From: Pseudomonadota bacterium
GTDB lineage: Bacteria; Pseudomonadota; Gammaproteobacteria; Xanthomonadales; Rhodanobacteraceae
Reading direction: 5' to 3'
DNA: 52,913 bases
NCBI GenBank assembly: GCA_029779475.1
Contig: JAKPAN010000234.1
Span: forward strand, 1-52,913
The notes under the pieces are model-generated. The model searched no databases. It saw nothing but the letters and a program-made list of their open reading frames with translations, and had not been told where the DNA came from. Position 1 is the stretch's first letter, and each line of letters begins with the position of its first letter. This document shows positions 1-52,913 of the stretch, piece after piece. The translations under genes were made by a program, and so were the position numbers.

Positions 1-2
1 CG

Positions 3-83
3 GCGATGAGCATGCAGGCCTCGCTTTCCTGCACGGCGACGTTCTCGGACGTGATCTTCGCCAACGGTTTCGACGCAATGTGA
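3..83 (+). CDS. C-terminal end of an unknown, probably exported protein (partial)
   Basis: Only the last 26 codons lie in the window, ending at the TGA at 81-83. The readable tail is SCTATFSDVIFANGFDAM, with a Cys followed by a short Asp/Phe-rich end. The end IFANGFD plus two residues is almost the same as the C-terminus of the large secreted metallopeptidase at 22068-26105 (CLDRIFANGFDGG). That suggests a shared C-terminal signal or a shared terminal domain. The rest of the protein is outside the window, so its function cannot be judged. Confidence 0.6.
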   Translation, partial: AMSMQASLSCTATFSDVIFANGFDAM

Positions 84-127
84 ATTGTCGTGGCGCACCG
101 CCGCAGCGGACGGCGGCGCGCGACAAT
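84..127 (+). terminator. GC-rich stem-loop after the partial gene
   Basis: ATTGTCG (84-90) pairs with CGACAAT (121-127) and CCGCCG (98-103) pairs with CGGCGG (111-116), giving a long stem with one internal loop directly after the stop codon. No U-tract follows. A terminator role fits the position but is inferred. Confidence 0.45.
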
Positions 128-173
128 GCGGCGCAAACCTCGCGTCCGGCCGTTGCCGGGCGCGCCCGCGCAT

Positions 174-203
174 TCGACAAGAACGCGCCCGGAAAGCTAT
201 AAA
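174..203 (+). promoter_or_regulatory. Candidate sigma-70 promoter of rng
   Basis: TCGACA at 174-179 (5 of 6 to the -35 consensus) and TATAAA at 198-203 (5 of 6 to the -10) are separated by 18 bases. The predicted start of transcription is near 210, about 24 bases before the rng ATG. It is the best promoter match I see in this part of the window. Confidence 0.5.
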
Positions 204-233
204 CCGCTTTCGAGTCCTGCGCCAAGTCCTTCC

Positions 234-1709
234 ATGTCCGAAGAAATCCTGATCAACGTGACGCCCCGGGAAACGCGCGTCGCGGTGGTCGAAAACGGCA
301 TGCTGCAGGAAGTCCACGTCGAGCGCGCCAGCCGGCGCGGCTACGTCGGCAACATCTACAAGGGCAAGGTGAGCCGGGTCATGCCCGGCATGCAGGCCGC
401 GTTTGTCGAGATCGGTCTCGAACGTGCTGCGTTCCTGCACGCATCGGACATCGTCCGGCCGCAGATCGCAATCGACGAAAACGGCGAAACCGCGGCGATC
501 CCGATGCCGCCGATCAACGAGCTTGTGCGCGACGGGCAGGAGATCGTCGTCCAGGTCGTCAAGGATCCGATCGGCAGCAAGGGCGCGCGATTGACGACGC
601 ATCTGTCGATCCCGTCGCGCTATCTCGTGCTGCTGCCCTACAGCAAGGCGCTCGGTGTGTCGGTGCGCATCGAGGACGACGCCGAGCGCGCGCGGCTCAA
701 GGAGCTGCTCGCCGAGTTGCTCGGCGAAACACGGCTCGGCTACATCGTGCGCACGAATGCGGAAGGCACCACGCGCGAGGCGCTGGTCGAGGACATCGGT
801 TACCTCGGCAAGCTGTGGAGCGCGGTGCAGGACAACATCGCGCGCGCCCGAGTCGGCGAGCGCGTCTACGAAGACTTGAGCCTGCCGCTGCGCGCGCTGC
901 GCGATCTCATGCGGCCGAGCGTCGAGAAGGTGCGCATCGATTCGCGCGAAACGCTCGAACGCGCGCAGCATTTCGTCGTGCAGTTCATGCCGGAGTTGGC
1001 CGAGCGGGTGGAGCATTACCCAGGCGAGCGGCCGATCTTCGATTTGTACGGCGTCGAGGATGAAATCCAGAACGCGCTCAGGAAGAACGTGCCGCTCAAA
1101 TCCGGCGGCTACCTGATCATCGACCAGACCGAGGCGATGACCACGATCGACGTCAACACGGGCGGTTTCCTCGGCACGCGCAACCTCGAGGAAACGGTGT
1201 TCCGCACCAACCTCGAAGCGGCGCAGGCGGCCGCGCGGCAGCTGCGCCTGCGCAACCTCGGCGGCATCATCATCATCGACTTCATCGACATGATCGACGA
1301 GGAGCACCAGCGCCAGGTGCTGCGCCAGCTGCAGAAGTCGATGGCGCGCGACCACGCGAAAGCCACCGTCTACGACATGTCGCCGCTCGGCCTTGTCGAG
1401 ATGACGCGCAAGCGCACGACGGAAAGCCTCGAACGCCAGCTGTGCGAGCCTTGCCCGGCCTGCGCCGGCCGCGGCAGCATGAAGACGGCCGAGACGATCA
1501 CCTACGAAATCTTCCGCGAGATCACGCGCGCCGTGCGCCAGTTCGACGCGAACAAGCTGCTCGTGCTCGCCGCGCCGAAAGTCGTCAACCGCATCCTCGA
1601 AGAAGACTCCGCCGCGGTCGCCGAGCTCGAAGAATTCATCGGCAAGACGATCCGCTTCCAGCCCGAGGAACACTATTCGCAGGAGCAGTACGATGTCGTG
1701 CTGCTGTAG
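234..1709 (+). CDS. rng: Ribonuclease G
   Basis: Single-strand endoribonuclease of the RNase E/G family, acting in 16S rRNA 5' maturation and mRNA decay in the cytoplasm. The protein is 491 residues, close to E. coli RNase G (489). The start is the ATG giving MSEEILINVTP, the usual N-terminus; the open frame extends 48 codons further upstream without family-like sequence. An S1-type domain (NIYKGKVSRVMPGMQAAFVE) is followed by the catalytic DVNTGGF motif, a second Asp in IIIIDFIDM, and the zinc-link cysteines in CEPCPAC. It lacks the long C-terminal scaffold of RNase E. It heads rng-yhdP-tldD, a gene order also found in E. coli; yhdP starts 24 bases after the stop. Confidence 0.96.
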   Translation: MSEEILINVTPRETRVAVVENGMLQEVHVERASRRGYVGNIYKGKVSRVMPGMQAAFVEIGLERAAFLHASDIVRPQIAIDENGETAAIPMPPINELVRDGQEIVVQVVKDPIGSKGARLTTHLSIPSRYLVLLPYSKALGVSVRIEDDAERARLKELLAELLGETRLGYIVRTNAEGTTREALVEDIGYLGKLWSAVQDNIARARVGERVYEDLSLPLRALRDLMRPSVEKVRIDSRETLERAQHFVVQFMPELAERVEHYPGERPIFDLYGVEDEIQNALRKNVPLKSGGYLIIDQTEAMTTIDVNTGGFLGTRNLEETVFRTNLEAAQAAARQLRLRNLGGIIIIDFIDMIDEEHQRQVLRQLQKSMARDHAKATVYDMSPLGLVEMTRKRTTESLERQLCEPCPACAGRGSMKTAETITYEIFREITRAVRQFDANKLLVLAAPKVVNRILEEDSAAVAELEEFIGKTIRFQPEEHYSQEQYDVVLL

Positions 1710-1733
1710 GCCGTCGGCGAGGCCGGAGGCGTC

Positions 1734-4700
1734 GTGAGTTCGACCTGGCGCGCGCGGCTGCGCCGCTTGCGCTTCGCGCTGCTCGGTAGCGCGGCGGCGT
1801 GCGTGATCACGCTCGGCGTGCTCGCCAGCCTCACGCATCTGGCCATGCCGTGGCTGGCCAGCCATCCGCAAAAGGTCGCGCGCTGGCTCGGCGAACGCCT
1901 CGGCCGGCCGGTGACGATCGGCCGTCTGGACGGCTCCTGGCAAGGCGGCGGCCCCGTACTCACGCTCGACGACGTGCGCATCGGCGACGCCGGCACGCCG
2001 CAGCCCGCACTGGCCATCCCGCGCGCGCAGCTCGCCTTCGACTTGCTGGCGCCCTTGCGCCGCGGCCGTTCGTTTTCGGAATTCCGCATCGACGGGCTGG
2101 ATCTGCGCCTCGCCAACGAGAACGGCGAGTGGAAACTGCATGGCCTCGAATTCGGCGAGCCCTCGCCAACCAACGAAGCGCCGTCGATGGGCATGCTCGG
2201 CGCGCTCGAACTCACGCACGCGCGCCTGCGCATCGACGACGCGCAGCGCGACCTGCATGTCGATCTCGCGGTGCCGGTGTTGCGCCTGCTCAATCGCGGC
2301 GAACTCACGCGCGTGCTCGCGCGCGTTGCGCCGAGCGCGGCCGACACCGCCTTGCTCGACGTCGTCGCGGAAATCACGCTCGCCACGCGCTCCGGTACGG
2401 TTTATGCCGGCAGCAAGGATGTCGATCTCGCCCGCGCGCTGGCCGCGCAGGCGCCCGGCGGCGTACGCCTGCATGGCGGCCATGGCCTCGCGCAAGTCTG
2501 GTTGCAGGTGCATGCGGGCGTCGTCGATGACGTGCGCGCGCGCGTCGACCTGCGCGACGTCGCGTTTGCCGCCGCGCCGCTCGAAGTCGCGCCGAAACTC
2601 GCGGTCGAACCGCGCGCCGCGTTCGAGCATCTCGCCTTCGCCGCGCGCTGGCTGCGCGACGACGCGGGCTGGACGTTCGACCTCGCGGATTTCGTCGCGG
2701 GTGCCGCCGACGCCAAGCCCGATCCCGCACGCCTGCGTTTGCGTCGCGAGGGCAGCGACGAGGCGGCGCAATGGAATGTCGTCGCGAAAAAGCTCGCGCT
2801 GGAACCCGTCGGCGCGCTGGCGATGCTTGCGCCGAACGCGCCCAAAGGCCTGCGCCGGTGGCTCTACCTCGCGCATCCGCGCGGCATGCTCGATGATGCC
2901 GCGCTGCGCTGGAACGGCGCCGACGACTACGACCTGCGCGCGTCGCTGCGCGGCGGCGAAGTCGATGATGCCGGCTTCGTGCCGGGCATCGACCATCTCG
3001 ACCTGGACGCGATCGGCGACGCGCAATCGACGCTGCTGCGCCTGCCGACGCAGGCCACGAGCGTCAACCTGCCGAAAGTGTTCCGTCATCCGTTCGCGTT
3101 CTGGAAACTCGGCGGCGATGTCGTCGTGCGCCGCACCGAAGACGGCCCGTGGCGCATCGAAACCGACCAGCTGCTGTTCGACGGCGACGGCTACGGCGGC
3201 GAATTGCGCGGCGGCGTGGAACTCGCGCCGGGCCGTCGTCCATTCCTCGATCTCTACGCCGCCACCAGTCACGGCGAAGTGCCTGCGGCGAAGCTGTTCT
3301 GGCCGACCAACACGATGCCGCCGCAAGCCGTCGCCTGGCTCGATCGCGCGCTCGTCGCCGGGCAACTCGTCGACGGTCGCATTGCGATCCGCGGCGATCT
3401 CGCCGACTGGCCGTTCCACAACCACGCCGGTTATTTCGTCGCGCGCGGCGAAGTCGACGGCGCCGTGCTCGACTACCACTCGCAATGGCCGCGTGCGGAA
3501 AACATCCACGGCGTCGCGACCTTCATCAACGACGGCATGCAGATCGACGCGACCTCGGTCACATCGATGGGCAATACCGTGCAGTCGGCGACTGCGACGA
3601 TCCCCGACTTCGGCCCGCTCGTGCTCGATCTCGACGTGAAAGGCGAGGGCGGCGCGGCGAGCCTGCTTGCGTTCCTGCGCGCGACGCCGATCGGCAAGCG
3701 CTACGCCGATCAACTCAAGGACCTCGTCGTCGACGGCAAGGCGAGCGTTGGTTTCAAGCTGACGTTGCCGATCAAGCAGGTCGAAGCGCTCACGCTCGAC
3801 GGCAGCGGCGAATTGCAGGCGAGCAAGCTCGAACAGCTGCGCTACGGCCAGCATTTCAGCGACGCCAGCGGCAAGCTGCGTTTCAGCGCCAAGGGATTCG
3901 CCGCCGATGCGCTCGACACGACATACCGCAGCCGCAAGGCGAAGCTCTCGATCGGCATCGGCGCGTTCGCGAGCGATCCCGCGCATGTGTTCGAGGCGAA
4001 ACTGGAGGGCGTTTATCCGCCCGATTTCGTGTTCTCCGACGTGCCCGCGCTCGCGCCCGTCGTCGCGCACATGAAGGGCGAGTCGGCGTGGACGGCGAAC
4101 GTGTCCGTCGACGAACCGAAGGACGGCGTTGCGCAGGCGCGGCTCGCGCTCGACAGCGATCTCGTCGGCACCGCGATCGATTTGCCCGCGCCGTTGGAAA
4201 AATCCGCTGCCGCGAATTGGCCGCTGCACGTCGCGCTCGATCTGCCGTTCGAAGGCCAGCGCGTGCGCGTGCGTCTCGCCGACGTGCTCGCGGTCGGCGC
4301 GCAATTGCCCGCGCCCGGCAAAGCGTTCGGCATGCGCCTGCGTTTCGGCGCGGACGACGCCGGCGATCCGCCTGCGTCGGACATCGTCGTCGACGGGCGC
4401 ATGGCGCATCTCGACGCAGGCGCGTGGCTCAACCTCATCCTCAATGGGCCGCCCGGTTCGGGCACGCTCGTGCGTTCGATCGACGTGCGCGGCGACGACG
4501 TGCTGTTCGGCGGCCGCCATTTCGACGATGTGCGCGTGGCCGTCGACAACTTGCCGGCGACGACGCGCATCAGCATCGACAGCGCCGCCGTCGCCGGCCA
4601 GATCGACGTGCCGCGCGTCGACGCCGCGCGCGGCATCACGGCGAAGTTCGCGCGCGTGCACTGGCCCGAAGCGCCGCCGGGCGCGCCTGATGCGAGTGCG

Positions 4701-5591
4701 CTTTCCGACGTCGCGCCCGGTTCGCTGCCGCCGTTCCATCTCAGCGTCGACGATTTCCAGCTCGGCACCGCGAGCTTCGGTTCGGCGAAATTCGAAAGCC
4801 ATCCGACCGCGAACGGCATGGCCGTCGATTCGATGGAAACGCATTCGCCGAACGTGAACATGACGGCGAAGGGCGAATGGACCGGCACCGCGGCGTCGAA
4901 CCGTTCGAACATGGCGATTTCGCTCAAGGCGCAGAGCCTCGGCCGCATGATGGACGCGCTCGGCTTCCCCGGCCTCATCGACGGCGGCGAGACCACGGCG
5001 AGCATCGACGCGAGCTGGCCCGGTCCGCCGTCCGCGTTTGCGCTCGCCAACCTTGACGGCAGCCTCGACATCGACATCGCCGAAGGCCGCATTCCCGACG
5101 CGCATCCGGGTGCCGGACGCATCTTCGGCCTGCTCTCGATCACCGAAATCCCGCGCCGGCTGAGTCTGGATTTCAGCGATTTCTTCCAGAGCGGACTCGG
5201 TTTCAATTCGATCAAGGGCAAGTTCCGCCTCGAAGGCGGCAACGCATTCACCGACGGCCTGCGCATCGACAGTCCGGCCGCGGAAATCGTCGTCAGCGGC
5301 CGCACCGGCCTGCGCGCGAAGGACTACGACCAGCGCCTCGATGTCGAGCCGCGCGCGGGCGCGACACTGCCGATCGTCGGCGCGATCGCCGGCGGACCGG
5401 TCGGTGCGGCGGCCGGGCTCGTCGTGCAGGGCATCTTCAAGAAGCCGCTCGGCAAGGCCGTTGCGCGCCAGTATTCGGTGACCGGCACTTGGGAAAAGCC
5501 CGTCTTCACGACGATCGCGCGCCAGCGCGCCGGCTCGCCCGCGTCTGCGGCGAAGCCGAAACCGGCGCCGCCCGCCCCGGAAAAACCCTGA
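1734..5591 (+). CDS. yhdP: YhdP-family AsmA-like bridge protein
   Basis: 1285 residues from a GTG start. A basic N-terminus is followed by one membrane helix (about residues 14-36), then a very long repetitive beta-rich region and an AsmA-like C-terminal part ending in a Pro/Ala/Lys-rich tail. This matches the YhdP (DUF3971/TIGR02099) family. Known members are inner-membrane-anchored proteins spanning the periplasm that, with TamB and YdbH, move phospholipid to the outer membrane. The motif [14 protein letters not shown] near residue 60 is typical of the family start. It sits directly after rng and before tldD, as in many gammaproteobacteria. The GTG gives a start just before the membrane helix; no better start is seen. 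Confidence 0.92.
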
Positions 5592-5704
5592 CGCGCTGCG
5601 CGTTTGCAAAGCCCGCGGTTGTATCGGAGCATGCGCGGCCCCACGTCTGGCAGCATCGCGGCGCCTTCCGGCTGCCGTTTCCTCCTGCTCTTTCCTGCAT
5701 TCCC

Positions 5705-7147
5705 ATGACCGACCTCATCCAAGCCGCCGAACGCCAGTTGCTCCGCCCCGCAGGTCTCGCCACCGGCGATCTCGACGGCGTGTTCGCGCGGCTCATGGGC
5801 CCGTCGATCGACGCCGCCGACCTGTATTTCCAGCATTCGCGCAGCGAGTCGTGGGCGCTCGAGGACGGCATCGTCAAGGACGGTTCGCATTCGATCGAAC
5901 AGGGCGTCGGCGTGCGTGCGCTGTCGGGCGAGAAGGCGGGTTTCGCCTATTCCGACGAGATCGTGCTACCCGCGTTGCTCGAAGCGGCGGGTTCCGCGCG
6001 TGCGATCGCGCGCGCGGGCGCGAACGGCGTCGGCAAGCCGCTTGCCATCGCGACAGCGCGTGCGCTGTATCCAGCGATCGATCCGATCGACACGCTGTCG
6101 AATGAAAAGAAGATCGAAGTCCTGCGCGAAGTCGATGCCGCTTGCCGCGCCGCCGATCCGCGCGTGAAGCAGGTCATCGTCAGCCTCGCCGCGACGCTCG
6201 ACACCGTGCTCGTCGCGCATTCCGACGGCACGCTCGCCGCCGATGTGCGTCCGCTCGTGCGCATGAACGTGCAAGTCATTGCGGAAGCAAACGGACGCCG
6301 CGAAAGCGGCAGTTCCGGCGGCGGCGGCCGCTACGGTTTCGAGGAATTGCTCGCCAACGGCCGCGCGCACGCGTTCGCGCGTGAAGCGGTGCGCGCCGCG
6401 CTCGTCAATCTGGAAGCCACGCCCGCACCGGCCGGCAACATGACCGTCGTGCTCGGCCCCGGCTGGCCCGGCGTGCTGCTGCACGAGGCGATCGGCCACG
6501 GTTTCGAAGGCGATTTCAACCGCAAGGAAACGTCCGCGTTCGCGGGCATGCTTGGTGAGAAGGTCGCGGCCGACGGCGTCACCGTCGTCGACGACGGCAC
6601 GCTTGCCGGCCGTCGCGGCTCGTTGTCGATGGACGACGAAGGCACGCCGACGCAATGCACCGTGCTCGTCGAGAACGGCGTCATGAAGGGCTATATGCAG
6701 GACAAGCTCAACGCGCGCCTGATGGGGCAGAAGTCCACCGGCAACGGCCGCCGCGAATCGTTCGCGCACCTGCCGATGCCGCGCATGACCAACACCTACA
6801 TGCTGCCCGGCCAACGCGATCCGGGCGAGATCATCGCTTCGGTCGAGCAGGGGCTGTACGCCGTGAATTTTGGCGGCGGCCAGGTCGACATCACCCACGG
6901 CAAGTTCACGTTTTCGGCGAGCGAGGCCTACCTCATCGAGAACGGAAAGGTCACGCGGCCGGTCAAGGGTGCGACGCTGATCGGCTCGGGCGCGGACGTA
7001 CTCAAGCGCGTGTCGATGATCGGCAACGACCTCAAGCTCGACGAAGGCGTCGGCGTCTGCGGCAAGGACGGCCAGAGCGTGCCGGTCGGCGTCGGTCAGC
7101 CGACGCTGAGGATCGATTCGATGACGGTTGGCGGAACCGCGGCTTAG
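5705..7147 (+). CDS. tldD: Metalloprotease TldD
   Basis: 480 residues (E. coli TldD has 481). It is the metal-binding subunit of the TldD/TldE cytoplasmic protease that trims microcin B17 and degrades CcdA. The zinc-site motif HEAIGH is present (codons near 6481-6500) in [18 protein letters not shown], and the conserved tail [18 protein letters not shown] follows. The start at [13 protein letters not shown] is chosen on length and alignment; the frame continues upstream into sequence overlapping the yhdP end that is not family-like. Its partner pmbA (tldE) lies only 1.7 kb away, beyond a small AT-rich islet and darP. Confidence 0.95.
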
Positions 7148-7238
7148 TTTTAGTCCGCCCTATGATTTCATCGGGCAAGGCAGATGGGTAATGTCGGCGC
7201 TTTGTGAAAGGGGCAAGCTTGTCGTCTTCCCACTCCTT

Positions 7239-7952
7239 TCAGTTGGTTGGAATCGCCGTGAAGGGTAATATGATCCCGTTTGAGGACGGGTCTGTCGAGA
7301 ATATTATTCTGTGCTCTATAGTACCGTTCGCTTGAGGCACATCAAATTCGATGAACGCATAAATTTTTGCGCTCTTATCATTCAATAACTCATTGCTGGC
7401 ATGGTTCCATGCTTTGCTGTCAGGTGCGCTAATGGAGCCCATGCATAGTATACTGCCGCAGGAAAATTCCTGAATATTTAAATTTTCTGATTCGTTAGAG
7501 ATTTTCTCGCGAAGTGAGTTAGCGAATAGCTCTGTAAGATCAGAGGCGAGAGGGTTGCCTTTTGAACTGTCTGCCAAATCTCGAACGGTTTTTTCAAAAT
7601 TCGATGATTTAAGTATTCGAGCTGCGTTCGTTTGATCCAGCGAGCCTGAATTCAATAACTTGCTTTCGGTTTTAGATATAGCGGACGATGATCTGCGAAC
7701 ATCGTTTGGCATTGAAGGGTGAAGGTCTGATGTTGATTGCTTGGTTTTGTTGAGATGTTGCTCTTTAGAGGTGGGGTTTTTAACCTCAGTTTCACCGATA
7801 GGCGAGATCACGTGAGTATTAACTTCATCCGTATGCGAGTCGGGATGATGTTCTGTCTTGTGCGAGGTGCTCCTGAAAAAAAGGAGAACGGCTCCCGTGA
7901 ATGCTAGGGCTAGCAACGTTGCGACGATCTTTCTTTTGTGTGTAAAAATCAT
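7239..7952 (-). CDS. Unknown membrane-anchored protein of an AT-rich islet
   Basis: 237 residues. The basic start MIFTHKRK is followed by a single hydrophobic helix (about 9-27), a polar Ser/Thr/His/Lys-rich linker (about 28-110) and a C-terminal domain with the Cys pair SCGSILCMGS, ending near FSTDPSSNGIILPF. The layout suggests a periplasmic domain tethered to the inner membrane with one disulfide; this is inference, and I do not recognise a named family. Base composition is unlike the neighbours: the 60-base line from 7441 has 20 G/C (33%) and the line from 7501 has 29 (48%). No Shine-Dalgarno sequence precedes the ATG, and a strong terminator ends 11 bases upstream of it. Confidence 0.7.
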   Translation of the reverse strand: MIFTHKRKIVATLLALAFTGAVLLFFRSTSHKTEHHPDSHTDEVNTHVISPIGETEVKNPTSKEQHLNKTKQSTSDLHPSMPNDVRRSSSAISKTESKLLNSGSLDQTNAARILKSSNFEKTVRDLADSSKGNPLASDLTELFANSLREKISNESENLNIQEFSCGSILCMGSISAPDSKAWNHASNELLNDKSAKIYAFIEFDVPQANGTIEHRIIFSTDPSSNGIILPFTAIPTN

Positions 7953-7963
7953 GTCTTGTGAAT

Positions 7964-7994
7964 AAAAAAAGCCGCAACGGAAGCCCGTTGCGGC
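7964..7994 (-). terminator. Rho-independent terminator
   Basis: Perfect 10-base inverted repeat GCCGCAACGG (7971-7980) and CCGTTGCGGC (7985-7994) with a four-base loop. On the minus strand it is followed by seven T. It ends the small secreted-protein gene at 8001-8210 and lies 11 bases before the ATG of the next gene. Confidence 0.85.
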
Positions 7995-8000
7995 GTGATA

Positions 8001-8210
8001 TCACTTAACGATATATGTGATGTGAACATATCCGCCGCCGGTATCGGTAACTTTAACCGATCCATTAGGCAAAAAATTGACGCTACATTTGTTTTCGCAT
8101 GTATATGTATAATCGCCGATTTCAATGCTATCGCGCGCAAATGATTTCGTTGAACTAACGGCAATGAAGGTGGCGAAGGCAATTCCTATCACTGTTCCCC
8201 GGTGTTTCAT
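8001..8210 (-). CDS. Small secreted protein with one Cys pair
   Basis: 69 residues. The frame is open further upstream, but the ATG at 8210 is chosen because AGGAG lies nine bases before it and it begins a clear signal peptide (MKHRGTVIGIAFATFIAVSS), with probable cleavage after SFA. The predicted mature part is about 44 residues, starting RDSIEIGDYTYTCENKCSV, with two Cys four residues apart and a Gly-rich end (TDTGGGYVHITYIVK). No family is recognised. It is AT-rich like its neighbour and ends in a good intrinsic terminator, so it is probably a real, independently transcribed gene. A link to the adjacent tldD/pmbA peptidase genes is only a speculation from position. Confidence 0.65.
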   Translation of the reverse strand: MKHRGTVIGIAFATFIAVSSTKSFARDSIEIGDYTYTCENKCSVNFLPNGSVKVTDTGGGYVHITYIVK

Positions 8211-8298
8211 ATCAGCCCACTCCTGATTATGGCGAAAATGCATTGCGTTGACCAGCAGTTGTGCAGGTGGCATCCGACTGCTTGGGGACGCGGTTGCA

Positions 8299-8329
8299 AG
8301 TCTGTTCATTTTTTTTTTTTCTTTGTCAA
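8299..8329 (-). promoter_or_regulatory. Possible promoter with a 12-base A tract in the spacer
   Basis: On the minus strand a perfect TTGACA (8324-8329) is followed by AAG, twelve consecutive A (8309-8320) and TG. The -10 is weak: CAGACT lies at a 19-base spacing, AACAGA at 17. It would serve the small secreted-protein gene at 8210, about 80 bases downstream. A competing candidate is TGGTCA, 17 bases, CATAAT (-10 at 8226-8231), but its start of transcription would fall inside the ribosome-binding site. Confidence 0.3.
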
Positions 8330-8345
8330 GCGGATCCATTGGATT

Positions 8346-8864
8346 TCATAACATCCGAGTCAGCGCGCGGAACAGTTCGCGATATGCGTGCGGCGGCTTG
8401 TTTTTCGCGCGCTCGGCGAGCGTATTGCGTACGAGCTGGCGCAGTTGCTGGCGGTCGGCGTGCGGATGTTCGGCGATGAACTCGGCCAGCGCTTCGTCGC
8501 CTTCGTCGAGCAGGCGTTCGCGCCAGCGTTCGACGTGGTGCAGGACGGCGGCGTCGCGCCGCGCGCTGTCGCGGTCTTCGGCGAGCACGACGCGAATCGC
8601 GGCCAGCGCGTCCTCGTCGAGCTTGCGCATCTGCTTGGCAAGGAACTGGTTCTGGCGCTTGCGTGCGATGTGCGACGTGACCGCGCGCGTGCGCCGCACT
8701 TCCTCGCGCAGTTCGTCGTCGAGCGGTACGCGCGACAGCTGCGCTTCGCTCAAGTTCGCCAGCGTTTCGGCCAGGCGCAATACGTCGAGCGCGTCGCGGC
8801 GCTGCTGGCTGCGGCTCGGGCCGAGGAACTCGGCATCCGCGCCCTCTGAATCCATTTCGTGCAT
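8346..8864 (-). CDS. darP: Ribosome-associated protein DarP (YjgA, DUF615)
   Basis: 172 residues from MHEMDSEGADAEFLGPSRSQ; a second Met three codons on (8855) is an alternative. The family binds late 50S precursors near the peptidyl transferase centre and aids 50S maturation. Recognisable features are the GPSRSQQRRDALDVL start, the ELREEVRRTRAVTSHIARKR helix and the KNKPPHAYRELFRAL end. The protein is charged and helical throughout. It is divergent from pmbA with about 20 bases between the coding regions, the same pairing as in E. coli, so the two promoters must overlap the opposing genes. GGAA lies about six bases before the chosen ATG. Confidence 0.92.
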   Translation of the reverse strand: MHEMDSEGADAEFLGPSRSQQRRDALDVLRLAETLANLSEAQLSRVPLDDELREEVRRTRAVTSHIARKRQNQFLAKQMRKLDEDALAAIRVVLAEDRDSARRDAAVLHHVERWRERLLDEGDEALAEFIAEHPHADRQQLRQLVRNTLAERAKNKPPHAYRELFRALTRML

Positions 8865-8885
8865 GAGTTTTTCCGGGAACAGACC

Positions 8886-10241
8886 GTGAATTCGATCGTC
8901 ATCGACAAAGATACCAGTTCGGCCGACCTCGACCGCCTCGCGCAGATCGCGCAGGACGTGGTCGCGCTCGCGCGCGCGAAGGGCGCGAGCGCTTCGGACG
9001 TCGCCGCGAGCGTCGACCTTGGCTTGTCCGTCGGCGTGCGTTTGGGCGAAGTCGAAACCGTCGAACGCACGCGCGATCGCGGCGTGTCGGTGACGGTGTA
9101 TTTCGGCCAGCGCAAAGGCTCGGCGACGACGGCCGATCTCGATCCGAAGTCGATCGAGCAAACCGTCGAGCACGCCTGCGCGATCGCGCGCTACACCGAA
9201 GCCGATCCCGCCAACGGCCTCGCCGATCCTGCGCTGTTGGCGAGGACGATTCCCGACCTCGACCTGTGGCATCCGTGGGACATCACGCCCGAAGAAGCGA
9301 TCCGGCTCGGCGTCGAAATCGAGGAAGCCGGACGCCGTTTCGACGCGCGCATCAACAACACCGACGGCGCGGCCGTGCAGGTCGGTGCGGGCATGACCGC
9401 GTACGCGAACTCGAACGGCTTTATCGGCACCGAGCGCGGCACGCATCATTCGCTGTCGGTCGCGCTGATCGCCGAAGACGATGCCGGCATGCAGCGTGAC
9501 TATGCCTACGACACCGTGCGTCGCGCGTCCGACTTCGCGAGCGCCGAATCGATCGGCCGCAAGGCCGCCGAGCGCACCGTGGCGCGGCTCGGCGCGCGAC
9601 GCCTGTCGACGCGTACTTGTCCGGTGCTGTTCGCGCCGGAAGTCGCGCGCGGGCTGATCGGGCATTTTCTTTCGGCAGTCAGCGGCGGCGCGCTGTATCG
9701 CCGCGCGAGTTTCCTCGTCGATCATGTCGGCAAGAGCGTGTTTCCGTCGTGGATGCAGATCGTAGAACGGCCGCACATTCCGCGCGGACACGGCTCGACC
9801 GCGTTCGATGCCGAAGGCGTCGCCACGCGCGATTCGGATCTCATCAAGGACGGCGTGCTCGCGCGCTACATCCTCGGCAGCTATTCGGCGCGCAAGCTCG
9901 GCCTGCAATCGACGGGCAACGCAGGCGGCGTGCAGAACATTCTCGTCGAAACGGGCGCGGACGATTTCGCCGCGATGCTCAAGCGCATGGGTACGGGCCT
10001 GCTTGTCACCGAACTCATGGGGCAGGGCGTGTCGCTGATCACCGGCGATTATTCGCGCGGCGCGAGCGGGTTCTGGGTCGAGAACGGCGCGATCGCGTTT
10101 CCGGTCGAAGAAATTACGATCGCCGGCAACCTGCGCGACATGTATTCGAACGTCGTCGCGATCGGCCGCGACGTCGACCCGCGTTCGCACGTCCTCACCG
10201 GCTCGATCCTGCTCGAACGCATGACTGTCGCCGGCGAATGA
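8886..10241 (+). CDS. pmbA: Metalloprotease PmbA (TldE)
   Basis: 451 residues from GTG at 8886 (E. coli PmbA has 450). A GTG at 8859 would add nine residues but overlap darP. PmbA/TldE is the non-metal partner of TldD in the cytoplasmic heterodimer that cleaves unfolded or modified peptides. Family stretches are visible: NNTDGAAVQ near 9355, GGALYRRASFLVD near 9685, and the C-terminal SGFWVENGAIAFPVEEITIAGNL. No HExxxH motif is present, as expected for this subunit. A short purine run (GGGAA) lies upstream of the GTG. Confidence 0.94.
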   Translation: MNSIVIDKDTSSADLDRLAQIAQDVVALARAKGASASDVAASVDLGLSVGVRLGEVETVERTRDRGVSVTVYFGQRKGSATTADLDPKSIEQTVEHACAIARYTEADPANGLADPALLARTIPDLDLWHPWDITPEEAIRLGVEIEEAGRRFDARINNTDGAAVQVGAGMTAYANSNGFIGTERGTHHSLSVALIAEDDAGMQRDYAYDTVRRASDFASAESIGRKAAERTVARLGARRLSTRTCPVLFAPEVARGLIGHFLSAVSGGALYRRASFLVDHVGKSVFPSWMQIVERPHIPRGHGSTAFDAEGVATRDSDLIKDGVLARYILGSYSARKLGLQSTGNAGGVQNILVETGADDFAAMLKRMGTGLLVTELMGQGVSLITGDYSRGASGFWVENGAIAFPVEEITIAGNLRDMYSNVVAIGRDVDPRSHVLTGSILLERMTVAGE

Positions 10242-10319
10242 TCGTGACCTTTCGGCCATTGACGATGCCGCGCATCGGCGCAACATCCCATCTGACGTAG
10301 TCACCCACGGAGACCTGCC

Positions 10320-10736
10320 ATGAGCGACATCGAAAACCTCACCTCGCCCCCGCCGCCGCCGGAAACCGGCGCGCCGCCGTCGAGCGACGAACGCACCTGG
10401 GCGCTGATCGGCCATCTCTCGTCGTTCAGTGCATTCGTGACCGGCGGCATCGGCGGCGTGGTCGGCCCGCTCGTCGTCTGGCTCATCAAGCGCGACACAA
10501 TGAGTTTTGCCGCAGATCAGGCGAAGGAAGCGCTGAATTTCAACATCACGCTCGCGATCGCCGGTTGCGCGCTCGTCCTGCTCTGCATCGTGACGTTCGG
10601 CCTCGGCATCCTGATCGCGTGGCCGATCGGCATCGTGCTCGCGATCGCGTGGTTCGTCCTCACCATCATCGCCGCGATCAAGGCGAACGAGGGCGTCGCG
10701 TATCGCTATCCGTTCACGCTGCGACTCGTGAAATAA
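10320..10736 (+). CDS. DUF4870 family membrane protein
   Basis: 138 residues. A disordered Pro-rich N-terminus (about 1-22) precedes DERTWALIGHLSSF, three predicted hydrophobic helices (near 33-53, 74-95 and 97-120) and a short conserved end (NEGVAYRYPFTLRLVK). This is the DUF4870 (Tic20-like) pattern; the function is unknown. GGAG lies seven bases before the ATG. It is convergent with ispA; a hairpin lies between them. Confidence 0.85.
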   Translation: MSDIENLTSPPPPPETGAPPSSDERTWALIGHLSSFSAFVTGGIGGVVGPLVVWLIKRDTMSFAADQAKEALNFNITLAIAGCALVLLCIVTFGLGILIAWPIGIVLAIAWFVLTIIAAIKANEGVAYRYPFTLRLVK

Positions 10737-10800
10737 GGCTTTTCCGAATGATGCGGCCATGGATGGCCGCTGCGGATCGTCGGGTTCCGAGTGCGCCGCG

Positions 10801-10821
10801 CCGTGCCATCGCGTGGCACGG
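10801..10821. terminator. Hairpin between convergent genes
   Basis: CCGTGCCA (10801-10808) and TGGCACGG (10814-10821) form a perfect eight-base stem with a TCGCG loop, midway between the DUF4870 gene and ispA, which converge here. There is no U-tract on either strand, so a bidirectional terminator role is only inferred from position. Confidence 0.4.
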
Positions 10822-10855
10822 AAAAGCGATTGAGGGTGATCGCAAAGGCAACGAA

Positions 10856-11749
10856 TCAATTCCCGCGTGCGGCGACGAAGCGCGCGAGGTCGCACAGCAT
10901 CCGCGCGCGTTCGCCGAGTGGAGCGACGCTCGCGAGCGCCTGCTTCGTGAGCGCGTCGAGCTCCGCGCGTGACGCCTCGATGCCGAGGATCGCCGGATAG
11001 GTCGGCTTGTTCGCGGCGACGTCCTTGCCGGCGGTCTTGCCGAGCTGCGCGGTTTCGGCCTCGATGTCGAGCAGGTCGTCGCGGATCTGGAAGGCGAGGC
11101 CGATCGCATGGCCGTAGTGTTCCAGCGCGGCCAGCGTGGCCTCGTCGCGGCAACCGGCGGCGAGCGCGCCCAGGCGTACCGATGCGCGGATCAGTGCGCC
11201 GGTCTTGTGCACGTGCATGCGTTCGAGTTCGGCCGGCGAAAGACGTTGGCCGACCGCGGCAAGGTCGAAGGCCTGCCCGCCGGCCATGCCGTGCGAACCG
11301 CAAGCCGCCGCGAGCGTGCGCAACATGCGCAGATGCGTCGACGCATCGGTCGCGAGCATCGCGTCATTGGCCAGCACCTCGAACGCGAGCGCCTGCAACG
11401 CATCGCCGGCAAGGATTGCCATCGCCTCGCCGAAGGCGACGTGACAAGTCGGCCGGCCGCGGCGCAAATCGTCGTCGTCCATCGCAGGCAGGTCGTCGTG
11501 GACGAGCGAATACGCGTGGATGATCTCGACCGCCGCCGCGCTTGAATCGAGCCGCTCCAGCGAGGCGTCGAACGCGAGTCCCGTCGCATACACGAGCAGC
11601 GGGCGCAGCCGCTTGCCGCCGCCGAGCACGGCATAACGCATCGCGCGATGCAATTCGACCGGCGGTTGCGATTCGTCGGGCAGCGCGCGCGCGAGTGCGT
11701 CGTCGGCGCGCGCGGACAGTGCGATGAGTTCGGGTGTCAGCTCGTTCAA
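10856..11749 (-). CDS. ispA: Farnesyl diphosphate synthase (polyprenyl synthetase)
   Basis: 297 residues. It condenses isopentenyl diphosphate with DMAPP and GPP to give farnesyl diphosphate for quinones and undecaprenyl carriers. Both aspartate-rich motifs are present: first DDLPAMDDDD, second DDLLD in AFQIRDDLLDIEAETAQLG; GGGKRLRPLL is the diphosphate-binding stretch near residue 44. The start is TTG (11747-11749) with AAGG nine bases upstream; no ATG fits. xseB lies upstream on the same strand, as in many gammaproteobacteria, but here 404 bases with dispersed-repeat features separate them. Confidence 0.93.
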   Translation of the reverse strand: MNELTPELIALSARADDALARALPDESQPPVELHRAMRYAVLGGGKRLRPLLVYATGLAFDASLERLDSSAAAVEIIHAYSLVHDDLPAMDDDDLRRGRPTCHVAFGEAMAILAGDALQALAFEVLANDAMLATDASTHLRMLRTLAAACGSHGMAGGQAFDLAAVGQRLSPAELERMHVHKTGALIRASVRLGALAAGCRDEATLAALEHYGHAIGLAFQIRDDLLDIEAETAQLGKTAGKDVAANKPTYPAILGIEASRAELDALTKQALASVAPLGERARMLCDLARFVAARGN

Positions 11750-11939
11750 GGTCGAATGCCTTTCGTAAATGCAATTTTGCCGTTTTTTCTGCTTTGCTTC
11801 CGCGCGCAGGAGCGCGCTGCTTTGCTTTTCCAGGTCCCTTCAGCGGCGGTGAACGGCGGACGGTAAAGCCCGCAGGGGCGCGCGCACGATGCGCTGTCGG
11901 CGAACCTCGGCCGTCGTTCACAGACCTTTCGCGCAGGAT

Positions 11940-12130
11940 GCGCGGAAGGCGACGATGCTGGGCTGCCCTTTCTTTTGGTTACTTTTCTTTGGGCAAGCAA
12001 AGAAAAGGAACCGGCCCGCAGGGATGCGGGACGAACCACGCACGGACGCGAGTCGGTTTTCGCGACGAAGCGAAACGCCAAAACAACACCATCCCCACCC
12101 AACTCTCTCCTTGAAGGGGAGAGCTGAAAG
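11940..12130. repeat. Intergenic dispersed repeat with two hairpins
   Basis: The 404-base gap between xseB and ispA (11750-12153) has no convincing gene. It contains an inverted repeat GGTTACTTTTCTTTG (11977-11991) and CAAAGAAAAGGAACC (11998-12012), 14 of 15 pairs with a six-base loop, and a second short one, CTCTCC (12105-12110) with GGAGAG (12118-12123). From memory, stretches like CTTTTGGTTACTTTTCTTTG with its complement, and CTCTCC...GGAGAG hairpins, recur between genes in Xanthomonadales genomes. No transposase or target duplication is seen. The part from 11750 to 11940 shows nothing I can name apart from the ispA start region. Confidence 0.6.
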
Positions 12131-12153
12131 CCGACGTGCGAAATAACGGCGAT

Positions 12154-12414
12154 TCACGGCGGATCGCGCAAATCCCCGTCGAACGGCTGCGCCGATTCCG
12201 GCGCGCCTGGATCGAGCAGTTGGTTCACGCGCAGCTTGGCGCGGTCGAGTGCGCCCTGGCATTCGCGGTAGAGCGAAATGCCGCGTTCGAACGATTGCAG
12301 CGAATCGTCGAGGCTGAGATCGCCTTGTTCCATGCGCACGACGAGCTGTTCGAGCTCGTCGTGCGAGTGTTCGAACGAGGGCGTGGCGTCGGTTTGGGCG
12401 GGCTTCTTTGGCAT
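12154..12414 (-). CDS. xseB: Exodeoxyribonuclease VII small subunit
   Basis: 86 residues, the usual size. XseB binds the large subunit XseA in a single-strand exonuclease that acts in both directions. The diagnostic core FEHSHDELEQLVVRMEQGDL and SLDDSLQSFERGISLYRECQ covers residues 14-53; the tail is Pro/Asp-rich. It starts 11 bases after the tilS stop, so tilS and xseB are probably co-transcribed. xseA is not in the window. Confidence 0.94.
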   Translation of the reverse strand: MPKKPAQTDATPSFEHSHDELEQLVVRMEQGDLSLDDSLQSFERGISLYRECQGALDRAKLRVNQLLDPGAPESAQPFDGDLRDPP

Positions 12415-12425
12415 GGGCGCGAACG

Positions 12426-13805
12426 CTAGCGCAGCGGTTCGGCAAGATCAATCGAATGCGCGGACGATGCGGGCGCGCGGCGTGTCGGGTCGATCCATTC
12501 GATGCTGGCGTCGAGCGGTGCGAGCAGCTCGGCCGCGGTTTCGCCGACGAACAGGTCGGCGATGGCGACGAGGCGTTCTTCGCCATCGAACAGCAGCGGC
12601 AGTCGTGCGCGCCGCCACGGGGGCACGCCCGATTCCTGCAGCAGGTCGCGCAATTCGCGCGTCGGGCCGTGGCCGGCGAGACGCAGGTTCTCGCCGCCGC
12701 GCCGGAAACGCACCTGCAGCGTTCGCGCGAGACGCGCATCGGCCCTCGCGCCGGACAGCCGCAGCGTGCCGAGGTCGAGCGGCAGCTTGAGTTCGCTGCC
12801 GTCGAACGGCGCGTTCCAGTCCAACGGCGGGAATTGCAGCGGCTTCATCGCGTAGAGGAGGTCGCGATAACGGCGCACTTCGACGCCCGGCCAGCGCACG
12901 CAAGGCTGTCGATCCTCGGCGGCTTCGTTGATCTGGCGCACGAGTTCGGTCGCCTGGAAGTGCGTCGGTTCGGCGAGTCCGAGGCCGCGCAACCATTGGC
13001 GCATGACGGGGTCGCGCAGTGCTTCGGGTAGGTCGAGCCAATCGCGGAAGCGCAGCGTCGCAGGATCGAGTCCCTGCACGCGAGCGAGCGCGCGGCGTGC
13101 TTCGACATCGATGAATTCGGCGGCGCTGCGTGCCCATGCGGCGCTCTGCGCGATGCTGGCCGCCGCCTCCGGCCAGCGTGCGACGATGCGTGGCAGGACT
13201 TGCAGGCGCAGGTAGTTGCGGTCGATGCCGGGATCGTCGTTGCTCGGATCGCCGATCCAGCTGAGGCCGTGCGCGTTGGCGTATTCGCGCAATGCCGCGC
13301 GCGGCAGGCCGAGCAGCGGACGCCAGGCATGGCCGTTGCCGAGGCGGCGCATCCGCCGCATCGCGCCGAGACCTTCCGGGCCGGCGCCGCGCAGCAGCTT
13401 GAGCAACACGGTTTCGGTCTGGTCGTCGCGATGGTGGGCGAGGGCGACGATTTCGCCGGGCGACATCAGCGTTTCGATCGCGGCGTAGCGTGCGCGGCGC
13501 GCGCTCGCTTCGAGTCCGAGGTCGGGTTGACGACTGACGCCGACCTTGCGCACGACGAGTTCGACACCGAGCGCGAGCGCGAACATTTCGCAATGACGCG
13601 CCCAGACCGAACTGTTGTCGCTGATGCCGTGATCGATGTGCACGGCGCGCAAGCCGCGCTCGCGCACCGAGCGATTCGTCGCCAGCACGTGCAGCATCGC
13701 GGTCGAATCGAGCCCGCCGCTGTACGCGGCGAGGATCGGGCCGGAGGGCAGCGCGCCGACCGCGGAATCGACGAGTTCGGTGACTCGATGCGTCACGTCC
13801 CGCAT
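12426..13805 (-). CDS. tilS: tRNA(Ile)-lysidine synthase
   Basis: 459 residues. TilS modifies C34 of the CAU-anticodon tRNA(Ile) with lysine using ATP, changing its decoding from AUG to AUA; it is essential. The PP-loop SGGLDST is at residues 29-35, followed by VHIDHGI, and AHHRDDQTETVLLKLLRGAG is the conserved helix-loop near residue 125. The C-terminal half has the TilS substrate-binding domain, ending near IEWIDPTRR. It shares a transcript with xseB; its own promoter probably lies in the 51 bases before tdh. Confidence 0.95.
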   Translation of the reverse strand: MRDVTHRVTELVDSAVGALPSGPILAAYSGGLDSTAMLHVLATNRSVRERGLRAVHIDHGISDNSSVWARHCEMFALALGVELVVRKVGVSRQPDLGLEASARRARYAAIETLMSPGEIVALAHHRDDQTETVLLKLLRGAGPEGLGAMRRMRRLGNGHAWRPLLGLPRAALREYANAHGLSWIGDPSNDDPGIDRNYLRLQVLPRIVARWPEAAASIAQSAAWARSAAEFIDVEARRALARVQGLDPATLRFRDWLDLPEALRDPVMRQWLRGLGLAEPTHFQATELVRQINEAAEDRQPCVRWPGVEVRRYRDLLYAMKPLQFPPLDWNAPFDGSELKLPLDLGTLRLSGARADARLARTLQVRFRRGGENLRLAGHGPTRELRDLLQESGVPPWRRARLPLLFDGEERLVAIADLFVGETAAELLAPLDASIEWIDPTRRAPASSAHSIDLAEPLR

Positions 13806-13856
13806 CGTCTCAGCACCACGCTTCGCAGGCGGTGCGCGCGCAACCGCCGGCGCCGC

Positions 13857-14891
13857 TCAATTCCACGAACACACGACCTTGCCGCAATTGCCCGAATCCA
13901 TGAGGTCGAAACCCTTCTGGAAATCGTCGATGTGGATCTGGTGCGTGAGCACCTTCTGCAGCGGGAAACCGGTGAGCACCATCTGCGTCATCTTGTACCA
14001 GGTCTCGTACATGCGGCGGCCGTAGATGCCGTGCAGCGTGAGACCCTTGAAGATGACCTTGTCCCAGTCGATGCCGGCGCCGTTGGGCAGGATGCCGAGC
14101 AACGCGACCTTGCCGCCGTGGTACATGACGTCGAGCATGTCGGCGAACGCGCGCGGGTTGCCGCTCATTTCCAGCGCCACGTCGAAGCCTTCCATGTGCA
14201 GGTCTTTGACGACTTCCTTCAGCGACTGCTTGGAGACGTTGACCACGCGCGTGGCACCCATGTCGGCGGCGAGCTTGAGGCGATAGTCGTTGACGTCGGT
14301 GACGACCACGTTGCGCGCGCCGACGTGCTTGCAGATGCCCGCTGCGATGATGCCGATCGGGCCCGCACCGGTGATGAGCACGTCCTCGCCGATCACGTCG
14401 AATTCGAGCGCGCAATGCGCGGCGTTGCCGTACGGGTCGAAGAACGCGGCGAGTTCGCTCGGAATCTGATCCGGGATCGGCCACAGGTTCGACGCCGGCA
14501 CGGCGACGTATTCGGCGAATGCGCCGTTGCGGTTGACGCCGATGCCGACGGTGTTCGGACATAGGTGCTGCTTGCCGGCGCGGCAGTTGCGGCATACGCC
14601 GCAGACGATGTGGCCTTCCGCCGAGACGCGCTGGCCGAGTTCGTAGCCGCGCACGCCCGCACCCATGTCGACGATGCGGCCGACGAATTCGTGGCCGATG
14701 ACGAGGCCCGGCTTGATCACGCGCTGCGACCACTCGTCCCACTTGTAGATGTGCAGGTCGGTGCCGCAGATCGCGGTTTTTTCGAGTTTGACGAGGACGT
14801 CGTTCGGGCCGATCTCGGGAATCGGCACTTCTTCCATCCAGATGCCGCGCGCGGCTTCGCGCTTGACCAAGGCTTTCATCATCTGCGACAT
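13857..14891 (-). CDS. tdh: L-threonine 3-dehydrogenase
   Basis: Zinc-dependent medium-chain dehydrogenase that oxidises L-threonine to 2-amino-3-ketobutyrate with NAD+. It has 344 residues from [19 protein letters not shown]; Met codons at 14882 and 14879 are alternatives (E. coli Tdh has 341). The catalytic zinc site is [13 protein letters not shown] plus GHEFVG; the structural-zinc loop is [15 protein letters not shown]; the NAD-binding motif is GAGPIG. The usual partner kbl is not adjacent in this window. The sequence upstream of the start in the same frame continues open but overlaps the divergent response-regulator region and is not family-like. Confidence 0.93.
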
Positions 14892-15056
14892 GGCGTTCAC
14901 TTCGCGGCGAAAGTGCGAAGTATACGTCGCGGCGCGAGGGCTTCGGCGTGCGCTGCGCGGCCTTTGGGCACGGAAATTCACGAAATGAATGCTTGTACGT
15001 ACTGGTTTTCCGCTGGAAACTAGGCCTCGGCCGAGAAAAGGCCAGGGGGAAAACGG

Positions 15057-15554
15057 ATGTTCGATTTCATCAAGCGGGCGCTGGGCATCGCTCCCGCCAA
15101 AGGAGCCGCGCGTCGGCAGCAGCGCGTCAACGCACGCAGCGGCATGCGCGTGCTCATCGTCGACGATTCGACCACGGTGCTGGCGACGTTGCGCCGCATG
15201 CTCGAGCAGAACGGCTACGAGGTCATCGAAGCGCTCGACGGCGAGAAGGGCGTCGATCTGGCGACCGCCGATCCACCGGATCTGATCTTCCTCGACATCA
15301 TCCTGCCGGGCATCAACGGTTTCGCCGCGCTGCGCCAATTGCGTCGCAACCCGGTGACGCGCGAAGTGCCGGTGATCATGATGAGCGGCAACGAGCAGGC
15401 CACCGAACAGTTCTACGCGCAGCGCATCGGCGCCGACGACTTCATGAAAAAGCCGTTCTCGCGCGCCGAGTTGTTCTCGCGCATCGAGAAACTGCTCGAC
15501 GTGTCGCTGATGCCGCGCCGGCGCCAGCACGCCGGCCCGGACGTCGTGGCCTGA
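15057..15554 (+). CDS. Single-domain response regulator (CheY/PilH-like)
   Basis: 165 residues. A basic 29-residue extension precedes one receiver domain: acidic pair and DDS in VLIVDDSTT, phospho-acceptor Asp in [14 protein letters not shown], the Ser switch in IMMSG and Lys in [10 protein letters not shown]. There is no output domain. The closest recognisable type is the twitching-motility regulator family PilG/PilH, but no pil or che genes are nearby, so its partner kinase is unknown. GGGGGA lies about seven bases before the ATG. It is divergent from tdh with a 165-base gap, and miaA starts 42 bases after its stop. Confidence 0.85.
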
Positions 15555-15595
15555 CGAGGCTTGACCGCGCCGGCGCGCGCCGCTGCAATGCGGCG

Positions 15596-16549
15596 ATGCG
15601 CGGCGCGGATCGACGTCCACCAGCGATTTTCCTGATGGGGCCGACCGCGAGCGGCAAGACCGCGCTCGCCTGTCGCTTGGCCGATCGCTTCGACGTGGAA
15701 CTCGTCAGCGTCGATTCCGCGCTCGTCTACCGCGGCCTCGACATCGGCGCGGCCAAGCCCGACGCGGCGATGCTGGCGCGCTATCCGCATCGACTCATCG
15801 ACGTCCGCGAGCCGACGCAGCCGTATTCGGCCGCGGATTTCCGTGACGACGCGCTGGCGGCGATGCGCGGCATTTCCGGCGCGGGCCGCGTGCCGTTGCT
15901 CGTCGGCGGCACCGGGCTTTATTTCCGTGCGCTCGCGCTCGGCTTGTCGCCGCTGCCGGACGCCGATCCGGACATCCGCGCGCGCCTCGCCGGCGAAGCC
16001 GCGCGCGAGGGCTGGCCCGCGCTGCACGCGCGTCTGGCCGCGCGCGATCCGCGAGTGGCTGCGCGCATCGGCCCCAACGACGCGCAGCGCATCCAGCGCG
16101 CGCTCGAAATCGTCGAGCTGACCGGGCGCGCGCCGACGGAATGGTTCGACGATGGCGGCGTCGCGCGTCCGCCATTCCGCATCCTCAAGTTCGCATTGCT
16201 GCCCGACGCGCGAGCGCTGCTGCACGAACGCATCGCGCGTCGCTTCGACGCAATGCTCGTCGATGGCTTCGTCGAGGAAGCGCGGCGCCTGCGCTCGATC
16301 GACGGCTGGCACGCGGATCTGCCGGCGATGCGCGCGGTCGGCTATCGGCAGGCGTGGCCGTATCTCGCGGGCGAATGCGATCTGGCCGAGTTCCGCGACC
16401 GCGCGGTCTTCGCGACGCGCCAGCTCGCCAAGCGTCAGATCACCTGGTTGCGCAGCGAGGTCGACGCATTCGCCTTCGACCCCGAGTCAGGCGCGCTCGA
16501 TTCGCGCGCGACACGGGCGATCGAGGCGTTCCTCGGCGCATCGGCGTGA
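15596..16549 (+). CDS. miaA: tRNA dimethylallyltransferase
   Basis: 317 residues (E. coli 316). It adds a dimethylallyl group to A37 of tRNAs reading UNN codons. The start [20 protein letters not shown] places the P-loop GPTASGKT in its usual early position; the frame is open far upstream but that part overlaps the response regulator. Other family stretches are [40 protein letters not shown] and [12 protein letters not shown]. It is the first gene of the conserved miaA-hfq-hflX-hflK-hflC-purA order. Confidence 0.95.
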
Positions 16550-16694
16550 CCGATTCGGCGAACTGGCGTCGCCGTCATTCTTTTTGTGCGAACAAAGCCT
16601 TAAGATGGCGTTCAGGGTTTGGAGCCGGGCGTGGCGGGGATGTGGCGCACGCGATTTTTCCGGTTCCGCCTATTCCAGCAGGAGAAGAAGACTC

Positions 16695-16970
16695 ATGTCC
16701 AAGGGGCAATCATTGCAGGATCCTTTCCTTAACGCGCTGCGTCGCGAGCGCGTGCCGGTGTCGATCTACCTCGTCAACGGTATCAAGTTGCAGGGCACGG
16801 TCGAATCGTTCGACCAGTTCGTCGTACTGCTGCGCAATACGGTCAGCCAGATGGTCTACAAGCACGCGATCTCCACGATCGTGCCGTCGCGCAACGTGCG
16901 CGTGAACGGGCCGGACGGCCATGTCGCACATGTCGGGCCGTCCGATTCCGCCGAAGAAACCGCGGCCTGA
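16695..16970 (+). CDS. hfq: RNA chaperone Hfq
   Basis: 91 residues. The Sm fold is clear: [20 protein letters not shown], then [20 protein letters not shown] (Sm1) and [14 protein letters not shown] (Sm2 with the YKH motif), followed by a short acidic tail. Hfq hexamers pair small RNAs with mRNAs. AGGAG lies about ten bases before the ATG. The 145-base gap after miaA contains TTAAGAT near 16610 as a weak -10-like element; in E. coli, hfq also has promoters inside or after miaA. Confidence 0.97.
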
Positions 16971-17050
16971 GCGACGCTTGCGGCGCGTGGCTTGAAAGCC
17001 TCGCGCGCCGGCCGCATACCACTCGCTCATTTCCCGTTGGGTGAATTCCG

Positions 17051-18445
17051 CTGTTCGAGCGATCCAGAAAAGGTGAACGCGCGCTGCTGCTGCAACCGCA
17101 GGCGCCGGGGCAAACCGATCCGCAGGCGCTGTCCGAGTTCGCCGAACTCGCGCGTTCGGCTGGCGCGAGCGTCGTCGGCAGCCTGACCGCGCGCGTCGAG
17201 CGCGCCAATCCGCGTTATTTCGTCGGTACGGGCAAGGCCGAGGAACTGGCCCAGCAGCGACGTGCGCTCGATGCCGATCTCATCCTCGTCAATCACGCGC
17301 TGTCGCCGGTGCAGGAGCGCAACCGCGAGAACCTCACCGCGTGCCGCGTCGTCGACCGCACCGGGCTCATCCTCGACATCTTCGCGCAGCGCGCGCGCTC
17401 GCACGAAGGCAAGCTGCAAGTCGAGCTGGCCCAGCTCAAGCACATGTCGACGCGCCTCGTGCGCGGCTGGACGCATTTGGAGCGTCAGCGCGGCGGTGCG
17501 ATCGGCCTGCGCGGCCCCGGTGAAACCCAGCTCGAGCTCGATCGCCGACTGCTCGGCGAGCGCGTCAAGCAGTTGCAGAAGCGCATGGACAAGGTCGAGA
17601 CGCAGCGCGCCACCGCGCGCCGCTCGCGCCAGCGCAATGCGCTACCGGTGGTTGCGCTCGTCGGCTACACCAACGCGGGCAAGTCGACGCTGTTCAACAC
17701 GTTGACCGGTTCGGAGGTCTACGCCGCGGACCAGTTGTTCGCGACGCTCGATCCGACTTTGCGCCGCATTGACGGCCTCGATTGCGGGCCGATCCTGCTC
17801 GCCGACACGGTGGGTTTCGTCCGCGACTTGCCGCACGATCTCGTCGCCGCGTTCCGCTCGACGCTCGCCGAAGCGCGCGATGCGGATCTATTGCTTCACG
17901 TCGTCGATGCCTCCGATCCCGAACGCGACGAGCGCATCGCCGACGTCGAGCGCGTGCTCGCCGAAATCGGCGCGGGCGATTTGCCGCAGGTGCTCGTCTA
18001 CAACAAGATCGACCGGTTGGACGCTTCGCAGTCGACGCATGCCGATGATGGCTCTGAAGGGCAGCCGGTCGTTGCGGCCAATGGATCGTATCGGCTCGAT
18101 CATCTCGAAGGCGGCGAACTTCCGCGCGCCTGGGTTTCCGCGCTGACCGGCGCGGGCCTCGACGGTTTGCGCAAGGCGATTGGTGAGCGACTCGGCGCGC
18201 AGCGCGTTTGCGCCGATTTGTTGCTGCCGCCGGAGGCCGGCCGCCTACGCGCGCGCCTGCATGCGCAAGGGCTCGTCGCGGGCGAAAGCGCGGACGAGGA
18301 AGGCTGGCGCGTGCGCATCGACGCGCCGCGCGCACTCGTCGAACCGCTGTTCGGCATGCCCGGCGGCGACGGCGAATGGCTGCGCGAGCGCTTGCTTGCC
18401 GCACTGGAAGGCGCTACCTACAATCCTTTGGAGACGGCGTTTTGA
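17051..18445 (+). CDS. hflX: Ribosome-splitting GTPase HflX, apparently started at CTG
   Basis: HflX binds the 50S subunit and separates stalled ribosomes. The GTPase motifs are GYTNAGKST (from about residue 205), DTVGFVRDLPH and NKID; the N-terminal domain has VGTGKAEEL and LVNHALSPVQERN. The first ATG, GTG or TTG codon in frame is the GTG at 17309, inside SPVQERN, and would remove about 86 conserved residues. The frame is open back to a stop at 17042-17044. CTG at 17051 gives (M)FERSRKGERALLL, like family N-termini, and GGTGA lies six bases before it. I therefore take CTG as the start, giving 464 residues. Confidence 0.9.
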   Translation: MFERSRKGERALLLQPQAPGQTDPQALSEFAELARSAGASVVGSLTARVERANPRYFVGTGKAEELAQQRRALDADLILVNHALSPVQERNRENLTACRVVDRTGLILDIFAQRARSHEGKLQVELAQLKHMSTRLVRGWTHLERQRGGAIGLRGPGETQLELDRRLLGERVKQLQKRMDKVETQRATARRSRQRNALPVVALVGYTNAGKSTLFNTLTGSEVYAADQLFATLDPTLRRIDGLDCGPILLADTVGFVRDLPHDLVAAFRSTLAEARDADLLLHVVDASDPERDERIADVERVLAEIGAGDLPQVLVYNKIDRLDASQSTHADDGSEGQPVVAANGSYRLDHLEGGELPRAWVSALTGAGLDGLRKAIGERLGAQRVCADLLLPPEAGRLRARLHAQGLVAGESADEEGWRVRIDAPRALVEPLFGMPGGDGEWLRERLLAALEGATYNPLETAF

Positions 18446-18559
18446 CGGCGCTGGTCGCATGCCTTCCGGCTCGCGACGGTCTCGGTAAACATCACGACAC
18501 TTCTGCGCACGGCGGATCGCGGCGACGCGTCTTCCGCTTCCGCGCGACAAGGCAAGGCG

Positions 18560-19621
18560 ATGGCTTGGAACGAACCCGGCAGCGGTAAACAGCGCGATCC
18601 GTGGAAGGACAGCGGCGGTGGCGACGGCCCTTCGCCCGACTTCGATGCGTGGCTGCGCAAGCTGCGCGACGGCTTCGGCCGCCTCTTCGGCGGCGGCAGT
18701 GGCGGCGGCATCGGCATCGCCGTGCTCGGCATCCTGCTCGCATGGGTCGCGTTCGACAGCGTCATGCGCATCAACGCGGGCGAAACCGGCGTCGTGCTGC
18801 GCTTCGGTCGTGTCGCGCGCCTCGCGCAACCGGGCCTCGGTTTCAAGTTCCCGCGGCCGATCGAGACGGTGATCGCCGTCAACACCGGGAAAACGCTGCA
18901 AACCAGCGACCAGGTGCGCATGCTGACCAAGGACGAGAACATCGTCCTCGTCGATTTCTACGTGCAATACCGCATCGGCGACGCCACGAAATTCCTGTTC
19001 GACGTGAAAGACCCGAACGAAACGCTTGGCCAGGCCGCCGTAAGCGCGGTGCGTTCGGTGGTGGGCAGCAATGACATGAATTCGATCCTCTCCGGCCAGC
19101 GCAGCGAACTCGTCGCCAAGGCCAACGAGGCGCTGAAGGCGACGCTCGAGCAATATCAAACCGGCCTCGTCCTGCTCGATCTCAACATCCAGAACGTGCG
19201 TCCGCCGACCGAGGTCAAGGACGCGTTCGACGACGCCAGCAAAGCCTTGCAGGACAAGTCGCGGCTCGAAGAAGACGCGCGCGCCGATGCGAGCCGCATC
19301 GTGCCCGAAGCGCGCGGCGCCGCCGCCGAAATCCGCGCGCGCGCCGAAGGTGACAAGAGCGAACGCGTCGCGCGCGCCGAAGGCGACGCGCAGCGCTTCA
19401 ATCTCGTCGAGGCGCAATACCGCGCCGCGCCGGAGATCACGCGCAAGCGCCTTTACATCGAGACGATGGAAAGCGTGCTCAAGCTGACGCCGAAGGTCAT
19501 CGACGGCAGCGGCGGCAAGAACCTCATCAACCTGCCGCCGCCGCTCGCCGCGCCGCCGGCGAATGCGACGACGCTGGGTACCACCGTGGTCACGCCGGAA
19601 TCCGGCAAGGCAGGCAACTGA
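18560..19621 (+). CDS. hflK: FtsH modulator HflK
   Basis: 353 residues (E. coli 419). A Gly/Pro/Asp-rich cytoplasmic start (MAWNEPGSGKQRDPWKD) precedes one membrane helix (about 53-70), then an SPFH/band-7 domain with AGETGVVLRFGRV and FKFPRPIETV, and a long charged helix rich in Ala-Arg-Glu. HflK and HflC form the periplasmic complex that encloses and restrains FtsH. Its TGA overlaps the hflC ATG by one base (TGATG), consistent with translational coupling. A short purine run (AAGGCAAGG) precedes the ATG. Confidence 0.95.
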   Translation: MAWNEPGSGKQRDPWKDSGGGDGPSPDFDAWLRKLRDGFGRLFGGGSGGGIGIAVLGILLAWVAFDSVMRINAGETGVVLRFGRVARLAQPGLGFKFPRPIETVIAVNTGKTLQTSDQVRMLTKDENIVLVDFYVQYRIGDATKFLFDVKDPNETLGQAAVSAVRSVVGSNDMNSILSGQRSELVAKANEALKATLEQYQTGLVLLDLNIQNVRPPTEVKDAFDDASKALQDKSRLEEDARADASRIVPEARGAAAEIRARAEGDKSERVARAEGDAQRFNLVEAQYRAAPEITRKRLYIETMESVLKLTPKVIDGSGGKNLINLPPPLAAPPANATTLGTTVVTPESGKAGN

Positions 19622-20481
19622 TGCGTCCGTTTCCGCTCGCCATCGCCGCGATCGCGTTGCTCGTCGGCGTCAATTCCGCATATGTGATCAACGAATCGCA
19701 GACCGCGATCCTGCTCCAGTTCGGCCGCATCGTCGGCACCGACATCGGGCCTGGCCTGCATTTCCGCATCCCGTTCGTGCAGCAGGTACAGCGTTTCGAC
19801 AAGCGCCTGCTCTCGTTCGACTCGCAACCCGAGCGCTCGCTGACTGCGGAGAAGAAGGACGTCAGCATCGACTTCTTCGTCAAATGGCGCATTTCCGATG
19901 CGGCGCGTTATTACGTCGCCGTCGCGGGCGACGAGAAGCAGGCGCAGGACCGCATCGCGCCGAAGGTGAAGGAAGGCCTGCGCCGTGCGGTCAACGCACG
20001 CACGCTGCAGGAACTCGTCGCCGGCGGCCGCGCCGACCTGACCAAGGATCTCGTCGCCGACACGAACAAGGCGATGCAGGATCTCGGCATCGAAATCGTC
20101 GACCTGCGCATCAAGCGCATCGATCTGCCCGAGGACGGTACCGTGATCGGCTCGGTCTACGAGCGCATGAAGGCCGAGCGCAAGAAGGTCGCTTCGCAGC
20201 TGCGCGCAGAAGGCGAGGAGTCCGCACGCACGATCCGCGCCGACGCGCAGCGTCAGGTGCAGGTCATCAAGGCCGAGGCCTACCGCGACGCCGAGAAGAC
20301 GCGCGGCGAAGGCGATGCGGCTGCGTCGCAGGTCTACGCCGCTGCCTACGGCCGCAATCCCGAGTTCTACGCGTTCTACCGCAGCATGGAGGCCTACCGC
20401 GACGTGTTCGCGCAGGACAACGGCCTGTTCGTGCTCGATCCCAAGTCCGAATTCCTGCGCTACCTGCAAGAAAGCAAATAG
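19621..20481 (+). CDS. hflC: FtsH modulator HflC
   Basis: 286 residues (E. coli 334). An N-terminal helix (about 5-23) is followed by the SPFH domain: NESQTAILLQFGRIVGTDIG, then GLHFRIPFVQQVQRFDKRLL; the C-terminal helix carries ERKKVASQLRAEGEESARTI and ends YLQESK. It pairs with HflK in the inner membrane. It shares the ATG/TGA junction with hflK and is followed by an intrinsic terminator. Confidence 0.95.
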   Translation: MRPFPLAIAAIALLVGVNSAYVINESQTAILLQFGRIVGTDIGPGLHFRIPFVQQVQRFDKRLLSFDSQPERSLTAEKKDVSIDFFVKWRISDAARYYVAVAGDEKQAQDRIAPKVKEGLRRAVNARTLQELVAGGRADLTKDLVADTNKAMQDLGIEIVDLRIKRIDLPEDGTVIGSVYERMKAERKKVASQLRAEGEESARTIRADAQRQVQVIKAEAYRDAEKTRGEGDAAASQVYAAAYGRNPEFYAFYRSMEAYRDVFAQDNGLFVLDPKSEFLRYLQESK

Positions 20482-20522
20482 CGCATGAAGGTGGTGGCCC
20501 GCGCCGCCGAAAACCCGGATAA

Positions 20523-21878
<1,356 letters not shown>

Positions 21879-21897
21879 GAGCTCATATCCGTTTTGC

Positions 21898-22017
21898 GTG
21901 TTTCAGAGTGAAAGCCTTCCTGAAGCACGTGCCCAGATTTTGAGCGAGTACGCTGCCGATGCACTAATCGATGATAAGAGTTTCAATCAAGACATCGTTC
22001 AAGTGCACGTGATTTAA
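21898..22017 (+). pseudogene. Possible short gene or gene remnant
   Basis: A 39-codon frame from GTG at 21898 to TAA at 22015 ends one base before a strong hairpin. Its translation includes PEARAQILSEYAADALIDDK and SFNQDIVQVHVI, which has normal protein-like composition and lower GC than its surroundings, unlike the Arg/Ala-rich shadows typical here. No ATG and no clear ribosome-binding site are present, so it may be the 3' end of a lost gene. No family is recognised. Confidence 0.25.
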
Positions 22018-22045
22018 GCCGCGCCGACACGATCGTCGGCGCGGT
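22018..22045. terminator. Hairpin between purA and the metallopeptidase gene
   Basis: CCGCGCCGAC (22019-22028) and GTCGGCGCGG (22035-22044) form a perfect ten-base stem with an ACGATC loop, between convergent genes. No U-tract follows on either strand, so its role in ending both transcripts is inferred. Confidence 0.55.
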
Positions 22046-22067
22046 TGATCCGAGGCTTGCGGTGACG

Positions 22068-25000
22068 TCAGCCGCCGTCGAAGCCATTGGCGAAAATGCG
22101 GTCGAGGCAATCGACGATGACGTCGCTGACATTCGCGCCGGCGATCGTGCCCGTGCCGTTGCGCACGGTGCAAAACAGGCCGCTCGGTTGCGTTTCCACG
22201 TTCACTGCATAGTCCGTCCCGTCGGCGAGCTTGGTCGGGAACGTGAATGCGGTGACGCCGGTGCCGACGCCCATCTGTTGCGTGTCGTTGACGGTGAGCC
22301 GCATGCCGCTGCTGCTCAACCCGATGATGGTGCCGCCGACGGAGTACGTCGCTGCGAGCGGTGCGCAGGCGATCGTCACGTCGGTGACATTGGCGCCCGC
22401 GACGTCGCCGCTGTTGCTCGACGCCGTGCAGGCGAGGCCAACCGGTTGCGCGCTCACGATGACCGTGTAGTGCGTGCCGTCGGCGATCGCGTTCGCGAAC
22501 GTGAAGCCCGTCGCGCCGGAGGCGACGTCGAGCATCTGCGCGCCGTTGTTGAGCGAGAGCTTGAGCCCGCTCGCGGTGAGGCCGCTGACCGTGCCGCCGA
22601 TCGTGTAGGTCGGCAACGGCGCGCACGCGACCGCGATCGACGTGACGTTGCCGCCGCTGACCGTGCCGGTGTTGCCGGTGAGCGAGCAGGCCAGGCCGCC
22701 GGGTTGCGTGTTGATTTCGACGTCGTAGGCGGTGTTGTTTGCGACCGCGTTCGCGAACGTGAAGCCCGTCGCGCCGGAGGCGACGTCGAGCATCTGCGCG
22801 CCGTTGTTGAGCGAGAGCTTGAGCCCGCTTGCGGTGAGGCCGCTGACCGTACCGCCGACCGTGTAGTTCGAACTGGCGGCCTGCACGGCGATTGTGTAGT
22901 CCTCGGCCTGGCCGTAGCCGGTGGTGTTGCAGGCGGCCGGATATGCCACGCTGCTCGAGTACTTCTTGATCACGCGGAAACGCGTATTGCCCGGGAGCGC
23001 GCCTGCCGGTACCGTGATCGTGCCCGTCGCCTGCTTGCCGTCGGTGCCGGTCGAGTTGGTGATGACGCCGATGTCGTATTTCTCGCCGGTGCCGAAGGTG
23101 CCGTCGTGGTTCCAGTCCGCGTACGCCGAGATGTAGGTGCTGTAACTGCTTCCGGCCGTGTTGCCTTCGACGGCGATCGGATAGGTTTGGCCCGCCATCA
23201 CGGCGCCGCCCGCGACGCCGAGGAAGTCTTCCAGCGCCGGGCTGCCGCCCACGGTCGCCGAGCTGGGATTGTTGATGCCCGTGAAGTTCACGCGAGTGAT
23301 CGGTTCCACCGCACTAGGGAACGTCGCCGCGCAGTACGGTTCCGGGAACGTCACCCCGGTGGTGAAAGTGAAAGTCGCCGAATTCGCGCTGTTGCCGCAG
23401 GGGCTGTTCGAGCGGACGCGCCAGTAGTAGGTCGTCATCGCCGCCAGCGCGGTGCCCGGTGTCCAGCTGTTGGTGTTCGAAGTGCCGCTGGCGACGAGGG
23501 TCGCGAATGCGCTGTCGGTGGCGACTTCGATCGTGTAGCCGATCGCGGCCGGATCGGCCGCCCACGAGAACGTCGGCGTGCGTGCGACGCCGCTCGCGTT
23601 GTCCGCGGGCGCGGCGAGGGCGGGCGCGCCCGGCACGCCCACGGCGACCTGCAACTGCACGTTTGCGGAATGGCCGGGGCTGGCTGTCGCCGTACCGCTG
23701 ACCGTGATCGTGGACGTGCCGGCGGTGGCCGCACCCGTCGCGTTGATCGTCAGCGTCGCGCTGCTTCCCGGCGCGGCCGGATTGGGCGACACCGCGGCGG
23801 TGATGCCGGTCGGCGCGCCGCTCGTCGCGAACGTCACCGGATTGGCGAAGCCCATCGCCGAGCCGATGTCGATCGTATAGGTGGTGCTGCCGGGCGCGCA
23901 CATCAGCCGGCTCGGATTCGGCACGTTGAGCGTGAAATCCGGCGGATCGCTGCTGCACACCGGGCGCGCGCCACAGGCGATGCCGTGCGCGCTGAACGCG
24001 TCCCAGATGCGGCAGGCATTGGGCGTGCCGTTGGCGAGGTTGCCGTCGTCGTCGTCTGCGGCGAGGAACGCGGTATACCAGTTGTTCGAGCCGCAGCCAT
24101 CGACGGTCGCATTGACATTGCAGGTGCCGCCGGATGCGACGCGATACGCGCTCTTCGACGGCGTGAGGCTGCCGTACCAGATGCGATCCATCGCCGTGTA
24201 GCCGTCGGCGGCGCCGAAGCGCGCGACGAGCGCTTGCGCCAGATCCCAGTTCGCGGTGCTGGCGATGTAGCTTTCGCAATGGCCTTCCCAGCCCATTGGG
24301 CCGCGATAGGCGGTGCCGGTGTCGGGGCGGTTGTATGGGCAGGCGATGCTGTTGAGGCCGAGGTATGCGTTGCAGTCGATGCCGGTCGTGCTCGTTACGT
24401 TGGCGGGCGTTGCGATCGTGTGCGAACCGCCGAGGGCGAACGCGGACAGGTCACGCACGCCGGTGCAAGTGGCGTTGCAGTTGTGGCAGGTCTTGCTCGG
24501 CGTGAAGTTCTTGCCGATGCAGGCATCCTTGGTTTCGAGGAACGCGAAGGTATCGCCGACCGCTTCGCCGCTGCCGTACTCGCTCGCTGCGCCGCCGGTG
24601 TTGGTGTCGAGGCCGTGGCCCCATTCGTGCAGGAACACCGCGGCGATCTCGCCGGTGTCCGAGCAGAACGTGCCGCCGGTGGAGGTGCCGGACTTGAAGA
24701 AGTTCAGCGCGCTGCCGTCCCAGTACGCATTGCACACCTGGTTGAGGTTCATGTTCGCGGTGACCTTCGAGTTCAGCCAGGTGTTGGTCGTCAGGATCGC
24801 GCGCGCTTTCTCGTTGATCTTGGTCAGGTGGTAGAAGCCGGTACGCGAGGCGTGCGTGTTGCCCGCGCCGCCGAAACCGGGCGTCGTGCAATCGGTGCCG
24901 GCGCTGGTGCCAAGGTTGAGGTTGCCGTCGGTCGAACTGGCGAGCGAGATCGAGCCGCAGGTATCGATGATCCGGAAGTACTGGCCGTTGAGAGCAACCG

Positions 25001-26105
25001 TGGCCGAGCCGCCCGCGTAATCGTAGATGCCGAGCGCGTCGGTGATCTTCGCGCTGCCGTTGCTGACGGTCGTGTACGGGAAGGGCACGACGACTTCCGT
25101 GTCGGTGTTGGTCGTCGGGTAGATACCGCCGCTGACCGTCGCGTTGACGTAGTCGTTGAGGTCGCGCACGTCCACGAGGCGATTGCTCTTGGCGTCGAGC
25201 AGCACTTCATATGTGGCCGCATTGCCTTCGACGCGGAACACGAAGCGCCAGACCAGGCGATGCGCGTAACCCGCGCCATCCGCGCCGAGGTAGGCGTCGC
25301 GTGCGTCGGCGCCGTTCGCAGCGACGGGAACGAACAGCAGTTCGCCGGGTTCGAGGACGTCCTTCACGACGCTGCCAGTGGGCAAGGCCATTTCGCGCAC
25401 GGCGAGGTCGAACGCGCTCGAGGCGGTCGACACCGGCGTCGCGTCGATCCCGACCGGTGCAACGAGGTGGCTGCCGAACTGCACGATGTTGCCGTGCGAA
25501 ATCCGGAAGAACAGATGCGCGTCCTTGACGCGGATGCCGTGCGCGTATTGCGCGAGTTCGACGAACCAGTGCGTCGAGCCGTCGCCGTAGGGCACGCTGG
25601 ATTGGGGGTCGAGGCGGAATTCGAGGCCGCGCGAGCGCAGCAGGTCGTCGTTCGCGGCGATGAAATCGCGCAGGCGCGTTTCGACGACGGCGATGTCGAC
25701 CGGTTCGTTCGCCGGCAGGCCGAGACTGCTCGCCGTCAGCGCGTTGCCCTTGCCGGGAATCAGCGCGACGCCGCTGCCCTGGATCAGCTCGGGACGATCG
25801 GCACGACGATCCCAGCGCATTTCCCACTCGCCCTTGTTGCGCGCGAGGAACGTGTCTGCGCCGGCATGCGGCGTTGCGCCGAGCACGAGTCCGACGCTGG
25901 TTTCGAGTTCGGGTTGTACGTCGAGATCCTGCGCATGCGGCGCCGCCTGCATCGCGACGCGTTGCGGGGACTCCGGCGGCTGGATGGCAAAGGCGAACGA
26001 AGTGGTCGCGGCCAGCAACACCGCAGCGAATGCGTGGCTGGCACGCAGGATGACCGAGCGGCACGCGCACGTGGCGCGGCCGGCCAAAGAGCCGGTTTTC
26101 GACAT
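22068..26105 (-). CDS. Large secreted zinc metallopeptidase (M4/M36-like gluzincin)
   Basis: 1345 residues. The start at 26105 begins MSKTGSLAGR and a signal peptide that probably ends SFAFA; GGGGA lies upstream. A propeptide-like region spans roughly 30-330. The zinc site is HEWGH at 493-497 with the third ligand probably E514 in GEAVGD, matching the NEAISD spacing of thermolysin-like enzymes. After it come an Ig-like stretch (about 722-822), a fibronectin-III-like domain (824-917), a GEVED-type domain (920-1072, ending GQAEDYT) and three tandem beta repeats of about 86 residues starting YTVGG, YTIGG and YSVGG. The end is CLDRIFANGFDGG. I infer an outer-surface or secreted protease, probably exported by Sec and then type II secretion; the substrate is unknown. 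Neighbours give no pathway context. Confidence 0.88.
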   Translation of the reverse strand: MSKTGSLAGRATCACRSVILRASHAFAAVLLAATTSFAFAIQPPESPQRVAMQAAPHAQDLDVQPELETSVGLVLGATPHAGADTFLARNKGEWEMRWDRRADRPELIQGSGVALIPGKGNALTASSLGLPANEPVDIAVVETRLRDFIAANDDLLRSRGLEFRLDPQSSVPYGDGSTHWFVELAQYAHGIRVKDAHLFFRISHGNIVQFGSHLVAPVGIDATPVSTASSAFDLAVREMALPTGSVVKDVLEPGELLFVPVAANGADARDAYLGADGAGYAHRLVWRFVFRVEGNAATYEVLLDAKSNRLVDVRDLNDYVNATVSGGIYPTTNTDTEVVVPFPYTTVSNGSAKITDALGIYDYAGGSATVALNGQYFRIIDTCGSISLASSTDGNLNLGTSAGTDCTTPGFGGAGNTHASRTGFYHLTKINEKARAILTTNTWLNSKVTANMNLNQVCNAYWDGSALNFFKSGTSTGGTFCSDTGEIAAVFLHEWGHGLDTNTGGAASEYGSGEAVGDTFAFLETKDACIGKNFTPSKTCHNCNATCTGVRDLSAFALGGSHTIATPANVTSTTGIDCNAYLGLNSIACPYNRPDTGTAYRGPMGWEGHCESYIASTANWDLAQALVARFGAADGYTAMDRIWYGSLTPSKSAYRVASGGTCNVNATVDGCGSNNWYTAFLAADDDDGNLANGTPNACRIWDAFSAHGIACGARPVCSSDPPDFTLNVPNPSRLMCAPGSTTYTIDIGSAMGFANPVTFATSGAPTGITAAVSPNPAAPGSSATLTINATGAATAGTSTITVSGTATASPGHSANVQLQVAVGVPGAPALAAPADNASGVARTPTFSWAADPAAIGYTIEVATDSAFATLVASGTSNTNSWTPGTALAAMTTYYWRVRSNSPCGNSANSATFTFTTGVTFPEPYCAATFPSAVEPITRVNFTGINNPSSATVGGSPALEDFLGVAGGAVMAGQTYPIAVEGNTAGSSYSTYISAYADWNHDGTFGTGEKYDIGVITNSTGTDGKQATGTITVPAGALPGNTRFRVIKKYSSSVAYPAACNTTGYGQAEDYTIAVQAASSNYTVGGTVSGLTASGLKLSLNNGAQMLDVASGATGFTFANAVANNTAYDVEINTQPGGLACSLTGNTGTVSGGNVTSIAVACAPLPTYTIGGTVSGLTASGLKLSLNNGAQMLDVASGATGFTFANAIADGTHYTVIVSAQPVGLACTASSNSGDVAGANVTDVTIACAPLAATYSVGGTIIGLSSSGMRLTVNDTQQMGVGTGVTAFTFPTKLADGTDYAVNVETQPSGLFCTVRNGTGTIAGANVSDVIVDCLDRIFANGFDGG
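22488..22865. repeat. Near-identical 120-base direct repeat inside the peptidase gene
   Basis: 22488-22607 and 22746-22865 differ at only three positions. The period of 258 bases equals 86 codons, one C-terminal beta repeat. The third repeat (near 22110-22355) has clearly diverged, so the first two look like a recent duplication or a conversion event. Confidence 0.85.
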
Positions 26106-26254
26106 CGTGATTTCCCCAGGAACGGAGCGTAGGCATTGGACGTTCGATGCGCGGCGTCGTCGGATCCCCTTCATCCTTCGCCAGCGGCGTCCGTGCGAGG
26201 AGCCGCCTGCATCGCCGCGAAAACTAGCATAACTTGCGTGCTGCGTTGCCGCGA

Positions 26255-28351
26255 TCAGCGGTGCGCGATGCCGGCGTTTTCCTCGCGCAGCACGTGCGCC
26301 AGCGTATCGATGCTGTCGGTCATGCGGTCGAACGCTTCGGCCAGTTGCGCGCCGATGCCGCTGTCGTCGCCGGTTTCGCGCAATCGCGCGGCGAACGCGC
26401 GCTCGTGCGTGCGCAACGAACTGTCGTCGACGGGCGTGACGGCTCTGTCGTCGCGCAGGCTTCCGGCGATCGAGGCGAGCGCCGCACCCATGCGCGACGC
26501 GACGTCGGAGGCGGCATCGCGCGCGGGCAACGCGGGCGTGTCGTGCACGATCGCGTCGAGCGACATGCTGGCGCGGATGAAACGATTGGCGTTGGCGAAC
26601 ACGCCTTCGGCGAAAGCCAGCAAGGTGCGATCGGGTCTCGGCTCGCCGCGCAGGCGCTCGATCGACGCCTGCGCGTTCGTGCGCGCGCTGCGTGCGATGC
26701 TGCGCGCTTCGACGCACGCGTTCGCGTCGTCGCCGAGCAGGGCGAGGAAATAACGGCGGTACGCGTCGATCATGGCTGCCAGTGCGGGCTTGAGGCGGCT
26801 GTGTTCCCAGGTCGGCCAGATCGCGTAGGCGAGCAACGCCGCGGCGCTGCCGATCGTCGTCGCCTCGCCGCGCGCGACCATCGTTTCCAGCGGCGGAATG
26901 CCCGCATAGGCGAGCAGGATGACGACGATGCCGGTCAGCATCATCACGCCGAGTCCGTAGTGCACGGTGACGAGCATGCGGAAACCGACGCACAGCGCGC
27001 CGAGCAACAGCAGTTGTTGCCACGTGCTGCCGAACATGAAATGCACGGCGACCGTGGTCAGCACGAGGCCAAGCAGCGTGCCCGCGACGCGCAGCAATCC
27101 GAACTGGAACGTGCCGGCGAAATCCGGCTTGAGCACGATCGCCAGCGTCATCGGAATCCAGTAGCCGTGCGCGATGCCGGCCACGCGTTCGATCGCGACG
27201 GCGATCGCGAGGCACACGCCGCAGCGCAGCGCGTGGCGGAACGCGACCGACGACAGGCTCAGGTTCGCGCGCAACGTCGCCAGCGCGCTGCGCGGACGCA
27301 GCGCGCGCGGCAGTTGCGCCTCGGCCTGTTGCGCGCGCAGGTCGCCGCGGCTGCCCGCGATGTCCGCATTGCGCAGCAGCGCACGCAGCTGTCCCGACAA
27401 CGCCTGCGCGTGGCCGATGGCGACGCCGATCAGCCGCCGGTCGTCGACGCTCGATGCCTGGGCGTGCCGCTGCGACAGCGCATCGAGCGTCGTGTCGACG
27501 CCGGCCATCGCCGCGCTGCCGGTCAGCGGCTGCGTGCCGCGTTCGAGCGCGACGGCCACGGATTCGAGCGTGCGCGCCGCGTAGTCGAGCATGCGCGTCA
27601 GCGTCGCCTGCGCTTCGCGGTCGGCGAACGCGCGGCGCAGGTCGTCGAGCGCGACGAACTCGCGGCGGACGCGTTCGGCGAGTTCGGCGAGCACGCGGAA
27701 GGTCTGCATGATTTCGCCGCGCGCGCGGTACGCGCCGTGCAACAGGCTTTCGACGTCGAGGACTTCCTTGGTCACCGGCGGTTCGTATGACGCGCCCGCG
27801 CCGCTGCGTGCGCTCGCCGCGAGCTGGCGACACATTTGCGCCAGCGCATGGCGTTCCGGTCGATAACGCTGCAACGGCCACGCCGCGACCGCGAACAGAG
27901 TCTGCAACACGCCGCCGCCGAAAATCAGCACGCTGACTGCGAGCGCGCTCGGCAGCGAGCGTGGCTCCGACGCGGTAATGACGAGCAGGATCATGCTCGT
28001 CAGCCCCGCGCGCGCCGCATCCGGTCCGAGCGCGACGAGTAGGCCGCCGCTGACGCCCCAGACGAGCGACGCAAGCACGATGAGAAACGCCTGGCCGCCG
28101 ACGAGGCTGCCGACCAGCGCGGACAACGCCGCCGCTACCGCGGACAGCAACATCCGGTACGCGCGCAATCGATACGGGCCGGGCTGGTCGGTGAACATCG
28201 CGTTGAGCGCGCCGGTCGCGACGCCGAGCCCCGCATCGACGTGCCCCGTCGCGACGCCGATCGCGAGCGGCAGCACGACAGCGAGCGCGTTGCGCACCGC
28301 GACCCGTAGCGGCACGTCGCGGGGATTGAACTTGATCAGGGTTTGAAGCAT
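26255..28351 (-). CDS. FUSC-family inner-membrane exporter
   Basis: 698 residues. Two blocks of hydrophobic helices (about 18-165 and 370-520) are each followed by a soluble helical domain. This is the layout of the FUSC/YccS/AaeB group, whose studied members export aromatic acids such as p-hydroxybenzoate. The N-terminus MLQTLIKFNPRDVPLRVAVR and HGYWIPMTLAIVLKPDF near the second block are typical. It lies 103 bases after the 3-hydroxyanthranilate dioxygenase gene on the same strand, so export of aromatic kynurenine intermediates is a reasonable guess, not shown. The 149 bases between it and the peptidase gene hold no gene I can support. Confidence 0.85.
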   Translation of the reverse strand: MLQTLIKFNPRDVPLRVAVRNALAVVLPLAIGVATGHVDAGLGVATGALNAMFTDQPGPYRLRAYRMLLSAVAAALSALVGSLVGGQAFLIVLASLVWGVSGGLLVALGPDAARAGLTSMILLVITASEPRSLPSALAVSVLIFGGGVLQTLFAVAAWPLQRYRPERHALAQMCRQLAASARSGAGASYEPPVTKEVLDVESLLHGAYRARGEIMQTFRVLAELAERVRREFVALDDLRRAFADREAQATLTRMLDYAARTLESVAVALERGTQPLTGSAAMAGVDTTLDALSQRHAQASSVDDRRLIGVAIGHAQALSGQLRALLRNADIAGSRGDLRAQQAEAQLPRALRPRSALATLRANLSLSSVAFRHALRCGVCLAIAVAIERVAGIAHGYWIPMTLAIVLKPDFAGTFQFGLLRVAGTLLGLVLTTVAVHFMFGSTWQQLLLLGALCVGFRMLVTVHYGLGVMMLTGIVVILLAYAGIPPLETMVARGEATTIGSAAALLAYAIWPTWEHSRLKPALAAMIDAYRRYFLALLGDDANACVEARSIARSARTNAQASIERLRGEPRPDRTLLAFAEGVFANANRFIRASMSLDAIVHDTPALPARDAASDVASRMGAALASIAGSLRDDRAVTPVDDSSLRTHERAFAARLRETGDDSGIGAQLAEAFDRMTDSIDTLAHVLREENAGIAHR

Positions 28352-28454
28352 GGCGGCATTGTGCCGCAGGCGGCGCCGACAGGTGCGTGAGTGCGCGATC
28401 GGGCCATGCCGGGGCAGGTGGCGCCGTGCGGCGCTTTTCGTCGGGGAAAGCGGG

Positions 28455-28985
28455 TCAGATTTCGGTCGACCGGTATTTCTCGGGCGCCGGATTCACATGC
28501 CCGCAGGCGCGGCACGTACGCGCGTCCGCCGAGCGGTAGAAATGCTCGAACACGCGCGGGAAATCCTTTTCGATGTCGACGAGGTGGAAGAATTCCTCGT
28601 AGAGCTTTTCGTTGCAGCGCTCGCAGAACCACATGAGCGCGTCCTGTTCGTGTGCGAGGCGCTTGCGTTCGATGACCAGACCGATCGAATCGGGCATGCG
28701 CTGCGGCGAATGCGGGACGTGCGGCGGCAGGTAGAAGACTTCGCCGGCGCGGATCGGGATGTCGCGCACGCGGCCGTCTTCCTGGATGCGCAGCACCATC
28801 TCGCCCTCGAGCTGGTGGAAGAATTCCGGGCCGTCCTCGTAGTGGTAGTCGGTGCGCGAATTCGGCCCGCCGACGATCATCACGATGAAATCGTCTTGCA
28901 CCATGCACTTGTTGCCGACCGGCGGCTTGAGCAGGTGGCGGTGCTCATCGATCCAGGCTTGCAGGTTGAAGGCGGCGGGGAGCAT
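28455..28985 (-). CDS. nbaC: 3-hydroxyanthranilate 3,4-dioxygenase
   Basis: 176 residues, the length of bacterial enzymes. It opens 3-hydroxyanthranilate to 2-amino-3-carboxymuconate semialdehyde. The cupin iron ligands are probably H48, E54 and H92 ([16 protein letters not shown] and HVPHSP). The C-terminus carries the rubredoxin-like second iron site with C121, C124, C158 and C161 (CERC and CRAC), a feature of bacterial but not animal enzymes. AGGA lies about eight bases before the ATG. The neighbouring RidA-type gene and the dehydrogenase at 31714 act two and three steps later in the same pathway. Confidence 0.93.
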
Positions 28986-29080
28986 GGGACGTCCTGCGAG
29001 TGCGATCTGGCGGAGTTTACCTCGTGCCGATGCAGGGGCCGCAGGCGGAGATTTTCTTAGCGATTTCGTGGGGAAAGTGC

Positions 29081-29515
29081 TTATTTCTCCGCACGCATCG
29101 CCGCGATGCACTTGAGCTCGATCGCGATCGGAGTCGGCAGCGCGGTGATGCCCAGCGTGGTGCGGCAGGGCGCGCTCGACGCATCCGGAAAGTGTTCGGC
29201 GTAGATGCGGTTGTAGGCGGGGAAGTCGCGCGCCATGTCGGTGAGGAACACGGTCACGTCGGCGAGATCTTCCCAGCGCGCGCCGCTGGCTTCGAGCACG
29301 GCGCGCACGTTGGCGAAGACCTGACGGCATTGCGCCTCGATGTCGTAGGCGACGAGACGCCCACCGGCGTCGTGGACGTTGCCGGGAATTTCGTTCGTGC
29401 CCGGCGTGCGCGGGCCGACGCCGGACAGGAACAGCAGGTCGCCGACGCGGCGCGCGTGCGGGTAACGCCCGACCGGCGCGGGCGCGTTCTTGGTTTCGAT
29501 CGACGGCATCGACAA
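29081..29515 (-). CDS. RidA-family protein, probably 2-aminomuconate deaminase
   Basis: 144 residues of the YjgF/YER057c/UK114 (RidA) fold: [40 protein letters not shown] and a Cys/Arg pair in [11 protein letters not shown]. In Pseudomonas fluorescens the kynurenine-pathway enzyme NbaF, which deaminates 2-aminomuconate to 4-oxalocrotonate, belongs to this family. The location between the dioxygenase and the aminomuconate-semialdehyde dehydrogenase supports that role over general imine hydrolysis. It starts only four bases after the stop of the secreted-protein gene upstream, so the two are probably co-transcribed. Confidence 0.82.
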
Positions 29516-29519
29516 GCCT

Positions 29520-30881
29520 TCAGGAACCGGAGACGTTGATCGTATCCGTTTGCGTGCGGTTGCTGCCGTCGTGCGCGCTCAGTTTGTAGCGGCCCGGTCG
29601 CAGGTAGAGCACGTTGAAGTCGCTGGCCTTGTCGCTCGGCCGCATGCCGGCAGTCAGCAGGATGCGGTCGGCGGGGATCGCGTCGTCGCCTTCGTTCTCG
29701 TAGCGCGCTTCGAGGAGGCAGGGGAAATGCTTGGCGCAGAGGTCGGCGCTGATCTGGTATGGCTTGCGCAATCCGGCGAGATCGAGCCAGGTCGGGCGTC
29801 CACGGAACAACGTGTCCGGCGGGAAGAACACGCTCACGTCGTACCAGCCGGGCTTGAGCGACCACGGCTTGCCGTCCTTGCCGACATAGACGACGGGCGC
29901 CTGCGGATGCTTTTCCGGATTGAACAACGCGCGGTAGTACGGATGGTCGTGCTCGGCGACGTCGTGTTCGATGAGCATGGTCTGCTCGACCGACAACGGT
30001 TCGATGCCGCTGGCCTTGCGGAAGTAGTACGCCATCGCCTTGCCGTCGAGGTATTTGCCGTCCTTCTGCGTATGCGCGTAACCGGCGTTGACGACGAGGC
30101 GCGCCTTCGGGTCGCGCTTGAACACCTGTTCGTAGAGCGTCCTGGCCTGTTCGCGTTCGCGTGCATCGCCTTCGGCGTTGCCGCTGGCGTCGTAGGCGAC
30201 GACGGTGAAGCCGAGCTTGAGCGCGGTGCGGATCATTTCCGCGTAAATCGGTTCCTCGACATAGAAACCGCTTTCGCTGGTCGGATAGCCGCGTTTTTGC
30301 AGGTCCTTGTCGGTGTCGTAGAGCGTTTCCGCGGCGAAATGGTCGTAGCCGTCCTCGCGCAGGCGCTTGAGCAGTTCGACCGTGACCGAACGCGTCACCG
30401 CGACGTTGTGCGCCTCGTTGAAGAACACGGCCTGGCGGCCGTGCGCGAGTTCGACGATCGCGTCGAGCGCCGGGCGCTGCTCGAAATGCGCGTCGGCGAG
30501 CGGCGACGGCGCGTCGTTCTTCTCGGGCAACTGGCGGATCGAATACAGGCGCCGCGCGCCGGCGTAGTCGCCGATGTAGGTCTGGTACCACGACAGGTAC
30601 TGGCTGAAGATGATGCGGAACGGCGCGGTCGGATCGGCGTCGTAGGCGTTCGACATGATCTGGTATTGGCCGAGCATGCCGGGCAGCTTCTGCGCGCGCG
30701 TGAAGATCGTCTCGGACTTGTCGAAGGCCTGCTTCTGCATCAGCTTCCACTGTGCCGGCGACACCTTCGGCACGGCGACTTCGGGGCTGGCGAAGGCGCT
30801 GCCGCCTATGCACAGCGCCGACAGCAGCAGCGCGCGGCGAATCAGGTTGCGATGACGCGGGACGTGGCGATGGATCGGCAT
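29520..30881 (-). CDS. Secreted EreA/ChaN-like protein of unknown function
   Basis: 453 residues from the ATG at 30881, chosen because GGGGA precedes it and it opens a signal peptide (hydrophobic ALLLSALCIGG, probable cleavage after SAFA). The mature protein has FFNEAHN near residue 170, FAAETLYDTDKDL, VVAYDASGNAEGD and VVNAGYAHTQKDG, a layout like erythromycin-esterase/ChaN-fold proteins with a conserved Glu-His pair and a later His. The last 130 residues form a second, beta-rich part (WYDVSVFFPPDTLF). I assign the fold tentatively and no substrate. It is embedded among kynurenine genes, just before the RidA-type gene. Confidence 0.7.
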   Translation of the reverse strand: MPIHRHVPRHRNLIRRALLLSALCIGGSAFASPEVAVPKVSPAQWKLMQKQAFDKSETIFTRAQKLPGMLGQYQIMSNAYDADPTAPFRIIFSQYLSWYQTYIGDYAGARRLYSIRQLPEKNDAPSPLADAHFEQRPALDAIVELAHGRQAVFFNEAHNVAVTRSVTVELLKRLREDGYDHFAAETLYDTDKDLQKRGYPTSESGFYVEEPIYAEMIRTALKLGFTVVAYDASGNAEGDAREREQARTLYEQVFKRDPKARLVVNAGYAHTQKDGKYLDGKAMAYYFRKASGIEPLSVEQTMLIEHDVAEHDHPYYRALFNPEKHPQAPVVYVGKDGKPWSLKPGWYDVSVFFPPDTLFRGRPTWLDLAGLRKPYQISADLCAKHFPCLLEARYENEGDDAIPADRILLTAGMRPSDKASDFNVLYLRPGRYKLSAHDGSNRTQTDTINVSGS

Positions 30882-31048
30882 GGCTTTCCCCGGCAGGCGT
30901 TCGACGATGGATGAGACGGGTGTCGTCGGACTTTCGTTGCAGCCGATGCTACGCCCGAGGCGCGCGTGCGCGGAAGTGCGGAAAGTGCCTGCTTTGCGCG
31001 GCAAAGTGACGGATTTTGCGCGCTGCGGGTTGGCGCGGTTCTACGCGT

Positions 31049-31708
31049 TCAGGTGCGCGTATCGGCGAGGATGCGCTCGTACGCGCTCGCGCGCGCGGCC
31101 ACGAGCGCGTCGGGCCCGGACACGTGCATGCGCAGGTCGCGCACGCGGCCGTCGCCGAGGCTGTAGATCCAGCCGTGCACGATCAGGTTCTGGCCGCGAT
31201 CCCACGCGTCGCGCACGACGGTGGTCTGGCAGACGTTGACGACCTGCTCGATGACGTTGAGTTCGCACAGGCGATCGTGGCGCGCACCGAGCGTGGCCAG
31301 CGCGCCGAGCGCATCGGCGTGCTTGTGCTTGACGTCGTCGACGTGGCGCAGCCAGTTGTCGACGAGGCCGAGACGCCGTTCCTCGAGCACCGCGAGCACG
31401 CCGCCGCAGCCGTAATGGCCGACGACGAGAATGTGCTCGACCTTGAGCACGTCGACCGCGAACTGGATCGTCGACAGCGCGTTGAGGTCGGTGTGCACGA
31501 CGACGTTGGCGACGTTGCGATGCACGAACACCTCGCCCGGCGCCATGTCGATGATCTGGTTGGCCGGCACGCGCGAGTCGGAGCAGCCGATCCACAAATA
31601 CTTCGGTGCCTGCTGTTCGGAAAGCCGTTTGAAGAATGCCGGGTCGCTCGCGCGCATGCCCTCCGACCACTGGCGGTTGCGTTCGAGAAGGTCGCGCAGG
31701 TCGGGCAT
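31049..31708 (-). CDS. can: Beta-class carbonic anhydrase
   Basis: 219 residues. It interconverts CO2 and bicarbonate. The zinc ligands C42, H98 and C101 and the dyad D44/R46 are at the same residue numbers as in E. coli Can: CSDSRVPANQ and VVGHYGCGGV. FVHRNVANVV and the C-terminal GWIYSLGDGRVRDL are also typical. The ATG lies five bases after the stop of the aldehyde dehydrogenase gene, so it is in the same operon. The upstream kynurenine-pathway step missing from this window (ACMS decarboxylase) releases CO2, which may or may not explain the association. Confidence 0.94.
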   Translation of the reverse strand: MPDLRDLLERNRQWSEGMRASDPAFFKRLSEQQAPKYLWIGCSDSRVPANQIIDMAPGEVFVHRNVANVVVHTDLNALSTIQFAVDVLKVEHILVVGHYGCGGVLAVLEERRLGLVDNWLRHVDDVKHKHADALGALATLGARHDRLCELNVIEQVVNVCQTTVVRDAWDRGQNLIVHGWIYSLGDGRVRDLRMHVSGPDALVAARASAYERILADTRT

Positions 31709-31713
31709 GGCAG

Positions 31714-33189
31714 TCAGCTCAGGCGAAGACAGACGTTCTTGGGTTCGGTGAAGAAGCGCAGCGCCTCGACGCCCCCTTCGCGGCCGACGCCGGAGTGCTT
31801 GACGCCGCCGAACGGCGTGCGCAAGTCGCGCAGCAGCCAGCAGTTGATCCAGACGATGCCGAATTCGAGCGCGGCGGCGCAACGATGCGCGCGGTCGAGG
31901 TCGCGCGTCCACAGCGAAGCGGCGAGGCCGTAGCCGGTACCGTTGGCGAGCGCGAGCGCGTCGGCTTCGTCGTCGAACGGGATCAGCGTGACGACCGGAC
32001 CGAAGATTTCTTCCTGATTCGTCTCGCTCGCGTTGGACAAGCCTTCGATCACCGTCGGCGCGACGAACCAGCCGTTCGCGCAGCGGCCTTCGAGCTGCAC
32101 GGGCGTGCCGCCGCAAAGCACGCGGCCGCCTTCGGCGCGCGCGCGTTCGATGCAGGCGACGACCTTGTCGTAGTGCGCCTTGGAGACGAGCGCGCCGAGG
32201 TCGCTCGTCGCCTCGCGCGGATCGCCCACGCGCAGCGCGCGCACGCGTTCGAGGTAGCGCGTCTTGAACGTCTCGTAGATCGAGCGCTCGACGAGCAGGC
32301 GCGAACCGCACAGGCAGATTTCGCCCTGGTTGGCGAAACCGGAGCGCACGATCGTGTCGAGATTCGCGTCGGACAGGTCGGCGTCGGCGAACACGATCGC
32401 CGGATTCTTGCCGCCGAGTTCGAGCGACAATTTCTTGAAGCGCGGCGCGGCGGACGCGGCGATCGCCGCGCCCGTGCGCGTGCTGCCGGTAAACGAAATC
32501 GCCTTCACGCGCGCGTGCTCGACGAGCGCCTGGCCGACGCCGGCGCCCGAACCCTGCACGATGTTGAGCACGCCGTGCGGAAAGCCCGCTTCGATCGCGA
32601 GTTCGCCGAGCCGCGCCGCGGTGCAGGGCGTGACTTCCGACGGCTTGGCGACGACCGCGTTGCCGGCGGCGAGCGCGGGCGCGATCTTCCACGTGAACAG
32701 ATACAGCGGCAGGTTCCACGGCGAGATGCAGGCGACCACGCCGAGCGGCTGGCGCAAGGTGTAGTTGAGCGCGCGGCCGTCCATCGCATGCGCTTCGCTC
32801 GCCCACTGCGTGATCGCCGCGGCGAAGAAACGCAGGTTCGCGACCGCGCGCGGGATGTCGAGCGTCCGCGCCAAGGCGACGGGTTTTCCGCTGTCGCGCG
32901 ATTCGAGTTGCGCGAACGCTTCGAGATCGGCTTCGACGAGGTCGGCGAGGCGCGAGATCAGCCGCGCGCGTTCCTCGGCGGGTGTGGCCGCCCACATCGG
33001 CGCAGCGTGGCTCGCCGCGCAGACCGCGGCTTCGACGTCGCTCGCGCCCGAGTCCGGACAGCGCGCGAACACCGCGCCGGTCGCGGGTTCGAACACGTCG
33101 AGATAGCGGCCTTCGCGCGGTGCCTGCAAGCGGCCATCGATGAGATTGGCGAGCGTCGCCGTTGTGTCGGGCGAAGCGCGCGTCGTCAT
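31714..33189 (-). CDS. amnC: 2-aminomuconate-6-semialdehyde dehydrogenase (ALDH8-type)
   Basis: 491 residues. It oxidises 2-aminomuconate 6-semialdehyde to 2-aminomuconate with NAD+. Family residues are visible: N159 in ISPWNLPLY, K182 in AKPSEVT, general base E257 in LELGGKN and catalytic C292 in NQGEICLCGSR. The end WLLRDLRTPFGGVKHSGVGR is characteristic of the amino- and hydroxymuconate-semialdehyde group. A hydroxymuconic semialdehyde dehydrogenase is the main alternative, but the nearby dioxygenase and RidA-type gene favour kynurenine. Its ATG overlaps the trhO stop by four bases (ATGA). Confidence 0.87.
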   Translation of the reverse strand: MTTRASPDTTATLANLIDGRLQAPREGRYLDVFEPATGAVFARCPDSGASDVEAAVCAASHAAPMWAATPAEERARLISRLADLVEADLEAFAQLESRDSGKPVALARTLDIPRAVANLRFFAAAITQWASEAHAMDGRALNYTLRQPLGVVACISPWNLPLYLFTWKIAPALAAGNAVVAKPSEVTPCTAARLGELAIEAGFPHGVLNIVQGSGAGVGQALVEHARVKAISFTGSTRTGAAIAASAAPRFKKLSLELGGKNPAIVFADADLSDANLDTIVRSGFANQGEICLCGSRLLVERSIYETFKTRYLERVRALRVGDPREATSDLGALVSKAHYDKVVACIERARAEGGRVLCGGTPVQLEGRCANGWFVAPTVIEGLSNASETNQEEIFGPVVTLIPFDDEADALALANGTGYGLAASLWTRDLDRAHRCAAALEFGIVWINCWLLRDLRTPFGGVKHSGVGREGGVEALRFFTEPKNVCLRLS

Positions 33190-33917
33190 GCAGACACCGG
33201 GCGCAGCGCGGCGTCGAGCGCGACGCGTTCGTCAAACACGAAGCATGCGCCGTCGTAGCCGAAACCGCCGACCTGTTCGAAGTAGCCGAGGATGCCGCCG
33301 TCGAGTTGCCAGACGTGGTCGAACCCGTTGGCCTGCATCCACAGCGCGGCTTTTTCGCAGCGGACGCCGCCGGTGCAGTAGCTGACGATCGCGGCGCCAT
33401 CGAGCGAATCGCGCACCGATTCCATTGCTGCGGGCAGGTCGGTGAAACGATCGATCGGCAACGTCGCTGCGCCGGCGAAAGCGCCGTGTTCGATTTCGCA
33501 GCGGTTGCGCGTGTCGAGCAGCACGACGCGGCGGCCATCGTCGTCGCGGCCTTGTTCGAGCCAGCGCGCGAGCGTCGCGGGCGCGAGTGCCGGCGCGCGC
33601 CCGGCGAGCGGCGAGGCATCGTCCTGGCGGAACGCGATGATTTCGTTCTTGCGTTTGACCTTGAAGCGCGCGAACGGCTGCGTTTCGCTCCAGCTGCGCT
33701 TGACGATGATGCCGGCGAAACGCGCGTCGCCGCGCAGCGCGTCGAGGAACGCCTCGACTTCCGCTTCCACGCCGGCAAGGAACAGGTTCACGCCTTCCGG
33801 CGCGACGAGGATCGTGCCGCGCAAAGCGGTGCCCGTAGCGCGTTCGCGCAGCTTCGCCGCAAGCGCGTCGGCGTCGTCGACCGGAACGAAATGATAGGCG
33901 GCGATGTTGAGGATCAT
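33186..33917 (-). CDS. trhO: Rhodanese-like tRNA uridine(34) hydroxylase
   Basis: 243 residues. The N-terminal acylphosphatase-like part (MILNIAAYHFVPVDDADAL) and APEGVNLFLAG precede a rhodanese domain with the active loop YCTGGVRCEKAALWM. TrhO (YceA family) makes 5-hydroxyuridine at tRNA position 34 using O2. It is shorter than E. coli TrhO (about 350) but resembles family members without the C-terminal extension. It is the first gene of the group that includes the aminomuconate dehydrogenase, coupled by an ATGA overlap. Its ATG lies six bases after a TACAAT element, hinting at a leaderless mRNA. Confidence 0.9.
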   Translation of the reverse strand: MILNIAAYHFVPVDDADALAAKLRERATGTALRGTILVAPEGVNLFLAGVEAEVEAFLDALRGDARFAGIIVKRSWSETQPFARFKVKRKNEIIAFRQDDASPLAGRAPALAPATLARWLEQGRDDDGRRVVLLDTRNRCEIEHGAFAGAATLPIDRFTDLPAAMESVRDSLDGAAIVSYCTGGVRCEKAALWMQANGFDHVWQLDGGILGYFEQVGGFGYDGACFVFDERVALDAALRPVSA

Positions 33918-33923
33918 CGGCGG

Positions 33924-33929
33924 ATTGTA
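33924..33929 (-). promoter_or_regulatory. -10 element close to the trhO start codon
   Basis: TACAAT on the minus strand (5 of 6 to consensus) is followed by CCGCCG and then the trhO ATG, so transcription would begin at or next to the start codon. No Shine-Dalgarno sequence is present. I find no convincing -35 element 16-18 bases upstream. Confidence 0.45.
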
Positions 33930-34086
33930 GCGCGCGGATTCTGGATGGCCTTTCGACGGCTTGCCATGCGAGGCGGAGTTTCCCGAGACGTGCGGCTGCA
34001 GATGCCCGCTTCCGGACGATCCGGCGGCGCTGCCTGACTCGCTGACAAGGCGTCCCGATCGCGGCGATCGCGGACGATCGCAAACA

Positions 34087-34875
34087 TCACAACGACTGCG
34101 TACGCCCGCCGTCGACCGGCACATTGACGCCGTTGACATACGCCGCCGCGGGCGAGGCAAGGAATGCGATCACTGCCGCGATTTCCGAGGCTTTCGCGAA
34201 TCGTCCGGCTGGCACGCTGGCGAGCATCGCCGATTCGATCTCGGCCGCGCTCTTGCCGGTCGCGCGGGTGCGTTCGGCGAGGATCTGGTCGAGGCGTTGC
34301 GTCTGCGTGTAGCCGGGCAGCACGTTGTTGACGGTGATGCCGAAGCCGCCGAGTTCGCCGGCGAGCGTCTTCGCCCAGCTCGCCGTCGCGCCGCGGATCG
34401 TGTTGGAGACGCCGAGGTTCTTGATCGGCTCTTTCACGGACGTCGAAATCACGTTGACGATGCGGCCGTAGCCGGACGCCTTCATGCCCGGCAGCAGCGC
34501 CTGCACGAGCGTCTGCGCGGCGATGACGTGCTGCTCGAACGCGCGGCGGAATTCGTCCGGCGCGGCCGTGTTCGCGGGACCGCCGGGCGGCCCGCCGGTG
34601 TTGTTGACGAGGATCTGCACGGCGCGCGCGTTCGCGGTCGCCTCGACCTTGGCACGCAGCGTGTCGGCGTCGCCCATGTCGGCGGCGATCGTCGCGTGCG
34701 ATTGCGCGGGATGGATCTGCGGGAGTTTCTGCAGCGCTTCGTCGAGCGCCTCGCGCGAACGCGCGAGCAGGGTCACGTCCGCACCGAGCTGGGCGAGTTC
34801 GACCGCCGCGGCGAAGCCGATGCCTTGCGAGCCGCCGCAGACGAGCGCGTGTTTGCCGGTGAGATCGAGATTCAT
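34087..34875 (-). CDS. Atypical short-chain dehydrogenase/reductase family protein
   Basis: 262 residues with a normal SDR nucleotide-binding motif (VCGGSQGIGFA, residues 12-22) and C-terminus (VNGVNVPVDGGRTQSL). The usual NNAG is NNTGG, followed by PPGGP, and the catalytic YxxxK is missing: in the aligned place the sequence is GVSNTIRGATASWAKTLAGE, with Ser or Asn for Tyr and Arg for Lys. IVNVISTSV keeps a Ser. It may use a different mechanism or may bind without reducing. The substrate is unknown. It lies 46 bases after the small acidic gene, in line with asnS, and 169 bases before trhO, so it probably belongs to the asnS transcript rather than the kynurenine group. Confidence 0.8.
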   Translation of the reverse strand: MNLDLTGKHALVCGGSQGIGFAAAVELAQLGADVTLLARSREALDEALQKLPQIHPAQSHATIAADMGDADTLRAKVEATANARAVQILVNNTGGPPGGPANTAAPDEFRRAFEQHVIAAQTLVQALLPGMKASGYGRIVNVISTSVKEPIKNLGVSNTIRGATASWAKTLAGELGGFGITVNNVLPGYTQTQRLDQILAERTRATGKSAAEIESAMLASVPAGRFAKASEIAAVIAFLASPAAAYVNGVNVPVDGGRTQSL

Positions 34876-34921
34876 GGCGAGGCGTTCCGGGGTTGGCGAA
34901 AAGAGTCCGCAGGGCGCGCGA

Positions 34922-35227
34922 TCAATGCCGCGACGGCAGCTTGCGCACCATCTGCGGCAGCAGGTCTTCGTCGTCCTCGGCGCGCGGCGGTTCGATTTCT
35001 TCGAGATCGAAGCCGAGCACGGCCGCGTCGTCCTCGTCGATGCCGTCGAAAGCGCGGAATTCGGCGTCGAGCAGGGCCATGCGGGCGGCGGTTTCGTCGT
35101 CGTAGCGCAAGGTGCCGCCATCGCTGTCGAAGACTTCGGCGAGGCCGTCGTCGAGCACGCTCAGGCGCGCCCAGATCAGCGTGTCGCCGACGACGGCGAG
35201 CCACCATTGGACGTCGTTGCCGCTCAT
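34922..35227 (-). CDS. Small acidic protein, unknown
   Basis: 101 residues, strongly acidic in the C-terminal half (DGIDEDDAAVLGFDLEEIEP and AEDDEDLLPQMV) with a Trp pair near the start (VQWWLAVVGDTLIWARL). It has no signal peptide or membrane helix. The ATG overlaps the stop of the upstream membrane-protein gene by four bases (ATGA), which fixes the start and suggests that the two act together. No family is recognised. Confidence 0.75.
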   Translation of the reverse strand: MSGNDVQWWLAVVGDTLIWARLSVLDDGLAEVFDSDGGTLRYDDETAARMALLDAEFRAFDGIDEDDAAVLGFDLEEIEPPRAEDDEDLLPQMVRKLPSRH

Positions 35228-35547
35228 GGGGAGGCTCCGGTCAGCGAAAGCAGCTTGGCGGCGGTCGCCATGATCGCGCCGACGACGATCGCCCACGCGC
35301 CGATCGAGCCGGGCAGGGCGAGCGCGTCGAGCGTGCGGTCGCGCAAGGAACGCCAGCGCGCGGCGAGGAACCAGCCGACGATGCGCGGCGTGAACGGCAT
35401 GCCGCCGAGGCGTTCGCGCTCCGCGGCGTGGCGGTCGCGCAGCGTCACGCTGACCAGTGCCCAGGTGATGATGTACGTGGTCAAGCCGGCGACGACGAAA
35501 CCGAGGCCGCCGATGAAGATGAACTGGTGCCAGGCCGAGGCGGACAT
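35224..35547 (-). CDS. Small two-helix membrane protein, unknown
   Basis: 107 residues. Two hydrophobic segments (about 7-33 and 81-101) flank a basic loop (LRDRHAAERERLGGMPFTP and RWRSLRDRT). It begins six bases after the asnS stop and is coupled by ATGA to the small acidic gene. The basic loop and its acidic partner could pair by charge; this is only an inference. Confidence 0.75.
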   Translation of the reverse strand: MSASAWHQFIFIGGLGFVVAGLTTYIITWALVSVTLRDRHAAERERLGGMPFTPRIVGWFLAARWRSLRDRTLDALALPGSIGAWAIVVGAIMATAAKLLSLTGASP

Positions 35548-35553
35548 CGTGGA

Positions 35554-36981
35554 CTAAAACTCGGCCGAGCCCGGCACGCGCGGATACGGAATCGCGTCGC
35601 GGATGTTGGCGAGGCCGCAGACGTAGACGACGAGTCGTTCGAAGCCGAGTCCGAAGCCCGCGTGCGGCACCGTGCCGTAGCGGCGGAAATCGCGGTACCA
35701 GGCATACATCTTCGGATCGAGGCCGAACTGCGCGATGCGCTGGTCGAGGATGTCGAGGCGCTCCTCGCGCTGCGAGCCGCCGATGATCTCGCCGATGCCA
35801 GGCGCGAGCACGTCCATCGCGGCGACGGTGCGGCCGTCGTCGTTGAGGCGCATGTAGAACGACTTGATCTTTTCCGGATAGTTGGTGACAACGACCGGGC
35901 CACCGACGTGTTCCTCGGTGAGGAAGCGTTCGTGCTCGGTTTGCAGGTCGGCACCCCATTCGACGGCGTAGTCGAACTTCTTGCCGGATTTCTTGAGGAT
36001 GTCGACGGCGTCCGTGTAGTCGATGCGCGCGAACGGCTTGGCGATGAGCGCCTCGATGCGCGAGATCGCAGTCTTCTCGACGCGTTCGGCGAAGAACGCC
36101 ATGTCGTCCGGACGCTCGGCGAGCACGCGGCGGAACACGTATTTGAGGAAATCCTCGGCGATGCGTGCGTCCTCATCGAGGTCGGCGAACGCGATTTCCG
36201 GTTCGACCATCCAGAATTCGGCGAGGTGGCGCGTGGTGTGCGACTTCTCGGCGCGGAACGTCGGGCCGAACGTGTAGACCTTGCTCAGTGCGAGGCAGTA
36301 GGCCTCGACGTTGAGCTGGCCGGAGACGGTGAGGAACGCCTCCTTGCCGAAGAAATCCTGCTTGAAGTCGATCGCGCCGGTCTTGTCCACGCGCGGCAGG
36401 TTCATGAGGTCGAGCGTGGAGACGCGGAACATTTCGCCCGCGCCTTCGGTGTCCGACGTCGTGATGATCGGCGTGTTGACCCAGAAATAGCCCTGCTCGT
36501 TGAAGTACGAGTGGATCGCGTTGGCGATCGTGTGGCGCACGCGGCTGATCGCGCCGAACAGGTTCGTGCGCGGGCGCAGGTGCGCGACTTCGCGCAGAAA
36601 TTCCGGCGAGTGCGGCTTGGGCTGGATCGGATAGGTTTCCGGATCGTCGATCCAGCCGGCGACTTCGATGCGGCTGGCCTGCAATTCGAACGATTGGCCC
36701 TTGCCTTGCGAGGCGACGAGTTCGCCGGTGGCGACGATCGCGCAGCCGCTGCTCAGGTGCAGGATTTCGCTGTCGTAGTTGGCCAGCGTATTCGGTGCGA
36801 CGACCTGGATCGCGTCGAAGCACGAGCCGTCGCTGAGATTGACGAAGGACAGGCCGGCCTTGGAGTCCCGCCGCGTGCGCACCCAGCCGCGCACCGTCAC
36901 CGTGCTGCCGGCGGCAATCGCGCCCGACAGCGCCCGCTTGACGTCCACCCCTGTTGCGCCAGATTCGCCGATCGCCGACAT
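35554..36981 (-). CDS. asnS: Asparaginyl-tRNA synthetase
   Basis: 475 residues. The N-terminal OB-fold anticodon domain ([20 protein letters not shown]) is followed by a class II catalytic domain, with [16 protein letters not shown], motif 2 near [20 protein letters not shown], and motif 3 [15 protein letters not shown]; the end is RVPGSAEF. It charges tRNA(Asn) directly, so the organism need not rely on GatCAB for Asn-tRNA. On the minus strand TATCAT (37045-37050) is a possible -10, giving a leader of roughly 55-60 bases. Three small genes follow on the same strand. Confidence 0.96.
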
Positions 36982-37129
36982 CGCTTGAAACTCCTGCGGG
37001 GCGCGCGCATTTGCAGTGTGCGCGCCGTTGAATGGGAACGCGCGATGATAGCGGAACTTGTGCGATCATCTTCGATCGCGAAGACTTTCAAGCGTGGTTC
37101 CCGCCGCGCTTTTCGAGAACCACGAACAC

Positions 37130-37465
37130 ATGGCCATCCAGATCACCGACGCCGCGCGCACGCGCATGCAGGACTTCCTCGCGAAGCAGCCGGGCGCGTA
37201 CGGCGTGCGTTTCGGCATCAAGCGCACGGGCTGCTCGGGCTTCGGCTACACGGTCGACCTCGCCGATGCGGCGGCCGAGAACGACGCCGTGTTCGAGCAG
37301 GACGGCCTGCGCCTCGTCGTCGACCGCAAGGCGCTGCCGTTCATCGACGGTACGCAGATCGATTTCCAGCGCCACGGCCTCAACGCGAGCTTCGTGTTCC
37401 GCAACCCGAATGCGACCGGCGAGTGCGGCTGCGGCGAGAGTTTCACCGTCGACGCGACGCATTGA
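37130..37465 (+). CDS. A-type iron-sulfur carrier protein (IscA/SufA/ErpA-like)
   Basis: 111 residues with the three canonical cysteines C35 (TGCSGFGY), C99 and C101 (CGCGESF). It receives or donates Fe-S clusters. It is an isolated gene here, without isc or suf neighbours, so the exact type cannot be fixed; IscA/SufA-like is most likely from QITDAARTRMQDFLAKQPGA. It is divergent from asnS with a 148-base gap. The frame is open upstream, but the ATG at 37130 gives the family N-terminus (MAIQITDAA). Confidence 0.88.
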   Translation: MAIQITDAARTRMQDFLAKQPGAYGVRFGIKRTGCSGFGYTVDLADAAAENDAVFEQDGLRLVVDRKALPFIDGTQIDFQRHGLNASFVFRNPNATGECGCGESFTVDATH

Positions 37466-37473
37466 AGCCGGCC

Positions 37474-38241
37474 ATGGGCGAACCGACGAGCGAAGCCGCG
37501 CCGGGCGGCGAGACGCCTGCGATTGAAAGTGAAGCGGTATCGCCCCTGCTCAGCATGCTGCCGCACATACGGCGCCTGCTGCACCGCGAGCCCGCACTGG
37601 TAGTCACGCTCGGTTACATGCTGCTGGCTGTCGCGGGGTTGGCCTATCTTTACGGGTTCTATCGGCGATTCGACATTCCGATCCTGAGCCTGTTGCAGTT
37701 GAGCGATTTCCTCGTCGCCGGCGTCGTCGAACCCGCGGCCATCCTGCTCATGCTGTCGACGTTGCCGCTGTGCTGGCTCATGGATCGCTGGAACATGCAG
37801 GTTTTCCGCAGGCAGGTCGCTTCGATCGGCGTTTTGCGCGCGCGCGGGCCATTGTCGTGGTTCCAGCGCAAGCGCTTGGCGTATCTGGAATCGCACGTCG
37901 CCCGGGTTCGCCACGGCGGACAGCTTCAATTGGCTTATCTGTTCGTCGTCGTGGCGTATGGCTGGATGTTCGTGAGCATCTACGGAGGTCACCGTGCGGC
38001 AGCGATCAAGAGCGGCGAAGCGCAGGAAGTGGTCGTGTGGCTCAACGGCGAATCCGCCCGGCTCCATCCGCCGAAAGCGGTCAATTGGACGTATCTCGGC
38101 GCGACGGGCAGCTACCTGTTTCTCTACGACCGTCAGGCGCAGCAGGCGGAAGTGCTGCCCGTGAACGCCGTCGCCCGCGTCGAACCGCAGCCTTCGCCGG
38201 TCAAGGCGGGCAAGACGCCGCTGGTTGTGCCAATCCCCTGA
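37474..38241 (+). CDS. Unknown membrane protein
   Basis: 255 residues from the ATG eight bases after the Fe-S carrier stop. Hydrophobic helices lie near 42-62, 74-100 and 150-170, with a basic loop between ([20 protein letters not shown]) and a soluble C-terminal part. No family is recognised. The rpsF promoter overlaps its last codons. Confidence 0.75.
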
Positions 38242-38253
38242 TTCGCATAGAAT
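38225..38253 (+). promoter_or_regulatory. Candidate promoter of the rpsF operon
   Basis: TTGTGC (38225-38230) and TAGAAT (38248-38253, 5 of 6 to the -10 consensus) with exactly 17 bases between. Transcription would start near 38260, leaving a leader of about 120 bases before rpsF, enough for feedback control by ribosomal proteins. Confidence 0.6.
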
Positions 38254-38340
38254 CCGCGCCCCTTTCGTGCGCCGTGGTCGCCAGCGACCGCCTTCTCCAA
38301 CCAGCACGAAAGGCCTTGCCTCACCGCGCCGCGGGAGGCT

Positions 38341-38366
38341 GTCAGGCGGAAATTCCTCCGTCTGGC
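38341..38366 (+). promoter_or_regulatory. Hairpin in the rpsF leader, possible S6:S18 site
   Basis: GTCAGGCGGA (38341-38350) can pair with TCCGTCTGGC (38357-38366), including G-U pairs, just before the AAGGAG ribosome-binding site of rpsF. Many bacteria control this operon through an S6:S18-binding leader with a CCG element in a bulged stem. CCG is present on the 3' arm, but the bulge is not clearly like the known motif. Confidence 0.3.
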
Positions 38367-38383
38367 ACCCACAAGGAGTTTCC

Positions 38384-38824
38384 ATGCGTCATTACGAAGT
38401 CGTGTTTCTGGTCCACCCTGACCAGAGCGAACAGGTTCCCGCGATGATCGAGCGCTACAAGGCGCTGATCGAGAACGACGGGGGCAAGATCCACCGCCTC
38501 GAAGACTGGGGCCGTCGCCAGCTCGCCTACCCGATCCAGCATCTGGCCAAGGCGCACTACGTGCTCATGAACATCGAATGCAGCGCGGCTGTCCTCGCCG
38601 AACTGCAGTCCGGCTTCCGCTTCAACGACGCGGTGCTGCGTCACCTCATCGTGAACCGCGAAGGCCCGGTCACCGAGATGTCGCCGATCATGAAGAACAA
38701 GGACGACAAGGGCGGCCGCCGCCGCGACGACGAAGGCTTCGGCTTCGGCGATTCGGACGACGACCGTCCGCGCCGCGAACGCGCGCCGCGCGAAGAAGCA
38801 GCCCCCGTCGAATCCGCCGAATAA
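38384..38824 (+). CDS. rpsF: 30S ribosomal protein S6
   Basis: 146 residues. The S6 fold is clear: [49 protein letters not shown] and [13 protein letters not shown] charged tail after residue 100 ([16 protein letters not shown] and [14 protein letters not shown]) is a lineage extension. AAGGAG precedes the ATG by five bases. There is no priB between rpsF and rpsR, unlike E. coli. Confidence 0.97.
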
Positions 38825-38836
38825 GGAATCCTGATC

Positions 38837-39061
38837 ATGTCCAAGTTCTTCCGCCGCAAGAAGTTCTGCCGCTTCACCGCCGAAAACGCGACGAGCATCG
38901 ATTACAAGGATCTGAACCTGCTGCGCCAGTACATCGGCGAGACGGGCAAGATCGTGCCGAGCCGCATCACCGGCACCAAGGCGCGCTACCAGCGCATGCT
39001 CGGCACCGCGATCGAGCACGCGCGCTTCCTCGCGCTGCTGCCGTACAGCGACGCGCATTGA
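38837..39061 (+). CDS. rpsR: 30S ribosomal protein S18
   Basis: 74 residues: [40 protein letters not shown] and [18 protein letters not shown]. It binds S6 on the small-subunit platform. It starts 12 bases after the rpsF stop. Confidence 0.97.
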
Positions 39062-39071
39062 TTGAAAACCG

Positions 39072-39100
39072 CGAGGCCGGCCACCTGAACGCCGGCCTCG
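39072..39100 (+). other. Hairpin between rpsR and rplI
   Basis: CGAGGCCGGC (39072-39081) and GCCGGCCTCG (39091-39100) form a perfect ten-base stem with a nine-base loop. No U-tract follows. It may adjust the ratio of rplI to the upstream genes or protect the mRNA; neither is shown. Confidence 0.45.
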
Positions 39101-39162
39101 ACGCTCCCTTCGGACAGCACACGCTGCGCCGGATCCTCCGACGCTAACGAACAGGAAAATCC

Positions 39163-39612
39163 ATGGAACTCATCCTCCTCCAGAAAGTGAAGAACCTCGG
39201 CAACCTCGGCGACAAGGTCAACGTCAAGCCGGGTTACGGCCGCAATTACCTCGTGCCGCAGGGCAAGGCGACGGCGGCGACCGCCGCGAACATCGCCGAG
39301 TTCGAGCAGCGCCGCGCCGAATACGAAGCCAAGGCCAACCAGCAGCTCGCCGGCGCCGAAGCGCGCAAGGCGCAGTTCGAGAACGCCTCGGTCACGATCA
39401 AGGCCAACGCGAGCCCGGAAGGCAAGCTGTTCGGTTCGGTCGGCCCGCGCGACATCGCGGACGCGTTTACCGCCAACGGCCTCGCGCTCGACAAAAGCGA
39501 AGTCGTCATGGGCGAAGGCCCGATCCGCCACATCGGCGAGTTCGAGGTGCACGTCCACCTGCACGCCGACATCAACACGACGGTCAAGGTCAACGTCCTC
39601 GCGGACGAGTGA
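39163..39612 (+). CDS. rplI: 50S ribosomal protein L9
   Basis: 149 residues: [20 protein letters not shown] and [16 protein letters not shown] form the N-terminal rRNA-binding domain, followed by the long connecting helix and a C-terminal domain ending [23 protein letters not shown] precedes the ATG. The gene is followed by a strong intrinsic terminator. Confidence 0.97.
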
Positions 39613-39650
39613 TCGCGTCGCGGCGGTTTTCCCGCCGCACGATGCCTGCG

Positions 39651-39680
39651 AACGGGCGCCCGACGGCGCCCGTTTTCTTT
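39651..39680 (+). terminator. Intrinsic terminator of the rpsF-rpsR-rplI operon
   Basis: AACGGGCGCC (39651-39660) and GGCGCCCGTT (39665-39674) form a perfect ten-base stem with a CGAC loop, followed by TTCTTTT. It lies 38 bases after the rplI stop. Confidence 0.88.
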
Positions 39681-39778
39681 TGCGCTTCCCAATCCCTGCG
39701 TGTGTCCGTCATCGCGCGCTTCGCTGGTGGCCCTGCGCGACGCGTCCAGCGCCGCATCGCGGGCTTGCGGCGCACAGG

Positions 39779-39820
39779 CTGTGCACAGGGTTGTCCACAA
39801 GAATCGGCGAGTTCTCCACC
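39779..39820 (+). promoter_or_regulatory. Candidate DnaA-box cluster upstream of dnaB
   Basis: TTGTCCACA (39791-39799) differs from the DnaA box TTATCCACA at one position. CTGTGCACA (39779-39787) and TTCTCCACC (39812-39820) each differ at two informative positions. All three lie on the same strand, 72-113 bases before the dnaB ATG. DnaA control of dnaB is plausible but inferred. Confidence 0.35.
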
Positions 39821-39891
39821 GACTTGTTCCGTCGCGTGGGTTGAGACGACGCCTTAGTATTCCAGTTCCGTTTTTCCGAGCTTCCACTCCG

Positions 39892-41277
39892 ATGTCCGCG
39901 CAGACCGAACGCAGGAACCTCCCGGGCAACATCGAAGCGCTGCGCGTGCCGCCGCATTCGATCGAGGCCGAACAGGCGGTGCTCGGCGGCCTCATGCTGG
40001 CGCCGGAATCGTGGGATCGCGTCGCCGACCGGCTCACCGTCGACGACTTCTATCGCAAGGATCACCGGCTGATCTTTCGCGCGATCGAGGAACTGTCGAA
40101 CAAAAGCATGCCGTTCGACGCGGTCACGCTCGGCGACTGGTTCGCGGCGAACAACCTCGGCGAACTCGTCGGCGGCGCGGCTTACGTCATCGAACTCGCC
40201 AACTCGACGCCGAGCGCGGCCAACATCACCGCCTATGCCGACATCGTCCGCGAGAAATCGGTGCTGCGGCAGCTCATCGACGTCGGTACCGAAATCGCGG
40301 GCGATGCGTTCGTGCCCGAGGGCCGCTCGAGCCACGAACTGCTCGAGGTCGCCGAGCAGAAGGTATTCCGCATCGCCGAGGCCGGCGCGCGCGGACGCAA
40401 GGGCTTCGTGCCGATGCGCGCCGCGGTCAAGGAAGCGTTCCAGATCCTGCACGCGCGCTACGAGAACCGCGGTTCGGTGACGGGCCTGCCGACCGGCTTC
40501 ATCGACCTCGACGAGATGACCGCGGGCCTGCAGCCGGCCGACCTCATCATCGTCGCGGCGCGTCCGTCGATGGGCAAGACCGCGTTCTCGGTGAACATGG
40601 CCGAATACGCGGCGATGAAGACCAAGAAAGCCGTCGCCGTGTTCTCGATGGAAATGTCGGCCTCGCAGCTCGCGTTCCGCCTCATCTCGTCGATGGGACG
40701 CATCAACCAGCAGAACCTGCGCACCGGCGACCTCGCCGAAGAGGAATGGCCGCGCGTGACCAGCGCGATCACGATGTTGTCCGAGGCCAAGATCTTCATT
40801 GACGACACGCCCGCGCTCTCGCCCGGCGAACTGCGCGCGCGCTCGCGCCGCCTCAAGCGCGAACACGACCTCGGCCTCATCGTCATCGACTACCTGCAGC
40901 TCATGCAGGTGCCCGGCACCAAGGAGAATCGTGCCACGGAAATTTCAGAAATCTCGCGTAGCCTGAAAGCCCTCGCGAAGGAACTGAACATCCCCGTGAT
41001 CGCGCTGTCGCAGCTCAACCGCTCGCTCGAACAGCGCACCGACAAGCGACCGGTGATGGCCGACCTGCGCGAATCGGGCGCGATCGAGCAGGACGCCGAC
41101 GTCATCATGTTCATCTACCGCGACGAGTACTACAACCCGGACGGCGCCGAGAAGGGCGTCGCCGAAATCATCATCGGCAAGCAGCGAAACGGCCCGACCG
41201 GCGTGGTCAAGCTCGCCTTCCTCGGCCAGTACACGAAGTTCGAGAACCTCGCCAGCGACCGGTATGGGTATGAGTAG
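39892..41277 (+). CDS. dnaB: Replicative DNA helicase DnaB
   Basis: 461 residues. The N-terminal domain (PHSIEAEQAVLGGLML) is joined to a RecA-type domain with Walker A ARPSMGKTAF, Walker B LIVIDYLQLM, and the conserved SQLNRSLEQR and DLRESGAIEQDADV. No intein is present. The start ATG (MSAQTERRNLPGN) has no clear Shine-Dalgarno sequence. The order rplI-dnaB-alr-radA resembles that of related gammaproteobacteria. Confidence 0.96.
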   Translation: MSAQTERRNLPGNIEALRVPPHSIEAEQAVLGGLMLAPESWDRVADRLTVDDFYRKDHRLIFRAIEELSNKSMPFDAVTLGDWFAANNLGELVGGAAYVIELANSTPSAANITAYADIVREKSVLRQLIDVGTEIAGDAFVPEGRSSHELLEVAEQKVFRIAEAGARGRKGFVPMRAAVKEAFQILHARYENRGSVTGLPTGFIDLDEMTAGLQPADLIIVAARPSMGKTAFSVNMAEYAAMKTKKAVAVFSMEMSASQLAFRLISSMGRINQQNLRTGDLAEEEWPRVTSAITMLSEAKIFIDDTPALSPGELRARSRRLKREHDLGLIVIDYLQLMQVPGTKENRATEISEISRSLKALAKELNIPVIALSQLNRSLEQRTDKRPVMADLRESGAIEQDADVIMFIYRDEYYNPDGAEKGVAEIIIGKQRNGPTGVVKLAFLGQYTKFENLASDRYGYE

Positions 41278-41281
41278 AGCA

Positions 41282-41373
41282 GGGATTTGGGATTCGGGAT
41301 TCGGGATTCGGAAAAGCCCGCTGGTCTCGTGGCGCTTCCTGCTTTCCCCAATCCCCAATCCCCAATCCCCAAT
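41282..41373. repeat. Inverted arrays of GGGATTC-type heptamers
   Basis: One GGGATTT and three GGGATTC heptamers (41282-41309) face four CCCCAAT heptamers (41346-41373) across about 36 bases; GGAAAAGC and GCTTTCC close the inner end. The array fills the gap between dnaB and alr. From memory, such GGGATT arrays occur between genes in Xanthomonadales. The transcript would fold into a long imperfect hairpin. Confidence 0.85.
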
Positions 41374-41388
41374 CCCGGCTTCGATCTG

Positions 41389-42468
41389 ATGCGCGCCACC
41401 TGCGCCACGATTCACCTCGGCGCGCTGCGCGAGAACCTGCGTCGCGTGCGCGAGCTTGCGCCGGGCGCGAAGGTCATGGCCGTGGTCAAGGCCGACGGCT
41501 ACGGCCACGGCCTCGAACGCGTCGCGCGCGCGCTCGAGGGCGCCGACGCGTTCGGCGTCGCCGGCATCGCCGACGGCCAGCGCCTGCGTGCGGCGGGCGC
41601 CTCGCAGCGCATCGTCGTGTTGTCCGGTCCGGACGAAGCGGGCGATCTCGCCGAATTGCGCCGCCTCAGGCTCGACGCGGTCGTCCACGATGACGCGCAG
41701 CTCGACCTGCTCGCCGCCGACGCCGATCCGCGTCCCTTGCGCGTGTGGCTCAAGATCGACACCGGCATGCACCGGCTCGGTTTCGCGCCCGAACGCGTGC
41801 GCGAGGTGCACGCGCGCCTGCGCGCGATGCCCGGCATCGACCGCGACATCGTGCTGATGACGCACTTCGCCAACTCCGACGTGTTCGACGAAGCGACGAC
41901 GACGCAGCAGATCGAGCGTTTCGAGCGCTCGACCTCGAGCATCGCCGGCGAACGTTCGCTCTCGAATTCGGCCGGCGTGCTCGGCTGGCCGGAAGCGCAA
42001 GGCCAATGGGTGCGCGCGGGCGGCGCGCTGTACGGCATGTCGGTCGTCGCCGGCCGCATCGGTGCGGACTTCGGCTTTCGCCCGGCGATGACGTTGTCGA
42101 CGAAGCTCGTCGCCGTGCACCGCGTGCGCAAGGGCGAGCGCGTCGGCTACGCGGGCGCGTTCGAATGCCCCGAAGACATGCCCGTCGGTGTCGCCGCGAT
42201 CGGTTATGGCGATGGTTACCCGCGCCAAGCGGGCGCCGGCACGCCCGTGCTCGTCGGCGGCGTGCGCGCCAGCATCATCGGCCGCGTCTCGATGGATCTC
42301 GTCACGATCGACTTGCGCGACGTGCCGGACGCAAAAATCGGCGACGTCGTCACGCTCTGGGGCCGCGGCCTGCCGGTCGAGGACATCGCCGACCACGCGA
42401 ACACGATCGCTTACGAGCTCACCTGCGGCGTGACGCGCCGCGTGCGTTTCGTCGAAGACGAAAGCTGA
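41389..42468 (+). CDS. alr: Alanine racemase
   Basis: 359 residues. It is PLP-dependent and makes D-alanine for peptidoglycan. The PLP lysine is K34 in VVKADGYGHG; LKIDTGMHRLGF and HFANSD, then the Tyr region GERVGYAGAFECP and the C-terminal GRVSMDLVTIDL follow. The start MRATCATIHLGALRENL is chosen because the upstream part of the open frame is translated from the heptamer repeat. It follows dnaB, separated only by that repeat. Confidence 0.95.
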   Translation: MRATCATIHLGALRENLRRVRELAPGAKVMAVVKADGYGHGLERVARALEGADAFGVAGIADGQRLRAAGASQRIVVLSGPDEAGDLAELRRLRLDAVVHDDAQLDLLAADADPRPLRVWLKIDTGMHRLGFAPERVREVHARLRAMPGIDRDIVLMTHFANSDVFDEATTTQQIERFERSTSSIAGERSLSNSAGVLGWPEAQGQWVRAGGALYGMSVVAGRIGADFGFRPAMTLSTKLVAVHRVRKGERVGYAGAFECPEDMPVGVAAIGYGDGYPRQAGAGTPVLVGGVRASIIGRVSMDLVTIDLRDVPDAKIGDVVTLWGRGLPVEDIADHANTIAYELTCGVTRRVRFVEDES

Positions 42469-42560
42469 ACGCACGCCGCCGCGCCGATTCGATCGGCGAT
42501 GGCGGCGCGAGTATCGTGCGGCCGATGCGGCCACTCCGGCCCGCAGCGAGGAGACCGGCG

Positions 42561-44990
42561 ATGACGACGGGCGATCGGGCAACACGCGAGTCTCCTGACA
42601 TGCACGGCGCGTCCGATCCCGGCGACGCGCGTTTCGACGGCGATGCGGGTCGCACCGCCTTCACGCCTGCTTCCCTGGCTTCGCTGTTGCCCGCGCTGCG
42701 CCTGCTCGTCGGCCTGCTCATCGCAACGATCCTCATCACTGCGCTTTATGTCGGCCGTTCGCTGCTGATCCCGCTCGCGCTCGCGGCGTTGTTCGGTTTC
42801 CTGCTCGATCCGCTCGCCAGTCGCCTGCATCGCTGGGGCTTGCCTCGCGTGATCGCGGTGTTCTTCGTGGTCGCGTTCGCGCTCGGCGCGGTCGGCGGCG
42901 TCGGCGTCTACGTCACGACGCAGCTGACTGCGCTCAGTGCGGATCTGCCGACCTATCGCAGCACGATCCGCGACAAGCTCCACGCGCTGCGCGTGGCGGC
43001 ATCGAAGCCGAGCGCGTGGGATGGCGCGCTCAAGACTTTGCAGACGGTGCAGAAAGAGATCGACACGACGCCGGCGGGCGGCAATGCGGCGGTACCGGCC
43101 AAGGTCGAGGTCGTCGGACCGGAGTCGCGGCCCGCGCAGCTCGTGCTCGACTGGCTCGGCCGCGTCAGCGAGCCCGTCGCGACGACGGGCATCTGCTTGC
43201 TGTTCGTGATTCTCATCCTGCTGGATCGGCGCAATCTGCGCGACCGCCTGCTGCGCCTTGCCGGCGGCGACCTGCACGTGGCGACCGATGCGATGGACGA
43301 GGCATCCGAGCGCATCGGCCGCTACCTGCGCATGCAGTTCCTCATCAACGCCTGCTACGCGGTGCCGATGGGGCTGGGCCTGTGGTGGATCGGCGTGCCC
43401 GCGGCGGCGTTGTGGGGTTTCGTTGCGGCGATCATGCGTTTCGTGCCGTATATCGGGCCGATCGTCTCGGCGGTATTCCCGCTCGCGCTCGCCTTCGCGG
43501 TGTCGCCGGACTGGAGCATGGTGCTGTGGACGCTCGCGCTCATCGTCGCGCTCGAAGCTTTCTGCGGCAACGTCGTCGAGCCGTGGCTGTACGGCTCCTC
43601 GACCGGTTTGAGCGCGATGTCGATCATCGTCGCAGCGATGTTCTGGACCGCACTGTGGGGACCGATCGGCCTGATCCTGTCGACGCCGCTGACGGTGTGC
43701 CTGCTCGTGCTCGGCCGCCATCTGCCGTCGCTGCATTTCCTCGAAGTGCTGCTGGGCAGCGAGAGCTCGCTGACGCCGCCGGAGCGGCTCTACCAGCGCC
43801 TGCTCGCCGACGACGTGGAGGAGGCGGCCGATCTCGCCGGCGAGTACATCGACGAGCGGCGCGGACGCGGCGAGGAGGAGAATCTCGGCGCGGCGCTCGT
43901 CGCTTTCTACGACGAGGTCGGCATTCCGACGCTGCGCATCGCCACCAGCCACCACGTCGACGTCGCCAGCGCGGAGCATCGCTTGCGTCTGGCCACCGGC
44001 ATGGACGGCCTCATCGGCGAATTGTGCGAGCAATATCCGGCGCCGCCTGCCGACAACGGCGCCCAGGCGGTGTACTGCATCGGCGCACGCTGGGAGATCG
44101 ACGTGCTCGCCGCGGAAATGACCGCCCACGCGCTCGCGCTGCAGGGTCATTCGGCCTCGACCGCGGCGCATGCGCTGTTGTCGTCGAACACGTTCGAGTT
44201 GTCCGAACCGGCGCGTCGCGCCGACGTGGTCTGCCTGTCGGTATTCGGTAGCCAGCCGCAGGCGCGCGTCCGCCTGATCGCACGGCGTCTGCGCAGGCGC
44301 CTGCCGCGCGCGCGCATCGTCGCCGCGGCATGGAATGCGAGCACCGACTTGCTCGACGAGGAAGCTGCGCGCCGCCTCGGCGTGGCTGCGGTCGTGACCA
44401 GCCTGCACGAGCTGCTGTTGCACGTCGATCATCTTCTGCAGACCGACGAAGGCGCCGCGGCGCCGCCAGTTGGCGTCGACGATGCGGCGCGCGTCGCTGC
44501 ACTGCACGCCAGCGGCGTGCTCGATCCGCGTTTCGCCGACCTGCACGCGGAAACCATCCGCCAGGCGATCAACGCGTTCGATGCGAAGTACGCCGAAATC
44601 TCATGGATCGACGTCGACCGCGCGCACAAGCCGGGCAGCCCGGTTCCTGGTGCGGCGGACGGCGTGCCGCGAGAGCTGGCCGTGTGCTCGTGGGTGGTCG
44701 GCGACGATGCGCAGGTCGTCATCGCCGATATCCGCCGCGATCCCCGCTTCGCGCGCAACCCGCTGCTCGTGGAACACGACATCCGTTCCTATGCCGGTGT
44801 ACCGATCCGCGATGCAGATGAGCGGCCGCTGGGCGCGCTGTGCATCATGGACAGCGAACCACGCGAGATGAAGCCTACCGAACTCGCGCTGCTCGTGGAG
44901 ATGGCGCAGCGCCTGATGCAATCGATCCGCGAGCGCTCGGCCAAACCCGAGCCGGCGCTCGATCCGGATGCCGCCGTTCCGCCTGGTTGA
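42561..44990 (+). CDS. AI-2E-family transporter fused to a B12-fold-like and a GAF domain
   Basis: 809 residues from the ATG at 42561 (AGGAGA seven bases before). Residues about 35-395 are an AI-2E/PerM-type transporter with several hydrophobic helices, including ILITALYVGRSLLIPLALAA and FVPYIGPIVSAVFPLALAFA. Residues about 409-623 start LYQRLLADDVEEAADLAGEY and then resemble a Rossmann-like B12-binding fold (VYCIGARWEIDVLAAEM), but the cobalamin His motif DxHxxG is absent. Residues about 640-795 resemble a GAF domain (DPRFARNPLLVEHDIRSYAG, PLGALCIMDSEPREM). Transporters with the middle part are known to me; the added GAF domain looks unusual. The transported substrate and any ligand are unknown. 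It lies between alr and radA. Confidence 0.85.
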   Translation: MTTGDRATRESPDMHGASDPGDARFDGDAGRTAFTPASLASLLPALRLLVGLLIATILITALYVGRSLLIPLALAALFGFLLDPLASRLHRWGLPRVIAVFFVVAFALGAVGGVGVYVTTQLTALSADLPTYRSTIRDKLHALRVAASKPSAWDGALKTLQTVQKEIDTTPAGGNAAVPAKVEVVGPESRPAQLVLDWLGRVSEPVATTGICLLFVILILLDRRNLRDRLLRLAGGDLHVATDAMDEASERIGRYLRMQFLINACYAVPMGLGLWWIGVPAAALWGFVAAIMRFVPYIGPIVSAVFPLALAFAVSPDWSMVLWTLALIVALEAFCGNVVEPWLYGSSTGLSAMSIIVAAMFWTALWGPIGLILSTPLTVCLLVLGRHLPSLHFLEVLLGSESSLTPPERLYQRLLADDVEEAADLAGEYIDERRGRGEEENLGAALVAFYDEVGIPTLRIATSHHVDVASAEHRLRLATGMDGLIGELCEQYPAPPADNGAQAVYCIGARWEIDVLAAEMTAHALALQGHSASTAAHALLSSNTFELSEPARRADVVCLSVFGSQPQARVRLIARRLRRRLPRARIVAAAWNASTDLLDEEAARRLGVAAVVTSLHELLLHVDHLLQTDEGAAAPPVGVDDAARVAALHASGVLDPRFADLHAETIRQAINAFDAKYAEISWIDVDRAHKPGSPVPGAADGVPRELAVCSWVVGDDAQVVIADIRRDPRFARNPLLVEHDIRSYAGVPIRDADERPLGALCIMDSEPREMKPTELALLVEMAQRLMQSIRERSAKPEPALDPDAAVPPG

Positions 44991-45116
44991 AGGCATCGTC
45001 TCTTTGCCTGCGACACCGTTGCGCGAACCTCGTCCGTGCAACGGCGTCGCAGCGATCCACGCTACGATCGGGCAACGCCGACGCGTTCGCGCCGATGCAA
45101 TGGCAATGGAGAAACG

Positions 45117-46493
45117 ATGGCCAAGGCAAAAACCGCCTACGTCTGCACCGAATGCGGTGCGGAACATTCCAAGTGGCAAGGCCAATGCGTCGAATGCGGC
45201 GCCTGGAACACGCTGTCCGAAATCGTCGTGCAGCCGGCGGCGAAATCCATGGCCGCGTCGCGCACGGGTTACGCGGGCGCGGGCGGTGCGGCTAAGGTCA
45301 CGAAATTGGCCACCGTCGCCGCGGAAGCGGAGCGGCGCAGCGAAACCGGCATCGGTGAACTCGATCGCGTGCTCGGCGGCGGACTCGTCGCGGGTTCGGT
45401 CGTGCTCATCGGCGGCGATCCCGGCATCGGCAAGTCGACGTTGTTGCTGCAAATGCTCGGCACGCTCGGCCAACGCGTACGCGGGCTTTACGTGACGGGC
45501 GAGGAATCTCTGGCGCAGGTCGCCTCGCGCGGGCAGCGCCTCGGCATTGCGCTCGACGGCCTCGAAGCGCTCGCGGAAACCTCGATCGAACGCATCCTCG
45601 GCGAGGCGTCGAACGCGAAGCCCGACGTGCTCATTGTCGATTCGATCCAGACGATCTGGACCGAACTGCTCACTGCAGCGCCGGGTTCGGTGTCGCAGGT
45701 GCGCGAGTCGGCCGCGCGCCTCGTGCGCTACGCGAAGGAATCGGGCACCAGCGTGTTCCTCGTCGGCCACGTGACGAAGGAAGGCGGCATCGCCGGGCCG
45801 CGCGTGCTTGAGCACATGGTCGACGCGGTGTTGTATTTCGAAGGCGAATCCGGTTCGCGCTTCCGCGTGCTGCGCGCGTTCAAGAACCGCTTCGGCGCGG
45901 TCAACGAACTCGGCGTGTTCGCGATGGGCGACAAGGGTCTGCGCGAAGTGCCGAACCCGTCCGCGATCTTCCTCTCCGCGCACGCGCAGCCGACCGCGGG
46001 CAGCGCGGTCATGGTCACGCGCGAGGGCACGCGGCCGCTGCTCGTCGAAGTCCAGGCGCTCGTCGACCAGTCCTCGCTCGGCAATCCGCGCCGCGTCGCG
46101 CTCGGCCTCGAACAGAACCGCCTCGCGATGCTGCTCGCGGTCCTGCATCGTCACGGCGGCGCCGCGGTCTACGACCAGGACGTGTTCGTCAACGTCGTCG
46201 GCGGCATCCGCGTGCAGGAAACCGCGGCCGATCTGCCGGTGTTGCTCGCGGTGCTGTCGAGCTTCCGCGACAGGCCGCTGCCGGACAAGACGGTCGCCTT
46301 TGGCGAAGTCGGTTTGTCCGGCGAGATCCGCCCCGTGCCGAATGGCGAAGAACGTTTGAAGGAAGCGGCGACGCACGGCTTTCGCCGCGCGATCGTGCCG
46401 AAGGCGAATGCGCCGAAGAAGAACCGCATCGGCGAGATGGAGATCATCGCAGTCGAACGACTCGCGGAGGCGTTGCAGGCGGCGCGCGAATAG
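45117..46493 (+). CDS. radA: DNA repair protein RadA
   Basis: 458 residues. A four-Cys zinc finger (CTECGAEHSKWQGQCVECG) precedes a RecA-like ATPase with Walker A GGDPGIGKSTL, the RadA-specific KNRFG motif (FKNRFGAVNELG), and a C-terminal Lon-like domain (VNVVGGIRVQETAADLPVLL). It promotes branch migration in recombination. GGAGA lies before the ATG. TACGAT at 45063-45068 is a possible -10 without a good -35. Confidence 0.96.
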   Translation: MAKAKTAYVCTECGAEHSKWQGQCVECGAWNTLSEIVVQPAAKSMAASRTGYAGAGGAAKVTKLATVAAEAERRSETGIGELDRVLGGGLVAGSVVLIGGDPGIGKSTLLLQMLGTLGQRVRGLYVTGEESLAQVASRGQRLGIALDGLEALAETSIERILGEASNAKPDVLIVDSIQTIWTELLTAAPGSVSQVRESAARLVRYAKESGTSVFLVGHVTKEGGIAGPRVLEHMVDAVLYFEGESGSRFRVLRAFKNRFGAVNELGVFAMGDKGLREVPNPSAIFLSAHAQPTAGSAVMVTREGTRPLLVEVQALVDQSSLGNPRRVALGLEQNRLAMLLAVLHRHGGAAVYDQDVFVNVVGGIRVQETAADLPVLLAVLSSFRDRPLPDKTVAFGEVGLSGEIRPVPNGEERLKEAATHGFRRAIVPKANAPKKNRIGEMEIIAVERLAEALQAARE

Positions 46494-46580
46494 GCCGTGT
46501 CTTGCAAGCGGGGCAGGGGGCACCATCTTAGACCGAGCGCAGCCGACTGCGACAGTCTGTGCGCGTCACGCCTTCCTGCC

Positions 46581-46586
46581 TAAGAT
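46581..46586 (+). promoter_or_regulatory. -10-like element next to the DUF1249 start
   Basis: TAAGAT is followed by CCCCGC and then the ATG at 46593, the same six-base spacing as at trhO. CTGTGC about 18 bases upstream is a poor -35. There is no Shine-Dalgarno sequence, so a leaderless or nearly leaderless mRNA is possible. Confidence 0.3.
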
Positions 46587-46592
46587 CCCCGC

Positions 46593-47072
46593 ATGTCCGC
46601 CGTACTCGACTCCTCCCCATCGCTGCTGCCGAGCCGCTTCGCGTGGCTCATGGGTCTGTATGCGGAGAACTACCATCGCCTCGCGCGGCTGTTCGCGCCG
46701 GCGCAGCTCGAGCTCGGCAGCTATCGGTCGTCGCTCGACGACGGACTCGACGTCCGCCTCGACGTGCTCGAACGCCACCGCTACACGCTCGATCTGCACC
46801 TGACTTACGACTTCGTCGACACGGCGACCGGCGAGGCTTCGCCGTCGGCGCAATTGCGCGTTTATCACGATGCGCACATGGCCGAAGTGCTCGACCTGTG
46901 CGCGGATCGACGCCTCGTGCGCGCGATCGGCCCGCTGCTTCCTGCGCGCGGCGTGTTCCAGCGCCGCGTGCGCATGAGTTCGTTCCTCAATCGCTGGCTC
47001 GAATATCTCGCCGAGCAGGGACATTCGGTCGGCACGCTTGAGCCGATCGCGCCTGCCGATCGCACGGTTTGA
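46593..47072 (+). CDS. DUF1249 (YqiB-like) protein
   Basis: 159 residues. The family core is visible: FAWLMGLYAENYHRLARLFA, LTYDFVDT, LRVYHDAHMAEVLD, and the C-terminal SSFLNRWLEYLAEQGHS. It is a cytoplasmic protein of unknown function, common in gammaproteobacteria. No signal peptide or membrane segment is seen. It follows radA by 99 bases and ends before a long perfect inverted repeat. Confidence 0.88.
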   Translation: MSAVLDSSPSLLPSRFAWLMGLYAENYHRLARLFAPAQLELGSYRSSLDDGLDVRLDVLERHRYTLDLHLTYDFVDTATGEASPSAQLRVYHDAHMAEVLDLCADRRLVRAIGPLLPARGVFQRRVRMSSFLNRWLEYLAEQGHSVGTLEPIAPADRTV

Positions 47073-47087
47073 CTCTTGGCGTTGGAA

Positions 47088-47124
47088 ACCGGCCGCATGA
47101 CGCAGATCGCGTCATGCGGCCGGT
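47088..47124 (+). terminator. Perfect 16-base inverted repeat after the DUF1249 gene
   Basis: ACCGGCCGCATGACGC (47088-47103) and GCGTCATGCGGCCGGT (47109-47124) with an AGATC loop, beginning 15 bases after the stop. No U-tract follows. A terminator or 3'-end stabiliser is likely. The remaining 196 bases to the next gene hold nothing clear apart from a ribosome-binding site. Confidence 0.6.
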
Positions 47125-47320
47125 GTGCGGAATGTGGTCCGCAACGGCGCCACGTCCCCGGCGCGCTTCACAGCGGGCCCGCGTACGGCCGCCACGGACT
47201 TCCAATCTAGCCGCATGCGGATTCGGAAAAGGTTAGGGCGAAGACAAGAAAGCATTTCGATCCGCACCGATACTCGGCGATACTGCGCAACGCGGCGGGC
47301 GAGTCGGAAACGAGGATGCG

Positions 47321-48238
47321 ATGAACACGGCGGTACACGGCTCGGAACGCGGTTCGCTCGTCGTCGCGATTTCTTCGCGCGCGCTGTTCGATCTCGGCGA
47401 AAGCCATGACCTGTTCGAGCGCAACGGCGTCGACGCGTTCGCGCGTCACCAGATCGAACGCGAGGACGAACTGCTCGCGCCGGGCATCGCGTTCCCGCTC
47501 GTCAAGAAACTGCTCGCGCTCAACGAGGGCACGAGCGAAGCGCCGCGCGTCGAGGTGATCCTGCTGTCGCGCAATTCCGCCGACACCGGCCTGCGCATCT
47601 TCAACTCGATCGAACACTACAAGCTCGACATCGCGCGCGCCGCGTTCACGCGCGGCGCGCCGACTTCGCCCTATGTGCACGCGTTCGGCGCCGACCTGTT
47701 CCTGTCGGCCAATCCCGACAGCGTCGCGCAAGCGTTGCGCGCGGGCATCGCCGCGGCGACGATCCTGCCGTCGAAGGCGCCGCAGCGCAGTTCGGATCAG
47801 CTGCGCATCGCCTTCGATGGCGATGCCGTGTTGTTCGGCGACGAATCCGAGCGCGTGTCCGAGGAAGGCGGCATCGACGCCTTCCATCGCCACGAAACCG
47901 AACGCGCGCGCGAACCGCTGTCGGGCGGCCCGTTCCGCGGCTTTCTCGACGCATTGCATCGTTTGCAGGACGCGTTCCCGAGCGAAGACGCGCCGATCCG
48001 CACCGCGCTCGTCACCGCGCGCTCGGCGCCTGCGCACAAGCGCGTGATCCTGACCCTGCGGGACTGGGGCGTGCGCATCGACGAGGCGCTGTTCCTCGGC
48101 GGCCGGCCGAAAGGCCCGTTTCTCGAAGCCTTCGGCGCCGACATCTTCTTCGACGACTCGGCGACGAATGTCGAATCGGCGCGCCAGCATGTCGCGACGG
48201 GCCACGTGCCGCGTCGCAAGCGCGACGAAACGCGATGA
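47321..48238 (+). CDS. Cytosolic 5'-nucleotidase (PF06189 type)
   Basis: 305 residues, related to the animal cN-I group. Typical stretches are VVAISSRALFDLGESHDLF, VEVILLSRNSADTGLRIFN, FGADLFLSANPDSVAQAL, RIAFDGDAVLFGDESERV and IFFDDSATNVESA, consistent with a haloacid-dehalogenase-like site. It would remove phosphate from nucleoside monophosphates. GAGG lies about six bases before the ATG. The stop overlaps the ATG of the next gene (ATGA), so the two are coupled. Confidence 0.88.
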   Translation: MNTAVHGSERGSLVVAISSRALFDLGESHDLFERNGVDAFARHQIEREDELLAPGIAFPLVKKLLALNEGTSEAPRVEVILLSRNSADTGLRIFNSIEHYKLDIARAAFTRGAPTSPYVHAFGADLFLSANPDSVAQALRAGIAAATILPSKAPQRSSDQLRIAFDGDAVLFGDESERVSEEGGIDAFHRHETERAREPLSGGPFRGFLDALHRLQDAFPSEDAPIRTALVTARSAPAHKRVILTLRDWGVRIDEALFLGGRPKGPFLEAFGADIFFDDSATNVESARQHVATGHVPRRKRDETR

Positions 48239-48738
48239 GCATGGCCGATCCTGTCGCCAGCGAACTGATCGTCCGCGAGGTCGATGATGCCGTCGCCGCC
48301 GAGCGGTTGTTCCGACGCCGCTTCGGTGATGCGCCGCCTTCCTTTCCGCATCACGTCGTGACCTTTCACGTCACGCCGGCGATGGGCGAGGCGGCATTGT
48401 GCTACATACACTTCACTGCAATGGATGGCTTGATGTTGGGCGGCGGTGCCGTCGTCGACAACCGCGCCATGCGTCGATTGGATCCGGTGCTGCGCGAGGA
48501 AATCCGGCGGCAAGGCGGTTTGTATCGGCTTACGCTGGCTTGGGCAGTACGTCATTTCGCACCGTCCCACGACGCGATCTTCGGCTACTGTGGTGATGCT
48601 CTGGCGGAGCGGATTGATCTCGACGTCGGTTTCGTGCGCACTGCGCATCCGCATCTGCTGGTGTATTGGGCTCGCGAACTCGATGCTGCGCGCCGTTCGG
48701 AGCTCGTTGCGCGTGCGCACGCGGTCGGGCCGTTTTGA
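48235..48738 (+). CDS. Unknown protein coupled to the 5'-nucleotidase
   Basis: 167 residues starting in an ATGA overlap with the upstream stop; a second Met (48241) is possible. It is a soluble protein with GEAALCYIHFTAMDGLMLGG, REEIRRQGGLYRLTLAWAVR and YCGDALAERIDLDVGF. The layout faintly recalls acetyltransferase-fold proteins, but no acyl-CoA motif is convincing. I do not recognise the family. The coupling suggests a role near nucleotide salvage or its control. Confidence 0.75.
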   Translation: MSMADPVASELIVREVDDAVAAERLFRRRFGDAPPSFPHHVVTFHVTPAMGEAALCYIHFTAMDGLMLGGGAVVDNRAMRRLDPVLREEIRRQGGLYRLTLAWAVRHFAPSHDAIFGYCGDALAERIDLDVGFVRTAHPHLLVYWARELDAARRSELVARAHAVGPF

Positions 48739-48814
48739 TTGCGCTGCGCCCGAGGCGTCCGTTTCGTTCCGGCTTCGATTCGCTCGGACGCGCATGGGTT
48801 CGGGCGCATGAACA

Positions 48815-49627
48815 TCAAACGCGCAAGATGCGTTGCAGTTGGAGAGGTGAATTCCAATCCTTCCCGCACACGTAACGCGGTAGATTCCAGCGCTTGCTCA
48901 AGCGTGTGACCGGCGATGGTGTCGTCCCGAACGCGGCACGCAACCGATGTTCGTGTGCGAAACGCGGCAAATATTCCTCGCGCAGATACGCGTTGCTCTC
49001 GCCATACGGATAGGCGAACAGCGTCGTGCGATGCGGCGCGAGATACGCGTCGAGCCAATCCGCGGCCTGACGGATCTGTGCGTCCGCGTCGGCGTATGAA
49101 TCGATGGCCGTGAACGTGCCCTTGCGTTGTTCGCGCTGTGCCGTGATTGGCAAGGTGTCGTGGTTGTGATCCCAGCTGTGGCTTTCGATCGTAATCAAGC
49201 CTTCGTGCTGCGCGGGCGACCACCACGTATCGCCCCACCAGCCGCGGCCGGCGAGGCAGGTGACGTCGAGTGTCGCGCGCGCTTCCGGCGAGACGATGAC
49301 GAAGCTCGTCGCGTGCACGCTTGCGCCCGTCTCGCGCACGAACGCGCGCAGGATGCCGGCGAAACCTTGTTGCATGCCGAGCGTCGGATGCTCGATGTCG
49401 TGCCAGTCGAACCACGAGCCGTCGTCGAACGTGATCGCGACGGAGTTGTCGACTTCGCTTGCGTCGATCTCCCCCAGCAACGCGGCGACGACGCGATGCA
49501 GCGGTGCGATGCGCAGGCCGGTTCGCGCGATCGCACGCAGGTCCGACGCGAGCGCGACGTGGTCGTTGTTCGCGTAGTCGTTGCCGGAGACGTTGTTGGA
49601 GTGGTAGGTGAGGATGGGGACGCGCAT
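48815..49627 (-). CDS. Polysaccharide deacetylase (NodB-like)
   Basis: 270 residues from MRVPILTYHSNNV. The NodB motifs are present: ITFDDGSWFDWHD (motif 1 with the metal Asp) and ESHSWDHNH (motif 2 with HxxxH); FAYPYGESNAYLR is motif 3. It would remove N-acetyl groups from a sugar polymer. No signal peptide is seen at this start, and upstream codons in the same frame do not give one. There is no Shine-Dalgarno sequence; GATACT lies seven bases before the ATG. Genes with glycan functions are not adjacent. It is divergent from the next gene with 45 bases between. Confidence 0.86.
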   Translation of the reverse strand: MRVPILTYHSNNVSGNDYANNDHVALASDLRAIARTGLRIAPLHRVVAALLGEIDASEVDNSVAITFDDGSWFDWHDIEHPTLGMQQGFAGILRAFVRETGASVHATSFVIVSPEARATLDVTCLAGRGWWGDTWWSPAQHEGLITIESHSWDHNHDTLPITAQREQRKGTFTAIDSYADADAQIRQAADWLDAYLAPHRTTLFAYPYGESNAYLREEYLPRFAHEHRLRAAFGTTPSPVTRLSKRWNLPRYVCGKDWNSPLQLQRILRV

Positions 49628-49672
49628 GTTGGGTAGTATCGCCGCAGTCTTGCGTCTTGTGCGCCACAGTTG

Positions 49673-50701
49673 ATGGAGCGTGTCTTGCGACGCCGTGAAA
49701 TTGCCTTGCGCGTTGGCGTTTTCGTTGCGCTTACCGGCCTGGTTGCGCTCGTGATGGCGTTCCGGTTGTGGTCGAATCCCGCGGCACGCACCGTAGCGGT
49801 TGCTACTGAAACGACACGAGGCACTCCAAAGGCGGAAGTACCTACAGTCATGCCTGCGCTGCCACTTCACTCATCCGGATTGCGGCATTCCAGCGAGACT
49901 GACAAGCCTCCCAAAGAGGCGGTAAACGCGCAGCCGCTGCCATCGACCACGGTTCCCGTCGACGAACGCATTGCATTGCTGCGTCCGCTCGCCGAATCGG
50001 GCCGCGCGGACGCGATGCTCGCGCTAGGTCGCGCGCTGCTGGATTGCCGCCTCGTGGCCCACGCCAGCGACGAGGCGATTCGCGATCGCCAGATCGACGG
50101 GTTGCTCAAGGCTCAGCAGATGAATCCCAATGCGCTCAACGACGACGTGTTGAAGACGATGATCGACGGCACGACTAGGCGTTACATTGCACTGCGTGAC
50201 CATTGCACGAACGTCGATCCGGCGGAAATTTCGTCGTGGCTGGAATGGATCGACCGCGCCGCCGAGGCAGGGGATTTGATGGCCGCGTTTGATTACGTGA
50301 CGCTCGCGGTCGGAGCCGAATCGTCGCTGGAAGGCGAGAAGCCCACCGTTTCGCTCGAGGAGGTTGCGCGGCGCAAGGCTCGCGGCAGCGAACTGCTGCG
50401 GGATCTTCTCGATCGTGGCGAATGCGATGTTTTGCCGACACTCGTCGGGGCATATGCCGGTGCTGTTGCGTCTCCACTCGCTGTCGAGAGCGAACCTGAT
50501 CCCGCCAAAGCGTATGCCTTCATGCAGGCCCTTCTGCTCTGGCGGAGCGAAATTGCGTCATCTGAGGATGGCGATTGGTTGCAGGAATATTTGCTCGAAT
50601 TGGCGCAGAAGCTCGATCCGGCACAAATAGCTGCTTCCACCATGAAAGGGCGGGCAATCTACGAACAGTATTGCCGCGGCCGCTCACACAACGGGGAATA
50701 A
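49673..50701 (+). CDS. Unknown membrane-anchored protein
   Basis: 342 residues from the ATG at 49673 (a TTG just before it is in frame). One N-terminal helix (about 13-31, VGVFVALTGLVALVMAF) is followed by a Pro/Thr-rich linker (to about residue 90) and a helical domain with LLRPLAESGRADAMLALGRA and a later AAEAGDLMAAFDYV, which resembles Sel1-like helical repeats. I infer a periplasmic domain. GC is a little lower than in the neighbouring genes. No operon partner is evident. Confidence 0.75.
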   Translation: MERVLRRREIALRVGVFVALTGLVALVMAFRLWSNPAARTVAVATETTRGTPKAEVPTVMPALPLHSSGLRHSSETDKPPKEAVNAQPLPSTTVPVDERIALLRPLAESGRADAMLALGRALLDCRLVAHASDEAIRDRQIDGLLKAQQMNPNALNDDVLKTMIDGTTRRYIALRDHCTNVDPAEISSWLEWIDRAAEAGDLMAAFDYVTLAVGAESSLEGEKPTVSLEEVARRKARGSELLRDLLDRGECDVLPTLVGAYAGAVASPLAVESEPDPAKAYAFMQALLLWRSEIASSEDGDWLQEYLLELAQKLDPAQIAASTMKGRAIYEQYCRGRSHNGE

Positions 50702-50773
50702 GCTTGTCCCGCATGGCCCCGCCGCAGCCGCGACGCTAAACTAGCCCACTTTGCCCGCCCTTCCGGACCCGCC

Positions 50774-51946
50774 ATGCCGACCGCACCGCTCAACCCGACC
50801 GACCTTTACGACGTCCGCTCCCTGCTCAGCGAAGAAGAGCGCATGGTGCAGGACACCGTTGCACGCTTCACCGACGAGCGCGTGCTGCCGATCATCGGCG
50901 ACTGCTTCGACAAGGGCCGTTTCCCGATCGAACTCGTACCGGAAATGGCCGAACTCGGCCTGCTCGGCGCGACGCTGCCGACCGAATACGGCTGTGCGGG
51001 CATGAACGGCGTCAGCTATGGCCTGATCTGCCAGGAACTCGAACGCGGCGATTCCGGCATCCGCAGCTTCGCCTCGGTGCAGTCGTCGCTGTGCATGTAT
51101 CCGATCTACGCCTACGGCAGCGAAGAGCAGAAGAAGCACTGGTTGCCGCAGATGGCGGCCGGCAAGGTCATCGGCTGCTTCGGCCTGACCGAACCGCACG
51201 GCGGCTCCGACCCGGCCAACATGAAGACGCACGCGAAGAAGGACGGCGGCGACTGGGTCATCAACGGCGCCAAAATGTGGATCACCAACGGCAATCTCGC
51301 CCACATCGCGATCGTCTGGGCGCAGACCGACGACGGCATCCAGGGCTTCATCGTGCCGACGGACACCAAGGGTTTTTCGGCGCAGGAAATCCACAAGAAG
51401 ATGAGCCTGCGCGCGTCGGTGACCAGCGGCTTGTTCTTCGACAACGTGCGCGTGCCGGACGCGAACCGTCTCCCGAACGTGAAGGGTCTGAAAGGCCCGC
51501 TCGGCTGCCTTACGCAGGCGCGCTACGGCATCACCTGGGGCCCGATCGGCGCGGCCATCGCGTGCTTCACCGAGACCACCGAGTACGCGAAGAACCGCAT
51601 TCTGTTCAAGCGTCCGCTCGCGGCGAACCAGGCCGTGCAGCTCAAGCTCGCCGACATGGCGCGCCGGATCACGCTCGCTCAATTGCTCTCGCTGCAACTC
51701 GGCCGCCTCAAGGACGCCGGCACGATGCAGCCGACGCAGGTATCGCTCGCGAAGTGGAACAACTGCCGCATGGCGATCGACATCGCGCGCGAATGCCGCG
51801 ACATCCTCGGCGGCGCCGGCATTACCACCGAGCACAGCCCGATTCGCCATGCGCTCAATCTCGAATCTGTCATCACTTACGAAGGCACCGAGACCGTGCA
51901 CCAGCTCGTCGTCGGCCGCGAGGTGACGGGTATCAACGCGTTCTGA
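50774..51946 (+). CDS. gcdH: Glutaryl-CoA dehydrogenase
   Basis: 390 residues. FAD-dependent acyl-CoA dehydrogenase that converts glutaryl-CoA to crotonyl-CoA and CO2 in lysine and tryptophan breakdown. FASVQSSLCMYPIYAYGSEE and FGLTEPHGGSDPANMKTHAK are typical of this enzyme; the catalytic Glu is E370 in YEGTETVHQLVVGREVTG. Isovaleryl-type enzymes place this residue elsewhere, which supports the assignment. TAAACT at 50737-50742 is a weak -10. It may connect with the kynurenine/tryptophan genes by pathway, but it lies about 17 kb away. Confidence 0.9.
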   Translation: MPTAPLNPTDLYDVRSLLSEEERMVQDTVARFTDERVLPIIGDCFDKGRFPIELVPEMAELGLLGATLPTEYGCAGMNGVSYGLICQELERGDSGIRSFASVQSSLCMYPIYAYGSEEQKKHWLPQMAAGKVIGCFGLTEPHGGSDPANMKTHAKKDGGDWVINGAKMWITNGNLAHIAIVWAQTDDGIQGFIVPTDTKGFSAQEIHKKMSLRASVTSGLFFDNVRVPDANRLPNVKGLKGPLGCLTQARYGITWGPIGAAIACFTETTEYAKNRILFKRPLAANQAVQLKLADMARRITLAQLLSLQLGRLKDAGTMQPTQVSLAKWNNCRMAIDIARECRDILGGAGITTEHSPIRHALNLESVITYEGTETVHQLVVGREVTGINAF

Positions 51947-51953
51947 GGTCGCC

Positions 51954-52586
51954 ATGCGCGCGCTCGCCGCTTTGGCCGCCATCGCGCTCGTCGCGGCGCT
52001 GGGCTTCGTCGGTTGGCAGCTCGTGGTCGGCAATCGGCATCAGGCGCAATTGGCCGACGAAGTCGCGGCATTGCGCGCGGATCAGCAGCGCGCGCAGAAG
52101 GCGTTGAGCGAATCGCAAGGTTCGCTCGATGCTTTGCGGCAAGAACAGACGAAGATGCGCAAGACGCTCGACGATTCGCAGGCATCGCTCGCGGCGGCGA
52201 GCGACAAAGCGAGCTTTTTCATGCGCGAGGACCTGATCGCCGTCGCTGCCATGCGCCCGGCGATCGCCGAGTACTTCATGGTGAACGGGAAAATGCCTGT
52301 GTCGCAAACGGACGCCGGGCTGCCCGTGCCTGAGAGCTATCGCGGCAAGTCGCTGAAGTCGGCGACGGTGTTGCCCGACGGCAGCATCGAGTTGGCGTTC
52401 GACGCGAATTCCGGTGTCGACGGAGGCCGCATCCGCTTCGTCGCCGACACTTCGCATGTCGATGCGATGGGCCTCCAGTGGCGCTGCGTCACGAGCGACT
52501 ATCCGCTCATCAAGCGCGTCACGCCGGCTTGCGAATATGTCGCGCCTTCGGCCACGCCAGCCGCCGCCGCACCCGCAGGCGCGTGA
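51954..52586 (+). CDS. Pilin-like globular domain on a membrane-anchored coiled coil
   Basis: 210 residues. One N-terminal helix (about 3-24) precedes a heptad-like polar helix (about 30-85, ADEVAALRADQQRAQKALSE). Then comes a domain that looks like a type IV pilin head: RPAIAEYFMVNGKMPVSQTD, VLPDGSIELAFD, and WRCVTSDYPLIKRVTPACEY with the W-C...C disulfide pattern. There is no prepilin peptidase motif (Gly-Phe-Thr-Leu-Ile-Glu type), so it is not a normal pilin subunit. The GAGG ribosome-binding site overlaps the gcdH stop, seven bases upstream. The function is unknown. Confidence 0.75.
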   Translation: MRALAALAAIALVAALGFVGWQLVVGNRHQAQLADEVAALRADQQRAQKALSESQGSLDALRQEQTKMRKTLDDSQASLAAASDKASFFMREDLIAVAAMRPAIAEYFMVNGKMPVSQTDAGLPVPESYRGKSLKSATVLPDGSIELAFDANSGVDGGRIRFVADTSHVDAMGLQWRCVTSDYPLIKRVTPACEYVAPSATPAAAAPAGA

Positions 52587-52649
52587 GCGAGCAGGATTGG
52601 CATTCGGAATCCGCATTGCGCGGCGGCAGGAAAACCGGAACATGAGCGC

Positions 52650-52913
52650 ATGAATCCGCAAAACCTTCGCATCGAAACCGAACGCCTGATCCTGCGGCTC
52701 CCGCACATCGACGACTTCGAGCGTTACGCCGAACTGCACGCCGACGAGGAAGCCGCGCGCCACATCGGCGGTGCGCTGCTGCGCGCGCCCGCGTGGCGCA
52801 AATTCCTGCAGATGCCGGGTGCGTGGATGATGCAGGGTTACGCGATGTTTTCCGTCGTCGACAAAACGAACGGCTTGTGGCTCGGACAAGTCGGCCCGTG
52901 GCAACCGGAAGGC
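52650..52913 (+). CDS. GNAT acetyltransferase, N-terminal part
   Basis: The first 88 codons are in the window; the gene continues past the end. MNPQNLRIETERLILRLPHI is the usual start of RimJ/RimL-like N-acetyltransferases, with DDFERYAELHADEEAARHIG and FSVVDKTNGLWLGQVG following. The acetyl-CoA-binding loop lies outside the window. It follows the pilin-like gene by 63 bases on the same strand. Confidence 0.85.
   Translation, partial: MNPQNLRIETERLILRLPHIDDFERYAELHADEEAARHIGGALLRAPAWRKFLQMPGAWMMQGYAMFSVVDKTNGLWLGQVGPWQPEG

Follow-up and report, generated by a model that had tools for sequence, protein, structure and literature searches.

What do the last residues of two separate genes on one contig have in common, and what could such a shared ending be for? 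The question is raised by the window, that is, the whole stretch of 52,913 nucleotides analysed, which is contig C201 of genome G000 (3.23 Mb, 335 contigs). On the plus strand, positions 3-83 hold the 3′ part of one carrier gene (26 residues plus the stop, the 5′ part lying off the contig), whose C-terminal end in translation is SCTATFSDVIFANGFDAM followed by the stop (SDVIFANGFDAM); the gene is truncated by the window start and its tail motif, D-V-I-F-A-N-G-F-D, occupies positions 48-74 (genome pattern match C201:55-73). On the minus strand, a gene of 1339 amino acids at 22068-26087, with its stop at 22068, ends in DCLDRIFANGFDGG followed by the stop (LDRIFANGFDGG) and bears the motif D-R-I-F-A-N-G-F-D at 22077-22103 (genome pattern match C201:22078-22096), two residues ahead of the stop. 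The initial annotation had reported the same tail on both proteins, and it was found again when both ends were re-read in translation. The 1339-residue protein is a putative metallopeptidase composed of a predicted Sec signal peptide of 40 amino acids ending in SFAFA (25968-26087, minus strand; start and signal peptide by heuristic), a metallopeptidase-like region with an HEWGH sequence, Ig-like and GEVED domains (PF25788 and PF20009 in a Pfam scan), repeats, and the tail. None of the Pfam peptidase families matched it at E 0.01, and the HExxH motif was read by eye.

The tail is not confined to these two genes. When IFA[ND]GF[DE] was back-translated, 23 DNA matches were found in G000 and none in a reversed control, and 19 of the 23 reach a stop within 12 codons. 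The wider pattern [hydrophobic]F.[ND]GF[DE] ([ILV]F-x-[ND]GF[DE]) gave 80 matches against none in the reversed control, so that the recurrence of the tail is beyond chance. For these matches 69 stretches were fetched and each frame was read. The resulting logo, D(68/79)-x-[I64 L8 V8]-F-x-[N43 D37]-G-F-[D54 E26], defines a full motif of nine residues, D-x-[IL]-F-x-[ND]-G-F-[DE], in which the aspartate two residues ahead of the Ile/Val/Leu (68 of 79 copies) had been missed initially. The residue separating F from [ND] is variable (A in 29 copies, R in 15, K in 8, further residues in the rest), and no position upstream of the aspartate is conserved in the logo of the G000 copies. A cysteine shortly ahead of the motif, which had been noted on both window proteins, is incidental, being present within the 15 preceding residues in only 19 of 57 tails. 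A search for relatives of the tail in the PDB returned nothing meaningful (best E 1.4).

The proteins that carry the motif are very diverse. From the 80 matches 75 carrier genes were called, of which 10 truncated at the 5′ end were excluded, leaving 65 complete carriers. A signal peptide was predicted for 58 of these 65 and for 110 of 265 other genes in the same stretches, by a lenient heuristic of our own in which the start codon was freely chosen; the enrichment that the initial annotation had suggested looking for is thus present. Among the seven carriers missed by the heuristic, a signal can be recognised by eye in three (L084, L104 and L111), that of L104 being the Tat-like RRTVLKGF (TIGR01409 match weak, E 3.7); the starts of the remaining four are uncertain. 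Equal frequency on cytoplasmic proteins would have told against a sorting role; no complete G000 carrier is clearly cytoplasmic, with the reservation that four starts are uncertain and the test is lenient.

A second concern was that the tail might be the end of one long homologous domain. Choice-of-anchor Q proteins are indeed frequent among carriers (15 of 60 scanned against NCBIfam, and 15 in a second set of 57), followed in the first set by CSLREA (6), delta-60 (5) and choice-of-anchor J (3). The remaining matches are to unrelated families, which contradicts a single domain: S8 peptidase (three carriers) and kelch (two) among Pfam domains, the ExeM/NucH nuclease and PHA depolymerase models in single carriers among the 60 scanned, and a plastocyanin-like protein, L074, in which the profile match reaches no further than residue 119 of the 132 and is followed by the tail. 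The layout of L198 resembles that of L074 by eye. The motif is also found at mature N-termini, as described below, and common descent of one terminal domain, like fortuitous similarity, is therefore very improbable. The carriers lack one common fold and the tail is modular. A curated model of the tail was absent from the 25 commonest NCBIfam families shown (of 62 and 82 for the 60 and 57 carriers, respectively), and in eight carriers examined to E 10 no curated model lay over the tail.

The position of the motif within its carriers is not fixed. In G000, 59 of the 80 copies reach a stop within 12 codons, with 0 residues of spacing in 15 cases, 1 in 8 and 2 in 13, and the other 21 lie deeper inside the protein. 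Some of these internal copies stand directly behind a predicted signal peptide (L105, ...GSAQA-SDLVFRNGFDPGF; L113, ...SFAAA-GDSLFADGFDPRLW; L057). By eye, the copy in the S8 peptidase L099 lies immediately ahead of the catalytic domain, that in L063 lies close to a PA domain, and further copies separate repeats from a C-terminal region. Contrary to what had been proposed from the two window proteins, the motif is thus not a strictly C-terminal signal; since copies occur after signal peptides, in linkers and between regions, it behaves as an exposed linear tag whose favourite place is the C-terminus. Seven carriers (L053, L070, L075, L078, L091, L092 and L098) have VIFRDGFD-like motifs 113-185 residues upstream of the stop, which follow repeat-like regions and precede an extra C-terminal region, with the aspartate at -2 mostly replaced. 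In Marinicella, a protein (L130, 2653-4971) bears two tandem tails at its end, PDLIFKNGFESDIIFKDGFE.

Short modular C-terminal elements shared by many unrelated exported proteins of a genome are familiar from GlyGly-CTERM/rhombosortase, PEP-CTERM/exosortase and MYXO-CTERM/myxosortase, and the host families overlap in part (choice-of-anchor, M36). The PEP-CTERM, GlyGly-CTERM, MYXO-CTERM and LPXTG tails consist of a hydrophobic helix followed by a basic cluster at the C-terminus. A tail of this membrane type was rejected, as no helix plus basic cluster was seen by eye in any of the 59 C-terminal tails. The present motif differs also in occurring at mature N-termini and in linkers, and in tracking a type II secretion system (T2SS), judged by the families profiled (GspD, GspC and TIGR02999), and not an intramembrane protease. 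The C-terminal domain of the T9SS (TIGR04183) is likewise a C-terminal address common to many secreted proteins, and its model matches 2 of 60 carriers somewhere in the protein (best 5e-11). That domain is folded and about 70-80 residues long; T9SS cargo was discarded as an identity because the present motif has nine residues and shows no conservation ahead of the aspartate at -2. PEP-CTERM and GlyGly-CTERM tails are open to phylogenetic profiling, as the present tail is.

The distribution of the tail across genomes lends itself to such profiling. In a sample of the class, the 273 genomes other than G000 have 0-5 matches to the wide pattern; within the order (151 genomes) the tail count is bimodal, with a maximum of 128. 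When named genomes were scanned for D.IF.[ND]GFE followed by a stop, at least 117 stretches came up, of which 80 were read; among the matches listed are Marinicella, Dokdonella, Tahibacter, Rudaea and many Lysobacterales or gammaproteobacterial metagenome-assembled genomes (MAGs), and the proteins are diverse. A few matches to the tail pattern were also seen in contigs labelled as Bacillota, Planctomycetales or Alcanivoracaceae MAGs (L149, L165, L128 and L198), which may reflect mis-binning or transfer. The proposal of a modular motif on exported proteins in part of the Lysobacterales is in agreement with these data, given the diverse folds of the carriers and the export prediction, by a lenient heuristic, for most of them.

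The initial annotation had also recommended looking for a gene whose presence follows the tail. A GspD search in 60 genomes revealed a second, non-PilQ GspD in tail-positive genomes, while the high-scoring GspDs of tail-negative genomes of family f1 are all of one type (some weak extra matches besides). One of the latter genomes, G345, has three GspD copies, all of them in clade B of the tree described next (L399-L401). In a tree of 84 GspDs there are two deep clades: clade B occurs in tail-positive and tail-negative genomes alike, clade A only in GspC-positive ones, and the grouping by family within clade A suggests vertical descent. System A was defined by a GspC of TIGR01713, with its PDZ domain, together with a clade A GspD, the GspC being searched in 80 and then in the other 71 genomes of the order. 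Nearly all system A GspC matches span the PDZ part of the TIGR01713 model. The Xps-like system B falls just short of being universal (G290 lacks any GspD, and in G012 and G413 a PilQ-like match is the only one); the T2SS in general was rejected as the partner because system B was found in most of the tail-negative genomes searched.

At a first cut (GspC at E 1e-7), genomes with and without GspC numbered 58 and 4 for at least 15 tail matches, 7 and 2 for 6-14, and 20 and 60 for fewer. In the final table of 151 genomes, 77 have both tail and system A, 62 neither, 6 the tail only and 6 system A only, at a cut of 8 matches that was picked after the data had been seen (the picture is unchanged at cuts of 10 and 15) and with matches to the Arg/Ser variant described below added for the 80 genomes searched for it, the other 71 being left out of that search. 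The Fisher p value is 6e-28, relatedness being ignored. Two genomes were removed from system A: G332, because its second GspD sits on a separate long branch, and G368, because only a partial GspC match and no A-type GspD were found. The association holds among genomes at least 95% complete (n=114: both 53, neither 56, tail only 2, system A only 3) and at genus level (n=64: 31, 30, 1 and 2, respectively). Within families it is also sharp: in f1 there are 37-131 matches in all five genomes with system A and 0-4 in all 20 without it, and in f2 there are 67 in the sole genome with system A and 0-2 in all 23 without it (G332 counted among these). A gene set that largely follows the tail therefore does exist, and the tail is most likely linked to this PDZ-type T2SS, the support being correlation. 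A reading of families and trees indicates that tail and system A are both largely inherited by descent, so that the independent joint losses are few, about four.

Where stretches around gspC were read, gspD comes after it, and in two cases the frame beyond gspD is, to judge from its end, presumably GspE. In G000, contig C38 carries gspC with the beginning of gspD, which is truncated by the contig end, and a tail gene 0.4 kb away; within the genus of G000, the distance between the system A gspC and a tail gene is about 0.4-3 kb (L058 of G000, L278 of G381). Of 40 gspC regions, none longer than 20 kb, 5 contained a tail-like frame, with no sign of clustering outside the genus of G000 (no formal test). 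Clustering of the neighbours of tail genes yielded no recognisable sorting enzyme: an ECF sigma factor and a Ser/Thr kinase were commonest, at 10 loci each, a third family was found at 7 loci, and all others at 3 or fewer. The ECF sigma factors are of the TIGR02999 type; they and the kinases recur beside tail genes, for example at L058 (2-1740), L100 and L119.

Genus g243 (family f180, 15 genomes) appeared at first as an exception, since it has system A and at most 4 canonical matches. The choice-of-anchor Q proteins of this genus end in tails such as DSIFNDRFEQP, DEVFQDRFEQP, DEIFSDRFEQP and DRIFGSRFD. From 30 choice-of-anchor Q loci, 7 that ran off the stretch were left uncounted, and the other 23 comprise 22 of g243 and one of G372. 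In 18 of the 22 readable g243 loci (five genomes), [ILVM]F-x-[DS]-R-F lies close to the stop, with the aspartate at -2 in 15 of the 18 and with E (12), Q (3), D (1), A (1) or G (1) after the F; two loci have neither ending, and two (L336 and L359) carry an IPTL-like membrane tail rather than the variant, so that g243 may have two sorting routes side by side. The protein of G372, a genome without system A, has no tail and stops one residue beyond the domain. The pattern D.[hydrophobic]F.[NDSG][RS]F[DEQH] gave 8-63 matches in 14 of the 15 g243 genomes (none in G360, of 1.8 Mb) and 22 in the related G410. It gave none in 13 of 14 f1 genomes and in all 11 f2 genomes searched that lack system A, none in G332, and 0-17 in genomes with the canonical tail. 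The exception is thus turned into support: g243 has an Arg variant, D-x-IF-x-DRFE, in which the glycine has become Arg or Ser. Acidic compensation for the change from Gly to Arg was not found in any convincing form in GspC; in GspD a few positions are acidic in all 4 Arg-type g243 sequences and in few or none of 32 others, and because these come from one genus, compensation is inseparable from descent.

Some genomes remain discordant. The tail is accompanied by system A in 77 of 83 tail-positive genomes, and the six exceptions are three incomplete MAGs and three genomes of family f178. The former (G319, G330 and G389; 90, 77 and 94% complete) are rich in tails and have no detected system A, the GspD matches of G389 being fragments. 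The latter (G334 and G393 of genus g260, and G368) have 9-16 matches, most of those in g260 being real tails, and only GspD of clade B was found in g260 and G368; in one g260 protein (L332) the motif lies shortly past the N-terminus. Conversely, G353 and G398 of the same family carry system A with 1 match each, and few matches accompany system A also in g266 (3 and 7), G360 (2) and G380 (7). Our guess for f178 is either tails left over after the loss of system A or further unseen dialects.

The f178 genomes also bear on another reading, in which the tag is recognised by a co-inherited protein unrelated to the T2SS (a ligase, a protease or a receptor) and system A is a fellow traveller. The copy number of TIGR02999 rises with the tail as well (in f1, 9-22 copies in tail-rich genomes against 0-8 in tail-negative ones, these being 0-2 with one of 8; in f2, 15 against 0-5), so that system A is not the sole correlate, and the partner families profiled were GspD, GspC and TIGR02999 only, so that another gene may do as well. 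TIGR02999 itself was rejected as the partner, since its presence does not separate the genomes (8 of 20 f1 and 14 of 23 f2 tail-negatives have it) and its copy number does so only in part. System A, in contrast, is found in 0 of the 20 f1 and 0 of the 23 f2 tail-negatives (G332 set aside; GspC alone in 1 of 23), and the Arg variant was obtained by reading g243 proteins, independently of GspC. A reader foreign to the T2SS is on balance unlikely.

Regarding the transport system itself, the T2SS moves folded proteins exported by Sec or Tat, and the HR region of GspC binds the N0 domain of GspD, according to the Xps study (PMC11981180). The same study proposes the second periplasmic domain of GspC, a PDZ domain in some systems and a single helix in XpsC, which lacks the PDZ, as a docking site, and reports that a conserved T2S signal has yet to be found (PMC11981180). 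The weak GspC-like matches next to clade B gspD genes cover the HR part of the model only, in agreement with that description of XpsC (PMC11981180). In Vibrio, secretion of VesB requires the PDZ domain of EpsC, and the Ig fold of VesB holds PDZ-dependent information (PMC12369372). Pel3 is described as using several flexible loops, one of them with disorder-to-order transitions, in a study that calls the mechanism of cargo selection elusive (PMC7949064). The carriers are comparable to VesB with EpsC and to Pel3 with Out in combining folded proteins exported by Sec or Tat, a PDZ-type GspC and a flexible exposed element. The VesB Ig fold and the Pel3 loops are structural and substrate-specific, whereas here one linear motif stands on dozens of unrelated proteins per genome.

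On these grounds it can be proposed that the nine-residue motif serves as a recognition tag, exposed and independent of fold, which proteins exported by Sec or Tat carry mostly at their extreme C-terminus and in some cases in a linker or at the mature N-terminus. Folded periplasmic carriers would be recruited through this tag by a second, lineage-specific T2SS, system A, with its PDZ-bearing GspC and its own GspD, alongside the Xps-like system B. System A would read the tag through the PDZ domain of GspC or the neighbouring N-domains of GspD, and the tag would be the flexible element of its cargo, possibly bound as an extended strand plus an [ND]G turn. We put the probability that the motif is an exposed linear signal for secretion by system A at roughly 50%, the support being correlation. 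The fuller version, in which the tag can be transplanted to any fold for a PDZ-GspC T2SS and lineage dialects (DGFE, DRFE) co-evolve with the machine, is somewhat less probable and should be taken as tentative. A canonical PDZ ligand presents a free C-terminal carboxylate at a fixed distance. The tag was rejected as such a ligand: only 15 of the 59 C-terminal tails end at the motif, 44 run on for 1-12 residues, and 21 of the 80 copies are internal. Since most tails extend past the motif, a contact of the PDZ domain with a free carboxylate is unlikely.

The tail had originally been likened to a C-terminal sorting or anchoring signal. What is supported of this is a modular, export-linked tag with a co-occurring gene set; membrane-anchor anatomy is absent, and the internal copies speak against a strictly C-terminal signal. 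With a PDZ-bearing T2SS as the best-supported partner, translocation across the outer membrane is indicated at least as much as anchoring. A tag for retention at the cell surface, where system A would secrete the carriers for other reasons and the tag would bind an outer-membrane or surface partner, seems to us rather improbable. Many carriers are choice-of-anchor Q or J, CSLREA, peptidase or repeat proteins, families which elsewhere bear surface-sorting signals, as the model names convey. The tail, in turn, lacks a hydrophobic helix, a basic cluster and a conserved cysteine, it also occurs behind signal peptides and in linkers, and a surface partner was not found in the neighbour clustering, which was the search made for it. 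A precedent for retention comes from GlyGly-CTERM proteins in Vibrio, whose retention and T2SS signals can be separate (PMC13393428).

The tail is real, modular and, at the level of literature listings and abstracts, apparently undescribed, no report of it having been found there. If secretion by system A is its function, the tag may represent a type of address label believed to be missing from such export machines. The choice of cargo by the T2SS is an open question, which a tag on dozens of proteins per genome makes testable, and several cultured genera, Dokdonella, Tahibacter and Marinicella among them, have the tail. Should system A not be the reader, the profile of the tail would be a starting point toward the right gene. 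If it is, the tag would aid exoproteome prediction in a large group of environmental bacteria, and it could serve as a generic secretion tag.
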